From Ryuthela nishihirai (Eukaryota; Arthropoda; Arachnida; Araneae; Heptathelidae): a stretch of DNA of 64,000 nucleotides. The stretch lies in the NCBI GenBank assembly GCA_038380435.1, contig JAWZYU010000010.1, positions 47,650,135-47,714,134 on the forward strand, read 5' to 3'. Below are positions 1-64,000 of this stretch, one piece after another. Made by a program: the position numbers and the translations under genes. How positions within the stretch are numbered: position 1 is the first letter of the stretch; the number at the start of each line of letters is the position of its first letter. The notes below the pieces were generated by a model, which saw nothing but the letters and a program-made list of their open reading frames with translations, had not been told where the DNA came from and did no database searches.

Positions 1-1734
1 TGCTGAAAATAAATTCAAAAAGCTCAACATAATTCAAAATAAATTCATCAGATTCGCTTTGGGCCTGTTGAAAAGCTCTCCTAATCTAGCTTTAATTGCT
101 GAAACCTCTATTTTACCTTTCCAGATCAGGGCACCATATTTACTACTTAATATTATTTCAAAGCTTTATCTCAAGCACCATGATCATTTTCTAATCAATC
201 TAAAAAAAAACTGAAAATTTTTTTCACCCTGTAATTAATTTTGTGAAGGAAAAGGCTGCTTTTAATTATGTTCTTCATAAAAATCATGAAGGGTACATCA
301 TTAGTAATGAACCCACTTGGATTTATCATTTGCCAACCATCTTCAAGGATATTACTCATATATCCACAAAAAATATACTGATATATCTATTTCGAAAACT
401 TTAAGTGATTCATGTATGCACAATTCCTATCAAGATTTTACTGCTATTTATACAGATGGAGCTTTGTTTCCTGACTCATACACTGCTACAGCAGCTTTCT
501 GCATACCTAAACATTTATAAAGCATTTAAATTTATAAAAGGATGTACTATTATACAAGCAGAACTCTTTGCAATTTATTCTTTTTACTTTGGATACAAGA
601 ACAGTATATTTAAAAAAAAATTGTTATTTTGACTAATTGCAGATCTGTTTTATATTCGATAGAAAAACTATTTTGGAAAATAAATATCCTAGTTCAATCT
701 GTGATATATTGCATTTATGTAATGATTTATATAAAAAAGGAAAAATTATTAAAATTCAGTGGTTGCCTAGTCACTGTGGAATTGAAGGAAATGTTTTAGC
801 TGACTCATATGCCAAAGATGCAGTCAATTTAACTGACACTACTGATATTCCTATATATAATATACAAATTAAAAATTATCTTAAGTCATCAGAAATAATA
901 GAGCTCAACAATTATTTTAAAGTTCAGAGTTCTGTTAAACACTATTTTAGATATCAACTTGATCAAAATATATGTTCATTGCTAAAAATTAAAATGTCTA
1001 GAAAGAATTTTTGCAAAATATTAAGATTGAGAACTGGTACTGCAAGGTTAAACAGCTATTTGTACAAGATAAAGAAATCAGATAGTGCAAATTGTATTTA
1101 CTGTAACTGTGAAGAAACTATTTCACATATTTTATTGAACTGTTCACATTATGACAAAGAACATAAAATTTATTTTCAGCAATTATCTCAACTAGGAATA
1201 AATCAGTTTACATAATATGTTGAATTTTCCAGTAGATGACGTCAGAAGTGCAACCTACAACTTTCTTATTAACTTCCTGCTCGCGACTTCTTTGTTTAAC
1301 AGGATATAACCGGATTTTCCCTCAACAATGGGAAAACTCGACCAATCAGATTTCAGTTTCTATGGTTACAGTAGTTAAATTCAATCTTTCTACTCTAACG
1401 TTCTGTAATGGAAATTTGTTCTTTCACAGCCTGACTTTGGTAGTTGAATACGTGTAATATGTATGCACATATTAAATATATCATTATTACTCAGATTTTT
1501 ATTTTTAAACTTTAAATTATTATTTATTTATTTTACTATTAAGCATAAAACTATTAAATTAATTAACTATGACACCTCATTCAATAATGACAACTAATAT
1601 GTTTGATATGTATAATATTTAAAATATTCTCTTGTTTTTCTTTATACTTTTTGTGTTGTTTTTAACTGAACCTGGTGTAGAAGGGCCTGTTCATAACATC
1701 ACCATGTTGTTAGGTGTATAAATAAATAAATAAT
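1..1734 (+). mobile_element. 3' part of a LINE with an RNase H domain (I-group-like), degraded
   Basis: Truncated by the window edge. Positions 2-214 read as the end of a reverse-transcriptase region (QNKFIRFALG, SILPFQIRAPYLL) and then hit a stop. From about 440 an RNase H domain can be followed through frameshifts: YTDGALF, then QAELFAI, then TNCRSVLYSIE, then in one frame (637-1215) QWLPSHCGIEGN and VLADSYAK. The third acidic position, normally an Asp in a TDSRS-type motif, is Asn here. A Cys-rich tail follows (CIYC, then H and C in SHILLNC), as in many LINEs with RNase H. After the stop near 1215 comes about 500 bp of 3' UTR ending in a TAAATAAATAAATAA tail at 1718-1733, typical of I/jockey-type LINE tails. 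Stops and frameshifts make it a dead copy. Clade assignment is an inference. Confidence 0.8.
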
Positions 1735-1748
1735 ATGCTCCAAAACAC

Positions 1749-1791
1749 CGGTATATAGAAATTTAATAGAATATTATATTTCTATATACCG
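1749..1791. repeat. Short perfect hairpin
   Basis: Arms CGGTATATAGAAAT (1749-1762) and ATTTCTATATACCG (1778-1791) are exact reverse complements around a 15-base AT loop. A partial third arm follows at about 1800-1810. It lies just after the LINE tail. No element was recognised. Confidence 0.7.
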
Positions 1792-1829
1792 ATGTAATAT
1801 AGAAATTTAATATATATATTTGTTTTTTT

Positions 1830-2205
1830 CCTTTTGGCCTCAAAGGAGTAGATTTCAAGATTTCGCATTCAAAATTCGACTTTACCGAGATCTTCGACCA
1901 AGAAACCAATTTTTAGCTCTCTAGTACCATAGATCGGGATTTGGACTTTGACCTCAAGCAACATTCCGCATCCGAAATTTTTTAACGTTTCTGAGATCTA
2001 CAACCCGAAACGCCCCTAGACACTAATTTTTACGTTTCTAGAAACCGTAGATCAAGGTTTGACCTCTACATGACTTCTACTTGACTTTGTAAACACGTCG
2101 AAGGTCAAATCTAGGATTTTTCTCCAGGCATACGACACGGATTACCCTTTGACGCAAATTTTCAGAACTCTACCGTTTCTACATCATAGTTAGAGTGATT
2201 GATCT
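1830..2205 (+). repeat. Diverged tandem array of ~105-115 bp units, copy 1
   Basis: Recurring modules TTTGACCT, GAGATCTAC, CCGAAA, CTCTAG and TAGATC appear in the same order about every 105-115 bp. The same modules and order occur at 56650-57245 (plus) and 28865-29350 (minus). Here the array ends with a CATCATAGTT/GTGATT block, matching the CGTCATAGTTT/GTGATT block that ends the copy at 57.2 kb. No coding potential is visible. Confidence 0.65.
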
Positions 2206-2547
2206 ATGAATGAATCATTCTCAATCATCTATGTATATTAGATTATTAAACTCATACCCAAAAGTGTAACCTCTAACTTATGTGAATGGAAAGCCATATA
2301 AAAGTTGTCTAACTTTCAAAATAATATTTCTGCGTGGAAATATCACTGGAGACAAAGATCTCATTCAAATCTTTATTTTTAAAAATATTCATTTGATATT
2401 GAAAGACTTATTGAAGCTGGAATATTTAAAAGCGGACACTACTGTTAGTATGCATCGACATTTTTTCCATTAAAGAAAACTGAGAGAATCCTAACACATA
2501 TTTATAGATATATATATTTATTTTCATAAACGATATGTTAAAATATA
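2206..2547. other. Unannotated AT-rich stretch
   Basis: Only short frames with no recognisable domain; nothing supported here. Confidence 0.6.
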
Positions 2548-3805
2548 CACAGAAGAGCCAAAACATTATGACAACCTACCTAATATGATGTTGGTCCTCC
2601 ACGTGCAGCCAAAACAGCTCTAACACGGCGAGGCATGGACATTACAAGATTTCTAAAGATATCTTGTGGTATCTGGTACCAACACGTTACCAGCAAATCC
2701 TTTAAAACTTGTAAGTTACGTGGCTGAGTCGTTGCAGTTCGGATATGCTGTTCCAACACAAACCACAGACGCTCGATTGGATTGATGTCTGGGGAATTTG
2801 GAGGCCAGGGCAATAGGAGAAGTCTTCTTCACGTTCCGTGAACGATTCTCAAATAATCCGGGAAGTGTGGCATGGCGCACTATCCTGTCGAAAGAACGAA
2901 TTTCTAAAGGGATATACCGTTGCCATGAGAGAATATTCCTGGTCTGCAATGATGTTTTGGTAGGTGGTAGAAGTCATAGTTTCCTGCACATGAATGACTG
3001 AACCCAGGGTTTCCCAGCAGAACATTGCCAAAATTCCTTCACCGTCTTGTTTCCGTCCCACAGTGCATCTTGGTGCCAACACTTCCCCAGGTAAACGATG
3101 CACACGAAAGCGGCCGTCTACATGGTGCAAATGGAAAGAAGATTCAGCGGAGCAGATGTCCTTCTTCCAATCATTCAAGGTCCAATTTTGATGCTTGCAT
3201 GTAGACGCTTTCGACGGTGAACTGAGGTTAGTACGGGCACTCGGAGGCGCGGCCTACGGACACGCAGCTCCATTTTCAGCAGGGTTCGATGTACTGTGTG
3301 TTGTGACACATTACGCCAGTCACCAGCATTCGAATTACGGGTGAGCTACAGTATTTCTTCTGTTGGCTCGTACCATACCGGATAGCCTTCGCTCACCTCT
3401 AGCATTAATGAGCCGTGGTTTTTCCCTCCTCGGACCACTTTCTGAAGATACTAACCATGTCTGATCGTATGAGAGTAACTCTGCATATAATGTAAAATTG
3501 TACATATAAGAGAGCTCCACGGCTGATCAGAGCATTTCCGAGAAAAAAAAAGCATTCTTTGTCCCACCAGTCTTGCCGTCTCGGAAATGCTGTAATCCAG
3601 TCGTCTGTCCATTACAACTTGTCCTTTGTCAAACTCACTTAAGTTCGCTACCTTTCCCATATGAATAATAAGAATAACACTGATTATCAGAGCTCAGTAT
3701 CAGGTGTTATTTATACAGTTTCATGACTTTCACACGCGCCATCGTTTACCTGCAGTTACTTCGATTTGCATAAAGACGCGCTGGTCATGTTTTGTCTCTT
3801 CTGTG
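2548..3805 (-). mobile_element. Tc1-like DNA transposon with TIRs, inactive
   Basis: The left end CACAGAAGAGCCAAAACATT (2548-2567) and the reverse complement of the right end at 3786-3805 differ at two positions. Both ends are flanked by TA-rich sequence, fitting the TA target duplication of Tc1/mariner elements. The 1258-bp body carries a minus-strand transposase relic. The length fits a complete Tc1 unit, so it inserted whole and then decayed in place. Confidence 0.88.
2580..3660 (-). pseudogene. Tc1-family transposase, broken
   Basis: Read on the minus strand. The N-terminus starts near 3660 ([16 protein letters not shown]), fitting the helix-turn-helix DNA-binding region. The catalytic core is at 2849-3178 (SAESSFHLHHVDGR, VHRLPGE, ILAMFCWETLG, QDSAPCHTSRI). 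The C-terminal part is at 2580-2813 (WPPNSPDINPIERLW, MPRRVRAVLAARGG). The three parts lie in different frames with stops between them. The first catalytic Asp, normally within a DES motif, reads SAES here. The second Asp (QDSAPCH) and the final Glu (NPIE) remain. Family membership is clear; function is lost. Confidence 0.9.
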
Positions 3806-4281
3806 TATATATATATATTGTGGTTTAACTAACTTTAGCGATAGTTTTATGTCTAGAAACGTTGCTTTTAAATATTTGAGCTTTAATATATAAAGCAAAT
3901 ATTATTTAAAATTGAGATTTAGAGTGACGAGTGAGATCTTTATCTTCAGTAGCATTTTTCGATAAAAAAATTATTTTAAAAATTACTTAGATTTGAATGT
4001 GGCTTCCATTCACATAAAATACAAATTTCCGAACACTTTTACAGTTTAGCATAAATATATTCAGATGATATCTAGTATTTTTTATTATACCCACATTACA
4101 CTCACAAATGTTCGTGATATGTAGAATTTTACGTGATATGAAGAATTTTACGTGATATGAAGAGTTTCACAGAAGGCTTAGGTAGCACCAACTTGTAACT
4201 TTGCGCCAAAAGCAGTGAGCGGCTTTGAGCTATAAGTAGTACACCAAGTTGCAACCTAGTCAAATAAAGTAGACCATATTG
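3806..4281. other. AT-rich stretch with a short 19-bp tandem repeat
   Basis: Positions 4113-4169 hold three copies of a 19-bp unit beginning CGTGATATG. Positions about 3890-4030 weakly resemble the right arm of the foldback elements at 16.7 and 38.7 kb (a GAGATTTAGA block followed by TCTTCAGT). Nothing coding. Confidence 0.45.
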
Positions 4282-4433
4282 CAATTTCCATCTGCGTCCT
4301 AACAGCTATTCAGTGAATCTCCATCACCTACCGAACTCTGAGTCCTTTAGGTCATTGTGATCTGGCCATTAGATCCACTGTAAACACAAAAGTGGCGCTC
4401 ACAGATGAAACAACCCAACTCTGCCTAAATTAA
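4282..4433 (+). repeat. SINE-A fragment, 3' third
   Basis: Matches the SINE-A 3' region: CATCTG, CCTAACAGCT, GTCCTTTAGG, GATCTGGCCATT, GCGCTCACAG and AAACAACCCAACTC at the end. Old and diverged; the tRNA head and central domain are missing. Confidence 0.7.
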
Positions 4434-4544
4434 ACATAAACTATCTCTCAAGCAATGGCTTGCCACATAAGTCTGACACTAGACTGTCAGTTTAATAGGC
4501 CAAGCGTAGTTATAAAATAATAAAATATAATAGCAATCAGGACC

Positions 4545-4745
4545 AGATCTAAAGGGGAAGAGGCCTTTGCCCCCCCTCTCCCTACTAAGGGTAAAACATA
4601 GTTAATCAATAAACTTAAGAATTTTTAAGAACTCTTTAAAAGTCCTCTAAAACGGATTGGGGGAAGAAATACTATACTGCAAAAGAATTTTAATCTCTTG
4701 CCCCCCCCCCTCCCTTTGCTTTTTTCTGACTCGATCGAGAACTTG
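4545..4745 (-). repeat. G-rich short repeat (family R1), reversed copy
   Basis: The reverse complement aligns with five other copies (6.1, 7.7, 18.2, 21.3, 39.5 kb): a G-run segment, CATAACATTT, CCGTTTTA, TTTTTAAAAA, an ATAAATTTAATAA block, then CCTTACTAG and a final G-run. The poly-C tracts here are the complement of that final G-run. No coding capacity. Confidence 0.6.
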
Positions 4746-5727
4746 CAGCCTCCCCCCCCCACCTCCTGCCCTTTTTGATTTCTCTATAGATGGCGCTTGG
4801 TGGTAACATCGTCTAGTACTCTATGTAAGCAATTTCAACTTGAATCAAAAAATCACTCGTTTTAAAGAAAATATGTTAATTGTAGAGAAAAAGGATGCTG
4901 TTTTTTTTCTCGAACTAAAGAGTGTGGTGTTACTTAGCTCATTAAAATCAGCAAGAGAGAGAGAGAGCGAAAATGAAAAAAAATAAATAAGGATATCTCG
5001 TTAGACTCTCTCAGACCATTTTCTATTCCCATTATTCCAAATTAGCACGCTAATGCAACCAGCCGACTTAATTAATACCTTCTGATTGTTCGCCGCACAT
5101 AGCAGAACACTGTGATAGCCTGGAGTCACTTAAATCCTTTGTACAGAGCCTCAAGTCTCGGCTCTCGTTAGTCTTCAACACGTTAAATATTCAACAAGGT
5201 GCTTTCTACGTCAATAGGGAATGTAAAACTGTTCCAGCTTATGAGAATAAAATCAAGATTTCTGTTTTTTTCAGTGATGAACGAAGGTACATAGTGAGTG
5301 GAATCTTTTTACTAATCATGTAGATAGCTAAGCTCTTTTTCAGCATATTGAAAATAAATTTAAAAGAGTTGATTTTTTTTCCAAAGATAGTCTTCAAGAG
5401 GGAGAGATTTAATATTTTATTTTTGAATTTAATGATTTTTTTTATTTTATGAATGGAAAAAAATAACTACTAGTTTGTTTTAGATTTTTTATCGCTTTTC
5501 TGTAGTGTTACAGCATACCTAATATGAATTAACAGTTTAACCAGCATAAATTCAATTATTATGACTTCGTTATAAATAAGAAATTTTAACATACCGTATT
5601 TTACGGCATATAAGGCACAGGTTTTTATTTTTAAAGAAAAAAAGTAAATATAAAAATCGCTCTGAATCTAATATGTGAAGTTGTCGTTCTCCCGTAAACT
5701 AATCCTGTTTTTCTTCGTCGTTTAATC
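4746..5727. other. Unannotated stretch
   Basis: AT-rich, with a short GA microsatellite near 4953-4968 (GAGAGAGAGAGAG). No gene or recognised repeat. Confidence 0.55.
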
Positions 5728-6070
5728 ACACTGGGGATTGGCTCAGTCGGCTCGTAGATGTTTCCATGTTCGAGTCTAAATTGGGCATGTGTTGAAATTA
5801 CTTTGTTCCGTCGTCCACTCTCCCCTGGGTGAGAAAGCAGACGATAATGGATTTGGAGTTATGGTCCGTGTGCAGAAGAGCCATACTCTGTTCATGCTGA
5901 AGAAAACGCTAGGAAGCCTTGAAGCGAAGCTATCAGCTGTATTCTAACAGCCGTTCATCGAGTCTCCTTCGTTTAACCTTCCCTGAACACTTTGGGTCTT
6001 TGTCACTTCGACATTTAATCCATTGCGCTCAAAAAAAAGTGCCGCTCAGAGATAGAAAACACAGCCCAAA
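5728..6070 (+). repeat. SINE-A, old near-full copy
   Basis: Head with TTGGCTCAGTCGG (A box) and ATGTTCGAGTCT (degraded B box), central GTCCGTGTGCAGAAGAGCCAT, then CTAACAGC, and the 3' end GTGCCGCTCAGAG. Heavily mutated and without a clear target duplication, so older than most copies here. Confidence 0.75.
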
Positions 6071-6146
6071 GCCGTTTTGGAATAGCAGCTGTCCCTCTCG
6101 GACATTAAATCATAGTACATTATATAGGATAGTCTTATCCAGTGTC

Positions 6147-6372
6147 AGGCCCGGATCTAAAAAAAAAGAAATGGGGGAGTGACTTTATCGTCCCGAAAAT
6201 CACAGTATAATATTTCCCTTTCTTTTTGTTTAAAAAATATTCTTGAAAAATCAAAGAAATATACATAAATTTAATAATTTTTTTGCCTACATTACCCTTA
6301 CTAGCATTTTAGAAAGGGAGGGGGACAAGACTCCGTCCTACCCTCCAACCTCCTAGATCCGATCCCGCCTGC
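6147..6372 (+). repeat. R1 short repeat, copy with terminal CCGGATCTA-like ends
   Basis: Begins CAGGCCCGGATCTA and ends TAGATCCGATCCCGCCTG, an imperfect terminal inverted repeat that hints at a non-autonomous DNA transposon. The middle carries the shared AATATACATAAATTTAATAA and CCCTTACTAGCATT blocks. Classification as hAT-like is tentative because no clean 8-bp duplication is seen. Confidence 0.6.
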
Positions 6373-6399
6373 CCTATCCTTTTTAAAATTTTGAATGTG

Positions 6400-6527
6400 T
6401 TGATGAGAGTCTGAACCCAGTCTTCTAACAGGTAGCTCGTGAATATCCTTCCTTTACCGAACTCTGAGGCACATGAGACCAGGACATTTAGGCGCATTGC
6501 ATTCACAAAGGTAAAACAAACCAACCT
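6400..6527 (+). repeat. SINE-A 3' fragment, old
   Basis: TTCTAACAG, CCTTTACCGAACTCTGAGG, GACCAGGACATTTAG, GCATTGCATTCAC and GGTAAAACAAACCAACC follow the order of the SINE-A 3' end. Confidence 0.6.
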
Positions 6528-7729
6528 ATTTGAAATCAAGACTGAAAATATCGATATTATCTTTGACTTACTGTTGTATAACATTGTCGAACAGAAAGTT
6601 TCAACTCATTTTACATAAACATTCGTTTTAAATTTAGTTCGAATTCCGAATGACGTTTAAATTTCAAGGATCTCCATTTTTATAATTATGATTTCTTGTT
6701 CTTATTTTGTTTCATTGAACAATGTGTTTTTTATATTCTCCCTGTGGTGTTATCTTTATTCGGAATGGCTAAATCATCTACGCATTCCTTATTCTAAATA
6801 TGTAAACAGAACGACAGAGAGTTTGCCTATATCGTATGTATGTAAATTAATGCTTGAAACTAAAAATAATGATTGATTCATAGGCGATGTTTAGCAATTA
6901 TTTACACGATCATAACTTTGGATGATAAAATACTCATTTATCTCCAGCGTATCAATATGTAAAGTCGAATTCCATGCAACAAACTATTTAATTTGAATAA
7001 ATCATTCTACTTCTTTTAGAGAAAATAAAAAAAATTTGAACAGCGCCACCTCATCTGAAAAGAGAAATTTGAAAGAAAAAGAAACCAATTTTCCTTAGCA
7101 TTATCGGCTTTCGATTGCATGATAAAATTCGTTGACTGTCTCTAAACAAAGTTTAAATATCCAATAAATAAATAAATAATAGGAAAAAAAAAAGAAAATA
7201 ATAGGTAGGTGAAATATTTGTGGAAAAATAATGCTACTAAGCAGAGCTGCCCGTGCTCTCTGAGGTAATGAATAACGCATCACATACTGAATTTTAAAAG
7301 AAGGAAGAGCGCTGTATCGCTATCGATGTGTCCCATGGACACAGACCAACGCCGATATCACTTAACAAAAGGGAACGCCAATGCTTCGGCAGGTGTGCTT
7401 ACTCGTTCGACAGAGAAGATTCCAATACAGGGGAGGGAGAAAAATCTTCCGATAATATAGATCCTTAATACTGCTACATCGATGTCGAGAACGTTATAAA
7501 TCAGCTAGAATTGTTTTTGACGGAATGAGGACATCGCTAGAATAAAAAATATTAAAAAACATGTCAAGCGTACAAAGCACAATCTTTGTCGTGAGTATAT
7601 ATATATATTGATGACCGGTTTGGTAGCCCGAATAACAACTTGGGAAGTCTCTGAGACTTCTCAATTGAAGCATCGGCAGTTCTTATTAATCATAGGTTGA
7701 CTATTAGGTTATTGATCTATAAGAACTAT
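6528..7729. other. Unannotated stretch
   Basis: AT-rich. A less AT-rich patch at about 7310-7450 does not give a recognisable protein in any frame. No gene supported. Confidence 0.5.
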
Positions 7730-7965
7730 CTAAGACCGGATCTCGAAAAAAAATAAAGGGAGTGGAAGTAAGTGACGCCATAAAATATTAAAAAGAGAGT
7801 GGGGGGCAGGAGCTTGGATTTCTATTGTTACATAGCATTTTCCTTTACGTTTTAGCGGTTTTTAAAAAATTTCTTGAAAAAATGTGCGAAATATACATAA
7901 ATTTAATAATTGTTTGTCTCCATTACCCTTACTAGCATTCTCAAAGCGAGGGAGGGGGGCTTTGA
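7730..7965 (+). repeat. R1 short repeat
   Basis: Starts at ACCGGATCTCG, followed by a G-rich segment, GTTACATAGCATTTTCC, TACGTTTTAGCGG, the ATATACATAAATTTAATAA block, CCCTTACTAGCATTC and a closing G-run. Same order as the copy at 6147-6372. Confidence 0.7.
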
Positions 7966-8121
7966 TATAGATTTAATTGCGATCCTCGAATTATCTTTAG
8001 TCATATTATATATCATTCAGTTGGAACATAAGCTTAGTTAAGAAGTTACTAAAGTTCTGAATCCCAGGCTATTTTCGCATAATATGGATCTGATCCTAAT
8101 AAAGTGGCCAGTGAGGATTGG

Positions 8122-8348
8122 GTCGTTTACCTATAAGAGGTTTTTTTACACATTGAGCGTAATGGCCAAGACACAAGGACCCCGAGGGTCTAGACAAGAC
8201 TAGGAAGAGGAGACCCACGCTACAGCTGTTAGGAGACAGATGGAAGCTTCACGTCAAGGCCATCCAGCGAGTTCTTTAATGTGTACAAGGTGTGGATATT
8301 TTGCATACGATGCCACCGCTTAACGTCCCATCCGATGGCCGGCGAGAG
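8122..8348 (-). repeat. SINE-A, 5'-truncated
   Basis: In reverse: a degraded tail (GTTTACCTATAAGAGG), AATGGCCAAGACACAAGG, GACCCACGC, GGAGACAGATGG, GGCCATCCAGCG and CTTAACGTCCCATCCGATGG. The tRNA head is absent. Confidence 0.8.
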
Positions 8349-9218
8349 TGCGATCGACTTTAATGAAAATTCATTCAGTATAGACTATCCAATCAGTCCC
8401 CAACCATTCGTTAAATCTTCGTCAAATACCCCTAAAACTTTACAGCATCTTTGGGAGAAATTCTCATGTGGAATTCTACAGGCCATGACAAGAAGCTTTG
8501 AAATGGCAGAAAGGAATAATGCTTTCTGCATCACAAATCGATAACTCACACACAAAAAAAAAGCCTAAAGGGGAAAAAAACCACAAAAATCCCAACTTTC
8601 TCCTTGGAGTCCCGGAAAATGATCGGTAAGTTTCTTCACGAGCGTTTCCAAACAACAACGCTACCCTTTTGAACGTTCAAATATTACGTGAGTTGACTCT
8701 CATTGCCATCTCCAGTCACGTGACCACCAACTAAGTTACCATGGAGAGCTGGAACAAGGATGGAAAGGAAAAAAAAAGGAAATGATTCAATGATGAGAGA
8801 AAGGAAGCGAAAGGAAAAAGGAAATAAGAGATAAAGAAGGAAAAGCAATGGGAGCTATTTTACACGGGATGTGGCGTGTGACAGTTCGGAGAGAGGGGAG
8901 GGTACTTAAACGCAACAGCCTAAAGAGATAGAAGAGTTCAGGTGCTGTTGCAGAATGAGAAGGACATCACGTAGCTGCTTCATGAGCAGTAAACGGAGTA
9001 TTATGGACGAGCGATTTTTTAGGGTTTATAAAAATCGCAAAATAAATCGAGAAACATTTTTGTTGAAAATAAGTCAAATTGGAAAAATCTAGATTTGTGA
9101 ACTTAATATCGGTTGCGGTTTTCCTATTGTTATTATATTTCACGACTTTTTTGTTTTCTCCAAATCAGTCTGTAAAGACAAATGAGATTTGTTTCTTTCT
9201 CAATAATACTTGAAGAAC
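8349..9218. other. Unannotated stretch
   Basis: Contains A-rich runs and a purine-rich GGAAAAGGAAA region (8760-8850). No gene or recognised repeat. Confidence 0.5.
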
Positions 9219-9599
9219 AAGTTGGTTTACCTCAGAGCAGCACTTTTTTTTGCACGCAATGGGCTAAATCCAGGTCACAAGGACCCCGAAGGCTCAGTGA
9301 AGGTTTCGGGGAGGGGAGCCACTGGAACAGCTGTTGGGAGACAGATGTTAGCCTCCCGTCAAGGCGATCCAACGTGTATTTTAACGTGCACAGGGTATGG
9401 CTCTGCCGCACACGGACCCACAGCTTAACGTCTCATCCGACGGACGGCGGCCTTTCCAAGCCCATCGGTGTCCCCTACTGACCGTGGACAGGGCGGGGAG
9501 TTTTGCGGAGATAAATCTCAACACTGACCCAGCTGGGACTGGAACCTGGGAAGTGCAGATTACGAGCCTGGCGCGCTACCGACTGAGCCACCCCCGACA
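9219..9599 (-). repeat. SINE-A, full length
   Basis: Complete reversed copy from a GGTTTACCTCAGAG tail to the tRNA head (CTGGGACTGGAACCTGGG B-box region, CTACCGACTGAGCCACC A-box region). The B box carries a change (TGGAACC for TCGAACC). The ~42-bp minisatellite starts shortly after the head end. Confidence 0.9.
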
Positions 9600-9639
9600 A
9601 GAACCTGAGCCCAGAACAAGAATAGTACAGTTGCTATCA

Positions 9640-10940
9640 TACCGATATAGGAATCAGGAAACCTGACTCCTATTTCTATGAAATTAATATAAGAGTCAGA
9701 GAACCTGACTACTGTATCAGCCTAACTGATAGAAGATTCAAAGAACCTGACTACGGTTTCTATGTAACTGATATGTGAGTCTAAGGACTGGATTGTTGTT
9801 TCTATGAAATTGACATAGAAGTCAGATAAATCGATTCCTATTTCTATGAAACTGATAATATAGTCAGAGAACATGACTTTTGTTTTCTGTCTAACGTTAA
9901 AGGATATGTAGAATTTTAATATTCTTATGCTTATGATTCTTTTAATCCTAATATATATAGAGTTTTGGGTACTAGGAGTTAAGGACTAAGAGAAATCAGT
10001 ACTAAGAGTACTGGACTACTACTTCTATCAAACGGATACAGAAGTCAGAGAAACTGACTCCCATTTCTATGAAACTGATATAAGTCCTGACTTTTATTTC
10101 CTGTCTAACTGATAAATAAGTCAGAGAATCTGACTACTGCTTCTATCTAACGAAATAGAGAAGTCAGAGAAATTGCTTCCTGTTTCTATCAAACTGATAT
10201 AATAATCAGAGAACATAACTTTTGTTTTCTGTTTAACTGACAAAGAAGTCAGAAAAATCTTAATACAACTACTAACTTTTACTAACCTATATAGGATTCT
10301 GACTATATAAGATACTACTATATAACTGATTTTGCCTATGTAACTGATTCTGACTATGTAAGATACTGCTATATAACTGATTCTGACTACATAAAATACT
10401 ACTATATAACTGATTCTGACTATATAAGATATTATATAATTGATTCTGATCTAAATACTGAATCTGACTATATAAACTGATTCTTCACCACTACGAGTAC
10501 TTCTATCAAACTGATTCTAACTATAAAAACTGATTCTTCACCATTACAAGTACTTCTATCAAACTGATTCTGACTATATAAACTGATTCTTCACCACTAC
10601 GAGTACTTCTATCAAACTGGTTCTTCACCGCTACGAGTACTTCTATCAAACTGGTTCTTCACCGCTACGAGTACTTCTATCAAACTGATTCAGAAATCAG
10701 AGAACTTGACTCCTATTTCTACCGAACTGATATAAGTCAGAGAACGTGACTACTGTTTCTATCTAACTAATACAGGAAGCTGAGACAGGCCAAATGTTTC
10801 TGTCTAACTTATAGAGGACTCAGAATATCTGAATTACTTGTTTTATCTAATTGATCCAGGAGTTTGAAAACCTGACTCCTATTTCTGTGAAACTGTTATA
10901 AGAGTTCTACATAACTGATATAGGGTTAGAGAATTTGACT
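9640..10940. repeat. Minisatellite, ~42-45 bp unit, ~1.3 kb
   Basis: Diverged tandem units built from CTATTTCTATGAAACTGATA, AGTCAGAGAA and CCTGACT. From about 10280 it passes into sub-arrays based on TATAACTGATTCTGACTA. From about 10480 to 10690 the units contain ACTGATTCTTCACC and ACGAGTACTTCTATCAA. The unit length stays near 40-45 bp while the sequence drifts, as expected from repeated local duplication. Confidence 0.85.
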
Positions 10941-11334
10941 ATATGGGCGTGAGCTCTCCACTGGAATGAATTATACATAAGGTGTTTGTGGGCCATTTAA
11001 ACGTCGACCATTCAATGTTGTACATTCAGAGTGCTCTATTGTGCTCTATTTAGACCCACCTCTATTTGAATATCGATACTTTGTGCATAATCATAAACGT
11101 GCTCAATTGCATTTATGTAGTTTGCTTGTTCTCTGAACATTATTTCAAGCGCGTTGTACTCAATGAGCGTTTCACACTCGATAGTACTTTAACATTTGTC
11201 CATGAATATAAATATGGCGAGTAAGTCAATGTAGCCACTTAAACTAAACGTGAAGAGTACACAATTAAATCGAAATAGTCACTTGATTGAACATAAGGAG
11301 AACACGGGAAATAAAAAATAACCAATTGACCAAG
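10941..11334. other. Unannotated stretch between minisatellites
   Basis: Contains a small direct repeat (GTGCTCTATT twice near 11030-11048). Nothing coding. Confidence 0.5.
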
Positions 11335-11480
11335 TGTGACGAGTAACAGGTAAAAAAGCTAGAACATTGGCTAAGTATGACGAGTAACAGGTAAAAAAGC
11401 TAGAACATTGGCTAAGTATGACGAATAATCCGGTAAATAAACGAAGCTACTCGACTAAGTATGACGAGTACAAGAGTAAA
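11335..11480. repeat. Minisatellite, 41-bp unit
   Basis: Two nearly identical 41-bp units containing CTAAGTATGACGAGTAACAG and AAAAAAGCTAGAACATTGG, followed by decayed units; the TATGACGAGTA motif recurs to about 11475 and again near 11585. Confidence 0.8.
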
Positions 11481-11684
11481 TATAAGGAGTGAACTAATCA
11501 ATCATGAAAGTACACAGGTAAGTAGAAAAGTAAATTTAAGAAGCATGACAATCATACGAGCAAAACGAATTTCCACCGTTCGAATATGACGAGTAATATG
11601 GTAATCGTCGCATCCATATCACTATGCACAACGGGTAAATCCAAATAACAGTTGAGCTGTTGGATTGTTTTACTCCTTAGCGGA

Positions 11685-11932
11685 GATTTTTGTTGGGGGA
11701 AGAGGGCCGAGTGGAGAGCTGTTGAAAATCTCCCGTCTGCAAGAGAGTCACAGGCTGTGAAACGTAAAGAATATATTGAAAACTCTGACAGGAGGCTACC
11801 ATCTGTTTCCTAACAATTGTCCAATGGATTCTCATTCCGCAACCTTCTCTGAACCCTTGAGGTCCTCGTGATCTGATAATTTTGCCCAATTTCTTCCAGA
11901 AAAAGTGTTGCTCAAGGCAAAAGCAACCCAAC
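11685..11932 (+). repeat. SINE-A, 5'-truncated and diverged
   Basis: GACAGGAGGCTACCATCTGT, TCCTAACA, CCAATGGATTC, CAACCTTCTCTGAACCC, GTCCTCGTGATCTGATAATT and a degenerate tail AAGCAACCCAAC follow SINE-A order. Confidence 0.75.
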
Positions 11933-12954
11933 AGCAGATTGAATATAACGAGTATACGATTAAAAAAAGAAAAAGTGAAAACAGAAGAAGTTGAAAGAAA
12001 CGCAAAACGCGAGTGATATTTTCTTATATGCATATAGGACTAGAGCGACAATATTTCTTGTAGCGATTTCAATTTTTAGCTGAATATAATTTCAGTAATA
12101 CATTCAAAATGATAAAATTGTTGCTCTCAATGCATACATATTAGTCCCAGCTGTTTAAAACAGCAACTAAAGCCTTAATCACTCTCCCAGACCAATATGT
12201 TGCACTAGACATCGGGAAAGTCGGAAATGTATTGATCCAAACTCATGATGCTTCTCTAATCAATACATTCCGTCTGTTGAAAAACGATTATGAGATCCAT
12301 ACATCGCCATTTTCATTTGATGTCTTGTCTTATATCTAATAGCGAGAAGCATGGCAGTTCTTGAATCTGAGATCGTTCATTAGTTTTGTAACCTCTCGTC
12401 AATTAATCAGAGCACACACCTAAGTGGCAGGATGAGAAACGAAACGGCGCCAGTATCACACGGTAAGTGCTATGGAATAAAAGACAGTCATTTTGGAAAT
12501 ATTGGAAGGTGATTAGCAGTATGAATATTTATTGCCCATAAGTACCTCCATACGGATCGAAAAAAGGAAGATATTGTGGTAATTCCCACATCATGTGTTG
12601 GTGATGCAATGAGAGTGATGCACTTTGTGGCGTTCAAGTCTCGTAAGAAGAAATTTTCGTATTCCAGTACCAACTGCATTAAAAATCTAGACTATTTCAT
12701 TCGTAACAACTTTTGAATACTGTTATACTGTACGTTAACGTGGACATAGAGAAAAATGGTCTTGAGCCGGGTGGGATCTGTACCCACGACCTCCTGGTGG
12801 TAACTCCTGATGTGATTTAAAATGTTAGTAACATAACAGATAATGAATACTTCATTCGTGCCTTCATTATGTTCATGATGATAGAGTATTCTTGGAAAGG
12901 TCGCTGTGTATCGGATGAGATCATTCCTTTTTTTCCCATTCATATATATATTGG
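11933..12954. other. Unannotated stretch
   Basis: No recognised repeat or gene. Near 12740-12800 a GAGCCGGGTGGGATC/CCCACGACC/CTGGTGG segment resembles a degraded tRNA-like sequence, but neither box is intact. Confidence 0.45.
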
Positions 12955-13170
12955 TCCTGGACTCCTAAAAAGATATAATTCCTTTATTAAGTCCTGCCAT
13001 CCTAAAATGATCAGATTTCTTTAATTAAGTCCTGGCCCTCCTAAAAAAAGGGGTATTCTTTTAATTAAGTCCTGATCCTCCTAAAAAAAGGGGGTATTCC
13101 TTTTATTACGTCCTGTCATCCTAAAAAGAAGGGATTCCTTTTTTTAGCCAGTACATGACTAAATGATAAG
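12955..13170. repeat. Minisatellite, ~39-42 bp unit
   Basis: Five units of the form TTAAGTCCTG, pyrimidine step, CTCCTAAAAAAAGGGG, TATTCCTTT. Spacing between AAGTCCTG motifs is 38-42 bases. Confidence 0.85.
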
Positions 13171-14229
13171 TTCCTAAAAATAGGAATCCCCTCCCCAAAT
13201 TCTTATTAGGATATTAATTGTGACTGATGCTTGATATATTATAGATCAAAATGGTGTATGATAATTTGTATACCGAAAACTTAAAAACAGCAGATATCGC
13301 AGCTAGAATTATTTAGATCCCTGCAACTTTTAAAATTACCCGATTCTTACTCATTTGCATTACAGTTAAATGTCGTGTGCGTTTCTGAGACAACCTGAGA
13401 GCTAAATGCTTTTCATGAAGTATTAATTTTGACGAAATGTCGATTGTTGTTTGGTTTGTTCCTCCTAGAGCTAACCGAGACAATATGAATTACACGATGG
13501 CTTTAGATTCAGGTGTGGGTTGTAAAAGCGCATCTTTGCGGTATGTTCATGGTTACTTTCCCGAATGTTTCCCATTATCAAAGGCACACATGATGTTCCT
13601 GGATGCAGATTAATATTTCTTTCATGTCAACAGAAGCAAAACACTTGGGTTTCTAACTCCCTTCATCATCCTCATTAAAGGTAGATTTTTCACTGAGTTG
13701 TTACGTTGTTTTATTGGTTAACATAATTAAGGAATTTGCAACATGTTTATTTTTATATTAAAAAATTATTATTATTATCATAATTTATTTGTAAGCCAAG
13801 AACCTTTTATACGTTTCGCTGTGAGTCAGAAATTGAACCACATATTTCAATTAGATGTTTATTTGCGGTATTTAATCAGGTCTCTCAGTTACATGCCGAG
13901 TATTTTAGAAATAAACTAGCACTGCTCTATAAACTAGAACCCACTCCATCATTCACCCCTAAATGTAACTTATAAATATTCCTGACCTTGTCGCTCATGG
14001 TGCCATCTATGAACGGGAAATGCAACTTTATGCAATACTGCTCTAAATAAGATGTAAATTAGGAAGTCACTCACGCTAAATCATTATTAATGCAAGAATA
14101 AATAAATATCAAATACCCTGATTATCTGTTGACACAGAATTTAAGAAATACTTTTGCGGGGGAAAAATGAAAGGTGTGTTCGCGACCCACGCTTGACAAA
14201 ACTCATTTTTTGCGCAAAAGTTATTTCTT
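13171..14229. other. Unannotated stretch
   Basis: AT-rich with a short ATT run near 13765. No gene or repeat recognised. Confidence 0.5.
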
Positions 14230-14345
14230 GAATATTACTCTATGTTTCAACTTCCATAACTCTTTAAATACTGAAAGAATACTGTTGAAAATCGAGATTT
14301 AGATACCTTTTTTAAATATATCCATCTGTAATGAGTTTTCTTTTT
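14230..14345 (+). repeat. Foldback element right-arm fragment
   Basis: TTCCATAACTCTTTAAATACTG, GAATACTGTTGAAAATCGAG and ATTTAGATA match the right arms at about 17200-17260 and 39235-39290. The left arm is absent. Confidence 0.5.
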
Positions 14346-14393
14346 CATAAAAACTCATTTAATAAATTACTGAGAGCCGAGTCTGAGTTACTG

Positions 14394-14782
14394 GGAGCGG
14401 GGGTGGCTCAGTCGGTAGCGCACCAGGCTCTTAATCTGTAGTTCCCAGGTTCGAGTCCCAGCTGGGTCAGCGTTGAGATTTATCTCCGCAAAATTCCCTG
14501 CCCTTCCCACGGTCAGTAGGGGACACCGATGGGCTTGGAAAGGCCTTCGTCCGTCGGATGGGACGTTAAGCCGTGACCCCGTGTGCGGGAGAGCCATGCC
14601 CTGTGCACGTTAAAGAACACGCTGGATGGCCTTGACGGGAGGCTACCATCTGTCTGCCAACAGCTGTTCCAGTGGGTCCCCTCACCCAACCTTCTCTGAG
14701 CCTACAGGGTCCATGTGACCTGGCCATTTAGCCCATGGTGTGCAAAAAAGTGCCGCTCAGAGGTAAAACAACCCAACCCAAA
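14394..14782 (+). repeat. SINE-A, full length with 12-bp target duplication
   Basis: tRNA head with GTGGCTCAGTCGG (A box) and GGTTCGAGTCC (B box). The anticodon-stem region (GGCTCTTAATCTG here, GGCTCGTAATCTG in most copies) resembles tRNA-Met (GTCTCATAATCTG). The central domain runs from about 14540 (CCGTCGGATGGGACGTTAAG, GCACGTTAAAGAACACGCTG). The 3' part is GACCTGGCCATTTAGCCCAT, AGTGCCGCTCAGAGG, AAAACAACCCAACCC. TCTGAGTTACTG flanks both sides (14382-14393 and 14783-14794), which is direct evidence of retroposition. The element would be transcribed by Pol III and mobilised by a LINE partner; the partner is not identified. Confidence 0.95.
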
Positions 14783-14865
14783 TCTGAGTTACTGTTAACA
14801 TAAGTCTGCTCCTCTCTTAAGTGGACGTTGAATACTTGGCTCAACTGCCAACAACTGGTAGCCTA

Positions 14866-15238
14866 AGGGTGGAAGTTGGCTCAGTCAATAACACGTTACA
14901 CTCGTGATTTTTAGTTCCCTGGTTCGAGTCCCAACTGTGCCAGCGTTCATATTTATCTCAGCTAACACTCACCCTACTCTGGAACCCGACGAGCTTGGAA
15001 AGGCCACCGATCCCCCGGATGGAACGTAAAAGCCGGGGATTTCGTATTCAGGTGAGAACCTTAAAGAACTTCATTAAATAACTTGCTGGATAGCCTTGAA
15101 GGGAGGCATACATTTGTCTCCTAACAGCTCTTCAATGGGCTACCTTCCCCAACTTTCCCGAAGTCTTTGAAGTCCTTGTGACATAGTCATTTACTCCACT
15201 TTTGTGCAAAAAACAACTGCCTCTCTGAGGTAAAACAA
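14866..15238 (+). repeat. SINE-A, diverged full copy
   Basis: Head AGTTGGCTCAGTCAAT and TGGTTCGAGTCCCAAC, central CCGGATGGAACGT, tail GAGGTAAAACAACA. Much older than its neighbour at 14394-14782, so this is not a recent tandem duplication. Confidence 0.85.
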
Positions 15239-16675
15239 CAGTCAAATGCTGAGCCTTATGCGAACTATGCAATCCGCGACTACCTTGTTAAACTCCAAGG
15301 TGAAATCTAAGCTGAGGTTTCTGATAAACGGAGCAAAAGTTTTCTCCCTCCCCCTTTTTTTGTCTTTTAATGATATTTTAGCGTTTTTTAAATAGGGGCT
15401 TAATTATCATCTTCCTTTTTGTCTGTCCAACCAATTTTAATATTTTATCTAATATAAATATTTTATCTGACAGAAACATTGGTATCTGACATTAGATAAA
15501 ATATAGACAAGAAATTTCAAGAATATAGATTTCTAGAAGAGGACTAGATGATATTTCATTCCCATTAAAAAAACAACAAAAACATAATGTGATTTATTTT
15601 TTACAGATCATGCATCACATTAGCGTCTTTAATTGCAGTTCACTCCATCTAATAGAGAACTAAGAATGCTCTTCAATAAATTTAACTCTATTAATAAAAA
15701 AAAACTAGAAATAAAACACACACTCTGGGCTTCTAAAACATGAGTTTTCTTCCTTTTAAGTATTGAAATTTCGTTATTTTATTTGTACATTTAAATTGTT
15801 TTAAATTTAAATTTTTGTTCTTGGGAATGCGACACGTTATTTAACTTAGCTCCCTAGGAAACTGCCTAGTTTGACCTATATGGACAATCCACCGCTGTTC
15901 ATACCACCATTCTGAGTATATGTTGAATAACGCGCGAAACTAACACTAATTAAAAAATCCCGAATAAATACACAGTACAGCATCTATAAATATCATGTCG
16001 ATGTGTTCTAAAAATATTAATAACTTCTAACGAGTAAACACTTTTAAGTCTTTTTCTTCTATATGAAATGCATATATTCGCCTTCTTCTTAAACCTGTTT
16101 GCATTACATAGTTTGACATTCCCTTATTTACCAAATTGCATTTCTGACTAGAGAATACTGCATTTTCAAATTCCCAATTAAATTATTAAATTCTAGAAAA
16201 TCGGAATGTAAAATAAGGACAAACAGAGAAACTAATTTCCGCTGCAGGTGGCTGCTTTTCAAGTGTCCAATCATTCAAGTCAAAAATATATGCTAACAAA
16301 TCTCGTCTAACGTACTATCGTTAACAGCATAAAATAAACACAGATGCAGTGCGATATCTTTAACAATCCAATTAATGTCCTCTAATGAATAGCATCGAAT
16401 AAATATCTCTCTTAATTGAATAAGGATTCGTATATTAGTTAAGACGTAATTGAGTTACTGCAAAAGGGAATAAGAGTATGAGTATTCGAGTTCGAGAACA
16501 TTTTGCAGTAGCGTTTTATTACATGTCCTTTTTTTTCAGTTTTGAAGATAACATTTTTGAAATGTACGTGAACCAAGTCTCATAAATGTCAAAGGTCAAG
16601 GTCATTTTTCCCTGGGATTTGGGAGGTGAGAGAGGTTTTCCTTCTGTCACCAGGATTTTTGAAAAAACGATTTCG
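15239..16675. other. Unannotated AT-rich stretch
   Basis: Contains a loose inverted repeat of TTTTATCTAAT near 15455-15500. No gene recognised in any frame. Confidence 0.5.
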
Positions 16676-17655
16676 ATGTACACCGTCCTGTCAAAATGTT
16701 AAAGACTTCCCTTGTCAATGGGAATCTTATTCCGAAGCTCTATAACTTCTAAAATATTCATTTAATGGAAAATGAGATTGAAGGTAAATTACAGATCATA
16801 ATTAATTCTATTTTCAGTAATATTCTAATGTCTAGATTCAATTTATCTAATGTCTAGATAAATTGGATTAATATAATATTAATTAATTAATTAATAGAAA
16901 TATAAAGATATTAGATTAATATAAAATTAATATAATGTCTTTATATTTCTTGAATATTAATTTAATACAATTTTCAGCAATATTCATTCAGTATTTATAG
17001 AGTTATGGTAGCTAGAATATTTCACAAATGTAATGGATTATAAGAATTTACCTCAAATATTAATTAAAACCTGAATAAAAAGCATTGTTTAAAACCGTTT
17101 AATGAAATAAATATACTTTTCAGAAATTTGCGCAGTGATTATTTCAATATTAGACTATTATGAATGAGTTTTATAAAACAATTTTTATTAAATATTCCAC
17201 CATCCATACCTCTTTACATACTGAACGAATATTGATGAAAATCAAAATTTAAAAAGATTTTTATATTTCTTCAGTCATATTTTACCGTTAAATGCATTTT
17301 TTTTAAAGTTATAGACCTCTGAAGTTAGTTCCCTTTGGGTTGGGTTAGGTTGTTTACCTTTGAGTGGCACTTTTTTGTACACCATGGGCTAAATGATCTG
17401 GTCACAAGGACCCGAAGATTCAGAGAAGGTTGTTGGAGGGGATCCGCTGGAACAACAGTTGGGAGACAGGTGATAGCCTCCCCGTCAAGGCCTTCCAGCG
17501 TGTTCTTTAACCTGCGCATGGTATGGCTGTTTCGCACAAGGGGGCACGGATTAACGTCCCATCCGACGGACGGCGGACTTTCCAAACTCATCGGTGTAGG
17601 TCCCTTTGACAGAACAGAACAAGGAAATTCTCATATTCTTGAGGGCTGTGTATAG
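16676..17655 (+). mobile_element. Foldback (long inverted repeat) DNA element, copy 1, split by a SINE
   Basis: The left arm starts at ACACCGTCCTGTCAAAATG; CAATGGGAATC, CTATAACTTCTAAAATATTC and ATTTAATGGAAAATGAG reappear as reverse complements near 17280-17335. Inner blocks (CATTCAGTATTTATAGAG, GTTATGGTAGCTAGAATATT) also pair with the right arm (CATACCTCTTTACATACTG, ATATTCCACC). The terminal right piece (CAGAACAGAACAAGGAAATT, GGGCTGTGTA) lies beyond a SINE insert at 17338-17600. The TGTA/TACA-type ends resemble Tc1/mariner-derived short elements. No transposase inside. A related copy lies at 38664-39433. Confidence 0.75.
17338..17600 (-). repeat. SINE-A, 5'-truncated, inserted in the foldback element
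   Basis: Reversed copy from GGTTGGGTTAGGTTG to GGACTTTCCAAACTCATCGG; the tRNA head is lost. TCCCTTTG at 17330-17337 and 17601-17608 is the target duplication, and host sequence resumes exactly after it. 5' truncation is the usual result of incomplete target-primed reverse transcription. Confidence 0.9.
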
Positions 17656-18003
17656 GCAGTTAATTATATCTCATGGTTTAAGTCAATCACCATCAATCAC
17701 TGATTAATCTTCCGATATTTTTAATGATACGTTTGGGAAAAGACACTCTAACGTGAGCGTCTATGGCCTTCAAATTTTTGGAGGGGAAGACTGAGTCATA
17801 TCAAACACCTGCAGAGAAAAACTGCAATATCATCTAGCTGTTATTTTTAAAAATGCGGGCATCTGCTAAATTGATATTACTGTATAAAATAAAGTTTAAG
17901 AATATATTTAATTATACAAAACGCTTATAAAACTATGGGCTACGGAAGTCGAACCAGAATGCGTAACTTAGGCCTCTGCTTGAGCTGCATGTGCTTCATT
18001 TGA
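17656..18003. other. Unannotated stretch
   Basis: No recognisable gene or repeat. Confidence 0.5.
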
Positions 18004-18158
18004 CAACTGCGGACCATGTCTAGTATGGTTCTATTTGGCATTGTCTGCGCACAACATCCAGGCCTCCATTTTGGTCTCCATTCAGGATTTTCCTGAGGCC
18101 TTCAGGCATACGGTTCATTACCCTATTCGTCAATCTGTTCTTATGCATATACAGGAAC
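18004..18158 (-). pseudogene. RTE-like LINE, C-terminal ORF fragment
   Basis: Minus-strand translation contains NRLTNRVMNRMPEGLRK, matching YRLANRVMNSVPKGLRK of the longer copy at 58385-59520, followed by a degraded RRQCQ region. Only the last ~50 residues remain. Confidence 0.75.
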
Positions 18159-18159
18159 G

Positions 18160-18368
18160 AATACTGGAAAAAAATCGAGGGTGGGGGTAGGAGCAAGAAA
18201 CAGAATCCAGTCGGAAAATTGTAGAAGTGAATGGAGTGGGAGGCAGGAGAAACTGGATTTCCGATGCAGGGTAACATTTTGCTCTCCGTTTTACTAGTCT
18301 TTATATTTCTTGAAAAATAAATAAGAATAATAATTTTTCTCCAGTACCGTTAATAGCATTCATTCACA
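18160..18368 (+). repeat. R1 short repeat
   Basis: G-rich start, GGATTTCCGATGCAGGGTAAC, CTCCGTTTTACTAGTCTTTA, TTTCTTGAAAAATAAA, AATAATTTTTCTCCAG and CCGTTAATAGCATTC, collinear with the other R1 copies. It abuts the RTE fragment. Confidence 0.65.
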
Positions 18369-18692
18369 ATATTTTGCTCAAATGAGGCTGATTACCTACA
18401 AATTCAAATCATCTAATGCCCATGATGCGGAAGCATTTAGAATCAAAGGCATCAAATTTCCTGTTATCCTGCTTACAAAGTGTCCAAGTTTAACTACCAT
18501 AACAAACCGTAGAATGAACCGAAAATTTTAAGTTATATACGCCTATTTTCCCATGTTCTCCATAATTATAACTATTACTACAAAGAGTGGGACACATTAC
18601 TTAAAATTCGATATTTCGCTTCATTTCTGAAGTATGAATAGTAATCTTAGCATAGCAAAAGAATGTTATGACGATTTATAAGAATTCCGATT
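18369..18692. other. Unannotated stretch
   Basis: Nothing recognised. Confidence 0.5.
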
Positions 18693-19885
18693 GTTGTTAT
18701 TGTTTTACTTCTGAACCTCATCTTTTTTGCATGCCATGAGCTAAATGGCCAAGTCGCAAGGATCACAAAGGCTCAGAGAAGGGGAACCACTGAACAGGAG
18801 TTAAGAGACATATGGAAGCCTCCCGTCAAGACCATACACTGTGCTCGTTAACGTTTCCAGAGTATGTTTCTCCTTCACACAGCGCTATGGCTTAACAACC
18901 CATAAGACTAGGGTTACCATACGTTTTCCAAAAGGAGAACATCTCCGCCTTTATCGTCTCATGTCCTCCCAGAATTTTGAAAAAAACGAAATGTCCTCCT
19001 TGTTGCATAAACTCATAACATGTTTCAAACTAAACTTAAAGCACTCTTTTTTTGGAATTTCCTCTTTTAAATTTCTTGAACTCATAATTTATAATATCGT
19101 GTACTGTTAACCGTTAACTAATTTACTGCAAATGCAAATCGTGAATGCTAAATTAACCCTGTTAATGCTCTAAAGTTACCATTTCCTGTAATCTTAATAT
19201 ATGCAATTTACATGCCAGATTCTAAAAGTACGAGATTTAGAAAACTGCCAAAAACTTTGCTTCCGCCCAGAGATAGATGGGTTTTTTTTTGCAACATAAA
19301 ATATTCATAGTTTGTAGGAGCCTTCTCATAAAAGAGCATGCCTTACCAAGAGAGAAATCCCTTCTGACCAATACCTCAGTCAGAGTTCATAGAAACAGAA
19401 AGCTTACTTTGTACAACAGCAGATAATTACTGACATTATACCACTTGCAACATAACTCTTAATTCTTACCAAGTTGGATTAAAAATCGTCAATCATATTT
19501 TTAAAATATATTTAATAAGTTTTATGTCTTTTTCTAACTCAACTGTTAGTCGGTGCTTGAAATAAAGCATAGCAGGAAAAAAACTTATTTTTTTCACAAA
19601 CTGAAAGCATGTCCTCCTACGTTTTCCACTTTTGTTTTATTGTCCCCCTTTGTCCTCCATTTCTAGCTTTTTTGTCCTCCTTTTAGAACACTGGTATTTG
19701 GTAATTCTACATAAGATAGACATCAGTCTTTCCAAGCCCATCGGTGTCCTCTTTGAGAACGTCGGCAAAGTGGGGTTTATCAGAGATAATTCTCAACATT
19801 TGCCCAGGTGTGATCCGAACCATGAAACTACTGATTACGAGCCTGGCATGCTACTGACTGACTCAACCCCTGCCCCTAAAAAACT
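18693..19885 (-). repeat. SINE-A split by a hAT-like insertion
   Basis: The first part (18693-18908) has TTGTTTTACTTCTGAACC, CATGAGCTAAATGGCC and GCTCAGAGAAGG, up to GGCTTAACAACCCATAAG. The second part (19710-19885) resumes with GTCTTTCCAAGCCCATCGGT and ends with the tRNA head (GAGCCTGGCATGCTACTG, ACTGACTCAACCCCTGCCCC). Removing 18909-19709 plus one duplication restores a collinear SINE. Confidence 0.9.
18909..19709. mobile_element. Non-autonomous hAT-like element with 8-bp target duplication
   Basis: 801 bp bounded by CATAAGAC (18901-18908) and CATAAGAT (19710-19717). Terminal inverted repeats are TAGGGTTACCATACG on the left and, as reverse complement of the right end, TAGAATTACCAAATACC. 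Sub-terminal AAAAGGAGAAC and AAAAGGAGGAC are also inverted. An 8-bp duplication with such ends is characteristic of hAT elements. The interior has no transposase, only AT-rich sequence and GTCCTCC repeats. Confidence 0.82.
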
Positions 19886-20135
19886 AAAAAAGTTGCGAAG
19901 TGGGGAATAAAAAAGCAGCTTAGGATTTGAAAATTGGCGCAAACAAATTTCCTCCAAACCATCACTCTGGTGTAGAGGGGGCTCGTACAGTAGCATGCCA
20001 GGATCGTCCTCATATGTATTATACGTCCTCATATGTCCCCGTTTCCCAGAGATAGTCCCTAAATTAAAGGCTCTATCCCCGTAAATGACCCCAAAATTCG
20101 GTTTGGGATATTTTTTAAATATTAAATTTAGTGTA

Positions 20136-20349
20136 CAGTCACTCAAAAAAGTATCCGAACACTATGGTTAACTTCAGAATTCAGAAAAAATACCTGGCAA
20201 CAATATTTTTAGAAATTAGTGATCTGGCAACCTTCGTGTCACGTGACACGAAGGTTGCCAGATCACTAATTTCTAAAAATATCGTTGCCAGACATTTTTT
20301 CTGAATTCTGAAGTCAACCATAATGTTCGGATACTTTATTGAGCGACTG
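20136..20349. mobile_element. Near-perfect palindromic MITE, copy 1 (Tc1/mariner-type ends)
   Basis: 214 bp running CAGTCACTCAAAAAAGTATC to GATACTTTATTGAGCGACTG, flanked by TA on both sides (20134-20135, 20350-20351). Almost the whole length is one inverted repeat, centred on CGTGTCACGTGACACG, so it would fold into a single long hairpin. No coding region. A second copy lies at 52789-53001. Confidence 0.93.
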
Positions 20350-20649
20350 TACAGCTTGAGCAGATCTTTAATAAGAGAATATTAATGTCACCGCTGTTAA
20401 AAAAAATTCGGTCGCAATGCAAGTGACTGAAAATTTGAGGCTAGAATCCTCATCATAACGATAGTGGTCTCCGTGTGGACACCAGTAGAAATGCGCATCT
20501 TTCTTCTCTTTGCTTACACCATCGAGTGCCTTATGGTTTGCCGAAGGCTGAATTATTATGCAAGTTATGTTTAACTCTTTTAACAGATTTCCACGTCCCA
20601 GGTACTTGAACGGCAGGTCCTAAATTTAGAACACATGTTCCCCCTGTGT

Positions 20650-21037
20650 TGGGTTGGGTTGTTTTACCTCTGAGCGGCACTTTTTTGCACACCATGGGCT
20701 AAATGGCCAGGTCACATGGACCCCGAAGGCTCAGAGAAGGTTGGGGGAGGGGACCCACTGGAAGAGCTGTTGGGAGACAGATGGTAGCCTCCCGTCAAGG
20801 CCATCCAGCGTGTTCTTTAACGTGCACAGGGTATGGCTCTCCCGCACACGGGGCCACGGCTTAACGTCCCATCCGACGGACGACGGCCTTTCCAAGCCCA
20901 TCGGTATCCCCTACTGACGTGGGCAGGGTGGGGAATTTTGCGGAGATAAATCTCAACGCTGACCCAGCAGGGACTCGAACCTGGGAACTACAGATTACGA
21001 GCCTGGCGCGCTACCGACTGAGCCACCTCCGCCCCCA
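20650..21037 (-). repeat. SINE-A, full length, young copy
   Basis: Reversed complete element of about 388 bp with tail TGGGTTGGGTTG, conserved central domain and intact head (GGGACTCGAACCTGGG, CTACCGACTGAGCCACC). The 12-bp duplication TTCCCCCTGTGT is perfect at 20638-20649 and 21038-21049. One of the best-preserved copies and useful as a family reference. A-box and B-box sequences are intact, so Pol III promoter function is possible. Confidence 0.96.
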
Positions 21038-21334
21038 TTCCCCCTGTGTAACATATAGTTTGGCTAATGAGTCCCAACCTGTAATGGGGCGGATTTAGAA
21101 CCTCGAAGTGCTTTGTGAATGTGGGAAAATTTCCCTTTCCATCTAATTGAAGAATTTTTTCTAACATTAACTTAATATGGAAGGATGATAAATCAGGTAT
21201 AAAAGTGGACACCGCGATGGGCTTTGTTGCAAGTGAAGGCAAATTTCCGGTCTCTTGTGATCTCTTTAGTGCAAATTTTGCCGGAAATGAAAATATTTTA
21301 CAGAAAAATCACTTTTTATCACACAATCTAGCCT

Positions 21335-21535
21335 AAAAAATGTAAAAGGGGTGGAGGAGGGGCAAGATATTGGATTTCCAATGCAGCATAACATTTCAGC
21401 TTCCGTTTTACAGGTCTTTAAAAAATTTAATAAATTAATAATTTTTTGTCTCTATTACCAATACGAGCTTTCTGAAAGGGGGATGGAATGCCCCCCACCT
21501 CCAACCTTGATTTCGTAAAAACTGAATCCTTTAGA
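21335..21535 (+). repeat. R1 short repeat
   Basis: GGGGTGGAGGAGGGGCAAG, GGATTTCCAATGCAGCATAAC, CTTCCGTTTTACAGGTC, AATTAATAATTTTTTGTC and a closing G-run (AAAGGGGGATGG), collinear with the other R1 copies. Confidence 0.7.
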
Positions 21536-22062
21536 TTGAATTTTCAGAAGTCTCAGGGTCTTTTTCTTTAAATTTGGTCATTCTAATAATTAATCAATAC
21601 ATCAGATAGAATTTTAAAACGTCCTCTGATCTTCTTCTTTACATCTGGTCGCCCTAGTCTACAAGATAATTGCTGATTTCTCCAAAGACAACATTTAAAA
21701 AAAAAAGATCTTTGTAAGCCTCTTTTGATGAGAAACTTTATGCAAAAATCAGCATGTTCTAATCAGAACCACAATAAGCTTCCTTTACTATGGGGTAAAG
21801 CTCTACATGCCTATCACCCATCGTTACACAAATGTGGAATATTAACACTAAAGCATTAACTTTCTTTGAAGAACGGCCGATGCTAAGCCTTTGACACATG
21901 TGGCCACTTGATATGAAGTTGCCCAACAGCTCATCAATCACCTGTGACGTCACGTAATCGTGCAGTTAATCTCCATCCTTTGATTCAGTGACTGAAGCAA
22001 ATATTAATATTCTTCATCTAAAAGGCCCTAATTACGTTACACTGGAAAACTCTTTAAGCAGG
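21536..22062. other. Stretch carrying a 41-bp block shared with 23.8 kb
   Basis: Positions 21784-21824 are the exact reverse complement of 23787-23827 (41 of 41 bases). The rest of the two flanks aligns poorly. No gene recognised. Confidence 0.7.
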
Positions 22063-22602
22063 TTTTGGCTTGTTTGGTTGTTTTACCTCTGAACGGAACT
22101 TTTTCGCACAAAATGAGAGAAATGGCTAGGTCACGGGGACCCAAAAGTCTCAGAGAAAGTTGGGGGGAAGGGGACTCATTGAACAGATGTTAGGAGACAG
22201 ATGGTAGCTTCCTCTCAAAGCCATTACAGTGTAATAGCTAAAGTACATAGAATTGGGTTGGGTTGTTTTACCTCTGAGCGGCACTTTTTTGCACACCATG
22301 GGCTAAATGCCCAGATCACATGGACCCCGAAGGCTCAGAGAAGGTTTGGGGGAGGGGACCCACTGGGACAGCTGCTGGGAGACAGATGGTAGCCTTCCGT
22401 CAAGGCCATCCAGCGTGTTCTTTAACGTGCGCAGGTTATGGCTCCCGGTACACGGGGCCACCGCTTAACGTCTCATCCGACGGACGACGGTCTTTCCAAG
22501 CCTACCGGTGTCCTATGGCAGGCGGGGGGGGGGAATTTTGCGGAGATAAATCTTAACGCTGACCCAGCTGGGAATACATAGAGTAATGGCTTTGCTACAC
22601 AA
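22063..22602 (-). repeat. SINE-A, old copy split by a younger SINE-A
   Basis: First part 22063-22251 (GTTGTTTTACCTCTGAACGG through TAGCTAAAGTACATAGA). After the insert, GTAATGGCTTTGCTACACAAG (22583-22602) continues the expected SINE order (GGGTATGGCTCTCCCGCACA in young copies). The tRNA head is missing. Confidence 0.8.
22252..22574 (-). repeat. SINE-A inserted inside another SINE-A
   Basis: Reversed copy truncated just inside its tRNA head (GACCCAGCTGGGAA). The 8-bp duplication TACATAGA is at 22244-22251 and 22575-22582. Contains a run of about ten G near 22525. Confidence 0.88.
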
Positions 22603-23350
22603 GAGAGTTAGACTGTGTTATTTCTGAATAGCAGCTTTTTTACACACAGTAGTGTAAATGGCAAGGATATCAGGAAGAGGAGGTTGGGGAGAGGTATCCA
22701 CGGGCATTATTAGGCGATAAATGGAAGACTTCCTTCCTGGCCATACAGTGTGTTTAATAATGTACGTAGAGTATGGCTCTCTTTTACGCGGGCAACGGCT
22801 CAAAGCCCCATCCGAAGAAAAGGACCGCTAAAAATATTCAAAACCAGTAGCGTGAAAAGATCGACTTTTTAATAAATATATTTAAACTGCAGTTCCAAGA
22901 ATCGAGTCTCAACTATACCTGGGATGGCATTTATCTTTGCAAACCTCTTCTCTTCCCTTGGTGGCCAAGGGATACCAATGAGCTTGGAAAGGCCGCCTTT
23001 CCTTCGGATGAGACGTTAAGCCGTGGACCAGTGTGCAGGAGACGTATTTCTTGTGCACGCTAAAGAACATTTGATTGCAACCCAAAGAGACCAGGGTTGG
23101 AATAGCGGATAAAGTGTGATTGTTTTCTTTCTATATGCTGTCTTTCTGCTGAAGGCTCTCATTTTTAATAAATCTATCACAAAGCCCTAACAAATCCGAA
23201 AGGTGCCGGTCTTTCTAACCCATCAATATCCCATTCTCATCGAGGATAGAATAAGTATTACTGGAGAAATTTCTCAAAGCAATCACAGTTAGGACTCGAA
23301 CTTGGGAGACTGCAGATTACTATCCTGGACAAAGTACTGAGCCAAGGATG
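22603..23350 (-). repeat. SINE-A, old copy split by SINE-B
   Basis: First part 22603-22816 (TTATTTCTGAATAGCAGC, AGGAGGTTGGGGAGAGG, CCATACAGTGTG, GCCCCATCCGAA). It resumes at 23201 with GGTGCCGGTCTTTCTAACCC and ends in a degraded tRNA head (ACTCGAACTTGGGAG, AAAGTACTGAGCCAAGGATG). Confidence 0.78.
22817..23193 (+). mobile_element. SINE-B: chimeric SINE subfamily with novel 5' end and tail, copy 1
   Basis: Flanked by ATCCGAA on both sides (22810-22816, 23194-23200) within an older SINE, so it inserted as a unit. It starts GAAAAGGACCGCTAAAAATA, has about 65 bp unrelated to SINE-A, then the B-box half of the SINE-A head (CTGCAGTTCC, TCGAGTCTCAAC), the central domain (CCTTCGGATGAGACGTTAAG), and a break after CACGCTAAAGAACAT. 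The tail is new: GATTGCAACCCAAAGAGACC, GTGTGATTGTTTTC, CTGAAGGCTCTCATTT. The copy at 37086-37458 has the same architecture end to end. Confidence 0.8.
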
Positions 23351-23488
23351 AGCCCCATTAAATTATAGAGTTAATACACTTATTAGGATTCTTTATGTCA
23401 CATTCACACTTCCTATGTCGTTATGGGGTCTATAACTTATGAGATTGTAAAACGATTAAAATATTTCTATCTGTGCTATCATTGTGAA

Positions 23489-24082
23489 GCTTGTGTCTGG
23501 AATTATAAATGTTTGTATCTGTGATTGTGGAACTGTGCATACAGTTATTATGTCTGTGTCAGCGAAAAACTAGTTTTAAAATTATTTTTACGTTTGTAAG
23601 CTAAAACAATTTATCTAATAATAAATCGTTTTTATTTTTCTGATATTCTAAATGTGGAAAATGCAATTAATTAATTTATTCATGTTACATCAACTACTTG
23701 TTTTAGGCACAGAATTAAAAAAAAAAAACTAATCTATGTATTTTATAATTCGCTTCATCTGCTTGTGACGTAAGCAAAGGTATTATACGATGGGTGATAG
23801 GCATGTAGAGCTTTACCCCATAGTAAAAGCAGATAAAATCAAAGCAAAATTCAAGATACAAAGCAGAAAACGTTGCTAAAATAAATAGAAGATGTTTGTC
23901 ATTAAATGGTTTAGTCAGCATTAATTAATAATTTATCAGAAAAATAAAAACGATTTATTATTAGATAAAATGTTTTAGCTTACAAACGTAAAGATAATTT
24001 TGAAAACAGTTTTCTCTGGCACAAACATAATAACTGTATGCACAGTTCCGCAATCACAAATACAAACTTTATAATCTCAGGC
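23489..24082. mobile_element. Foldback element with ~160-bp inverted repeats
   Basis: The left arm (about 23489-23645: GGAACTGTGCATACAGTTAT, TACGTTTGTAAGCTAAAACA, TCTAATAATAAATCGTTTTT) is the reverse complement of the right arm (about 23922-24082) with roughly 90% match by eye. The ~275-bp centre contains the 41-bp block also found at 21784-21824. No transposase. Its superfamily is unknown because clean termini and target duplication were not identified. Confidence 0.85.
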
Positions 24083-24966
24083 ATATTAAGAAATCTAAAC
24101 AAACCTTAAAATGGCTGAAAAAACAATTGTGTGATATATTCAAAACTCTGAGAATTAACAAAAAAAGTAAAAAATAAATTGAACAGAAAAAAATTCATAC
24201 AGAAACAATAAAATGTTCCATGCGATTTGCAACTTAACCTTTTGTTGTTTTTTTCATCACCAAAAAAAACGAAAGATTTGTTAGAAGATTGTTTTGTCCC
24301 ATTCTCCATTTTTTTCAAAGCTCTAATGTTTTCCCTTTTATTGTTTTTTCATGCATATGCATAAGCAAACTCCCCCATGGAAGAAAAACAGGAAACGCAC
24401 AACCCAAAAGGGCAAATGTTGTACTGACGAAACCAGTACTTATAAAGCACGGTTCTTTTTTGAAAAGATTACCTACTTTGTGGGCGAATGGTGCATATGA
24501 TAAATCCATTTAAACTGAAACAAAACAGATGTCTAGGGAAAGAGCTGATTACCTCTGCAACAGCATCTCTTGCATCATGAGCTCGTTAGTTCCTTGTGGA
24601 AATGCTGCTGTGTTTTTCATCTTGTCACCGGTGATCTCCAGCTGAGCTGTACAATACATTTTCCTGCTCCCACTGTCCTTTTGTGTCTCCCATAAATTTA
24701 ATAATTTTCGCGCAGAGCTTCCAACTTTTTTTGTCATAATAATGTAAGCAGATTCTGGTTGTGATTTTCAGGTTCTGCTTAATTTGCCTTTGGCTAGAAA
24801 TTGTTTTGATATAAGAGGAGAATGAAAAGTCCCCGTGAGTTAAACGAGTTGGATAGCTCCTTTAAAGTTTGTATTATTTCTAATGACTGTCTAATTCGAG
24901 ACGACGTATTTAATAATGAAGATATGTGCGCTGGCGAAGTTGAATGATATTCTCTAGTAATGAGCA
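24083..24966. other. Mostly unannotated; one possible exon on the minus strand
   Basis: AT-rich with T runs. See the candidate at 24553-24737. No repeat recognised. Confidence 0.45.
24553..24737 (-). CDS. Possible coding exon, unknown protein (weak)
   Basis: An ATG at 24737 opens a 62-codon frame whose composition is protein-like (KVGSSARKLLNLWETQ, KMYCTAQLEITGDKM, PQGTNELMMQEMLLQ) and not low complexity. It ends at CAGAGGTAATC, where AG|GTAATC is a plausible splice donor at about 24553. Upstream the frame stays open for ten codons to a TGA, so either a first exon or a chance ORF is possible. No family recognised and no partner exon found nearby. Confidence 0.22.
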
Positions 24967-25285
24967 TCTGGGCCAACGTTGAGATTTGTTTAATCTGCCG
25001 TCACCATGCTCTCAGTCAGAAAGGGCCGATGGGTTTCGTAGTCCACCTCCGTCGGATGAGACTTAAAGCCGTGGTTCCGTGTGCAGGAGAATCATACCCT
25101 GTGCACGTTAAAGAACACACTCGATGGCCTTCATGGGAAGCTTCCATCTGCCTCCTAATTGTTATCTAGGGGATCCCCATCCCCAACCTTCTCTGAGCCC
25201 CTGAGGTTCTTGTGAGCTAGCTATTTAGCCCATTGTGTGCAAAAAAGTGTTGCTTAGAGATAAAACAATTCAGCCCAACACTTTT
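24967..25285 (+). repeat. SINE-A, head-truncated
   Basis: Starts around CTGGGCCAACGTTGAG, just after the B-box region. Carries CCGTCGGATGAGACTTAAAG, TGCACGTTAAAGAACACAC, CTTCTCTGAGCCCC and ends AAAACAATTCAGCCCAAC. Confidence 0.87.
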
Positions 25286-25838
25286 CTTTCAAGTCCACAT
25301 TCACACTCCACTTTAGCGTATGATAATATCTGCAATAGATAGTTGAGTTTGTAGAACCAAATTTTCGCCCTCGAAAAGCAGGAATATATTCTCTTACCTG
25401 GAAGTTTAATGCCTTGACCCCGCAGCTTTACCTTTCAGTTCTCCCTCTTTCAACTTTGGTGATAATGCATATATCACAAAGAAAATGTGAAACCAGATTG
25501 ACACTGTCTATATGGTTAATAATTCCCTCTTGAGAATAAACACTTGAGAAAAAATGCAGTCTTGTGTAACAGAAAAAAAATTAACAAGAATCGAATGGAA
25601 TACGAACCTTTGACTCTCTTGATGGTCTGTCAGAAATCAAAGGGAAATTTTTACTAATACAAAATGAGATCTTAGATGAATAGTGTGTTAAATCTCAATA
25701 AGTTAAATATTTAGTTCTCATGAAAAATAGGAAGGTTTTTTAATCTAAATACTTACACTGTATCTTAAATGTTGGGTTATTTTAGTTTATAGTAATAACG
25801 AGGATATATAAAGAAGTCATCAATTGTCATTGATCAGC
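25286..25838. other. Unannotated stretch
   Basis: No recognised gene or repeat. Confidence 0.5.
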
Positions 25839-26145
25839 ATTTGTATGTAGACAGACTGCCTTGGTTTGGTCATGCTGCCTGTGTGCGAATAATATTAGTA
25901 AATATTGTTATGAGCTGTATGCCTTATGGCCTCAGAAAAAAAAGACCTAGAATGCGATGGGTGAACAATGTTAAACAGGATATCAGTCGAAAAAATAGTA
26001 AGAAAAACTTCTGTAATAATTTTAACAGAAATAGCCACTTATTAAAATTATCTTGTAGTAGCTTAATGCAACAGCGGTTGTTCAGGATAGATATGCATGG
26101 AGAACTAAATTGTATAGTCTCTTTGGATTGTCAAAGCCCAAGGAT
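25839..26145 (+). pseudogene. RTE-like LINE, 3' end fragment
   Basis: LPWFGHAACVR, MPYGLRKKRPRMRW and VNNVKQDI match LRWFGHVARM, VPKGLRKKGRPRMRW and ADNVKQDL of the copy at 58385-59520. After an AT-rich insertion of about 90 bp, GGAGAACTAAATTGTATAGT at 26099-26118 matches the 3' coding end of that copy. An old, 5'-truncated relic. Confidence 0.85.
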
Positions 26146-26479
26146 TGCTTTAGGATTAATCATGTATGTAGAAAAAACATGTCAAGACCTTTTTTTTTGC
26201 TGCACATTTGGATACCGAAAAGTAATTTAATGGTTTTATCTGAATGTAGTTTGCTTCTGACGTCACAGTGAGTTATTATTACTGTTAAACTTTGAACCTG
26301 GAGTTCTCGCTTTCAATAACAGCTGGGTTAACCTACTGCTATACCCAGTTCCTAAAATGTATTTTAATCAACAGGCCATTTTATGTGTTATTAATGATGA
26401 ATTTCTCCCTTTTAGCTCTGGATTAGTGGGATGAGCAATAAAATAATATTTCTACGTAAAGTGGAATCTACGCTAATCA
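26146..26479. other. Unannotated stretch
   Basis: Nothing recognised; leads into the minisatellite. Confidence 0.5.
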
Positions 26480-27490
26480 TTTGATGCTCTGTCAATGACC
26501 ATGAGATAATTTTATCGATCAGATTCCATCATAATACCTCGTTAGTGGAGACGTTGATCATCTACCCTTATAGCCTGATTAGTGGAGAACTTTGTCACTA
26601 ATTTCCACAGCCATTGTTAATAGAAATCTTGGTTATCATCGTAGTTCATCTTAGTGAAATTCTCGCTTAGTTATGTTCATAGCTTTGTTGGTGAAAATCG
26701 TTATCAATTCTCTTTGCAGACCTTGTTAGTACACATCGTAATCAACTATCAAAGTAACATCTGTTAGTAGAAATCTTTATCAGATATGTTGATATCTCTT
26801 GTTTGTGGAGATCTTGATCAACTCCCTTTATAGCCCTTGTCGGTTATCGTCGTAATTTTCCTTGTTAGTGGAGACCTTTCTTGATCAGCTATCTTCGTAA
26901 CCCTTGTTAGTGGAGATGATGATCCGATCCATTATCTTAACAGTACTTGTTAGTCTGGATTGATCAGCTATCTTCGCAGCCCTGCTAGTGGAGATCTTGA
27001 TCTTTATAGTTTTTGTCTTTATAGTTCATCTTTATAGTTTTTGTAATGAAATTTTTTAACAACTATCTTCGTAGTCCTTGTTAATGGAGATCTTGATCAG
27101 CCAACAGTCTTAACCCTTTTTAGCAGATCAGCTGTCAACGTATTCCTTGTTATAGCCCTTGTTTTAGTACAGATACTTATCATCTGTATTCATAAGCCAT
27201 TAACCCTTGTTACTAGAACTGTTATCATTATCCTTTGTTAGTGTAGAACTTGAGCATTTATCTTTATAGCCTTGTTAGTGTAGAACTTGAAAAATTATCT
27301 TTTATCGCCCTTGTTAATGTAGAACTTTATAAGTTATCTTTGTAGTACTTTTTAGTGGATATTAACAAGGCCCGAGCACACTTTACTCGTATCTTTATAG
27401 TCTTGTTAATTGAGAATTTGCTACGAACTCAGCAAAACAATTGTTAGGAAGATCTTTCTGCGCAGTTCTTGTTAGTATAGATCTTGATGT
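26480..27490. repeat. Minisatellite, ~38-50 bp unit, ~1 kb
   Basis: More than 20 diverged units based on CCTTGTTAGTGGAGATC, TTGATCA and CTATCTTCGTAG, in one orientation. Unit length varies from about 37 to 50 bases. Sequence drifts from GTGGAGATCTTG toward GTAGAACTTGA at the 3' end. Confidence 0.85.
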
Positions 27491-28864
27491 CTAACTGACC
27501 TAAACTTTTTCTACTAAATCATTTAGAAAGTCAAATAACAATGTTTTTGAAGTTTTAAGCGAAACAGAATCAAATACAGTACCGAATTTCTCTCTGAACT
27601 ACCTCTAAACTTAACAGCAAATGTTTTTTCCGAAATTAATTTAACTCAGCGCTGGCTTATAATTGAGCTAGAAGTAATCAAATGTATCCCTAATGAGATA
27701 ATTTATCTTGCTTTTTTTGACTCCTTCCTTTGTTAGTCACGAAACTCGTTAGTTGTTTTTCCAGATTTCATCACTTTATCTCACACTCTCTTTATCTATC
27801 GTGATGTGACTATAGTCCGCCTCGCTGTACTATCGTGTTGAGCAGATGATTAGGAATATTTTCCATTTGCAACGAGAAAGGTTTCAAACGGCATATGAGA
27901 TTAGACTTGAAATTATGAATGATGAGATGCGTTGGTTCACGGGAGAAAACAATTCGAGTCAAAGTGAAAATTAAACGAATTGGATGGAGGGGAGGGCTAA
28001 AGTTAATATCCGAATATGGCTAAACCTTTTGCCAGTTATCATTAGTCTCGTTTTTCGTTTTCTTCTAGGGAAAATGAACCTAGAAATGATTAATTACTTA
28101 CTAATTGCTACTAAATCTCTGTAATCGTCATTAGTGACTGACTCATTCGTTTCGTCACCCGGAAAATCATATTTTTGGCATTCAAACTTTATTTAATGAA
28201 ATATCACGACGTTCCTTTGGGTGAATTTCATCTGCTCTTCAGAGTGTTTCGTATTTTATTTTGACTTACTATGAAAACAGTTAACTTTAGTAATCGATTC
28301 CTTTCTCTGTCTAGGTTAACATTTTTAACTAGATTTGATTGTTTTACCCAATCCAGAACACAAATTTTTACAAAATCCAGAACATATTCTGTGTTTTTAC
28401 ATGTTTTTTGACTTTCAGCCAATTTATCGGCTCTATATTTTTATTACTCATTCTGAAGTATTTTTGTACGCTGATTTCAATTTTTTCCGTTTTTCAAATA
28501 TTTTAAATAGATTTTCAGATATTTTGAAGAAAAAAAAACATTTAACTACAAATACAAAATGTTACTGGGATTGAACAGGCTTCTATTAACAACTAATCAG
28601 ATGCACAGTTATGCCAACCAATCAATGATTAGTAACCGTAAAATTGGGGTTGTTTACTTTGGTACATGTTTTAGTGCACTTTAAAACTGAATTTGAAGAC
28701 GTAGGCAGTAGTATATTGCATTAACATTCTGTTCAGAAAAATGAAATGAAGAATCAGATATTAAAATGGAAAATATTTAGGGATGGTCCTCATTTTTGCC
28801 TCACAATCAGAGATATGTGATATCTAACTATGATGCCGAAATTGTAAAGCGCTAAAAATTAGCA
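27491..28864. other. Unannotated stretch
   Basis: AT-rich. A short direct repeat of ATCCAGAACA at 28351-28384 is the only structure noticed. Confidence 0.5.
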
Positions 28865-29350
28865 CCTAGGTGAATCTCTTGGGAAAAATATGACCTCCGA
28901 CATAGCTTTCAAGGTCGAAGGTGAAACTCTGGAGAGTTTTCGGGTATGTAGATCTCGGAAACGTTATGATATTTTGATCCCGAAGGTCCTTCGAGGTCAA
29001 AGTCAAATTTTTATCTACCGCTGTTAGAGAACTAGAAATTTGTTCCTGGGGATATTTTGGGCTGTAGAATTCAGAAATATCTGAGATTTGGGATGCGATT
29101 TGTCCTTTGAGGTCAAAAACTCAAATATGTATCTGTCGGTGCTAGAGAGCTAAATAATGATGCTTGGGAGTATTGTGGGTCATAGATCTCAAAAATATGA
29201 AATTTTGGAAACTATGGGTCCTTCAAAGGTCAGATTTCGATGTAGTGCTGGAGAGCAATAAATTGGTGAAGAGAGCTATTTCAGGCAGTAGAACTCGGAA
29301 ATGAAAGGAATTTTCAGACCCGATGTCAGATTAAAGGTCAAATAAAAATC
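28865..29350 (-). repeat. Diverged tandem array of ~105-115 bp units, copy 2
   Basis: Reverse-strand version of the arrays at 1.8 and 56.7 kb. Modules GTAGATCTCGGAAA, TTCGAGGTCAAAG, GAGAACTAGAAATTTG and CCTGGGGATATTTTGGG recur about every 110 bp for at least four units. Confidence 0.7.
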
Positions 29351-29559
29351 AGATTGATGGTCTAGAAATCAAAATGTGATTTTTAGTAGAATAATACATC
29401 TAAAGGGATAAGTTTATACTTTATGTAACTGCGTTGAGAATATTAAAATGACATTCTGAAAGTAGATTTGTTGCTGATAGAGAAAAAACTGTATGACCTT
29501 GTAAACAACTTTATGTGCTGACAAGGTGTTCATAGAATTGCACTTAAACAGAAAGGCTC

Positions 29560-30080
29560 AATTCACTACAACCTTTGAAAGAATGAACATTGGTAGCAAA
29601 GATCAATGTATGCTCATGAAACTGTAAGGTAAAAACACCTAGAAATCGGGCTGGGATTCAAACTTTTGGCATTCAAATTGTAAAACTCGTCGAAGACCTT
29701 TATCGATAGATTTTCATGCAAGAAATGATTTAATGGGGAAAGAAGCTCGCAATGTGGATTGTTGGAGACTGGAAAAAACAATTTTAATGATGAAAGTCTG
29801 CTTTGCTAGAAATCAGAGAAATACTCATGTTAAAATGATTGTCTCACGAGGAATTGAGCCTTCAGTGTCTTAACGTTACTGTGAAACATCCAACCAAAGC
29901 CATGATATAGGATTGAACGTCTTGTCAGGATGTTGGAAGGCTGAGTATTGTTAAAGGAACAGTAAACGTTAAGGACTACATCGAAATGCTGAAAATGAAA
30001 TTTTTGCCAACCGTCAGGAACCTTGCTACGCCGATAACGCTCCTTGTCATAGTACGAAGATTGTTCAGAAGCACAACACG
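29560..30080 (+). pseudogene. Tc1/mariner-like transposase relic
   Basis: A frame near 29920-30020 reads GRLSIVKGTVNVKDYIEM and LKMKFLPTVR. A neighbouring frame gives NAPCHSTKIVQKHN, the usual segment around the second catalytic Asp. KHPTKAMI precedes it. Frames are broken several times and no terminal repeats were found. It runs directly into a SINE-A head fragment. Confidence 0.72.
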
Positions 30081-30081
30081 A

Positions 30082-30172
30082 TAAATCTCAAAGTTGGCAC
30101 AGTTGGGACTCGAACCTAGGAACTGCAAATTACGAACCTGGCGGTCGTAATTAAAAACCTATCAACCCCAGT
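30082..30172 (-). repeat. SINE-A tRNA-head fragment
   Basis: GATAAATCTCAAAGTTGGCA, TTGGGACTCGAACCTAGGAA and ATTACGAACCTGGCGG match the reversed head. The body is missing. Confidence 0.75.
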
Positions 30173-31506
30173 TTTTTGGGAGCTGTCGCGTGATTTATTC
30201 CAATCCTTGAAATCTTAAATAAGTCAATGGAAGAAAACTAATAAAGACCCCCATTAGATAAGGTTTCCGTCACAAGGAAAAAGCAAACCTGATGGGAGAG
30301 ATCTGGACATCACCCAGAACATACCTGGGGATTGCTTAAAACTTCTGGTGAACAGAAGCACAAAATTAATTCTGTTTTTGGTTTTATGCATATTTATTCC
30401 ACAAAGGGACAATTCTGAAGAATGGGTACAAAACACTGATTATGAAACATATACGGACATACTTAATTTTTCTATTATGTGTATGTTTAACACGAATAAA
30501 TACTTATTTACGCAGTACTTTATTGCTGGAGAGAAAGAACTTTCTAACTTTTTTATCTCATCTTTCGAATTATCAAATCTACATATTCCCTAATTTATTC
30601 TTTTCAAGATAGAAAGAAAAGATTCGTTTGTGTAATGAATTCATCAGAGAGAAATAAAGAAAGATGAATATTTTTAAGACAAACTTCACCATGAAAAAAA
30701 AAACATAAAATTTGAAAGAAACTAAAGTTTCTAAACGTAACGGCATCGTTCATTAAATCCCTCAAATTTTCCTAATTCCAGTTTGTTTTGTTTTGCACAC
30801 CGATGACTTGTTCAACATTTCCCAATCAAAAGCAATATAATTACGCCGACTTCCATTACCTAGGTATATGATTAATAAACATATATAATCAGCCACTTTG
30901 AGCGGAAGCATAGAAATGATCAAAGACAGAATATGTACATATCAAACAACAAATAGTTCAAATGAAAGGATATTCTGTAATCAAGTTCTTTTTACGGACA
31001 AAAAAACTATTGCGAATTTCTATCTCCAGTTGAAACACACGGATGCTTAATGGACTTCGAATCTGGTTTCATCCAAATGGCTCCAACGAGAGCCAATTTA
31101 ATCAGGAGTTCTGATCTTTAACTACGCTTTTTTTTTCCTTGTTGAGTCAGAAAAGAGAGATTCCAAGCAGACAAGAGCCTCTTTGTGACTCTTGGAAGCC
31201 ATTAGAATAAAGGGCTTTTTAAAAGCCGCCCCGAGCACAAATACAGACACTTGCAGAAATATCCTCGTTACAGAAACACTAGAAATAGTTTTCGCTCTCC
31301 CTCCTGAGAGGTCAAACAGTATTAGAATTTTAAATCAGTACTCTCTCTGCATTATTCATCCCTTTGAATCGTGAAACATATCAGATTTATACAGAAGTGT
31401 ATGGAAACTTCCGTGTCCAAATGTTTTCAGTTCATTTTCACCATCCATCGAAGAGCGCATCTGCCTAAGTGAACGCAATATTGTTGGTAGTTAAAGATAC
31501 ATTGAG
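30173..31506. other. Unannotated stretch
   Basis: AT-rich; no domain recognised in any open frame and no repeat identified. Confidence 0.5.
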
Positions 31507-31960
31507 AAGTGGCAATGGCTTGGATTGTTTTACGTCTAAGAGACTCATTATTGCACATAGTGGGCTAAAAGGTCAGGTCATAAGGACTCCAAGATCTCAG
31601 AGAAGGTTGGGGGAATGGGACCAGCTGGACAACTGTTTAGAGACAGATGGTAGCCTTCCTTCAAGGCCTTTCAGCGTGTTTTTTAACGTGTACAGGGTAT
31701 GGATCTCCTGCACAGGGTGTCAAGACTTTACATCCCATCCGACGGACAGGGAATGGAAAGCCCAGTGCGACATACCCTACCTTGGGTGGGGAAGAGGGAC
31801 ACCGAGGTACACCAAGCCCATTGGTGTCCCCCTTTTGTCCCAGGGTTAAGACGAGAGTTTAGGTACATAAATCTCAAAGCTGGCACAAGTGGGACTCAAA
31901 CTTGGGAGCAATAGCTTATGAGCCAGGCGCACTACCTACTGCCCCCTCCGCCTCCGCCTC
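31507..31960 (-). repeat. SINE-A with ~50-bp internal insertion
   Basis: Reversed full copy. Between CATCCCATCCGACGGACAGG and CCAAGCCCATTGGTGTCCC lies an extra segment (about 31750-31810) partly built from repeated CCCACCTT/CCTTGGGTGGGG. The head ends ACTCAAACTTGGGAGC and CACTACCTACTGCCCCC. Confidence 0.85.
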
Positions 31961-32259
31961 TTTCAATTTCAAAATCACCGCGGTCTCTGATGTATCCATC
32001 TCCTTGGTCAATTTGCATCGAATTTTTATTACAACAGAACGCATTACAGAAATATTTTTGCAAACTTTTCATTCAATAACAGAGTAAAGCATATTGAATT
32101 TCTACGAAATCTATAAAAATTGAACCCTCTATGAAAAATTGCGGGGGGGGGGGGGGTTGTATTTTAAACTGAATTCTTAGAGAGCAAACTTGAAAGAGGT
32201 TGGATTCTCAGGAGTGATCTTTCTGCGACAATGGAAGGTTTATTTTAAGGTTATTATTT

Positions 32260-32645
32260 TAAGTCTGAGCGACACTTTTTTGCACACCATGGGCTAAAAT
32301 AGCCAGGTCACAAGAACCCCGGAGGTTCAGAGAAGGTTGAGGGAGTGGACCCACTGGGACAGCTGTTGGGAGACAGATGGTAGCCTCCCGTCAAGGCCAT
32401 CCAGCGTGTTTAACGTGCACAGCCTATGGTTTTCTTTAACGTGCACAGCCTATGGCTCTCTCTCGCATAGTGGCCACGGCTTAACGTCTCATCCGACGCA
32501 TGGCGGCTTTTCCAAACCCATCGGTGTCCTCTACTGACCGTGGATAGGGTGAAGATTTTTTCGGAAATAAATCTCAACACTGACCCAACTGGGGACTCGA
32601 ACCTGGGAACTACAGATTACGAACCTGGTGCGCTACTGACTGATA
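32260..32645 (-). repeat. SINE-A with a small internal duplication
   Basis: Reversed copy. The segment TTTAACGTGCACAGCCTATGG occurs twice in tandem (about 32408-32456, unit about 27 bp). Head GGGGACTCGAACCTGGGAAC. It follows a run of 13 G at about 32143-32156. Confidence 0.88.
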
Positions 32646-34379
32646 TCTTGAGTTCATTTTCACTTTTTTCTTGTGCCAACCCCGCCTCAAAAGGGTACAG
32701 AATAGTAAAGACAAAGGAATAGCACTATTTGGACACACTAGCGATATGAGGGTTAAATGCCATCCAAGGAAGTGAAGCCCATGCCCAATATACATGCAGA
32801 ATCCTATTAAAAGCTTTCCCGTTATATGAAATGAAAACTAACTTCAAAACTCTGAATCATCTAAAAATAAACATTTTTTTCCTAAACATGTTGCCTCAAT
32901 CATATCTATAAAAACCACAATTTTAAGTAATGAAATAATATTTAATTATTAATTATTATTATTAATTAAGATATATATTACATGTTTTTCAAGAATATAT
33001 ATTTTATATCTCTTAAATGGGGGGGAAACATACATTGCACTATGACCGTATTTGGGAAAAATAATTTCTGAGAAAACCGGCATGTCGTTCTGGTGCGTTC
33101 CGGTTTTAATCCACTCTGTTCACTCCCTCCCCCCGTCTACTCCCTAACTGATTTCCTAAATAGGGATGGGTGGAAAACCTTAATTTTATCCTTAATATAA
33201 TTTATGTTAGAGCATTACATTTATCTGCAAGAATATTTTGCCGCTAAAAGGACTTCTCTCACAAACAAATTAATTTAAGTGCAATTCGTTAATTAAAAAG
33301 CACAATTAACTTTACGAGTTTTATTTAGATCAAATTACTGCTATAAATGAACAAGTTTCCGTAGTTGGACTTTAACCCCTCTGAAAATATTCATACTGTT
33401 GCTTTCTCCTCAATTTCGAAATCCACCATTCTTCACGATAATCTTCTCATTATCCTTTGTCCTAGCTTAAATTTCGTCATCCCCATTAAATATACGTTTC
33501 TCATTCATCACTGTTTCTGCAAAATGGACTTTCGCTCTCTCTAACACTTGTTACCTCCATTAATTACAAACTCTCAGCGAAATAAAGCTCTCCAAATTAT
33601 CTCACACAACACACATCTAACACTATCGTAGTACCTTTTCAGATTACTTCTTTTTTCACTCAAAACACTAACTTTTTTCACTCGTCCTTCTCCCCAAAAA
33701 CACACAACAGAATTTCATTAGAAACCCTCTGACTTACGCTATAAAATTTTACCCACAAACTGTTGGTAACAGGAGGGTCGTTACACGATATGTAATAACA
33801 CTCTGCTCGTTATTAAAGTCATTAACTTTCCCCACGATCTCCATTTGCTACCGTTTGCTACTATATAACGTAGCAAAGATACGGTCACAGCATTCTCTAC
33901 ACAGCGTCAGTATTTAAGCGCCGGGGAATAGGCTCTGCCTCGTGTAACACCCACTTTCCTCTACTTAGAGAAAGTTCCACCATATATCCTATGTGCCAAC
34001 TTATAGCTGCATACGGTAATCACAGAAAATTGGTCATTAAAGTTTACAGGCAGAATTTCGCAGCCGCAACAGGTCTTCAAAACAGTTGAATTAAATCATT
34101 TATCTCTTTAATGTTGGTTATAGCTTGAAGTAACGGTTTTAATCTCTCGTAAGGTAGAAATGGAAGTATAACTTTGAGAGTTTGTTTTTAAGCACGTTGA
34201 CTAATTTCGTTCGCACCAAACCAGGTAATGACAAAATGTGTTTATTACCAACGCGAAACTAACGTCTTTATGATTTTCCATCTGTTTTTAAGTAAATGCG
34301 CTGTAATGTAACCATATATAAAGAGGCAGAACAATATTTATATTTATATATATATATATGCAGCTGTATATTTCAATGT
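32646..34379. other. Unannotated stretch
   Basis: AT-rich with long pyrimidine-rich parts (33360-33740). No gene or repeat family recognised. Confidence 0.5.
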
Positions 34380-34590
34380 TAACTGAAAATTTCCAAGGTA
34401 ATAAATTGGGAAAATAAATTGGGAAATGTATGGTTTGGAATATTTTCAAGTTGTATGGTTTGGAATATTATAGATATCTCTATAATATACAAGTTGTATT
34501 TCAAAATGTATGGTTTGGAATATTTTCAAGAGAAAGCAACATTTCAAGGTAATAAATTCGGAAATGTATGGTTTAGAATATTTTCAAACT
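34380..34590. repeat. Local repeats of a GTATGGTTTGGAATATTTTC motif
   Basis: The motif occurs four times with spacings of about 25-80 bp, mixed with AAGGTAATAAATTGGGAAA copies and a small palindrome (ATAGATATCTCTATA). Confidence 0.75.
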
Positions 34591-36180
34591 CATAAACTTT
34601 TCTTTTACATAAAATTCTTATTTTCTGATATTAAAGCATGGCGTGAGCGTGAAATATAAGCAAATCGAGATTTTTATTTACGATCAAGATTCGAGTGATC
34701 CTGAACTCTAGAAAATGTTTTTCGTATGTAGCCTATTTTTCTCTCCATCTACACTGATTTCCATAATTTAAGACCTATGATATGTCAATGGGAAGCTAGT
34801 GTCGAGTAAGTTTTTTTCTGTTTGAAAAACGTGAGAGCAGATATAGATCTCAGTCAAATATACTGTATCAGTATCTCTATTCTCAGCAATACGTGATCAG
34901 TATTTTATGAGTTATGTTTGAATATTCAACACTAACAATGCCAGTCACAAAAACTGACTTCAGAAGTTAACACTTAGAGTTGAGTACTTGAAATAATTAA
35001 TTGAAAAAAATTGATTGTCCTGACTGGGATTCGATCCCAACTCTCCCTGAAGCATGCCGGGCATCCTCTCTTGGACCAATCTGTGCATTTATGCCCCTTC
35101 TCTAACGTTGCGTTACGTTTTTGTTAAAAAAAGGAGTTTTTTGGAATATATTAGTTCCAAAAGAAATATTAAATTTTTTATACATGCAGAAAAAAAAATT
35201 AGATTCCTCAGAAATATTAAAATTTCCAAGAGGATTTAAATTTTTTTCATGGCTTTGAACGATCAATTTCTTTAACTTCTTTTAGACGTTTTTAGAAAAA
35301 GTTAATACCATCTGAACCGTAAACTAAATCTCCGTAAACATAAAAAAGAAAAAGAGCAAAATAAATCTAATTAAATAAGGAATTTTTGAAGCAATCATAA
35401 AAAATACTTTGAAGAAATAACTTTCCACAGACTATGAAGATGAATATTCAGTTATTAAGAAGCATTAAATAGAGATTAAAGCAAAGAGAAAAGAATGCTT
35501 TTGCATAGCATAAAAGAAGAAAAAAAAACATGCTTGCTTCTCTAACCTTTTTTAAATAAATATATTTAAGTGCCGGCTTATATCTCCGAGGCAATTTGCA
35601 GTGACTGCACTTTCTGTCCTTCGGCGCCAAATCGTCACCAAAGGGAGGGCTATCCTCATTTATGGAGCCGAAAACCAGCATCTTCTGACACATGGCCAGT
35701 GACAGCAAATCAATACTTGAAGCCACTCTAATCACTTAATCGATCACATCCTTTCTCCTCCTTATCTTCTCAGGATCTTTTGTGACCTGATACAAAAGAC
35801 TGAGCAAGCATCCTCCAGCAAGCAAATAATCTACGGAAAAATAACTTCCCAGACGTCTAGTCACAATTTTCTTATTTTTTTTTTTGGTTTCGTGGATTTA
35901 TCAGTGTGTTTCTTTATTTATCTTTTATCTGTTCGTATCTCTTTCGTTATGTGTCGTTCAAATGTCTTTGCGAGAAACATTAGGAGTTGATGTTTCCCAC
36001 ACAATTGATGTCCTCGATGTGCTTCTAGCTGATTTATTCTTTGCTTCAAATGATTGACTGTGACATTGAGCGCTTGTTGTCTCTCTTGGTTTATATCAGA
36101 TATTCGTCATTACTTCATATCTAGGATGAAGAACAGATTGGGTTTACATTGATGACTTAATGATTCAACCGACACTACCT
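34591..36180. other. Unannotated stretch with a short tRNA-like segment
   Basis: At 35016-35058, TCCTGACTGGGATTCGATCC, CAACTCTCCC and GAAGCATGCC resemble the tRNA-like arm at 39018-39060. A minus-strand frame at 35570-35735 (DRKCSHCKLPRRYKP) is not low complexity but unrecognised. Confidence 0.45.
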
Positions 36181-36735
36181 GGTCAAATTATTATAACACC
36201 TACCTAATACGTCGTCGCATTTATTAAGACACAGTTCGAAATTTCAAAGTTGTCAATTCTCTGCTCATAGTTTTCATAATTGGTTTTGAAGAACTGCTAG
36301 CGATCATCTCTCTCAGCTAATGAACTGTAGCAGCTCGTTTTCCCGTAGTTCATGCCAACAAAAGCCTGTCCCCGTTTATCAGAGCATTTTTACTCCCGTA
36401 TTTGCGACGATTGGCTGACATTTTTTGAGACCACAGCCATTCTGCATAAATAATTTTGAAGATCAATTGGGGACAGTGTTACCCGTTATTTTCCGCTGAG
36501 TTCTATCACCTCCGTTACGGATGCTACTGCCCATCACGTTCCAGTGTTGAGCCTCCTTTCAAAGACAATCATATCAGCCTTTTTACCAATGTTGCATTTG
36601 ACTTTGATTTCTACCACGCCAATTATGACTTTTATAAGGACTTCGTAGTGAGATAGAATACTTACGTCAGTAAGAAAGTTTGCTATCGCGAACGATGCAA
36701 CGTTCATAATAATATGGCCAGTCAATGCATATATA
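36181..36735. mobile_element. Tc1/mariner-type MITE, copy 1
   Basis: Left end ACTACCTGGTCAAATTATTA and the reverse complement of the right end (CATTGACTGGCCATATTATT) form a TIR. The interior is collinear with 46101-47017 (CCTCCGTTACGGATGCT, CCGCTGAG, GAATACTTACGTCAGTAAG). ~550 bp, no transposase. Confidence 0.78.
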
Positions 36736-36769
36736 AATATATATGGTGCGGAGTGAGGGATTTCTCACC

Positions 36770-37085
36770 ACTCCAGTCTCGTCATCTGACATTCTTAGGT
36801 TGAAATCTCCATTTTTCTTATTCAGACTTTCTCCCTAAACATCGCTTTAATTCTCGCTGGAAAATGGGAGTCCTTGGATCATCACTGTCCTTCGGAGGAG
36901 ACGTTAAGTTTTGACTAGTGTGCCGAAGAGCCGTACCAAGCACACAATAACGAGAATGGTGGATGCTTGTGACAGGAGTCTCCCATGCTTTTCCTAACGA
37001 TTTCCTAGTACAACCCTTTCTCCTACCTAGCTTTGAGTATCTCTCTTGGGGGCTTGAGGCCTGGTCACTTAGCCTGTTTTGTGCA
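36770..37085 (+). repeat. SINE-A, old, head-poor
   Basis: CCTTCGGAGGAGACGTTAAG, GTGTGCCGAAGAGCCGTACC, TTTTCCTAACGATT, GGCCTGGTCACTTAGCC and GTTTTGTGCA follow SINE-A order. The tail is replaced by SINE-B at 37086. Confidence 0.75.
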
Positions 37086-37458
37086 GAAAAGGATCGCTAG
37101 AATATTCAAAACCAGTAGCGTGAAAAGATCGACTTTTTAATAAACATATTTAAACTGCAGTTCCCAGAGTCGAGTCCCAACTATGCTTGGGTTGGCATTT
37201 ATCTCTGCAATCTCTTCTTTTCCCTTGGTGACCAATGGATACCGATGAGCTTGGAAAGGCCGCCTTTCCTTCGGATGAGACGTTAAGCCGTGAACCAGTG
37301 TGCAGGAGACTCATTTCTTGTCACGCTAAGGAACATTTGATTGCAACCCAAAGAGACCAGGGTTGGAATCCCGGATAAAGTGTGATTGTTTTCTTTCTAT
37401 ATGCTGTCTTTCTCCTGAAGGCTCTCATTTATCACAAATCTATCACAAGCCCTAACAA
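37086..37458 (+). mobile_element. SINE-B, copy 2
   Basis: Matches 22817-23193 along its full length with few changes: GAAAAGGATCGCTAGAATAT, CAAAACCAGTAGCGTGAAAA, CGAGTCCCAACTATGC, CCTTCGGATGAGACGTTAAG, AACATTTGATTGCAACCC, GTTTTCTTTCTATATGCTGT. Here the B-box is better preserved (AGTCGAGTCCC). No clear target duplication. Confidence 0.82.
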
Positions 37459-37463
37459 ATCTT

Positions 37464-38663
37464 GGAATTTCATGCTATTTGAGAATTTTTAAATTCCCGT
37501 GTTGTATCAATAGAAAACTAATTTCGAAACTTTATCTTGAAATTAACTTTTTATTTGGAATGATACTGAAGGAAATATTAGACATCTCAAAATATCTCTC
37601 CATAACTTAAACAGTTATGACAGTTTGAATATTTTACAGCATTGTCTTTCCTCTTTAAAATGCACAAAACATTTACGTCATAAGTATCGTAAGGTTTATA
37701 ACAAATTTAGATGAGAACATTCGTTAGAGCAAACTATCAAGACCATCCAGATAATCCTTTAACGTACATAGCTGATTCCCACAAAGGGTATCACAACATA
37801 ACTCCATATTCAAAGGATGGCATCATTTCCGATCCATCGGTGTATTCTTTTCCAATCCATCGGTGTATTCTTTCTCACCAAGGACGAGGATTAGAGCCGA
37901 ATATCTCTAATCTAGACAGATAGAAACTCGGACGACTGATCTCAGCACCTAATGATCTGATGCTTTCCGAAAAGAATCACTGAAATTAGATTTCAAGTAA
38001 AATAGTTGAACTAAGTAAGAGATTCTGCGTAAAATGGAAAAACTATTCCAACGACGTGAATGTACGTATTGATCTAGAACATAAACTTCAGTTTAGTAAC
38101 TGCAAGCCATGCTCTTAGCAGACAAGGCTAAAGCTAAAGAAATGCAGAGACATTATAAGGACTCCTTAAGGGCTTCGAAAGAGCCATGGTCTTCGCTGTT
38201 GCTTTAAATCGGTAGCACCAATTAAAAGAAACTGCTGACTGCTTCAGCAAAGTGCGCAAAGCCTCGGGGCAGCTGCGTTCGTCTCTCCCAAGGGTTCTTT
38301 TGTTTTCTTCCTTTAGTTTTATGATTAACTTTATTAGTGACCTTTCAACTTCGTTTCTTGTTTTCTTCTCTTTTGTTGTTGTTTTCCCGTTTTTACGAAG
38401 CAGGGAAGAAACAGCGACTCCCTCTGGAGAATTCAACTCTTGTTGTCCTTCTGTTTCTCCCTTCAGTTCGCGAACAAAAATCCCTTTTCGATCAAGGATT
38501 CTACAAATTTGGGTCTTTAATTTTTTTACGACGTGGTGCACTTGCATTTGTGGAAAAATACGCTAGGTTTTTCAGCATGTTTCCTTTTTTTTTCCTTTTT
38601 TTTCCATTGTCTTGTGAGGAAAAATAGTTTATGTGGCAGTGTTTTCTACACTTATAGGGCAGT
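37464..38663. other. Mostly unannotated, with a possible old SINE-A piece
   Basis: Positions 37735-37890 loosely follow reversed SINE-A (ATCAAGACCATCCAGATAAT, CTTTAACGTACATAG, CCGATCCATCGGTGT, the last partly duplicated). Elsewhere nothing. The 138-codon minus frame at 38134-38547 is Lys/Glu rich and unrecognised. Confidence 0.45.
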
Positions 38664-39433
38664 GTTTTCTACACTGCCCTATCAAAATATAATCTATATA
38701 CCGTATACTTTCCGCGTTAGGTCAATGGAAACCGAATGTCGGAGATCTGCAACTTCTAAAATGTACTTTTAAAGGAAAAAATGTGACTGAACATAAATTA
38801 TAGATCATAATGAAATCTACTGAAATTTCGATATTTCAGCAACATTCGTTCAGCATTTAAAGACTTATGGAAGCTAGAATATTTCATAGCCGTAATGCAT
38901 CGTAAGAATTTGCTGGAAAATATTCAAAACTTAAGTAAGTATTGTTTTCAACCATTTAATAAAATAAACATACATTTTAGAAATACGAAATGATTTGATG
39001 AAAAGAATTTGGTTTTTTCCTGAGTTGGATTCGAACCCACGTCTCCCAGAAGCACGCCTTCTGGGCGACGCGGGTTCGAATTCCACTCAGGAACTTTCTT
39101 TTCTACAGGATAATTCTCTGTGATACTTTATTACTAAACATGTTTTGTAAGTTTGCGTAATGATTATTCCAATATTGAACAATCATGAGTGATTTTTTTT
39201 TTTGTAAAACACAAATTTTTTTTGTTAAATATTCCAGCTTTCCTAACTTTAAATACTGAACGAATATCGTCGAAAATCGAGATGTAGATATGTTTGTTTT
39301 TGAGCTTTAAATCTTCAGTCACATTTTTCCATTAAATGAATATATATATTAGAAGCTACAGAACTTTGAAATTAGATTCCCATTGAAACAAAATGGAATT
39401 TTCTAATTTTTGGTAGGGCAGTGTATTATGCAA
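38664..39433 (+). mobile_element. Foldback DNA element, copy 2
   Basis: The left end TACACTGCCCTATCAAAATA and the reverse complement of the right end (TACACTGCCCTACCAAAAAT) are nearly identical. Next inward are GGTCAATGGAAACC, AACTTCTAAAATGTAC and TAAAGGAAAAAATGTGACTG, again mirrored at 39290-39390. Collinear with 16676-17655. The centre carries a tRNA-like hairpin at 39018-39092 absent from copy 1. TA-type ends suggest Tc1/mariner relatives. No transposase. Confidence 0.83.
39018..39092. repeat. Head-to-head tRNA-like hairpin with B boxes in both arms
   Basis: TCCTGAGTTGGATTCGAACC reads back as TCCTGAGTGGAATTCGAACC on the other strand. The loop side has CCCAGAAG pairing with CTTCTGGG. Each arm contains the tRNA T-arm/B-box motif GGTTCGAA (or its complement). 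It looks like two facing tRNA 3' halves. Confidence 0.85.
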
Positions 39434-39499
39434 TGCCACGAAACAGTGAATCATACAAATCACCTTGATTAAGCAAATGTTTGATCTTACAGTAAGTCA

Positions 39500-40055
39500 T
39501 AATTAGGACTGAATCTAGAAAAAATATGGAGGGTGGAGCCAAGAAACTTGAGCGAACAGGAAAAAAAGAGTAAAAGGAGGAGAGGATGCAAGCGACTCAG
39601 TTTCCATTACGATATAACACTTTCCCCACTGTATTAGAGGTTTTTCAAAAAACTTGCAAATCCTTGAACTATACTTAGGTTTAATACTTTTTTGCCTCTA
39701 TTACCTTTACTAACATCCGAAAAACTCCCCGCCCTGCCCACGGTCAGTAGGGGACACCGATGGGCTTGGAAAGGCCGTCGTCCGTCGGATGGGACCTTAA
39801 GCCGTGGTTCCGTGTGCGGTAAACGTGCCATACCCTGTGCACGTTAAAGAACAGGCTGGATGGCCTCGACGGGAGGCTACCATCTGTCTCCCAACAGCTG
39901 TTCCAGTGGGTCCCCTCCCCCAACCTTCTCTGAGCCTTCGGGGTCCTTGTGACCTGGCCGTTTAGCCCATGGTGTGCAAAAAAGTGTCGCCCAGAGGTAA
40001 AACAACCCAAACCAACCTTTACTAACGTTCTCAAGGAGAGGGTGGAGGTTTAGAT
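39500..40055 (+). repeat. R1 short repeat split by SINE-A
   Basis: First part: GGACTGAATCTAGAAAAAAT, CATTACGATATAAC, TTTTTTGCCTCTATTACC. Second part after the SINE: ACTAACGTTCTCAAGGAGAG, GGTGGAGG. It continues the usual R1 end. Confidence 0.78.
39715..40014 (+). repeat. SINE-A, head-truncated, inserted in R1
   Basis: Begins within CCCCGCCCTGCCCACGG and ends AAAACAACCCAAACCA. The 12-bp duplication ACCTTTACTAAC (39703-39714, 40015-40026) is perfect. The tRNA head is missing through 5' truncation. Confidence 0.93.
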
Positions 40056-41051
40056 GTAACTGTTTATTTTGATTTGATTTTCTTTACAACATTTTGTTTT
40101 CTGACTTAAATGTTCAAATCTTTATATATATATATTGTATTATTATAAAAGAAATACGACATGTTCTCTAATATATCATGTTATACATTTCGTTAAATCC
40201 CAGACATTAACATGCTCTTCCATCGTGCAAAGCAAAACCAAGAAATCAATTCTGGAAATCCGTAAAAAATAAATAACAGTTTTCAAAATAATCTTATTGT
40301 TTGCAGTATCCAAAAGAATTAATTGAAAAATAAAATTCATTCTTTATTTTTCTCCTTTCAGTTTCTACTTCCTTTAGAAGCAAAAAATATCTTCCTCCTA
40401 TAACTCTTACACGTAATTATAATTTTTCTTTCCTCCTGATAGCAACTTCTATTAATTCAAAAGTTCATTTTACATCGGAAGCAAAAAAGAAAAAAAAAAC
40501 ACGCAATTTTAATTTTTCTTCTACAGATCTCAAAGAACATTATTTTGTGATTAGTGCTCTTTATTTAGTTTCTTTTTTCTCTCTAGTAAGTACAAAAGAT
40601 CCACATAATTTACCCACGGAGATAATTATGGCCAAAGAGCTAGAGGATATTGACTGTACGTCACACCCTCACCTCTCTCTCGTTAAGATTATTGCGAATG
40701 AATTTAAATCAAAATTATTGATCAAGAAGTTCTGTTGTTTTCTGTTGATATTTTTTGCCTTTCGCTTATCTCACTGATTGCTTTAGCATCCATATCTCAC
40801 CCGTAAATGGTTTATGATAAGTGATAAAAATTTTCTTACCCACTCCACGCGCCCTCTCATCTAGAAAGAATTATTTCGTTTTTCTTTATCTGCCGCGTGA
40901 TGTAATTGACATTTTAAAGACGTTGTTTTATTGTTCGAAGGAAACCGGCAAATCGAAGGATTTTAAATTCTCCTGACTGCATTCTTTTCGGACTGATTCT
41001 AAACAAAGTTTAGTTTCCTCCATGTTTTTAAACTGCTGACTTGTTGAATTA
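40056..41051. other. Unannotated AT-rich stretch
   Basis: No gene or repeat recognised. Confidence 0.5.
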
Positions 41052-41416
41052 ATGCTGGGACTACGGTTGATTCAATCGGTAGTGCCCCTGGCTCACAATC
41101 TGCAGTTCCCAGGTTCGAGTCCCACCTGTTCCAGCGTTGAGATTTATCTCCGATAATCCCTGTCCTCGGTCAGAAAAGGGACATCGATGGGCCTTCGGAA
41201 TGACGCAGTCCGTCGGATTAAACGTTAACCGTGGTTCCATTTGTATGAGGGCCTATGCCTAAGCACCATAAAAATCGCGCTCGATGATATTGAAGGAAGG
41301 TTTGTCTCCTAAAAGCTGTCCAGTGTCCCTACATTCTGAGCCCTTGGGGTCTTTGTGATCTGGCCGTGTAGCCCATTGCATGCCAGAAAAAGTGCCGGTC
41401 AGAGGTAAAACAACTA
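41052..41416 (+). repeat. SINE-A, near-full, moderately old
   Basis: Head GGTTGATTCAATCGGTAGTG and GGTTCGAGTCCCACC (intact B box), a degraded central part (GTCCGTCGGATTAAACGTTA), end AGTGCCGGTCAGAGG and TAAAACAAC. Confidence 0.88.
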
Positions 41417-42508
41417 CAGGCGCCGTCGTATAGTTTTTAAAATATTACGTGTCAATGAACAGCTTGAAAGCGATGTTTCACTGTACTATTGGAGAACGAT
41501 TTCTCCCAGAATAAAATGTTCAGATGTTTGAAAAAAATTATAGTCTGCGGGGGGGGGGAGATTCATGAATAATGGTTAAGTTTCTAAAGGGTGATTTTTG
41601 AAACATGAGGGTGTGCTTTGCTATGGAGTGGGATTAATCCGCTTTGATTTACCGATACCCTCTGTAATAGTGTAGCTTCTGATGGACAATATCCAATTAA
41701 TGACAATACCATTTTGTTATGATGATTTCACTAGAATTTAGCAAGCTATAGTAATAACACCAGTTGGAGCCCACCAAAAGCGTGATCATGAGTTTTTTGT
41801 GTGGATACCGGGATTTAAGCCACTCTATAGCTTCATTGTATTGATCATCTGCTGTTGTCGTATCGAATCCTGTCACATATACTGTGATTCAGTTGCGAAA
41901 CAGATCGTCTTTGTTTCTTATGATCAGCGAAGAGTTGATCTGATAAAGTCAACGATTTTGCTGCTTTTCATTCCTGTAGCATTTACTTGTTAAGCTTCTT
42001 TCCTTTTCTGATTGAGCCTAGACGCGGGAAAATAGTTGCAATGTCTACATCAAGCTCTGCCTCAATTTCTCGCACCACTTCATTTGTCCTATATTTACGT
42101 CAACCTCCACTTTGCTTCCCTGCAAATCTTCAGTCACCTTATTATAATTTGCCGGATAATTTCATATTCTTAGGCAGTTATCTAAATTGGTATCAGTAAG
42201 TCTGCATTGGTATTTGGTTTTAAAATATTTCCTGATTAAAACACAGGACTCACAAGAATATGTTGGAGCACAGTTAGAATATATTTTTAGGGTATATTTC
42301 TTTAATGGTCTATCTTTCTAATTTAACTAAATTGCGGCGGGCGACTGATGAATGAATGTCTCTCCTCCCCAACGACGCTGGTGGTTGCTGCATTGCCGAC
42401 TTACGTTACAGAGCAATGGTATTCAGTTTTGTCGGTGGAATTCCGGGGTTCCGCAAGTACACACAAATCAGGAAAATATTGTAATTTGTAATAGTAATGA
42501 ATTAAATC
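41417..42508. other. Unannotated stretch
   Basis: A G run near 41550. No gene or repeat recognised. Confidence 0.5.
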
Positions 42509-42926
42509 AGGGTTGTGTTGTTTTACCTCTGAAAGACACCTTTTACACACTTTTTACTCTGGCCTAAATGGCCAGGTCACAAGACTCCAAGGGCTCAGAT
42601 AAGATTGTAGGGAAGGGACCAACAAGTTATAGGAGGTGCTGAGAAGACCCACTGAACAGCTGTTAGGGGAGAGATGGTAGGTTCCTATCAAGGGCATCCA
42701 GAGTGTCCTCAGTATGGCTTAACACACGGCCTCATATGGCTTAACCACGGCTTAACATTCCATCCGACGGTTGGAAGCCTTTCCAAGCCCCTTGGTGTCT
42801 CCTACTGACCGAGGGCAAGGCGGGGAGTATTGCGGGGATAACTTTCGGCGCTTCACCAGGTGGGATTCGATCCTTAAAACTGCAGATTGCGAGCGTGGTT
42901 GCTACTGACTGAACCATTCCCGCCCC
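42509..42926 (-). repeat. SINE-A, full length with internal duplication
   Basis: Reversed copy. GGAAGGGACCAACAAG, a 30-bp extra segment and GAAGACCCACTGAACAGC indicate a local duplication. CATATGGCTTAAC / CACGGCTTAAC is also partly doubled near 42714-42750. Head GTGGGATTCGATCCTTAAAA, CTACTGACTGAACCATTCC. Confidence 0.85.
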
Positions 42927-43782
42927 ATTAAATAAGGTATGATTTGAATCAGGCATTCATTTGTGTAAACGTTGTATGTTTATAAATTAAGCCTTGTGAT
43001 TTGAAAAGTTTAATTTCTGCACCTGAAATGTACACTTTTACTACATAGGGGTTCCGCGATAAATTAGATTGAGTCACAATTGTTCTTCAGACGTTAAGAG
43101 TTTGAAGATCACTGATTTTGAATGAGGTTTTGAATAAGTGTCCTAATATATGTTGGAATTTAGTACACGTTCTAAATATATTAAATATAAAATCCCACAT
43201 TTATATTACTTACAAAGGAGTTAAAAACTTTTTTTTACAGAATGAAAATATAAAAGTTCACAACAAAGATTATGAACTTACAAAGTAGAAAGTCTTTTCC
43301 ACCGCCGAAATCAACAACAAAATTTTGCACTGTAGAAAAATCTTGTTATCGTCTGACTGCTGGAAACCAGCCATTAATATACTAAGTACTTTCTTCTTCT
43401 CGTTGTGCAGATTATTGGCTGTTGGTATGATATGTACCAGAGCTTCTCATTTTTATGGCTGCAGTTAAAAGTCTGGCACTGAGAGGTAGGTAACAATGTG
43501 AAAGCTGGCCTGATGGCTTCTCTGTCTGGCTGACCAACTACAGTTGCTCTGCATCAGTTTTCCTTCTTCTCTCGGTGGAGACTGCACTAAACGTTCGGCA
43601 TGTGCAATGCGTTAAAGGATGACTTAAGCATTTGTCAGGAGATGCAATATATCTACTGTAATTCATTGCTATCTGCCCTATCCCTATGCTTCTTAAAGGA
43701 TGCGGCATAATGAAAATTTGGGACGGATATCTGCAGTAAAATTATGAATTATGATCCGGCTTTTAATTCGAAAATATTTTGT
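42927..43782. other. Unannotated stretch
   Basis: No gene or repeat recognised. Confidence 0.5.
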
Positions 43783-44174
43783 ACAGTCGGTAGTGCGCCA
43801 TGGTTGTAATCTGAGGTTCCCAGGTTCGAGTCCCACCTGGACCATCGTTGAGATTCATCTCCACTAAATCCCTACCCTTGGTCAGAAAGGAGACACCTAT
43901 GGATTTGGAAACTTCACCGTCCGTAGGATGGGACGTTAAGACGTGATTACGTGTACAGGAGAGAGCCATATCCTGTGCACGTTAAAAACCACATTGCATG
44001 GACTTGATAAGAGGGCTTGGATCTAATCTGAGGGCTCGTCACGTCTATCTAGTGACCAGTAGATCCCCCTTCTCCAGTGTTCTCTGAGATCTTAGGATAC
44101 TTGGGATCCTTGGGATTGGACCGTTTAGCACCTTATGCACAAAAACGGGACGCTCAGAGTTAAAACAACCCAAC
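43783..44174 (+). repeat. SINE-A, near-full
   Basis: Starts inside the A box (ACAGTCGGTAGTGCGCC), B box GGTTCGAGTCCCACC, central CCGTAGGATGGGACGTTAAG, TGCACGTTAAAAACCACAT, end AACCCAAC. Moderately diverged. Confidence 0.88.
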
Positions 44175-44199
44175 AATTACAGAAATGTACTCTGTACAG

Positions 44200-45360
44200 G
44201 GTGGTTTTAAAATACGTTTCCTTATTCAAGTTTGTTTGGAGCGATGAAGAACGGAGATATCGCCGCGAAAATTAGTAGGTAGCTGAATGAGAACATGTGG
44301 AAGTAATTTAGCGAAGAAGACCAAATATTTCCAACTGTCACCCTCAGGGGGAAAAGAGCGCTTCAGGTATGCTAATAGCTTTCGTTTGCATAATAGCACG
44401 TTTCCAACGCGAAAATACGTTATATGAAAGTGGTAATGACTACATAGCAAGCAAACAGCCGTATGACTCTCACAAAGGAGGAAAGCGTGGTGTTAATCAA
44501 GTTATTTTACCAGAATTAGAGCAACAGGAATGCCGTATTGCGAGATTATTGGCGTCTAAAAAAGAGGGTGGAGAGGATCCGTGACGTCAGTAGTACTTAG
44601 GAAAATGATGCTATAGTTTGAGGCAACCAATGAGTTAATAATGGAACCAGGAAGAGGATGGCTGCCCGTTGCAGAAGACGTGGTGGATGAGATGATGGTT
44701 GCCACGACAGCCCTTGCCAGAAATGACATGCAGTCAGTCAGCAGTGCCAGAGCGGTGTCACCACAGTTGGACCTTTCGTTGGCAACGGTCTGAAAAGTGC
44801 TACGCCATGTTGTGCGATAATATCCACGCAGGATCTATGGCGCAGGAACTGTGACTGCATGACTCTCAACATCACACTGACTTCACTCTCCAGTTTCTAA
44901 CACAGATGGAGGTGGATGACACGTGGCCACCGGCATTTCTGTGGACCGATTTGGCACATTTCTCACTCTTACTGATACAGTCAAAGAACTGTAGCATATC
45001 GAGGGCGTCACCTCTGTCTGCTGTGCGCTAACGGGCTTTCCAGCCACTTTACATGACGGTGTAGTGTAGCTTCTGTGCATTCTTCTTTGAGGAGGCTATA
45101 CGTAATGTTCCAGTGTGGTGTACCGTAACAGGTGGCCGTTACTATGCTCTTCTCCAGCATCATGATTCCCGCCCTCCAGAAAGGGCAGTGTCTGGGCATC
45201 CCAGTGTTCATGCAACATAGTGCACCGCCCACATGTTAGTCGGCTGGTAAAGCAGCTGCTGCATACAATATTTGGAGATCAGAATGTAGTTTCTCGAGAC
45301 TCTCCTCACTCCTGGCCACCACCCTCACTGGACCTGAATCCTTATGACGTATGGCTCTGG
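44200..45360 (+). pseudogene. Mariner/IS630-like transposase, broken
   Basis: Translations in shifting frames give SARAVSPQLDLSLATV (DNA-binding region), FLTQMEVDDTWPPAFLWTDL (around the first catalytic Asp), FFFEEAIRNVPVW, and GHPSVHATXCTAHM where a QDGAPPH-type block is expected. The end reads LLTPGHHP and, in another frame, SLDLNPYDVWLWG. This matches the DD-D/E transposases of the IS630-Tc1-mariner superfamily. A TACAGGGTGGTTTTAAAATA block at 44197-44216 could be the left terminus; no right terminus was found because a minisatellite begins directly after WLWG. Several stops and shifts; inactive. Confidence 0.8.
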
Positions 45361-45660
45361 GGCTTTCCTCTCCTCTTTTTTAAAATATGGATTCATCTTT
45401 TAGCCTTTTAAAATTCGGATCTTAATTTTCCCTTTTAAAATATGAATATTCCTTTTCTTCTTTTTAAAATATGAATATTCCTTTTCTTCTTTTTAAAATA
45501 TGGACTCTCTCCTCCTTTCAAATTACGGACCTTCCTTTTCCCCTTTTAATATGGCTCTTTTCTTTCCTCTTTTTAAAAACAGGGACTTTCCTCTTCCCCT
45601 TTTTGAAATGGAGACCTTCCTCTTCCCCTTTTATTTTCGATTCGTGGGGAAACTCCTATT
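45361..45660. repeat. Minisatellite, ~30-bp pyrimidine-rich unit
   Basis: Around ten units of CTTTTTAAAATATGGA followed by a CCTTCCTCTTCCCC-type stretch. Two adjacent units around 45439-45496 are identical. Confidence 0.88.
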
Positions 45661-46100
45661 GAAATTTCCCCCTCGACAATTACTGAGAGCAGGTGGATCT
45701 TTCCACGAAAACAAGCATCATTTATTCGCCTTTCCTCCTGGGAGGATTTAACTAACTTGACAAATGCTATGTTGGGAGAAATTTAAACTTTGAATAGCTC
45801 TGTATGTAACACTCCATTGAACCCTTCACGTAAACGGCTTTAAATGATCTGTCAAACGTTATTTCCAGAGGAGCATCAATTTTGAATTGCTCTGAAGTAT
45901 CACTTCCTTTTTAAAGCCATAGTTTTGTACGCATTATTAGATTTTCGTGAAATTTTGACTGTATGTTCTTTATATATATATATGTATGCGTATAGTTCTA
46001 GAGATCGTCTAGAAATGAAAGTCCATGGTAGAGACTGCAGTATGCGTATGTAGCATGGTATCCCGGGATCAGTAATTATTACTGCATGACCACACGGCGA
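45661..46100. other. Unannotated stretch
   Basis: Contains ATATATATAT near 45973. No gene recognised. Confidence 0.5.
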
Positions 46101-47017
46101 CATACTGGACAAATTATTATGAACACCAACTAATACTTCGTCTTATGTATCATGGTACTGTTCCCTGATTTCAAAATTTTAAATTATCTGCGTATAGGTT
46201 TCTTGAAATAGATTTTGAAGCATTGCTAACGGTCATCTCAGCTGAGAGAGATCTCAGCTGATGAGCTGTAGCAGTTTGTTTTGCTGTACACTTCTTCCAA
46301 TAAACTCCTGTCTGTCAGAATCTTTTTCCTCTCGCATATGCCGCGATTGGCGGACTTTTTTGTTATTATCCATACACTCAGGATATTGTGTGCCGTGATT
46401 TTCGGCTGAGCGCCATCGCCTCCGTTACGGATGCTCCTGCCATCGCGTTGCCCTTTCGAGGTCAATCAGATCAGCTGGGTTAGGTTGTTTTACCTCTGAG
46501 CGGCACTTTTTTTGCACACAATGGGTAGGTCACAAGGACTCCGAAGGCTCAGAGAAGGTTGGGGGAGGGGACCCACTGGATAGCTGTTACGTGACAGAGG
46601 ATAGCCTTCCGTCAAGGCCATCCAACGTGTTCTTTAAGGTGTACAGGGTATGACTCTCCGCACACGAGACCACGGCTTAACGTCCCATCCGGACGGCGGC
46701 CTTTCGAAGCCCATCGGTGTCCCCTACTGACAGAGAACACGGCAGGAAGTTTTGCGGAGATAAATCTCAATTCTGGCCCAGTTGGGATTCGAATCTGGGA
46801 ATTGTAGATTACAAGTCTTGCGCCCAGTCAGTCAGCTCAACCTTTTTACTCAGGTCACACTGACTTTGCTTTTCACCATACCTTTAAGGCTTTTAAAATG
46901 GGGCTTCGTAGTTATGTCGAATACTTACGTCAGTAAGAAATTCTGCGTACAATGGCATACTTCATGATACTTCGCATCCTATTAAGTGTTCATAATAATT
47001 GGATCAGGCAGTGTACA
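46101..47017. mobile_element. Tc1/mariner-type MITE, copy 2, split by SINE-A
   Basis: Left end CATACTGGACAAATTATTAT; the reverse complement of the right end is TACACTGCCTGATCCAATTA. Interior collinear with 36181-36735 on both sides of the SINE at 46474-46843. An extra palindrome (CATCTCAGCTGAGAGAGATC, then TCAGCTGATG) sits at 46232-46263. Confidence 0.78.
46474..46843 (-). repeat. SINE-A inserted in the MITE
   Basis: Reversed copy from TGGGTTAGGTTGTTTTACC to a degraded head (GGGATTCGAATCTGGGAA, AGTCAGTCAGCTCAACC). MITE sequence resumes after it. The duplication is short and unclear (CAGC). Confidence 0.88.
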
Positions 47018-47096
47018 TGGAGGGGTTAACAACATCTTGGAATTTTTCCTGAACAAGGAAAAGATGCTTAATGCGACATTGGATAAGATAAATTGT

Positions 47097-47400
47097 TTGA
47101 TTTCTGAGTGGCATAATGGACTAATGGCATGTTTCAGGCGCTCCAAAGGCTCATAGGTAGGAGAAGAGGATCCACTGAACAGCCGTTTAGAAAAATAAAT
47201 GAAAGCCTCACAGCAAGATTTGTTCTTCAACAAGCATAGGATTTGATTCTTCTGTACTCGGCACTAGATCGTAACGTCCAATTCGACGAACGACGACCTT
47301 CCTTTTCCTAGCCCTTTTTATACTTTCAGCGAGGGCAGAGCAGCGTTTGTCAGAGAAAACAACGCACTCACAGGCATGGAAAGCTAACGATTGAGACAAC
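47097..47400 (-). repeat. SINE-A, old diverged copy
   Basis: TTTCTGAGTGGCATAATGG, GCTCCAAAGGCTCATAGG, CCACTGAACAGCCG, CGTAACGTCCAATTCGACGA and TTTTCCTAGCCC follow reversed SINE-A order; the head is not recognisable. Confidence 0.7.
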
Positions 47401-47479
47401 CCCCTTCGTGACAGGTTAAGGTCTCTGAAAATCAATCGAGTTCTCTCTTAAAAAAAGATAATAGAGTAGTAGAGGGGGG

Positions 47480-48055
47480 AAATTCTGAAACGAGTTCGCT
47501 TTCGAACTTGAAATAGTGAAATGAGTTCGCCTTCGAATTTCAAATATTGAAATGAGTTCGCTTTCGAATTTCAAGTAGTGAAATGAGTTCGCCTTCAGAT
47601 TTCGAATAGTGAAATGAGTTCGCTTTCGAATTTTCAAATAGTGAAATGAGTTCGCCATCGAATTTCGAATAGCGAAATTAGTTCGCTTTCGAATTTTCAA
47701 GTAGTGAAATGAGTTCGCCTTCAAATTTCGAATAGTGAAATGAGTTCGCTTTCGAATTTTCAAATAGGGAAATGAGTTCGCCTTCGAATTTCGAATAGTG
47801 AAATAAGTTCGCTTTCGAATTTCAAGTAGTGAAATGTATTCGCTTTCGACTTCAAATGGCAAAATGAGTTCGTCTCATTTGTTATTTAAATTCCATTTTT
47901 TGGCTTTTTTGATATTTTTAAGAGTGAATTAAGTTCGTCCTTGAACTTCAAAGAGTGATTAAAGTTCGTCTTTCAATTTTAAAAGCTAAATGAGTTCGCC
48001 TTGAATTTGCAAAATAGTGAAATGAGTTCAACCTCGAACTTTTGAAGCGCTTTTG
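47480..48055. repeat. Minisatellite, ~31-bp unit
   Basis: Units GAAATGAGTTCGCTTTCGAA, then TTTC, AAGTAGT alternate between a CTTTCGAA and a CCTTCGAA version for about 12 units, giving a doublet of about 62 bp. After 47880 the units become looser. The minus strand is open for about 148 codons (repeats of RKRTHFTIRNSKANSF) because the doublet keeps the frame; this is a repeat artefact. Confidence 0.9.
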
Positions 48056-48186
48056 AGTGAATAATTTACCTTCTATGGAATATATCGTTGCAAATATTTG
48101 AGAGTTATTCAGGGACTAACACACAAACAAAAAGCAATGATCATAAGTGTGAAATATCGGCAAGACCAGTGTAAACAGACACCACG

Positions 48187-48430
48187 TACACCCCATAGAC
48201 AAAAAAATAGGAAATTCAAATGTTATGCCATGGGATAGTAAAATGCGAAGCTCTGAAATTTCTAAAACAAGCTTTTCACGGTAAATGGTACTCAAGGCAA
48301 ATTAAAGACGTACATCAAATTCTCTAAATCTCGAATTTCAGCAATATCCTTTCAACATTTCAATAGTTATGAAAAATGCCATATAAAACTGCAAACGTTG
48401 ACAGTCATAAAAATTAATCTCAAAAGATAA
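48187..48430 (+). repeat. Foldback element, left half only
   Basis: Starts TACACCCCATAGACAAAAAA and continues CATGGGATAG, GCGAAGCTCTGAAATTTC, CGGTAAATGG, TTTCAGCAATATCCTTTCAA, CAATAGTTATG, collinear with the left arms at 16.7 and 38.7 kb. Confidence 0.65.
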
Positions 48431-48540
48431 TAATAACTGAAGTAATAATTATAATACGAATTCTTTAATTAAAACGAGCTTATTTTTAGAAGTTCGTCTA
48501 AACAGTCTCTACAAATAAAGAATCAACCCCTAAGTAACTG

Positions 48541-48965
48541 GGGGGCGGGGATGGCTCAGTCGGTTGCGCGCCAGGCTCGTAATCTGCAGTTCCCAATTTC
48601 GAGTCCCAGATGGGTCAGAGTTGAGATTTTTCTCCGCAAAACTCCCCTTCTTGCCCACGGTCAGTAGGGGACACCGATAGGTTTGGAAAGGCGAACGTTA
48701 AGCTCGCACCGTAAGAACTATCTATCACCGTCTAAGAACGTCGGATGGAACGTTAAGCCGTGGCACCGTATGCGGGAGAAACATACCCTGTGCACGTTAA
48801 AGAACACGCTGGAATGGCCTTGACGGGAGGTTATCATTTGTTTCCCAACAGCTGTTCCAGTGGGTCCTCTCCCCCAACCTTCTCTGAGCCTTTGGGGTCC
48901 ATGTGACCTGGCCATTTAGCCCATGGTGTGCACAAAAGTGCCGCTCACAGGTATAACAACACAAC
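48541..48965 (+). repeat. SINE-A, full length with 11-bp duplication
   Basis: GGGGGCGGGGATGGCTCAGT head, TTTCGAGTCCCAGATGGG, conserved 3' part. CTAAGTAACTG (48530-48540) and CTACGTAACTG (48966-48976) flank it with one mismatch. An extra segment of about 45 bp near 48690-48740 partly repeats AAGAAC and CGTTAAG motifs. Confidence 0.93.
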
Positions 48966-48976
48966 CTACGTAACTG

Positions 48977-50514
48977 ACTGCCACAGATGTAACAGGAGCC
49001 TTTTACTATGATACGCCACAGAGAAGATCTGCGAGATAGGCGAGACCTCAGCAAAAGGGCAACATGCGAAGGGTCCATGCCTACTTATCCAGGGCTCGAT
49101 TCAAATGCCTTTGTCACTGTAACTAAGCGTGCTACCCACTCGGCCAACGAGAAATTCGAAAAACATTGAAGAGACCTTTTAAAGATAATCGAAGCTGTCT
49201 TCATTATACCAGCTTCAATATCTTTTAAAAAATTAGAGGTTTAGAGATATTTTATTGTTGTCTTTAACTTTCTTTCAATATGATTTTACCATAGAAAGAC
49301 CTCGAATATGACTAGCCGAATATAACATTCAAGAGCCAAATATGACTAGTCGAACATAACATTCAGGTTCTCTATTTATTTCTTTTTTTTGACTAGGGAA
49401 TGTATTTTTTTTTTCACTGAATAAATCATATGTTCTATTGCATCAATTCCTGGCAGGCATTTATTATTCAAAATAACTACAACCTCGGAATTCGAACTTG
49501 AACTGTTCGATCGAAACGCTACTCATAACTAAATACTTAAAAAAAACTGAATATTATTTTTTTACTTCTTTAGAAACAAATTGTGTCAAATAGCAGTGGT
49601 ATAATGCCTCCTGTGAAATTTCTTATCGTTCGTGTTCTTCGTAACTCATGCACTCGGAAGTAAAAATTCCAAAGGCGATTAGAGAATTCAGTTTACGATA
49701 AAAAAGAAAAGTGCACTAGGGATAATGGATGTTCAAAAAACAAGCAAAAAAACCTGACTTATCAATAAGAAACTGTCTAGAGGTGGGAAGTAGGGAGAGG
49801 GTACTGAAAGTTTCAGCTATCAGTTGTTTTCGAAAAAAGAAGTAAGAAAAAGTCTGGTAATCGCATTCCAGCACATTGTTATGCGATCAAGAAACATGAA
49901 GTAAGAGTATAAGCAGCTTACCGTCTAGAGAAATGCTCACTCTGTAAGAGTAAAACGGTCCCAAAACTCTATTCTTTACTCTGATATGTGTTCATTTGCT
50001 TGGATGTAAAATGTTAAAACGTATAACCATTAACATTTCTGTAATCATTTTTGTAATCGTATTATGAAGCGCTCGTAACAGAATAGAGAGAAAAAAACAC
50101 TAATTGCAAACATTTCGTTTTCAAATCAGATGTTAGACGTGTGTGATTAAAAAAAAAAATCCTCTGTCACTTCAAATAAGAACATTGCCTTTGCGTCATC
50201 TGAAGTTCGCCTCTGTAACACGGCTTTTCAGAATTTTTCCAGAATTGCGTTTCCTAACGGGGACTTTGTAAAATTTGAGGGATGAGGACGTTTCCTTGAA
50301 GTTTGTAAAGTTTGAGGGATGAGGACGTTTCCTTGAAGTTTTTCGTTGGCAATACGTTAAATAGAATGTCGAATAGTTCATAGATTAACACTGATATGCA
50401 TATTTTGTACATTCATGTTTGAAACTGATAGATGCAAAATACTCCTAAATTTGTATTTACGGCAAATAGTAACTCGACTAGTTTTGTAGAGGAAAACTAT
50501 TTTGAATTTCATGA
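48977..50514. other. Mostly unannotated, with three small structures
   Basis: (1) 49083-49155: on the minus strand GTTGGCCGAGTGGGTAGCAC (A-box-like) and a weak B-box region, a decayed tRNA-like sequence. (2) 49298-49378: a ~34-bp duplication around GAATATGACTAGCCGAA. (3) 50258-50342: two copies of a 42-bp unit containing GTTTGAGGGATGAGGACGTT-like sequence. Otherwise nothing. Confidence 0.55.
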
Positions 50515-50825
50515 AAGAGGGTGTTAATAAGAGTAAAGAGGGTGCTAGAAAGGGTGAAAGGGGGGCATTAGAAATGGTGAAGGGGGCATTAGAAAGGTCA
50601 AAGGGGTAAAGTTAGAAAGGGTGAAGTGGCGTTACAAACGGCGAAAGAGGCTTTAGAAGAGTTGACGGGAGCGTTACAAAGAATAAAGGGTTATTACAAA
50701 GGGTGAGGGGTTTTATAAAGGGTGAAGTGGGATTAGAAGGGGTGAAGAGAGAGTTAGAAGGAGAAAAGAGGGCGTCAGAAAGTGTGAAAAGGCATTAGAA
50801 AGGGTGAATTGGCATTAGAATCCTT
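50515..50825. repeat. Minisatellite, ~23-25 bp purine-rich unit
   Basis: About twelve units of GTTAGAAAGGGTGAAAGGGG and variants (GCATTAGAAAGGGTGAA). Confidence 0.85.
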
Positions 50826-50831
50826 TAAACT

Positions 50832-50947
50832 GATCAGATCCTTCAAAAAGGACACCGAAGGCTCAGCAGAGCATGGTGAGGGAGGGGGCCCACTGGAAGA
50901 GCTGTTGGGAGACAGATGGTACCCTTCCGTCAAGGCCATCCAGCATT
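50832..50947 (-). repeat. SINE-A central fragment
   Basis: GACACCGAAGGCTCAGCAGA, GGGCCCACTGGAAGAGCTGT, TGGGAGACAGATGG and GTCAAGGCCATCCAGC; both ends missing. Confidence 0.85.
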
Positions 50948-51339
50948 CAAAGTGAATTTTCAAAATGCCTCGGATCTGTTTCTTTTAAACCTAATTTTAA
51001 AGTTAGCAATAACGTGTTATGTGAATAATTGAAAAACTGTTTAGAGGCATGCGTTTCTGTATCTATTGTTGTGCCCACATTTCCTTGAAACGTGGACCCG
51101 CCGTATCTTGAACACACTTGATCTCGCCGTTTTGTTTCACCGTTCTCCCAGATACTACTTGATTCTTCAGCTTTCGCTTCCCCAGCACTGATGCTACCAA
51201 TGAAACCTCTCCAGGTTGCAGCCTTCTGGAATGTTCTAGGTGAACACAATATTCCCGAAAAGGAAGCAGGAGACAAAAGAACAGTTGACACAAGTTGGCC
51301 AACTGCTGAAGAAACTACAAGCTGGCTAATGAGGTGTCA
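50948..51339. other. Unannotated stretch, moderate GC
   Basis: Overlapping minus-strand frames of 79 and 114 codons are present, but no domain is recognised. Confidence 0.4.
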
Positions 51340-51350
51340 CCGTGACCTCT

Positions 51351-51735
51351 GTGGCGGAGGTGGCTCAGTCGATAACGCGCCAGGCTCGTAATCTGCAGTT
51401 CTGGGATTCGACTCCCAGTTGGTTCAGCTTTGAGATTTATCTCCGCAAAATTCCCCGCCTTGCCCACATTTACTGGGGGACACCGATGGGCTAAGAAAGA
51501 TCTCCGTCCCTCCGATTGGTTATTAAGCTGTGGCCCCATGTGCGGGAGACCCATACACTCTGCACTTTAAAGAACATGCAGGATGGCCTTGACCGGAGGC
51601 TTACCATCTGTCTTCCAACAGGTGTTCCAGTGGGCCCCCTCTGGCAACATTCTCTGAGCTTTCGAGTTCCTTGTGTCTTGGGCATTTAACCCATTACTTG
51701 CGAAAAAGTGCTGCTCAGAGGTGAAACAACCCAAC
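51351..51735 (+). repeat. SINE-A, full length with 11-bp duplication
   Basis: GTGGCGGAGGTGGCTCAGTC head, central CCTCCGATTGGTTATTAAGC (diverged), end GAAACAACCCAAC. CCGTGACCTCT is perfect at 51340-51350 and 51736-51746. Confidence 0.93.
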
Positions 51736-51746
51736 CCGTGACCTCT

Positions 51747-52788
51747 TTTTTTGACCCCCCAGTCATGTCACGCTGCCCAACAAAGGAGACTAGAGATGTC
51801 TCATTTGTCCCATTCCAACTTCTGCCGCAGAACCAGCAAGTAGCCTGCACTTTTCATCCTTCCCGCATCTGCGGCCAATATCTCTCGCTGTTCAATTGAG
51901 AAGGAATGCTTGTCTTGGTACACAGATTCCGCTGTAACTAATCTCCTATTACACTGTAGATCTCTGTACCGAAAATGAAAAGGAGGCAGCATAAAAGAAT
52001 GAACTGTTAAACTAAGCTCTCTGGATGAAGGCAGCGTGAGAGGCATGAATCGTACTAGGACTCTTCGGAATTCTTGTGCCTGAGGAGAATGAGGTAGAGA
52101 CATTTTTCTCTCGTTTTGTTCCCTTTCCCCCTTCGTTAACTGAAAGCTTTATGTCACGCTTGACCTAAGCCACACTGTGACGAATTTTGTCATTTGTGCT
52201 CTTGTCTCTACCCACATTAGCGATGTTAAACAATTTCAAAATAAAAAAAAAATTGATCTGGAAAACTGTAGAAGAGTAAAATTTATATTTACATAATTCC
52301 TTTGATTGAGCCTAGGAAATAAGTAGGCGGAAATACATACTCTCGTACGCAGAAAAAATCATCCTACACCAAAGCCTTATTATGGCTACAGGCCCAACCT
52401 AAGCAGAATACTAATGCGGCTCCTATGGTTTACACAACGCCTTTTTTTTTTCTCTTGCCTTCCTTTTTTATTATTTGCTCCTGAAGTCTGTCCTCTCCAA
52501 CCAACAAGAGTTGGCAGACAGTATGTTTCAATCAAATAATTTTTTCAGTAAACGGTCTCCGGCGCAATAATATCGAACCTTTGCCGAGCAATGGTATATT
52601 AACTATTGACTGTTTGGTGTGCTTTGCTTAAACAATTATCGGTTGCATACTTATTCCAACAGCTCGATCTAGGGCATCTCCGATCTAGAGACTAACATTA
52701 GTATGAACAATTTACTTATTGAAAACAAAACTGATTCATTCAATCCTTCGAGTGTTATTGCCTAATAAAACATACAAACCATGAAGTA
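51747..52788. other. Unannotated stretch
   Basis: A 100-codon minus frame at 51801-52103 is not low complexity (MSLPHSPQAQEFRRVLVR) but matches nothing I know and lacks clear splice context. Confidence 0.4.
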
Positions 52789-53001
52789 CAGTCGCTCAAA
52801 AAAGTATCCGAACGCTATGGTTGTATACAAAATTCAGTAAAAACAACTGGCAACGATTTTTTTAGAAATTAGTGATCTGGCAACCTTCGTGTACAGTACA
52901 CGAAGGTTGCCAGATTATTAATTTCTAAAAAAATCGTTGCCAGATATTTTTTCTGAATTCTGTAATGAACCATAGCGTTCGAATACTTTTTTGAGCGACT
53001 G
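52789..53001. mobile_element. Near-perfect palindromic MITE, copy 2
   Basis: CAGTCGCTCAAAAAAGTATC to ATACTTTTTTGAGCGACTG, flanked by TA (52787-52788, 53002-53003). Centre CGTGTACAGTACACG. Both arms retain GATCTGGCAACCTTCGTGT or its complement. Same family and size as 20136-20349. Confidence 0.93.
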
Positions 53002-53003
53002 TA

Positions 53004-53769
53004 CAAAATGCCAAAAGGAAGTTCCGAATTATCACGAACTATATACAAATCCACCAACAAAACCAAACAAGAATTTTCTTACTGTTATTTTTCTTATTAC
53101 ACCACATCATAAAGGTAGTGGTACATTTCTGCAAAAGAGGAAATGCGATTGTTCAGAAGCCTTTGTAGAAATAAATGAAATATCGAATGTTTTTTATACG
53201 TGAAACCAGAAACGAATGGAAGCGAATTACCGCGGCATACAAGGGTATTAAAATATGCAACAACGTGTTTTAAATGCAGAGATATACTACTCTATAATCC
53301 ACTCTCAACTTTTCCCTGTGCATTTGCCACATCTGTGAGACGAAACCTTTTTCACCTGATAGTTTTTATTTTAGTTTGTTATCAGAGGAAGAAGAAGATG
53401 TCCTGTTTTCTTTTCCCAGACGTCACTGCTCAAACAATCCCATTTATTTCCTTTATGTTCTCTTTCGGCCGCGAAACCTTGAAATTGGCTTACGGCATGA
53501 GAATATTTTTGGTTTTTAAGAACCTAATGCACACACACACATATATGTAAATGCAATCCTTAGCTTCTTGTCTTGCTACTTAAACTCTTGATGCTCTTAC
53601 AAGCAGCGCAAATACACCGGGTGTTTTCAGTCTTAAACTTTTAGATTTTTACATTTACTTTCATTGTTGCGCTCTCAGTTTTGTGGATGAAATTCGTGAA
53701 ATTAGAAAATATTATGCAACGAAAAACTGAAGAAGATATTATAAGTAAATTTTTCATAGATATTTCATC
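53004..53769. other. Unannotated stretch
   Basis: A short CA repeat near 53530. No gene recognised. Confidence 0.5.
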
Positions 53770-55083
53770 TTTAAGCAAATCGTCATCATCACGTTCCTCT
53801 TCATTGTTATCGTAGAATCTTTAACATTATCGTCGTCATCATTATTATTATCATCTTTATCATCATTTTTATATTCTGAACTCTATCACCATCACTATCG
53901 TCGCTATTATTATCATTGTGATCGCAATAATTGCTGTAATCATCACAACTTAATCATTATTACATTATCATCATCACTATCTTCGCTATTATTATCGTTG
54001 TGATCGTGATAATTGCTGTAATCATCACAACTTAATCATTATTACATTATCAAGCATATTTTGTATAATATCAGCTATGATCAAAATAATATTCTTCACC
54101 ATAATCGTAATTTTAGTCATATTCACAATCTTATCTGTAATCATCATCACCATTTTCGTCATTATCATCACTTCCATCATCATCTTGATTATCAGCACAA
54201 GCCTCGTCATTTTCATCATGTCATCAGAATCTCTAAGATTTCATCTCTAATCAACATCATCATCATCGTATTCGCATCATCAGTATCACCATCGTCCCAA
54301 TAATCGCAGTTGAAAATTTAGCGCCAACTTTGCCATTATCATGGGTTATATAACTTTCCTCAATATTAACTATTATTGACATTATCATTTGTGTTATTAT
54401 CATCAATGTATCCATCGTCGCCATTGTCTAACTTCCCATTATGAACAATCTCTCCATTGTTATCAGGGCCGTCATATTTCTTAAAATCATAGATGCATTA
54501 ATTATCATAATCTTTGTTTCTATCATCATTGGCATCATTGCCCTTATGATCTTAACTGCAATCATCTTCACCATTTTCATTGTCGTCGTCGTAATAATAA
54601 TAATAATCACCGTTTAATCATTGTCATCATCTTAACTACAAAAATCCTCATTATTTCATCGTTGTCGTCATTGTCTTCATAATCTTTACTGCAAACATCC
54701 TCATCAACTTCATCGTCGTCATCAATTTTTTCACAGTCTTAACTGCGATCATCATCATCGTCCTCATAATTATAATTGCAAATAACTTCACCATCTTAAT
54801 ATTTGTGATAATCGATTTTATATTCCTAGTCGCAATCATCTTCCCAATCTTCATCATTGTCGAAATCGCTTTAAAACTCTCTGCTGCAAACATGAGAATT
54901 GTCCTTTGCCATTATTATGATTTTTTTATCACATTCCTCAGTCTTAGATCATCGTCATTATCACTACTCTCGCCGTCTTTATAATCTACGCTAAAATCAT
55001 CAGCAACCTCGTCATTATCATCAATGCCATCCTATTCCTTATAATCATAGATGAAACCAACTTACCATCATATTCCTCATAAT
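53770..55083. repeat. TCA/ATC-rich array with higher-order units
   Basis: About 1.3 kb dominated by ATCATC, TCATTATC and CGTCGTCAT. An ~84-bp unit is duplicated in tandem at about 53890-54055 (TTATCATTGTGATCG, AATTGCTGTAATCATCACAA). From 54540 a ~45-65 bp period marked by ATCTTAACTGCAATCATC is visible. Open frames on both strands are repeat artefacts. TCA-rich sequence resumes after the hAT-like insert, to about 55760. Confidence 0.85.
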
Positions 55084-55666
55084 CAGGGCCGGATTTACAT
55101 CTCATACTCCCCTAGGCACACGAAGCTGTAGTGCGCCCTTATGATTGGTAATTTTTTATTTAGCAATCAAAAAGATAGAAGATAATGTAATCGAAATGGA
55201 TGTAGGAATTTTAATGATAAGCAGTGCAGTTTGTTATGAAATACTGTAAACATTAAGATAATAAATCAATATATATATATGTAACAATTTATAATTTCAA
55301 TATTCAATAAGCAGTAGCATTTGAAAATCAAATTATTCATTGTTTTATGATTTAAAGTTTTCTTCATTTTTTTTTTATGTTTTGGGTATTAAGAAATCGT
55401 AACATATTATCAAAAGCATTGGGACATTTCTACATTGCGTGAATGAAAAATTATGTTCGAAACTTCCAAACTTTGAAATAAGTTTTTTGCAGCTAGCTAT
55501 TTGTATCAAGGATATTTTCAAGCAGTTTATTTCTTCTATGAATTGCAAAGACCTAATTTTTCTGTTCTTAAATAAGCAGGTTTCAGCATTTAAATGATGG
55601 CGTCTTTATTATGTGTTGGCGCCCCTAAGCAAGTGTTTAACGTGCCTTATGGGAAATCCGGTTCTT
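55084..55666. mobile_element. Non-autonomous hAT-like element in the TCA array
   Basis: Left end CAGGGCCGGATTTAC; reverse complement of the right end AAGAACCGGATTTCCCATA. Target duplication CTCATAAT (55076-55083) and TTCATAAT (55667-55674), 8 bp with one mismatch, as for hAT. Array sequence resumes after it. 583 bp, no transposase. Confidence 0.8.
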
Positions 55667-55674
55667 TTCATAAT

Positions 55675-56027
55675 ATCAGTTATCACCAGCCATGAGCTTT
55701 AAAATCATTATCGCCATCATAGCGCAATGTGTGCTGAGCATTCTAATCATTCATCAAATTATATATGTCAATGAATCGTTCTGTAATAATCCAGTTGCCT
55801 GCTATCACTTTGTTCCTTAGCCAGATTAAACAGAGCAGTGCGAAGCGCTCCGACATTTAAAAACCAGAATTTTTTAACCTCACTTAAGTAGACCTAGACA
55901 TAATTCAAATGGTAGACCAACTTCTTGTGTAAGCAGAAGATGAGGCGTATTAATCCGATAAAGGATGATTCCAGATAGTTGGACGAATTTTTATACTTGC
56001 CAAATATCTGCTGAAATATCAGTTGCT
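55675..56027. other. End of TCA-rich array, then unannotated
   Basis: TCA-rich to about 55760, then ordinary AT-rich sequence. Confidence 0.5.
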
Positions 56028-56037
56028 ATCTTAAATG

Positions 56038-56412
56038 TGTTGTTGGGTTGTTTTACCTCTGAGCGGCACTTTTTTGCACACCATGGGCTAAATGGCCAGG
56101 TCACATGGACCCCGTAGGCTCAGAGAAGGTTGGGGGAGGGGACCCACTGGAACAGCTGTTTGGAGACAGATGGTAGCCTCCCGTCAAGGCCATCCAGCGT
56201 GTTCTTTAACGTGCACAGGGTATGGCTCTCCCGCACATGGGGCCACGGCTTAACGTCCCATCCGACGGACTGCTGCCTTTCCAAGCGCATCGGTCGTGGG
56301 CAGGGCAGGGAATTTTGCGGAGATAAATCTCAACGCTGACCCAGCTGGGACTCGAACCTGGGAACTACAGATTACGAGCCTGGCGCGCTACCGACTGAGC
56401 CACCCCCGCCCC
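56038..56412 (-). repeat. SINE-A, full length, young
   Basis: Reversed complete copy. ATCTTAAATG is perfect at 56028-56037 and 56413-56422. Central domain and head (GGGACTCGAACCTGGGAACT) match the copy at 20650-21037 closely. A ~20-bp deletion removes part of the CATCGGTGTCCCCTACTGAC segment. Confidence 0.96.
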
Positions 56413-56649
56413 ATCTTAAATGGGAATCATCAGTTGTCTAATATTGGTTTCAACTATTTTATCATCTTCTAGCTCCTCATTGTTCACAAGTTTGCATCAT
56501 CTTAACATTTCCAGCATTTCCTACAATGTTTTATACATTTTATTCTTTATCATAAAACCACAGTTTTCGTCAACTAATAAATAACTCTGTGTTTATACAG
56601 TGCGGAAAATCATTTGTCGTCTTCGGCACCTCTTCATTTCACGATCGTC

Positions 56650-57245
56650 ATCCCGAACCCTAATTCACCTTGAAAGCAACATCGAATTTAAAATTTCTTG
56701 ATATTTCTGAAATCTAGGAACCAAATGCCACCAGGTACCACTTTTCAGGTTCGTAGCATAAGTGAATCTAAATTTGACCTATGACCTCAATGGATCACCC
56801 AGATCCAGCATTCGAAACATTTCTGACATGCAGAACCCGAAATGCCTTTAGTTACCAAATTTTAGTTCTCTAGTAGCAGCCTAGTACCTTTGACCTCGAG
56901 AAACCTTCCAGATCCCAATTTTGTAACATGTTTGAGATCCGTTACCATAAATGCTTCTAGACATCGATTTTTAATCCTCTAGCACTGGTAGATCGAGTTT
57001 TGACCTTTGATCTCCAAAGACCAATCGGATCAGAAATTTTTTTCTGAGATCTACTATCCGAAACACCTATAGCCACCAATTCTCACGTTTCTAGCACTTA
57101 TAGATCAGGGTTTGACCTCTATTTTACCTTGAGAGACAGACTGGATGTTAAATTTCGGATTTTTCTCGAGATCCACGATCCGCATTACCCCTAGTTGCAA
57201 ATTTTCATTCCTCCACCCTTTCTGCGTCATAGTTTAGAATCACCG
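56650..57245 (+). repeat. Diverged tandem array of ~105-115 bp units, copy 3
   Basis: TTTGACCT/TGACCTC modules at about 56786, 56887, 57000 and 57111, each followed in order by GATC, a TTTCTGAGATC-type block, CCCGAAA, CCTCTAG and TAGATC. It ends CGTCATAGTTTAGAATCACC, as in copy 1. Confidence 0.75.
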
Positions 57246-57640
57246 TGATTCCTTGTCCTTCACACACTCACAATCAGTTATATACAGTATATACTGTATA
57301 TATATATATATCAGATAAATTGTTTGCACACAAGTAGAACCTCGATTCACAATGTCTTTCTGGGGAGAGAGGCACGTCGGATATTCGAGTGGAAATGCGC
57401 ACAGAAAAAGTTGCACAAAGACATCGTGAAATATGTACAGTTCAATTAACAACAATAGCGGGGCGAAAACATAACAGTTGTTAATAAAACTGAAATTTAA
57501 ATACAAAATTATACCCAGAACAATAATCCACCGTGAAGAGCTGTGAAAAATATTTCTAGTGGTAGGTATACAGCGACTATATTTACCGCTAGAAGGAAGC
57601 TTGATAAAATGCACTCTTATTTTCCTACAAACCATTGGGA
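57246..57640. other. Unannotated, with a TA palindrome
   Basis: TATATACAGTATATACTGTA at about 57281-57300 followed by a TA run. Nothing else. Confidence 0.5.
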
Positions 57641-57782
57641 ACAGTGGTGCTCAGTCGGTACCGTGTCAGGCTCATAATCTGCAGTTCCCAGGTTCGAGCC
57701 CATGTATGACAGCGTTGGGATTGATCTCTGCTAATCCCCCCCCCCCTTCGGTCAGAAGGGTAACACCGTTGGGCTCACTCAC
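57641..57782 (+). repeat. SINE-A head fragment
   Basis: GTGGTGCTCAGTCGGTACCG (A box), GGCTCATAATCTGCAG (a CAT triplet where most copies have CGT, as in tRNA-Met), GGTTCGAGCCC (B box), then a C run. It breaks off at CACCGTTGGGCTC. Confidence 0.88.
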
Positions 57783-58384
57783 TCCCTCGGTCCCAATTAA
57801 CTCTACATAGTATTAGATAGAGTTTTTGTCTCATGCAGAGAAGCTCATACAATTCAATTCCTCTAGAACTGTTAATTAATGCATCCACAGCTTTGCTGAT
57901 TTTAAGAAACAGGCACCAGAATAAATTTACATGGTTCTCTGTCTCTCTTAGGCGGTTCCCAATCTCAAGAAACATTCCTTATCAATAGAGATATGGAGAC
58001 GCATTTTCTACAAATATGGCTTCGATGAAAGGCATCGCCGATGACATACAGCTTCATCGAGAGTCATGAGAGCGCTTCGGAATTCGGCGTTGCGTCCGAC
58101 GTTGTCGGTGAACAATGACGTGCACATTCCTCGGACCATTATGTTCTTCTCCCTGGTCGGCTTTCTCCGAAATGGGAAAATCGTTTCTAGGCAATCATTT
58201 TCACCTTACGTCGGGTACAACGCCTGGAAATGACATTTTTAAGTGGAAATCAAAATTCTCATTTTTTTTTCAGACTTCGAAGAAAGATAAAGAAACATCC
58301 GAAAATTTCGATCGCCGCCGATGATTCACGTGACAAGGGACTTTTAAAATCAATTCACATAAGACGGATGAAAAATAAAATGAA
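57783..58384. other. Unannotated, partly GC-richer
   Basis: 58000-58330 has a higher GC content (CGTTGCGTCCGACGTTGTCG) but no recognisable protein. Confidence 0.4.
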
Positions 58385-59520
58385 TTGAAAACTTTAGCAA
58401 GGCTTGAGAAATGTTTAGAGTTTCAGAAACCTTTGGTTGCTAGCTTTGTTGATTTCAAAAAGGCTTTCGACTCTGTTGATCGTCATAATTTGTGGTTGAT
58501 TGTGAAATCATATGGTATATCAGACAAGTTAGTTAACATTATGAAAGCTCTCTATAATAACACTGAGTCGTGTGTGAGAGTTGGTAAGGCTTGTAGCAAT
58601 TGGTTTAGCATTACTTCTGGTGTTCGACAAGGGTGCATTTTGTCTCCTTTTCTCTTTAGCTTGGTTATTGATTATGTTAAGCAAAATTCACTTCAAGGGA
58701 AAGATTTTGGCCTTAAATGGACTGGAGATGCGAAAATTTCTGATTTAGATTATGCTGATGATTTAGCCCTTTTGGCAAATGATGTTGATGAGATGAACTC
58801 TTTCGTTCGAGCTGTTGATGAAACTGGTAGTAGAGTAGGTTTGGTTATAAACAGAGAGAAAACTAAAGTGATGAAAATTGGTCAGGCAGACTGTGATTCA
58901 GTTAATCTGAATGGTTGCAGTCTTGAGCAGGTGTCACAGTTTAATTATCTTGGGAGCTATGTAACAGATAATGGTGATGTGCGGCATGAGATTAACAGAC
59001 GAATAGGGATTGCTGCCGGGACTTTTAAGAACCTATGGAGAGTGTGGAGAAATAGGCGTATACACCTAAAGACTAAAATTAGACTGTATAATAGTTTGGT
59101 TCTTTCTAGGGTTAGTTATGGTAGTGAAACCTGGACACTTTGTAAACAAGATAACAGGAAACTAGATGCTTTTGATTCCAGATGCTTACGCAGTATCTTG
59201 GGCATTAGGTGGTTCAACTTTGTAACTAATAATGAGGTTAGGCAAAGGAGTTTACATCCTCCTTTAAGCAGCATATTGCGCAGAGAGAGACTCCGTTGGT
59301 TTGGCCATGTTGCCCGTATGAATAATTATAGATTGGCGAATAGGGTTATGAACAGTGTGCCTAAAGGCCTCAGAAAGAAGGGGAGACCTAGGATGCGGTG
59401 GGCAGACAATGTCAAACAGGACCTTGTTAGAATTGGTGTGCAGTGCCAGATGCAGTAGATGTAGCTCAGGATAGACTTGCTTGGAGAACTAAATTGCACG
59501 GTCTGGTTGGACCTCCGTAG
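58385..59520 (+). pseudogene. LINE reverse transcriptase, partial ORF with late frameshift
   Basis: 357 codons open. Reverse-transcriptase motifs in order: FVDFKKAFDSVDR (first catalytic Asp), SGVRQGCILSPFLFSL, DLDYADDLALLA (YADD box), INREKTKVM, FNYLGSYVTDNG. The C-terminal region has YGSETWTL, RLRWFGHVARM, RKKGRPRMRWADNVKQDL, which is typical of RTE-type LINEs. The frame stops at 59458, but the next frame continues with DAVDVAQDRLAWRTKL and ends at 59518-59520, showing a one-base shift near 59440. With the N-terminus missing the copy cannot be autonomous, although the catalytic motifs look intact. Confidence 0.92.
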
Positions 59521-59560
59521 CCCATGGCTGCTTGAGGATGATGATGTTCTGGATGAATTT
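58385..59560 (+). mobile_element. RTE-like LINE, 5'-truncated
   Basis: Starts inside the reverse-transcriptase domain; the endonuclease part is absent, as is usual for aborted LINE insertions. The 3' end after the coding region is short and ends near GAGGATGATGATGTTCTGG, the kind of short simple 3' end known for RTE elements. Two shorter relatives lie at 18004-18158 and 25839-26145. A SINE-A copy lies 30 bp downstream in opposite orientation. Confidence 0.9.
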
Positions 59561-59588
59561 TTTTTTATAAAGATTAAAAACGATTATT

Positions 59589-59797
59589 GAGTTGGGTTGG
59601 GTTGTTTTACCTCTGAGCGGCACTTTTTGCACACCATGGGCTAAATGGTCAGGTCACATGGACCCCGAAGGCTCAGAGAAGGCTGGGGGAGGGGACCCAC
59701 TAGAACAGCTGTTGGGAGACAGATGGTAGCCTCCCGTCAAGGCCATCCAGCTTGTTCTTTAACGTGCACAGGGTTTGGCTGTCCCGCACACGGGGCG
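59589..59797 (-). repeat. SINE-A, 5'-truncated, young
   Basis: Reversed, TGGGTTGGGTTG to CTGTCCCGCACACGGGG. CGATTATT duplication at 59581-59588 and 59798-59805. Sequence close to the young copies. Confidence 0.92.
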
Positions 59798-59879
59798 CGA
59801 TTATTTGAGAATATTATTATTATTAAGATTATTACGAAATACTGTAGTAGTGAATTGTATATTTCCTTTGCATAAACGT

Positions 59880-60370
59880 TTACCTGTAGACTGATCAACT
59901 ACTCAAAAGTAGACTGATAAGGCTGATCAGATCATTATAAGGTATTAGTTGCTGATGTCATTTTCAAGGTATGTACCAATAGACTGTAAAGATTGGGTAA
60001 TGCACTTTTTTTCAGTAGACAATTTGGATATTTGCAATGTATTTACCAGTAGACTAGTTAGACTGATAAGATCAGCACTATGTATTTATTTACCAGTAGC
60101 CAGGTTGATAAAATCAGTACAAGTATTTACCAGTAGACTGGTAGGATCATTACAGTTATTTATCGGTAAATGGTAAAGCTGGTAGTATCATTACAAGGTA
60201 TTTATCAGTAAATGGTAAAGCTGGTAGTATCATTACAAGGTATTTATCAGTAAATGGTAAAGCTGGTAGTATCATTAAAAGGTATTTATTAGTAGCCAAT
60301 AGGTTGATAAAATCAGTACAAAATTATAGGTCGATAAAGCCAGTACAATTACCAGTAGACTGGTAAGAGT
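59880..60370. repeat. Minisatellite, 42-bp unit
   Basis: Two exact consecutive 42-bp units (GGTATTTATCAGTAAATGGT, AAAGCTGGTAGTATCATTAC) around 60199-60283, with diverged units (ACCAGTAGACTGGTA, GATCA) on both sides. Confidence 0.88.
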
Positions 60371-61475
60371 GTTTCAAGGGCCTCAAAAATATGGTGTTCC
60401 GAGAAATTAATTGGCACGACCTATATTGATTTTTGATGCACTACCGAGAGTTCGAATAATTGAATCGTTAATTTAAATAAATATTAGTTGTAATTCATCA
60501 GAATGCATTTTTTGGACATTTATTGAACTGGAAAAGTCGCAATTTCATTCACTTTTCTAAGAAATTCATTTTTTTTTTAGCAATTTCATTCACTTTTCTT
60601 AAGAATTTATACTCACAATTTTTTTTACTAACACTTATGTCTTAATATTCTCAAACGGCATCTACAGAAATTTCTCTATGATAAAAAATGTTTTCCGAAG
60701 TTTACCTTTCCCATGACAATTTTTCTGCAATTACACAATGAACACTAAAAGCTACTAATCAAATATCTTAATAATAGTGATGCACTGGTTTTTATGGAAA
60801 GAGCAGCCTTCAGCAAAGTTAACTCTCTTTTTTTGCACTTTTTTCCTTGTTAAGTTAATTACTCCGGTTTAATTATGGCGACATTATATTCCTCAGATAA
60901 CTACGCGAACTAATTTTAACCAATTTGAGACTCTAATTAAAGGTAGATCTTAACAAATTAGTCACAAATTATTAAGCAAAGCGAAAGCTACTTAGTATAT
61001 GTAATATAGACTGAAGAAGTGCAATCTCATTTTGAAATACACTGAGTTAACAGCAAAAGTAGATTAAGCAGAAAGTGAATTTTTCTTTTAAACCTTTTGT
61101 GATCATTATTTTACTTGGAGAATTATCATCATTAAATATACCACTTTCACAAGAATATAAGACGCCGTCGAATTTAAAAAAAACAAACTCTTTTTTATAC
61201 TCGGCGTTAAAAGAAAGAAATTGAATTCCAAAACGGATTCAAATTAAATAAAAAAATTTACTATCCTTAAAATAAAATATGGAGGAAATAAAATTGCACG
61301 CTAAAGAATTACACAGGAATTTAAAGATGCATTCCTAAATTTGGATATCAGATGCGGAACAAACCATGTGTCTTACATATTCACAAAAATATTGTTGCGG
61401 ATTACAAAAATGGATAGCCACTGAGCGTGAGTATTAAAAGCTATATTTCAAAACCAAATTCAATACAAGGTAAAT
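60371..61475. other. Unannotated AT-rich stretch
   Basis: A ~30-bp direct repeat (CAATTTCATTCACTTTTCT twice, 60539-60600). No gene recognised. Confidence 0.5.
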
Positions 61476-62033
61476 TGTTACAAAGGAAATATGGATGAAG
61501 TATCTTATTAACAAATTAACTATTAACATGCACAAGTCATCAATCTTCCTGCGTAGAGCACACAATATCAGCTCTGTGTATTTTACTAAATACTACCTTT
61601 TACTTGATTTACCAGGTCACCCGAAGATCTTCACTCGTAAACCAATTCTCGTCCTGTGCTAATAACTTTTCACACACTAGCCGAACAAAAAGACAGTCCG
61701 TGTAGACATTCGAAGTTAGCCATAAAAGTTCCCACTTTTATACTTCCGCGTATACACAACACATCAAGTTACTTCTTGATACTTAACGATAAAAGATCCC
61801 ACTTTTATCCTTCCGCGTATACACAACACATCAAGTTATTTCTTGATACTTACGCGCCTGTCTCAGAACAGCTCACCGTCCATTTTCGAACTCTTCGACC
61901 GTTACAACACAACGACCGTTACAATACAAAACGACCGTTAACGCTCCACTCTTCTTCTCCAAATTCTCCCAACGTTCTTATTCGTTGGCTGAAACTTTTT
62001 GCTTTCGGTTGCCAGATTCCTTCTGTCGTAACA
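61476..62033 (-). repeat. LTR (3') of a Ty3/gypsy retrotransposon
   Basis: On the minus strand it starts TGTTACGACAGAAGG right after the polypurine tract and ends CCTTTGTAACA, giving TGTTAC/GTAACA inverted ends and a length of 558 bp. It contains the end of the pol reading frame and a 75-bp tandem duplication (61723-61858). The matching 5' LTR would lie beyond the window. The end at 61476 is inferred from the inverted dinucleotide pattern. Confidence 0.72.
61723..61858. repeat. ~75-bp tandem duplication inside the LTR
   Basis: TCCCACTTTTATACTTCCGC / TCCCACTTTTATCCTTCCGC and GTATACACAACACATCAAGT occur twice, two units with few differences. Nearby ACGACCGTTA is also repeated (61911-61940). Confidence 0.88.
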
Positions 62034-62046
62034 CTGCCCCCTTCCT
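62034..62046 (-). other. Polypurine tract of the gypsy element
   Basis: Minus-strand AGGAAGGGGGCAG immediately before the LTR start TGTTAC; the expected primer site for plus-strand DNA synthesis. Confidence 0.78.
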
Positions 62047-62618
62047 AGGTCTTGTTCGTCCCGAACAATTCTGGATTCCAAAGTTTCTTCAGTTCTTCGA
62101 TGAAACGGAGCCAAACGATCCACGTGAACCACCTTGCACTTTGTAGCTGGACGTCAACGAATGCGATATACCACGTCATTAATCCTGTTAACTATTGTAT
62201 ATGGACCTTCCCAAGGTTTCTGAAGTTTTGGAGATAGTCCTTTCTTTCTATGTGGACTGTATAGCCAGACAAGATCTCCTTGATTGAAAATAGTTCCATT
62301 TATTTTACTGTCATATCTTGTTTTGGTTCTGTCACTTGTTATGTCGATGTTATGTCTAACGGAGTGATGGATTTCTTCTAGTCGTTGTTGCAATTCTTGT
62401 ACGTATTGTGGAGTGGACACAGGCATTGCTTCGGGCCGACCATATAAAAGGTCACAGGGAAGACGTAACTCTCTTCCAAAAATCATCATGGAAGGTGTCT
62501 GTCCAGTTGTCTCATGCACTGCCGTTCTATATGCCAGCAAAAGGAGTGGTACATGGCGATCCCAGTCACGTTGGTGGTCGTTCACAAATAATGCTAAATG
62601 CTGAGCAATTGTTCTTCT
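62034..62618 (-). pseudogene. Ty3/gypsy pol, C-terminal integrase end
   Basis: Minus-strand frame: RTIAQHLALFVNDHQRDWD, LLLLAYRTAVHETTGQTP, MIFGRELRLPCDLL (end of the integrase core and following region), then GDLVWLYSPHRKKG, LSPKLQKPWEGPYTIV (GPY/F-type C-terminal module) and VVHVDRLAPF. A TGA at about 62154-62156 interrupts the frame between YRIR and RPATKCKVV; otherwise the frame runs into the LTR. Gag, protease, RT, RNase H and most of integrase are absent upstream, where a foreign reading frame begins at about 62601-62618. Confidence 0.88.
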
Positions 62619-64000
62619 AACTCCTCGACGAGCTCTTGCAGTTCCAAGGATCCGTTACCAAGGAAACACTGAACAGCTTCCATCACTTCCAGAGAGTTGT
62701 CAACAGAGTTTTCAAGAGGTGAATCCATGTTGCTGATAACAGCTGAACAACTCAAACTCTTCATTCCACGAGCTTGTGATGCTGCAACCACTTTCTTAAC
62801 TAAATCAACAGCAACATCTTCTGTACTGATGAGATCAATAGCTCCTTTTCCGAATTCAACATCATAAACCAAAGCACACACTCCTTCAGCCAGCTTTTTG
62901 GACACAATTGAGCATCTCATTAGAGGAACGCTATCTACGGTAGCCGTCAGATCCTTGCAGCGGTAAATCTCCTTATCTGTTGGCACCAGCTCCTCTGTCT
63001 GTCCTACGATGCAGCATCCGACGTCTTCCATCATCTGCTCGATTTTATCTTTAGTGCAGTCGACTGTGAAGCCAGGGATGGATTCCAATTTGTACAGAGT
63101 ATCTCCCGTCAATTGGAGAGCACGACAGGAGATCATAGGGACCTTGAGACCTAAAGCAGCAAGTGCAGGAGCCAAGACAAGACTCACTTTGTCGCTGACA
63201 CCTCCTGTGCTGTGTTTATCTACCATCCGATGGCGCCACTCGGGTCTCCAGCAAAACACATGACCCGAGGAGGTCATAGTTGCTGTTTCTTCGGAATTCA
63301 CTTTCTTGGAGCTCTCATTGTAATTAGCCAGGGAAACATCAGTCATGATTGCCAAATTGTTCATTCTGGAGATCAGCGACGAGTTTTGTAACATGATATT
63401 GTCCACTTTAGAGCTCTTGTAGTCGTGATAAAACTTTTCTATATCCTTATAATCTAAATGGTTATAATGTCCAAATCTGCACATTGACTGTTCAGAAAAG
63501 AAATTCAGCGTGGCTACGTTGAAATTATCTGAGGGATTCACTTCTCTCTGATCGTAACTCTGAGGCTTAGTTTCATCCAGAAAGTTAGTCTTTGAAGTAC
63601 TGTCTCTGCCTGAAGCTCCTTTACTAGCATCACCTGTTACGCTTCTAAGCCATTCTTCGGAATTCTTCTTTCTTAAATCCCCACTTTCTATAAACGATTC
63701 GAGTGTGGCTATAAGTTTCGGAAAAATCTCTCCGACTTCTCCAGTAACGTCGAATGGCACTTTGTATCTATGATGAATGGACGCCTCTTCTTTACTCGGA
63801 CCACTCTGCGAAACGTAAACTCTGTTTCGTTCCCCCTCATTACCACTCGTTACTCTGCCTTTGCGATAATTTTCCATGACGCATTTTGCTGACGGCGAGG
63901 AATAGAATACCTTTCGTGTGGATCTCTCTTCAGATCGTGCCAGACTTGTATACCTAGGTATTTTGAAGTGCAAAGCGTACTGTATAGTCTCACAGCTCTC
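62594..64000 (-). CDS. Chimeric ORF: unknown N-terminal part plus thymidine phosphorylase-like part (5' end outside window)
   Basis: Open on the minus strand from the window edge to a TAG at 62594, at least 468 codons, so the true start is not visible. Residues are counted from a TTG codon at 63973. Residues 1 to about 230 are polar and unrecognised (KVPFDVTGEVGEIFPKL, SMCRFGHYNHLDYKDIEKFY). Residues about 231-455 match thymidine phosphorylase, which splits thymidine into thymine and deoxyribose-1-phosphate: WRHRMVDKHSTGGVSDKVS, LAPALAALGLKVPMIS, LTGDTLYKLESIPGF, CCIVGQTEELVPTD, LTATVDSVPLM, SIVSKKLAEG, NSLEV. The family's N-terminal ~100 and C-terminal ~150 residues are absent. Glycine-rich and His positions are altered (GVSD for GVGD; SCRALQLTGDT for SGRGLGHTGGT), arguing against enzyme activity. 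No intron interrupts the ~690-bp homologous stretch, suggesting a retrocopy. The ORF ends where gypsy integrase begins. Interpretation as a functional gene is doubtful. Confidence 0.72.
   Translation of the reverse strand, partial: ESCETIQYALHFKIPRYTSLARSEERSTRKVFYSSPSAKCVMENYRKGRVTSGNEGERNRVYVSQSGPSKEEASIHHRYKVPFDVTGEVGEIFPKLIATLESFIESGDLRKKNSEEWLRSVTGDASKGASGRDSTSKTNFLDETKPQSYDQREVNPSDNFNVATLNFFSEQSMCRFGHYNHLDYKDIEKFYHDYKSSKVDNIMLQNSSLISRMNNLAIMTDVSLANYNESSKKVNSEETATMTSSGHVFCWRPEWRHRMVDKHSTGGVSDKVSLVLAPALAALGLKVPMISCRALQLTGDTLYKLESIPGFTVDCTKDKIEQMMEDVGCCIVGQTEELVPTDKEIYRCKDLTATVDSVPLMRCSIVSKKLAEGVCALVYDVEFGKGAIDLISTEDVAVDLVKKVVAASQARGMKSLSCSAVISNMDSPLENSVDNSLEVMEAVQCFLGNGSLELQELVEELEEQLLSI

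Follow-up and report, generated by a model that had tools for sequence, protein, structure and literature searches.

An intronless fragment of a thymidine phosphorylase joined to a gypsy integrase remnant in the spider Ryuthela nishihirai, a possible LTR-mediated retrocopy

We describe a locus of the spider Ryuthela nishihirai in which an internal fragment of a chelicerate-type thymidine phosphorylase (TP) is joined, in the same orientation, to the C-terminal part of a gypsy integrase, which is followed by a polypurine tract (PPT) and an LTR. The joint between the TP fragment and the gypsy remnant is real. The fragment lacks the introns that the human gene TYMP carries in the matching span, and a further stretch of codons continues in frame upstream of it. 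The best reading of this arrangement, to which we would give about even chances, is an LTR-mediated retrocopy produced by template switching of a reverse transcriptase; the switch itself, an mRNA as the source of the TP sequence and a 5' LTR are what we infer for the locus. The window, that is, the whole stretch of DNA analysed, comprises 64,000 nucleotides, and the features of the locus, which lies at one end of it, are collected in Table 1.

Table 1. Features of the TP-gypsy locus (positions in the window)
Feature	Position	Strand	Basis
Ty3/gypsy-type 3' LTR, 558 bp, ends TGTTAC...GTAACA	61476..62033	-	inverted ends
Polypurine-tract-like AGGAAGGGGGCAG, directly before the LTR	62034..62046	-	sequence
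Gypsy integrase, C-terminal part with one in-frame TGA at 62154-62156	62034..62615	-	7q5b_A, PF24626, PF22938
Bases common to the TP profile and integrase alignments, candidate microhomology	62603..62615	-	profile alignments; TP tblastn ends short
Intronless internal fragment of chelicerate-type TP, conserved residues altered	62603..63298	-	human TP, Pfam, HMM of 120 TPs, tree
234 in-frame codons (residues 1-234), open at the window edge	63299..64000	-	ORF, protein searches, tblastn
NSUN2 pre-PUA domain, weak and unproven similarity (residues 7-47)	63860..63982	-	PF25376, E 0.0094, 16.8 bits, cut-off 24

The joint and the gypsy remnant

A minus-strand frame enters from beyond the window edge and runs through 468 codons without a stop (62594-64000). 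No other stop-free frame in the window is as long, the runner-up being the 359 codons of a non-LTR reverse transcriptase, and this single frame spans both the 234-codon upstream stretch and the TP piece. At its downstream side the TP alignment ends at 62603 with the HMM or at 62606 with human TP, and the integrase alignment starts at 62615, so that the two overlap by 13 or 10 bases, respectively. The sequence-only reading had the phosphorylase end exactly where the integrase begins, and the profile ends agree with this; however, nearly all tblastn alignments obtained with 120 TPs stop at 62648-62654, 33-39 bases before the integrase start, because the last residues ahead of the joint, which are TP-like by profile only, show little conservation. 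We therefore regard the shared bases as a candidate microhomology. Both partners lie on the minus strand, an agreement that chance alone would give half of the time. Neither a TP 3' end nor a poly(A) was present at the joint, the copy stopping in the middle of the gene at the integrase.

The match to the integrase of Ty3 Gag-Pol (7q5b_A) has an E value of 0.0012, and two models of the integrase C-terminus, PF24626 (1.4e-6, 28.7 bits, cut-off 30) and PF22938 (3.2e-5, 24.4 bits, cut-off 27), both score just below threshold. The integrase C-terminal region, the PPT and the TG...CA ends of the LTR are those of a Ty3/gypsy element, and the assignment to gypsy draws on several weaker signals in agreement, in contrast to the much stronger match of the TP. 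The catalytic triad of the integrase presumably lies upstream of the retained part and would be missing here. A search for integrase relatives in viral contigs gave five pattern matches, none of which was confirmed. That an LTR with a PPT follows the integrase, as had been read from the sequence, was borne out, the LTR boundaries having been placed by eye from the inverted ends of a single LTR copy. The LTR carries TATAAA at its position 292, and the minus-strand bases after it read ATTTA. A 67-bp tandem duplication within the LTR (61716-61849, 93% alike) spans the TATAAA.

The thymidine phosphorylase fragment and the open stretch upstream

Residues 238-465 of the ORF correspond to residues 91-313 of human TP (2j0f_A, E 6.6e-61), PF00591 matches within the 468-codon ORF (2e-27), and an HMM built from 120 TPs aligns residues 235-466. 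As judged by these alignments, the assignment to TP is well beyond chance, and both the human TP and the HMM alignments show a piece cut at both ends, that is, an internal fragment only. Of the interval 62594-64000 named in the sequence-only reading, the downstream part is TP-like and intronless; TP homology ends at about 63298, and the remaining half or so (63299-64000) is a different open stretch in the same frame. The 228 codons of the fragment are uninterrupted by any intron. Taking the human gene as reference, introns of TYMP follow c.417, c.516 and c.646, as read off the names of splice variants in a table of PMC12363080, so that the span of human codons 91-313 contains at least three introns. 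The idea of an intron that stops where TP begins found no support, as inspection by eye revealed no pyrimidine tract in the bases before 63298.

The 120 TPs are the ones listed out of 6054 proteins with E values of 10 or lower in a scored set of 7998. Identity of the fragment to its relatives ranges from 42 to 56% among the matches listed, with no close parental copy among them. At the sensitivity of tblastn, the remaining 61 kb of the window yielded no C-terminal half of TP, the best of 22 rows outside the locus having E 0.086 when 116 C-terminal halves from the 120 TPs served as queries. A FastTree phylogeny of the fragment and the 120 database TPs places it in a clade of nine members, itself counted, with support 0.91, whose named members are Limulus, Tachypleus, Stegodyphus and Parasteatoda; its position nearer the horseshoe crabs within this clade is unsupported (0.355). 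The tree by itself would make a chelicerate the probable source of the window. Its terminal branch, 0.56, is the longest of the tree, the next being 0.40.

The fragment departs from the family at 12 of the 74 columns with a conservation of 97% or more, including one (residue 238) where the alignment ends, whereas no other single TP has more than six of these columns changed. Eight of the 12 are invariant in all 120 relatives. The altered residues include two in HTGGTLDK (G to D and D to Y), the SGR glycine and an arginine before TATVD, positions that we take to belong to the active site. Because so many conserved columns are altered, the fragment is probably catalytically dead as far as its residues can tell, and it is truncated whatever its catalytic state. 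It contains neither stop nor frameshift. Simulated neutral evolution (n=1000), set to the amount of change seen in the fragment, gave a mean of 1.9 stops, with 15.5% of the runs free of stops and 0.3% free of both stops and frameshifts, the latter figure resting on an assumed indel rate. This absence of lesions is suggestive, not proof, of past coding constraint under the simulated model. The 468 open codons beside an integrase remnant that does contain a stop suggest either preservation of the coding part or residue changes older than the joint. Several of the altered conserved residues in 62603-63298 (G to D, E or S, R to K) fit G-to-A changes on the coding strand; an origin of these by hypermutation is speculation, as the ancestral codons are inferred from protein only.

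The 234 codons upstream are very likely coding or recently coding, since none of 5000 dinucleotide shuffles left the frame fully open across them. Codon-position GC is flatter in this stretch (0.42, 0.39, 0.43) than in the TP part (0.39, 0.45, 0.56). Several TP tblastn alignments drift through the stretch. Its reading as a diverged TP N-terminus was rejected: only six of 112 TPs (eight of the 120 being left out for lack of the motif or too short an N-terminus) align with it better than 95% of 300 shuffles do, with a median z of 0.36. Protein relatives at E 10 or better were found neither among 138 candidates of about 130-413 aa nor among 523 of about 257-819 aa, in searches that require shared exact five-residue words and that distant relatives may escape. 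NCBIfam gave no match in the stretch, and a PDB search gave four, mostly antibody chains, at E 0.15 or worse. No 5' LTR, gag or PBS was recognised in the 0.7 kb (702 bases) between the TP piece and the window edge.

Among Pfam models, which gave no gag family in the 234 codons, the sole match was the weak one to the NSUN2 pre-PUA domain. Its E value of 0.0094 with the stretch alone rises to 0.062 with the whole ORF, and its score stays below the curated cut-off. Human NSUN2 aligned with the 234 residues is equalled by 69 of 5000 shuffles, and with the first 80 residues, a range picked after the fact, by six of 5000; tblastn with the human NSUN2 piece returned no row at the stretch even at E 50. 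The likeness to NSUN2 is weak and unproven. Predicted structures were uninformative, with a mean pLDDT of 33.1 for the stretch alone and 38.5 for the whole ORF with nine sequences. A 22-base near-repeat between the TP start and the upstream stretch (gapped BLAST, E 0.13) was also discarded, the best ungapped 22-base repeat being matched by 275 of 300 shuffles, and a repeat search found no repeats at the settings used.

Origin of the locus

In an LTR-mediated retrocopy, the genomic RNA of the gypsy element would have been copied in a virus-like particle, the minus-strand cDNA of the 3' LTR and of the integrase end being made first. The reverse transcriptase would then have jumped, at short shared bases, onto a co-packaged TP-like mRNA and continued across its spliced coding region. 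Further 5' it would have copied the 234-codon stretch, which could be a novel N-terminus of the same TP-like mRNA, part of a second mRNA or unrecognised element sequence, and we assume that a switch back to the 5' end of the element beyond 64000 and an ordinary integrase-mediated insertion completed the process. Such a switch accounts for the common orientation, the mid-gene cut at the integrase and the possible shared bases, as well as for the lack of introns by comparison with human TYMP and for the failure to find a second half of TP in the other 61 kb, as would be expected of a partial copy. In its favour also count the truncation of the TP fragment at both ends and the retention of the 3' side of the element, which extends from the joint over the PPT to the LTR. 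Against it count the lack of a recognised 5' LTR, gag or PBS up to the window end, the early stop of the TP tblastn alignments ahead of the integrase, and the upstream codons, which have neither gag match nor relatives found. The long open frame next to a stop-bearing integrase remnant also counts against it. The chimera proposed in the sequence-only reading is partly supported, by the common orientation, the overlapping alignments, a TP fragment free of introns, the 3' LTR and the PPT. The claim that mRNA-derived sequence replaced the internal region of gypsy fits the TP fragment, but replacement by one mRNA is an incomplete picture, as the 234 codons upstream could be recognised neither as TP nor as gag. 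If true, template switching predicts a same-strand 5' LTR beyond 64000.

A less probable but serious competitor is that a diverged paralogue or retrogene of TP, its N-terminus novel, stood in place and was cut when a gypsy element inserted or was end-joined there, the 5' part of the element and the rest of the gene being deleted later, so that the joint would be a DNA-repair scar. The one 468-codon frame covering both N-part and TP speaks for it, as a long in-frame N-part is more simply explained in this way than by a template switch. The altered conserved columns, with the reservation on the one at the alignment edge, also favour it, and the rarity of stop-free and of undamaged sequences in the neutral simulations hints at a gene maintained for some time. 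Short shared bases occur at end-joining scars too. Nevertheless, two extra losses would be needed, those of the 5' part of gypsy and of the 3' half of TP, the latter not found in the other 61 kb, and a coding exon of at least 1.4 kb must still be intronless.

We hold it improbable that the assembly merged a contig of a TP-like gene with a gypsy remnant at a short shared sequence. The joint does carry short shared sequence only, and blastn showed no second copy of the LTR, the integrase piece or the TP piece in the window, matches elsewhere extending to 34 bases at most; however, 60000-64000 contains no N, and GC is 0.438 in both 1-kb segments 62001-63000 and 63001-64000, albeit by a coarse test. 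There is an equally small chance that a non-LTR element produced the TP fragment as an ordinary processed pseudogene and that the gypsy remnant is adjacent by coincidence. Non-LTR reverse transcriptase sequence lies nearby (58379-59458, PF00078) and interspersed repeats abound in the window, but a copy that lacks a TP 3' end and poly(A) and stops mid-gene at an integrase of its own orientation fits this origin poorly.

Known systems and other repeats in the window

LTR-mediated retrocopies are known from metazoans (Tan et al. 2016, Genome Res 26:1663, as cited in PMC5408686 and PMC9674220), and passages of the latter two papers already describe the template-switch mechanism. Like the metazoan cases described in those passages, the spider locus joins a partial intronless host sequence to an LTR element on the same strand, with candidate shared bases; unlike them, it displays one joint and one LTR and has an extra in-frame coding stretch 5' of the host fragment. 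Another parallel is provided by the retrocopies of PxyMasc (Pxyfem) in Plutella xylostella, in which an intron-lacking partial cDNA abuts coding sequence of an LTR retrotransposon and the bases ATTT are shared at the joint, a likeness to the candidate overlap found here; according to the relevant sections of PMC9674220, Pxyfem differs in that it is multicopy on the W and gives rise to silencing RNAs.

The maize element Bs1 carries fragments of three host genes (passages of PMC13317346 and PMC7264820). It resembles our locus in that a host enzyme fragment within an LTR element shares a hybrid reading frame with a second coding piece, but it is a plant element with identified fragments, whose chimeric gene is reported there to be transcribed and translated. 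It would be a long shot to see in the frame of 468 or more codons an animal counterpart of Bs1, that is, a new gypsy-built chimeric gene from at least two host mRNAs (TP and another piece, possibly NSUN2-like) kept open by selection.

Capture of gene fragments by LTR elements is described for Drosophila, mosquito, moth, zebrafish, chicken and plants in the sections of PMC5408686, PMC9674220, PMC13317346 and PMC7264820 that deal with it. LTR-mediated retrocopies and transduction of the Bs1 type are thus already known, and what is unusual here is the long hybrid frame. Our literature search found nothing on TP, spiders and retrotransposons together. If confirmed, the locus would add a chelicerate example to such captures, and the TP piece, which shares a single long reading frame with further coding sequence, could serve to test whether such captures give rise to new chimeric genes in animals.

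Rfam at the gathering threshold and tRNA scans found nothing in the window. An interspersed repeat of about 380 bp, 66-95% alike in the self-BLAST matches listed, occurs at 12 or more places, with starts at 9221, 14392, 14877, 20649, 32254, 41072, 42510, 43784, 46477, 48541, 51353 and 56042; it is perhaps a SINE, as one arm (56348-56400) appeared tRNA-related by eye. The 359-codon frame of the non-LTR reverse transcriptase matches PF00078 with E 1e-22 and is flanked by two repeat copies (56071 and 59624) that are 95% alike. Finally, the region 47486-48001 matches itself at an offset of about 124 bp with 82% identity and is probably a tandem array.
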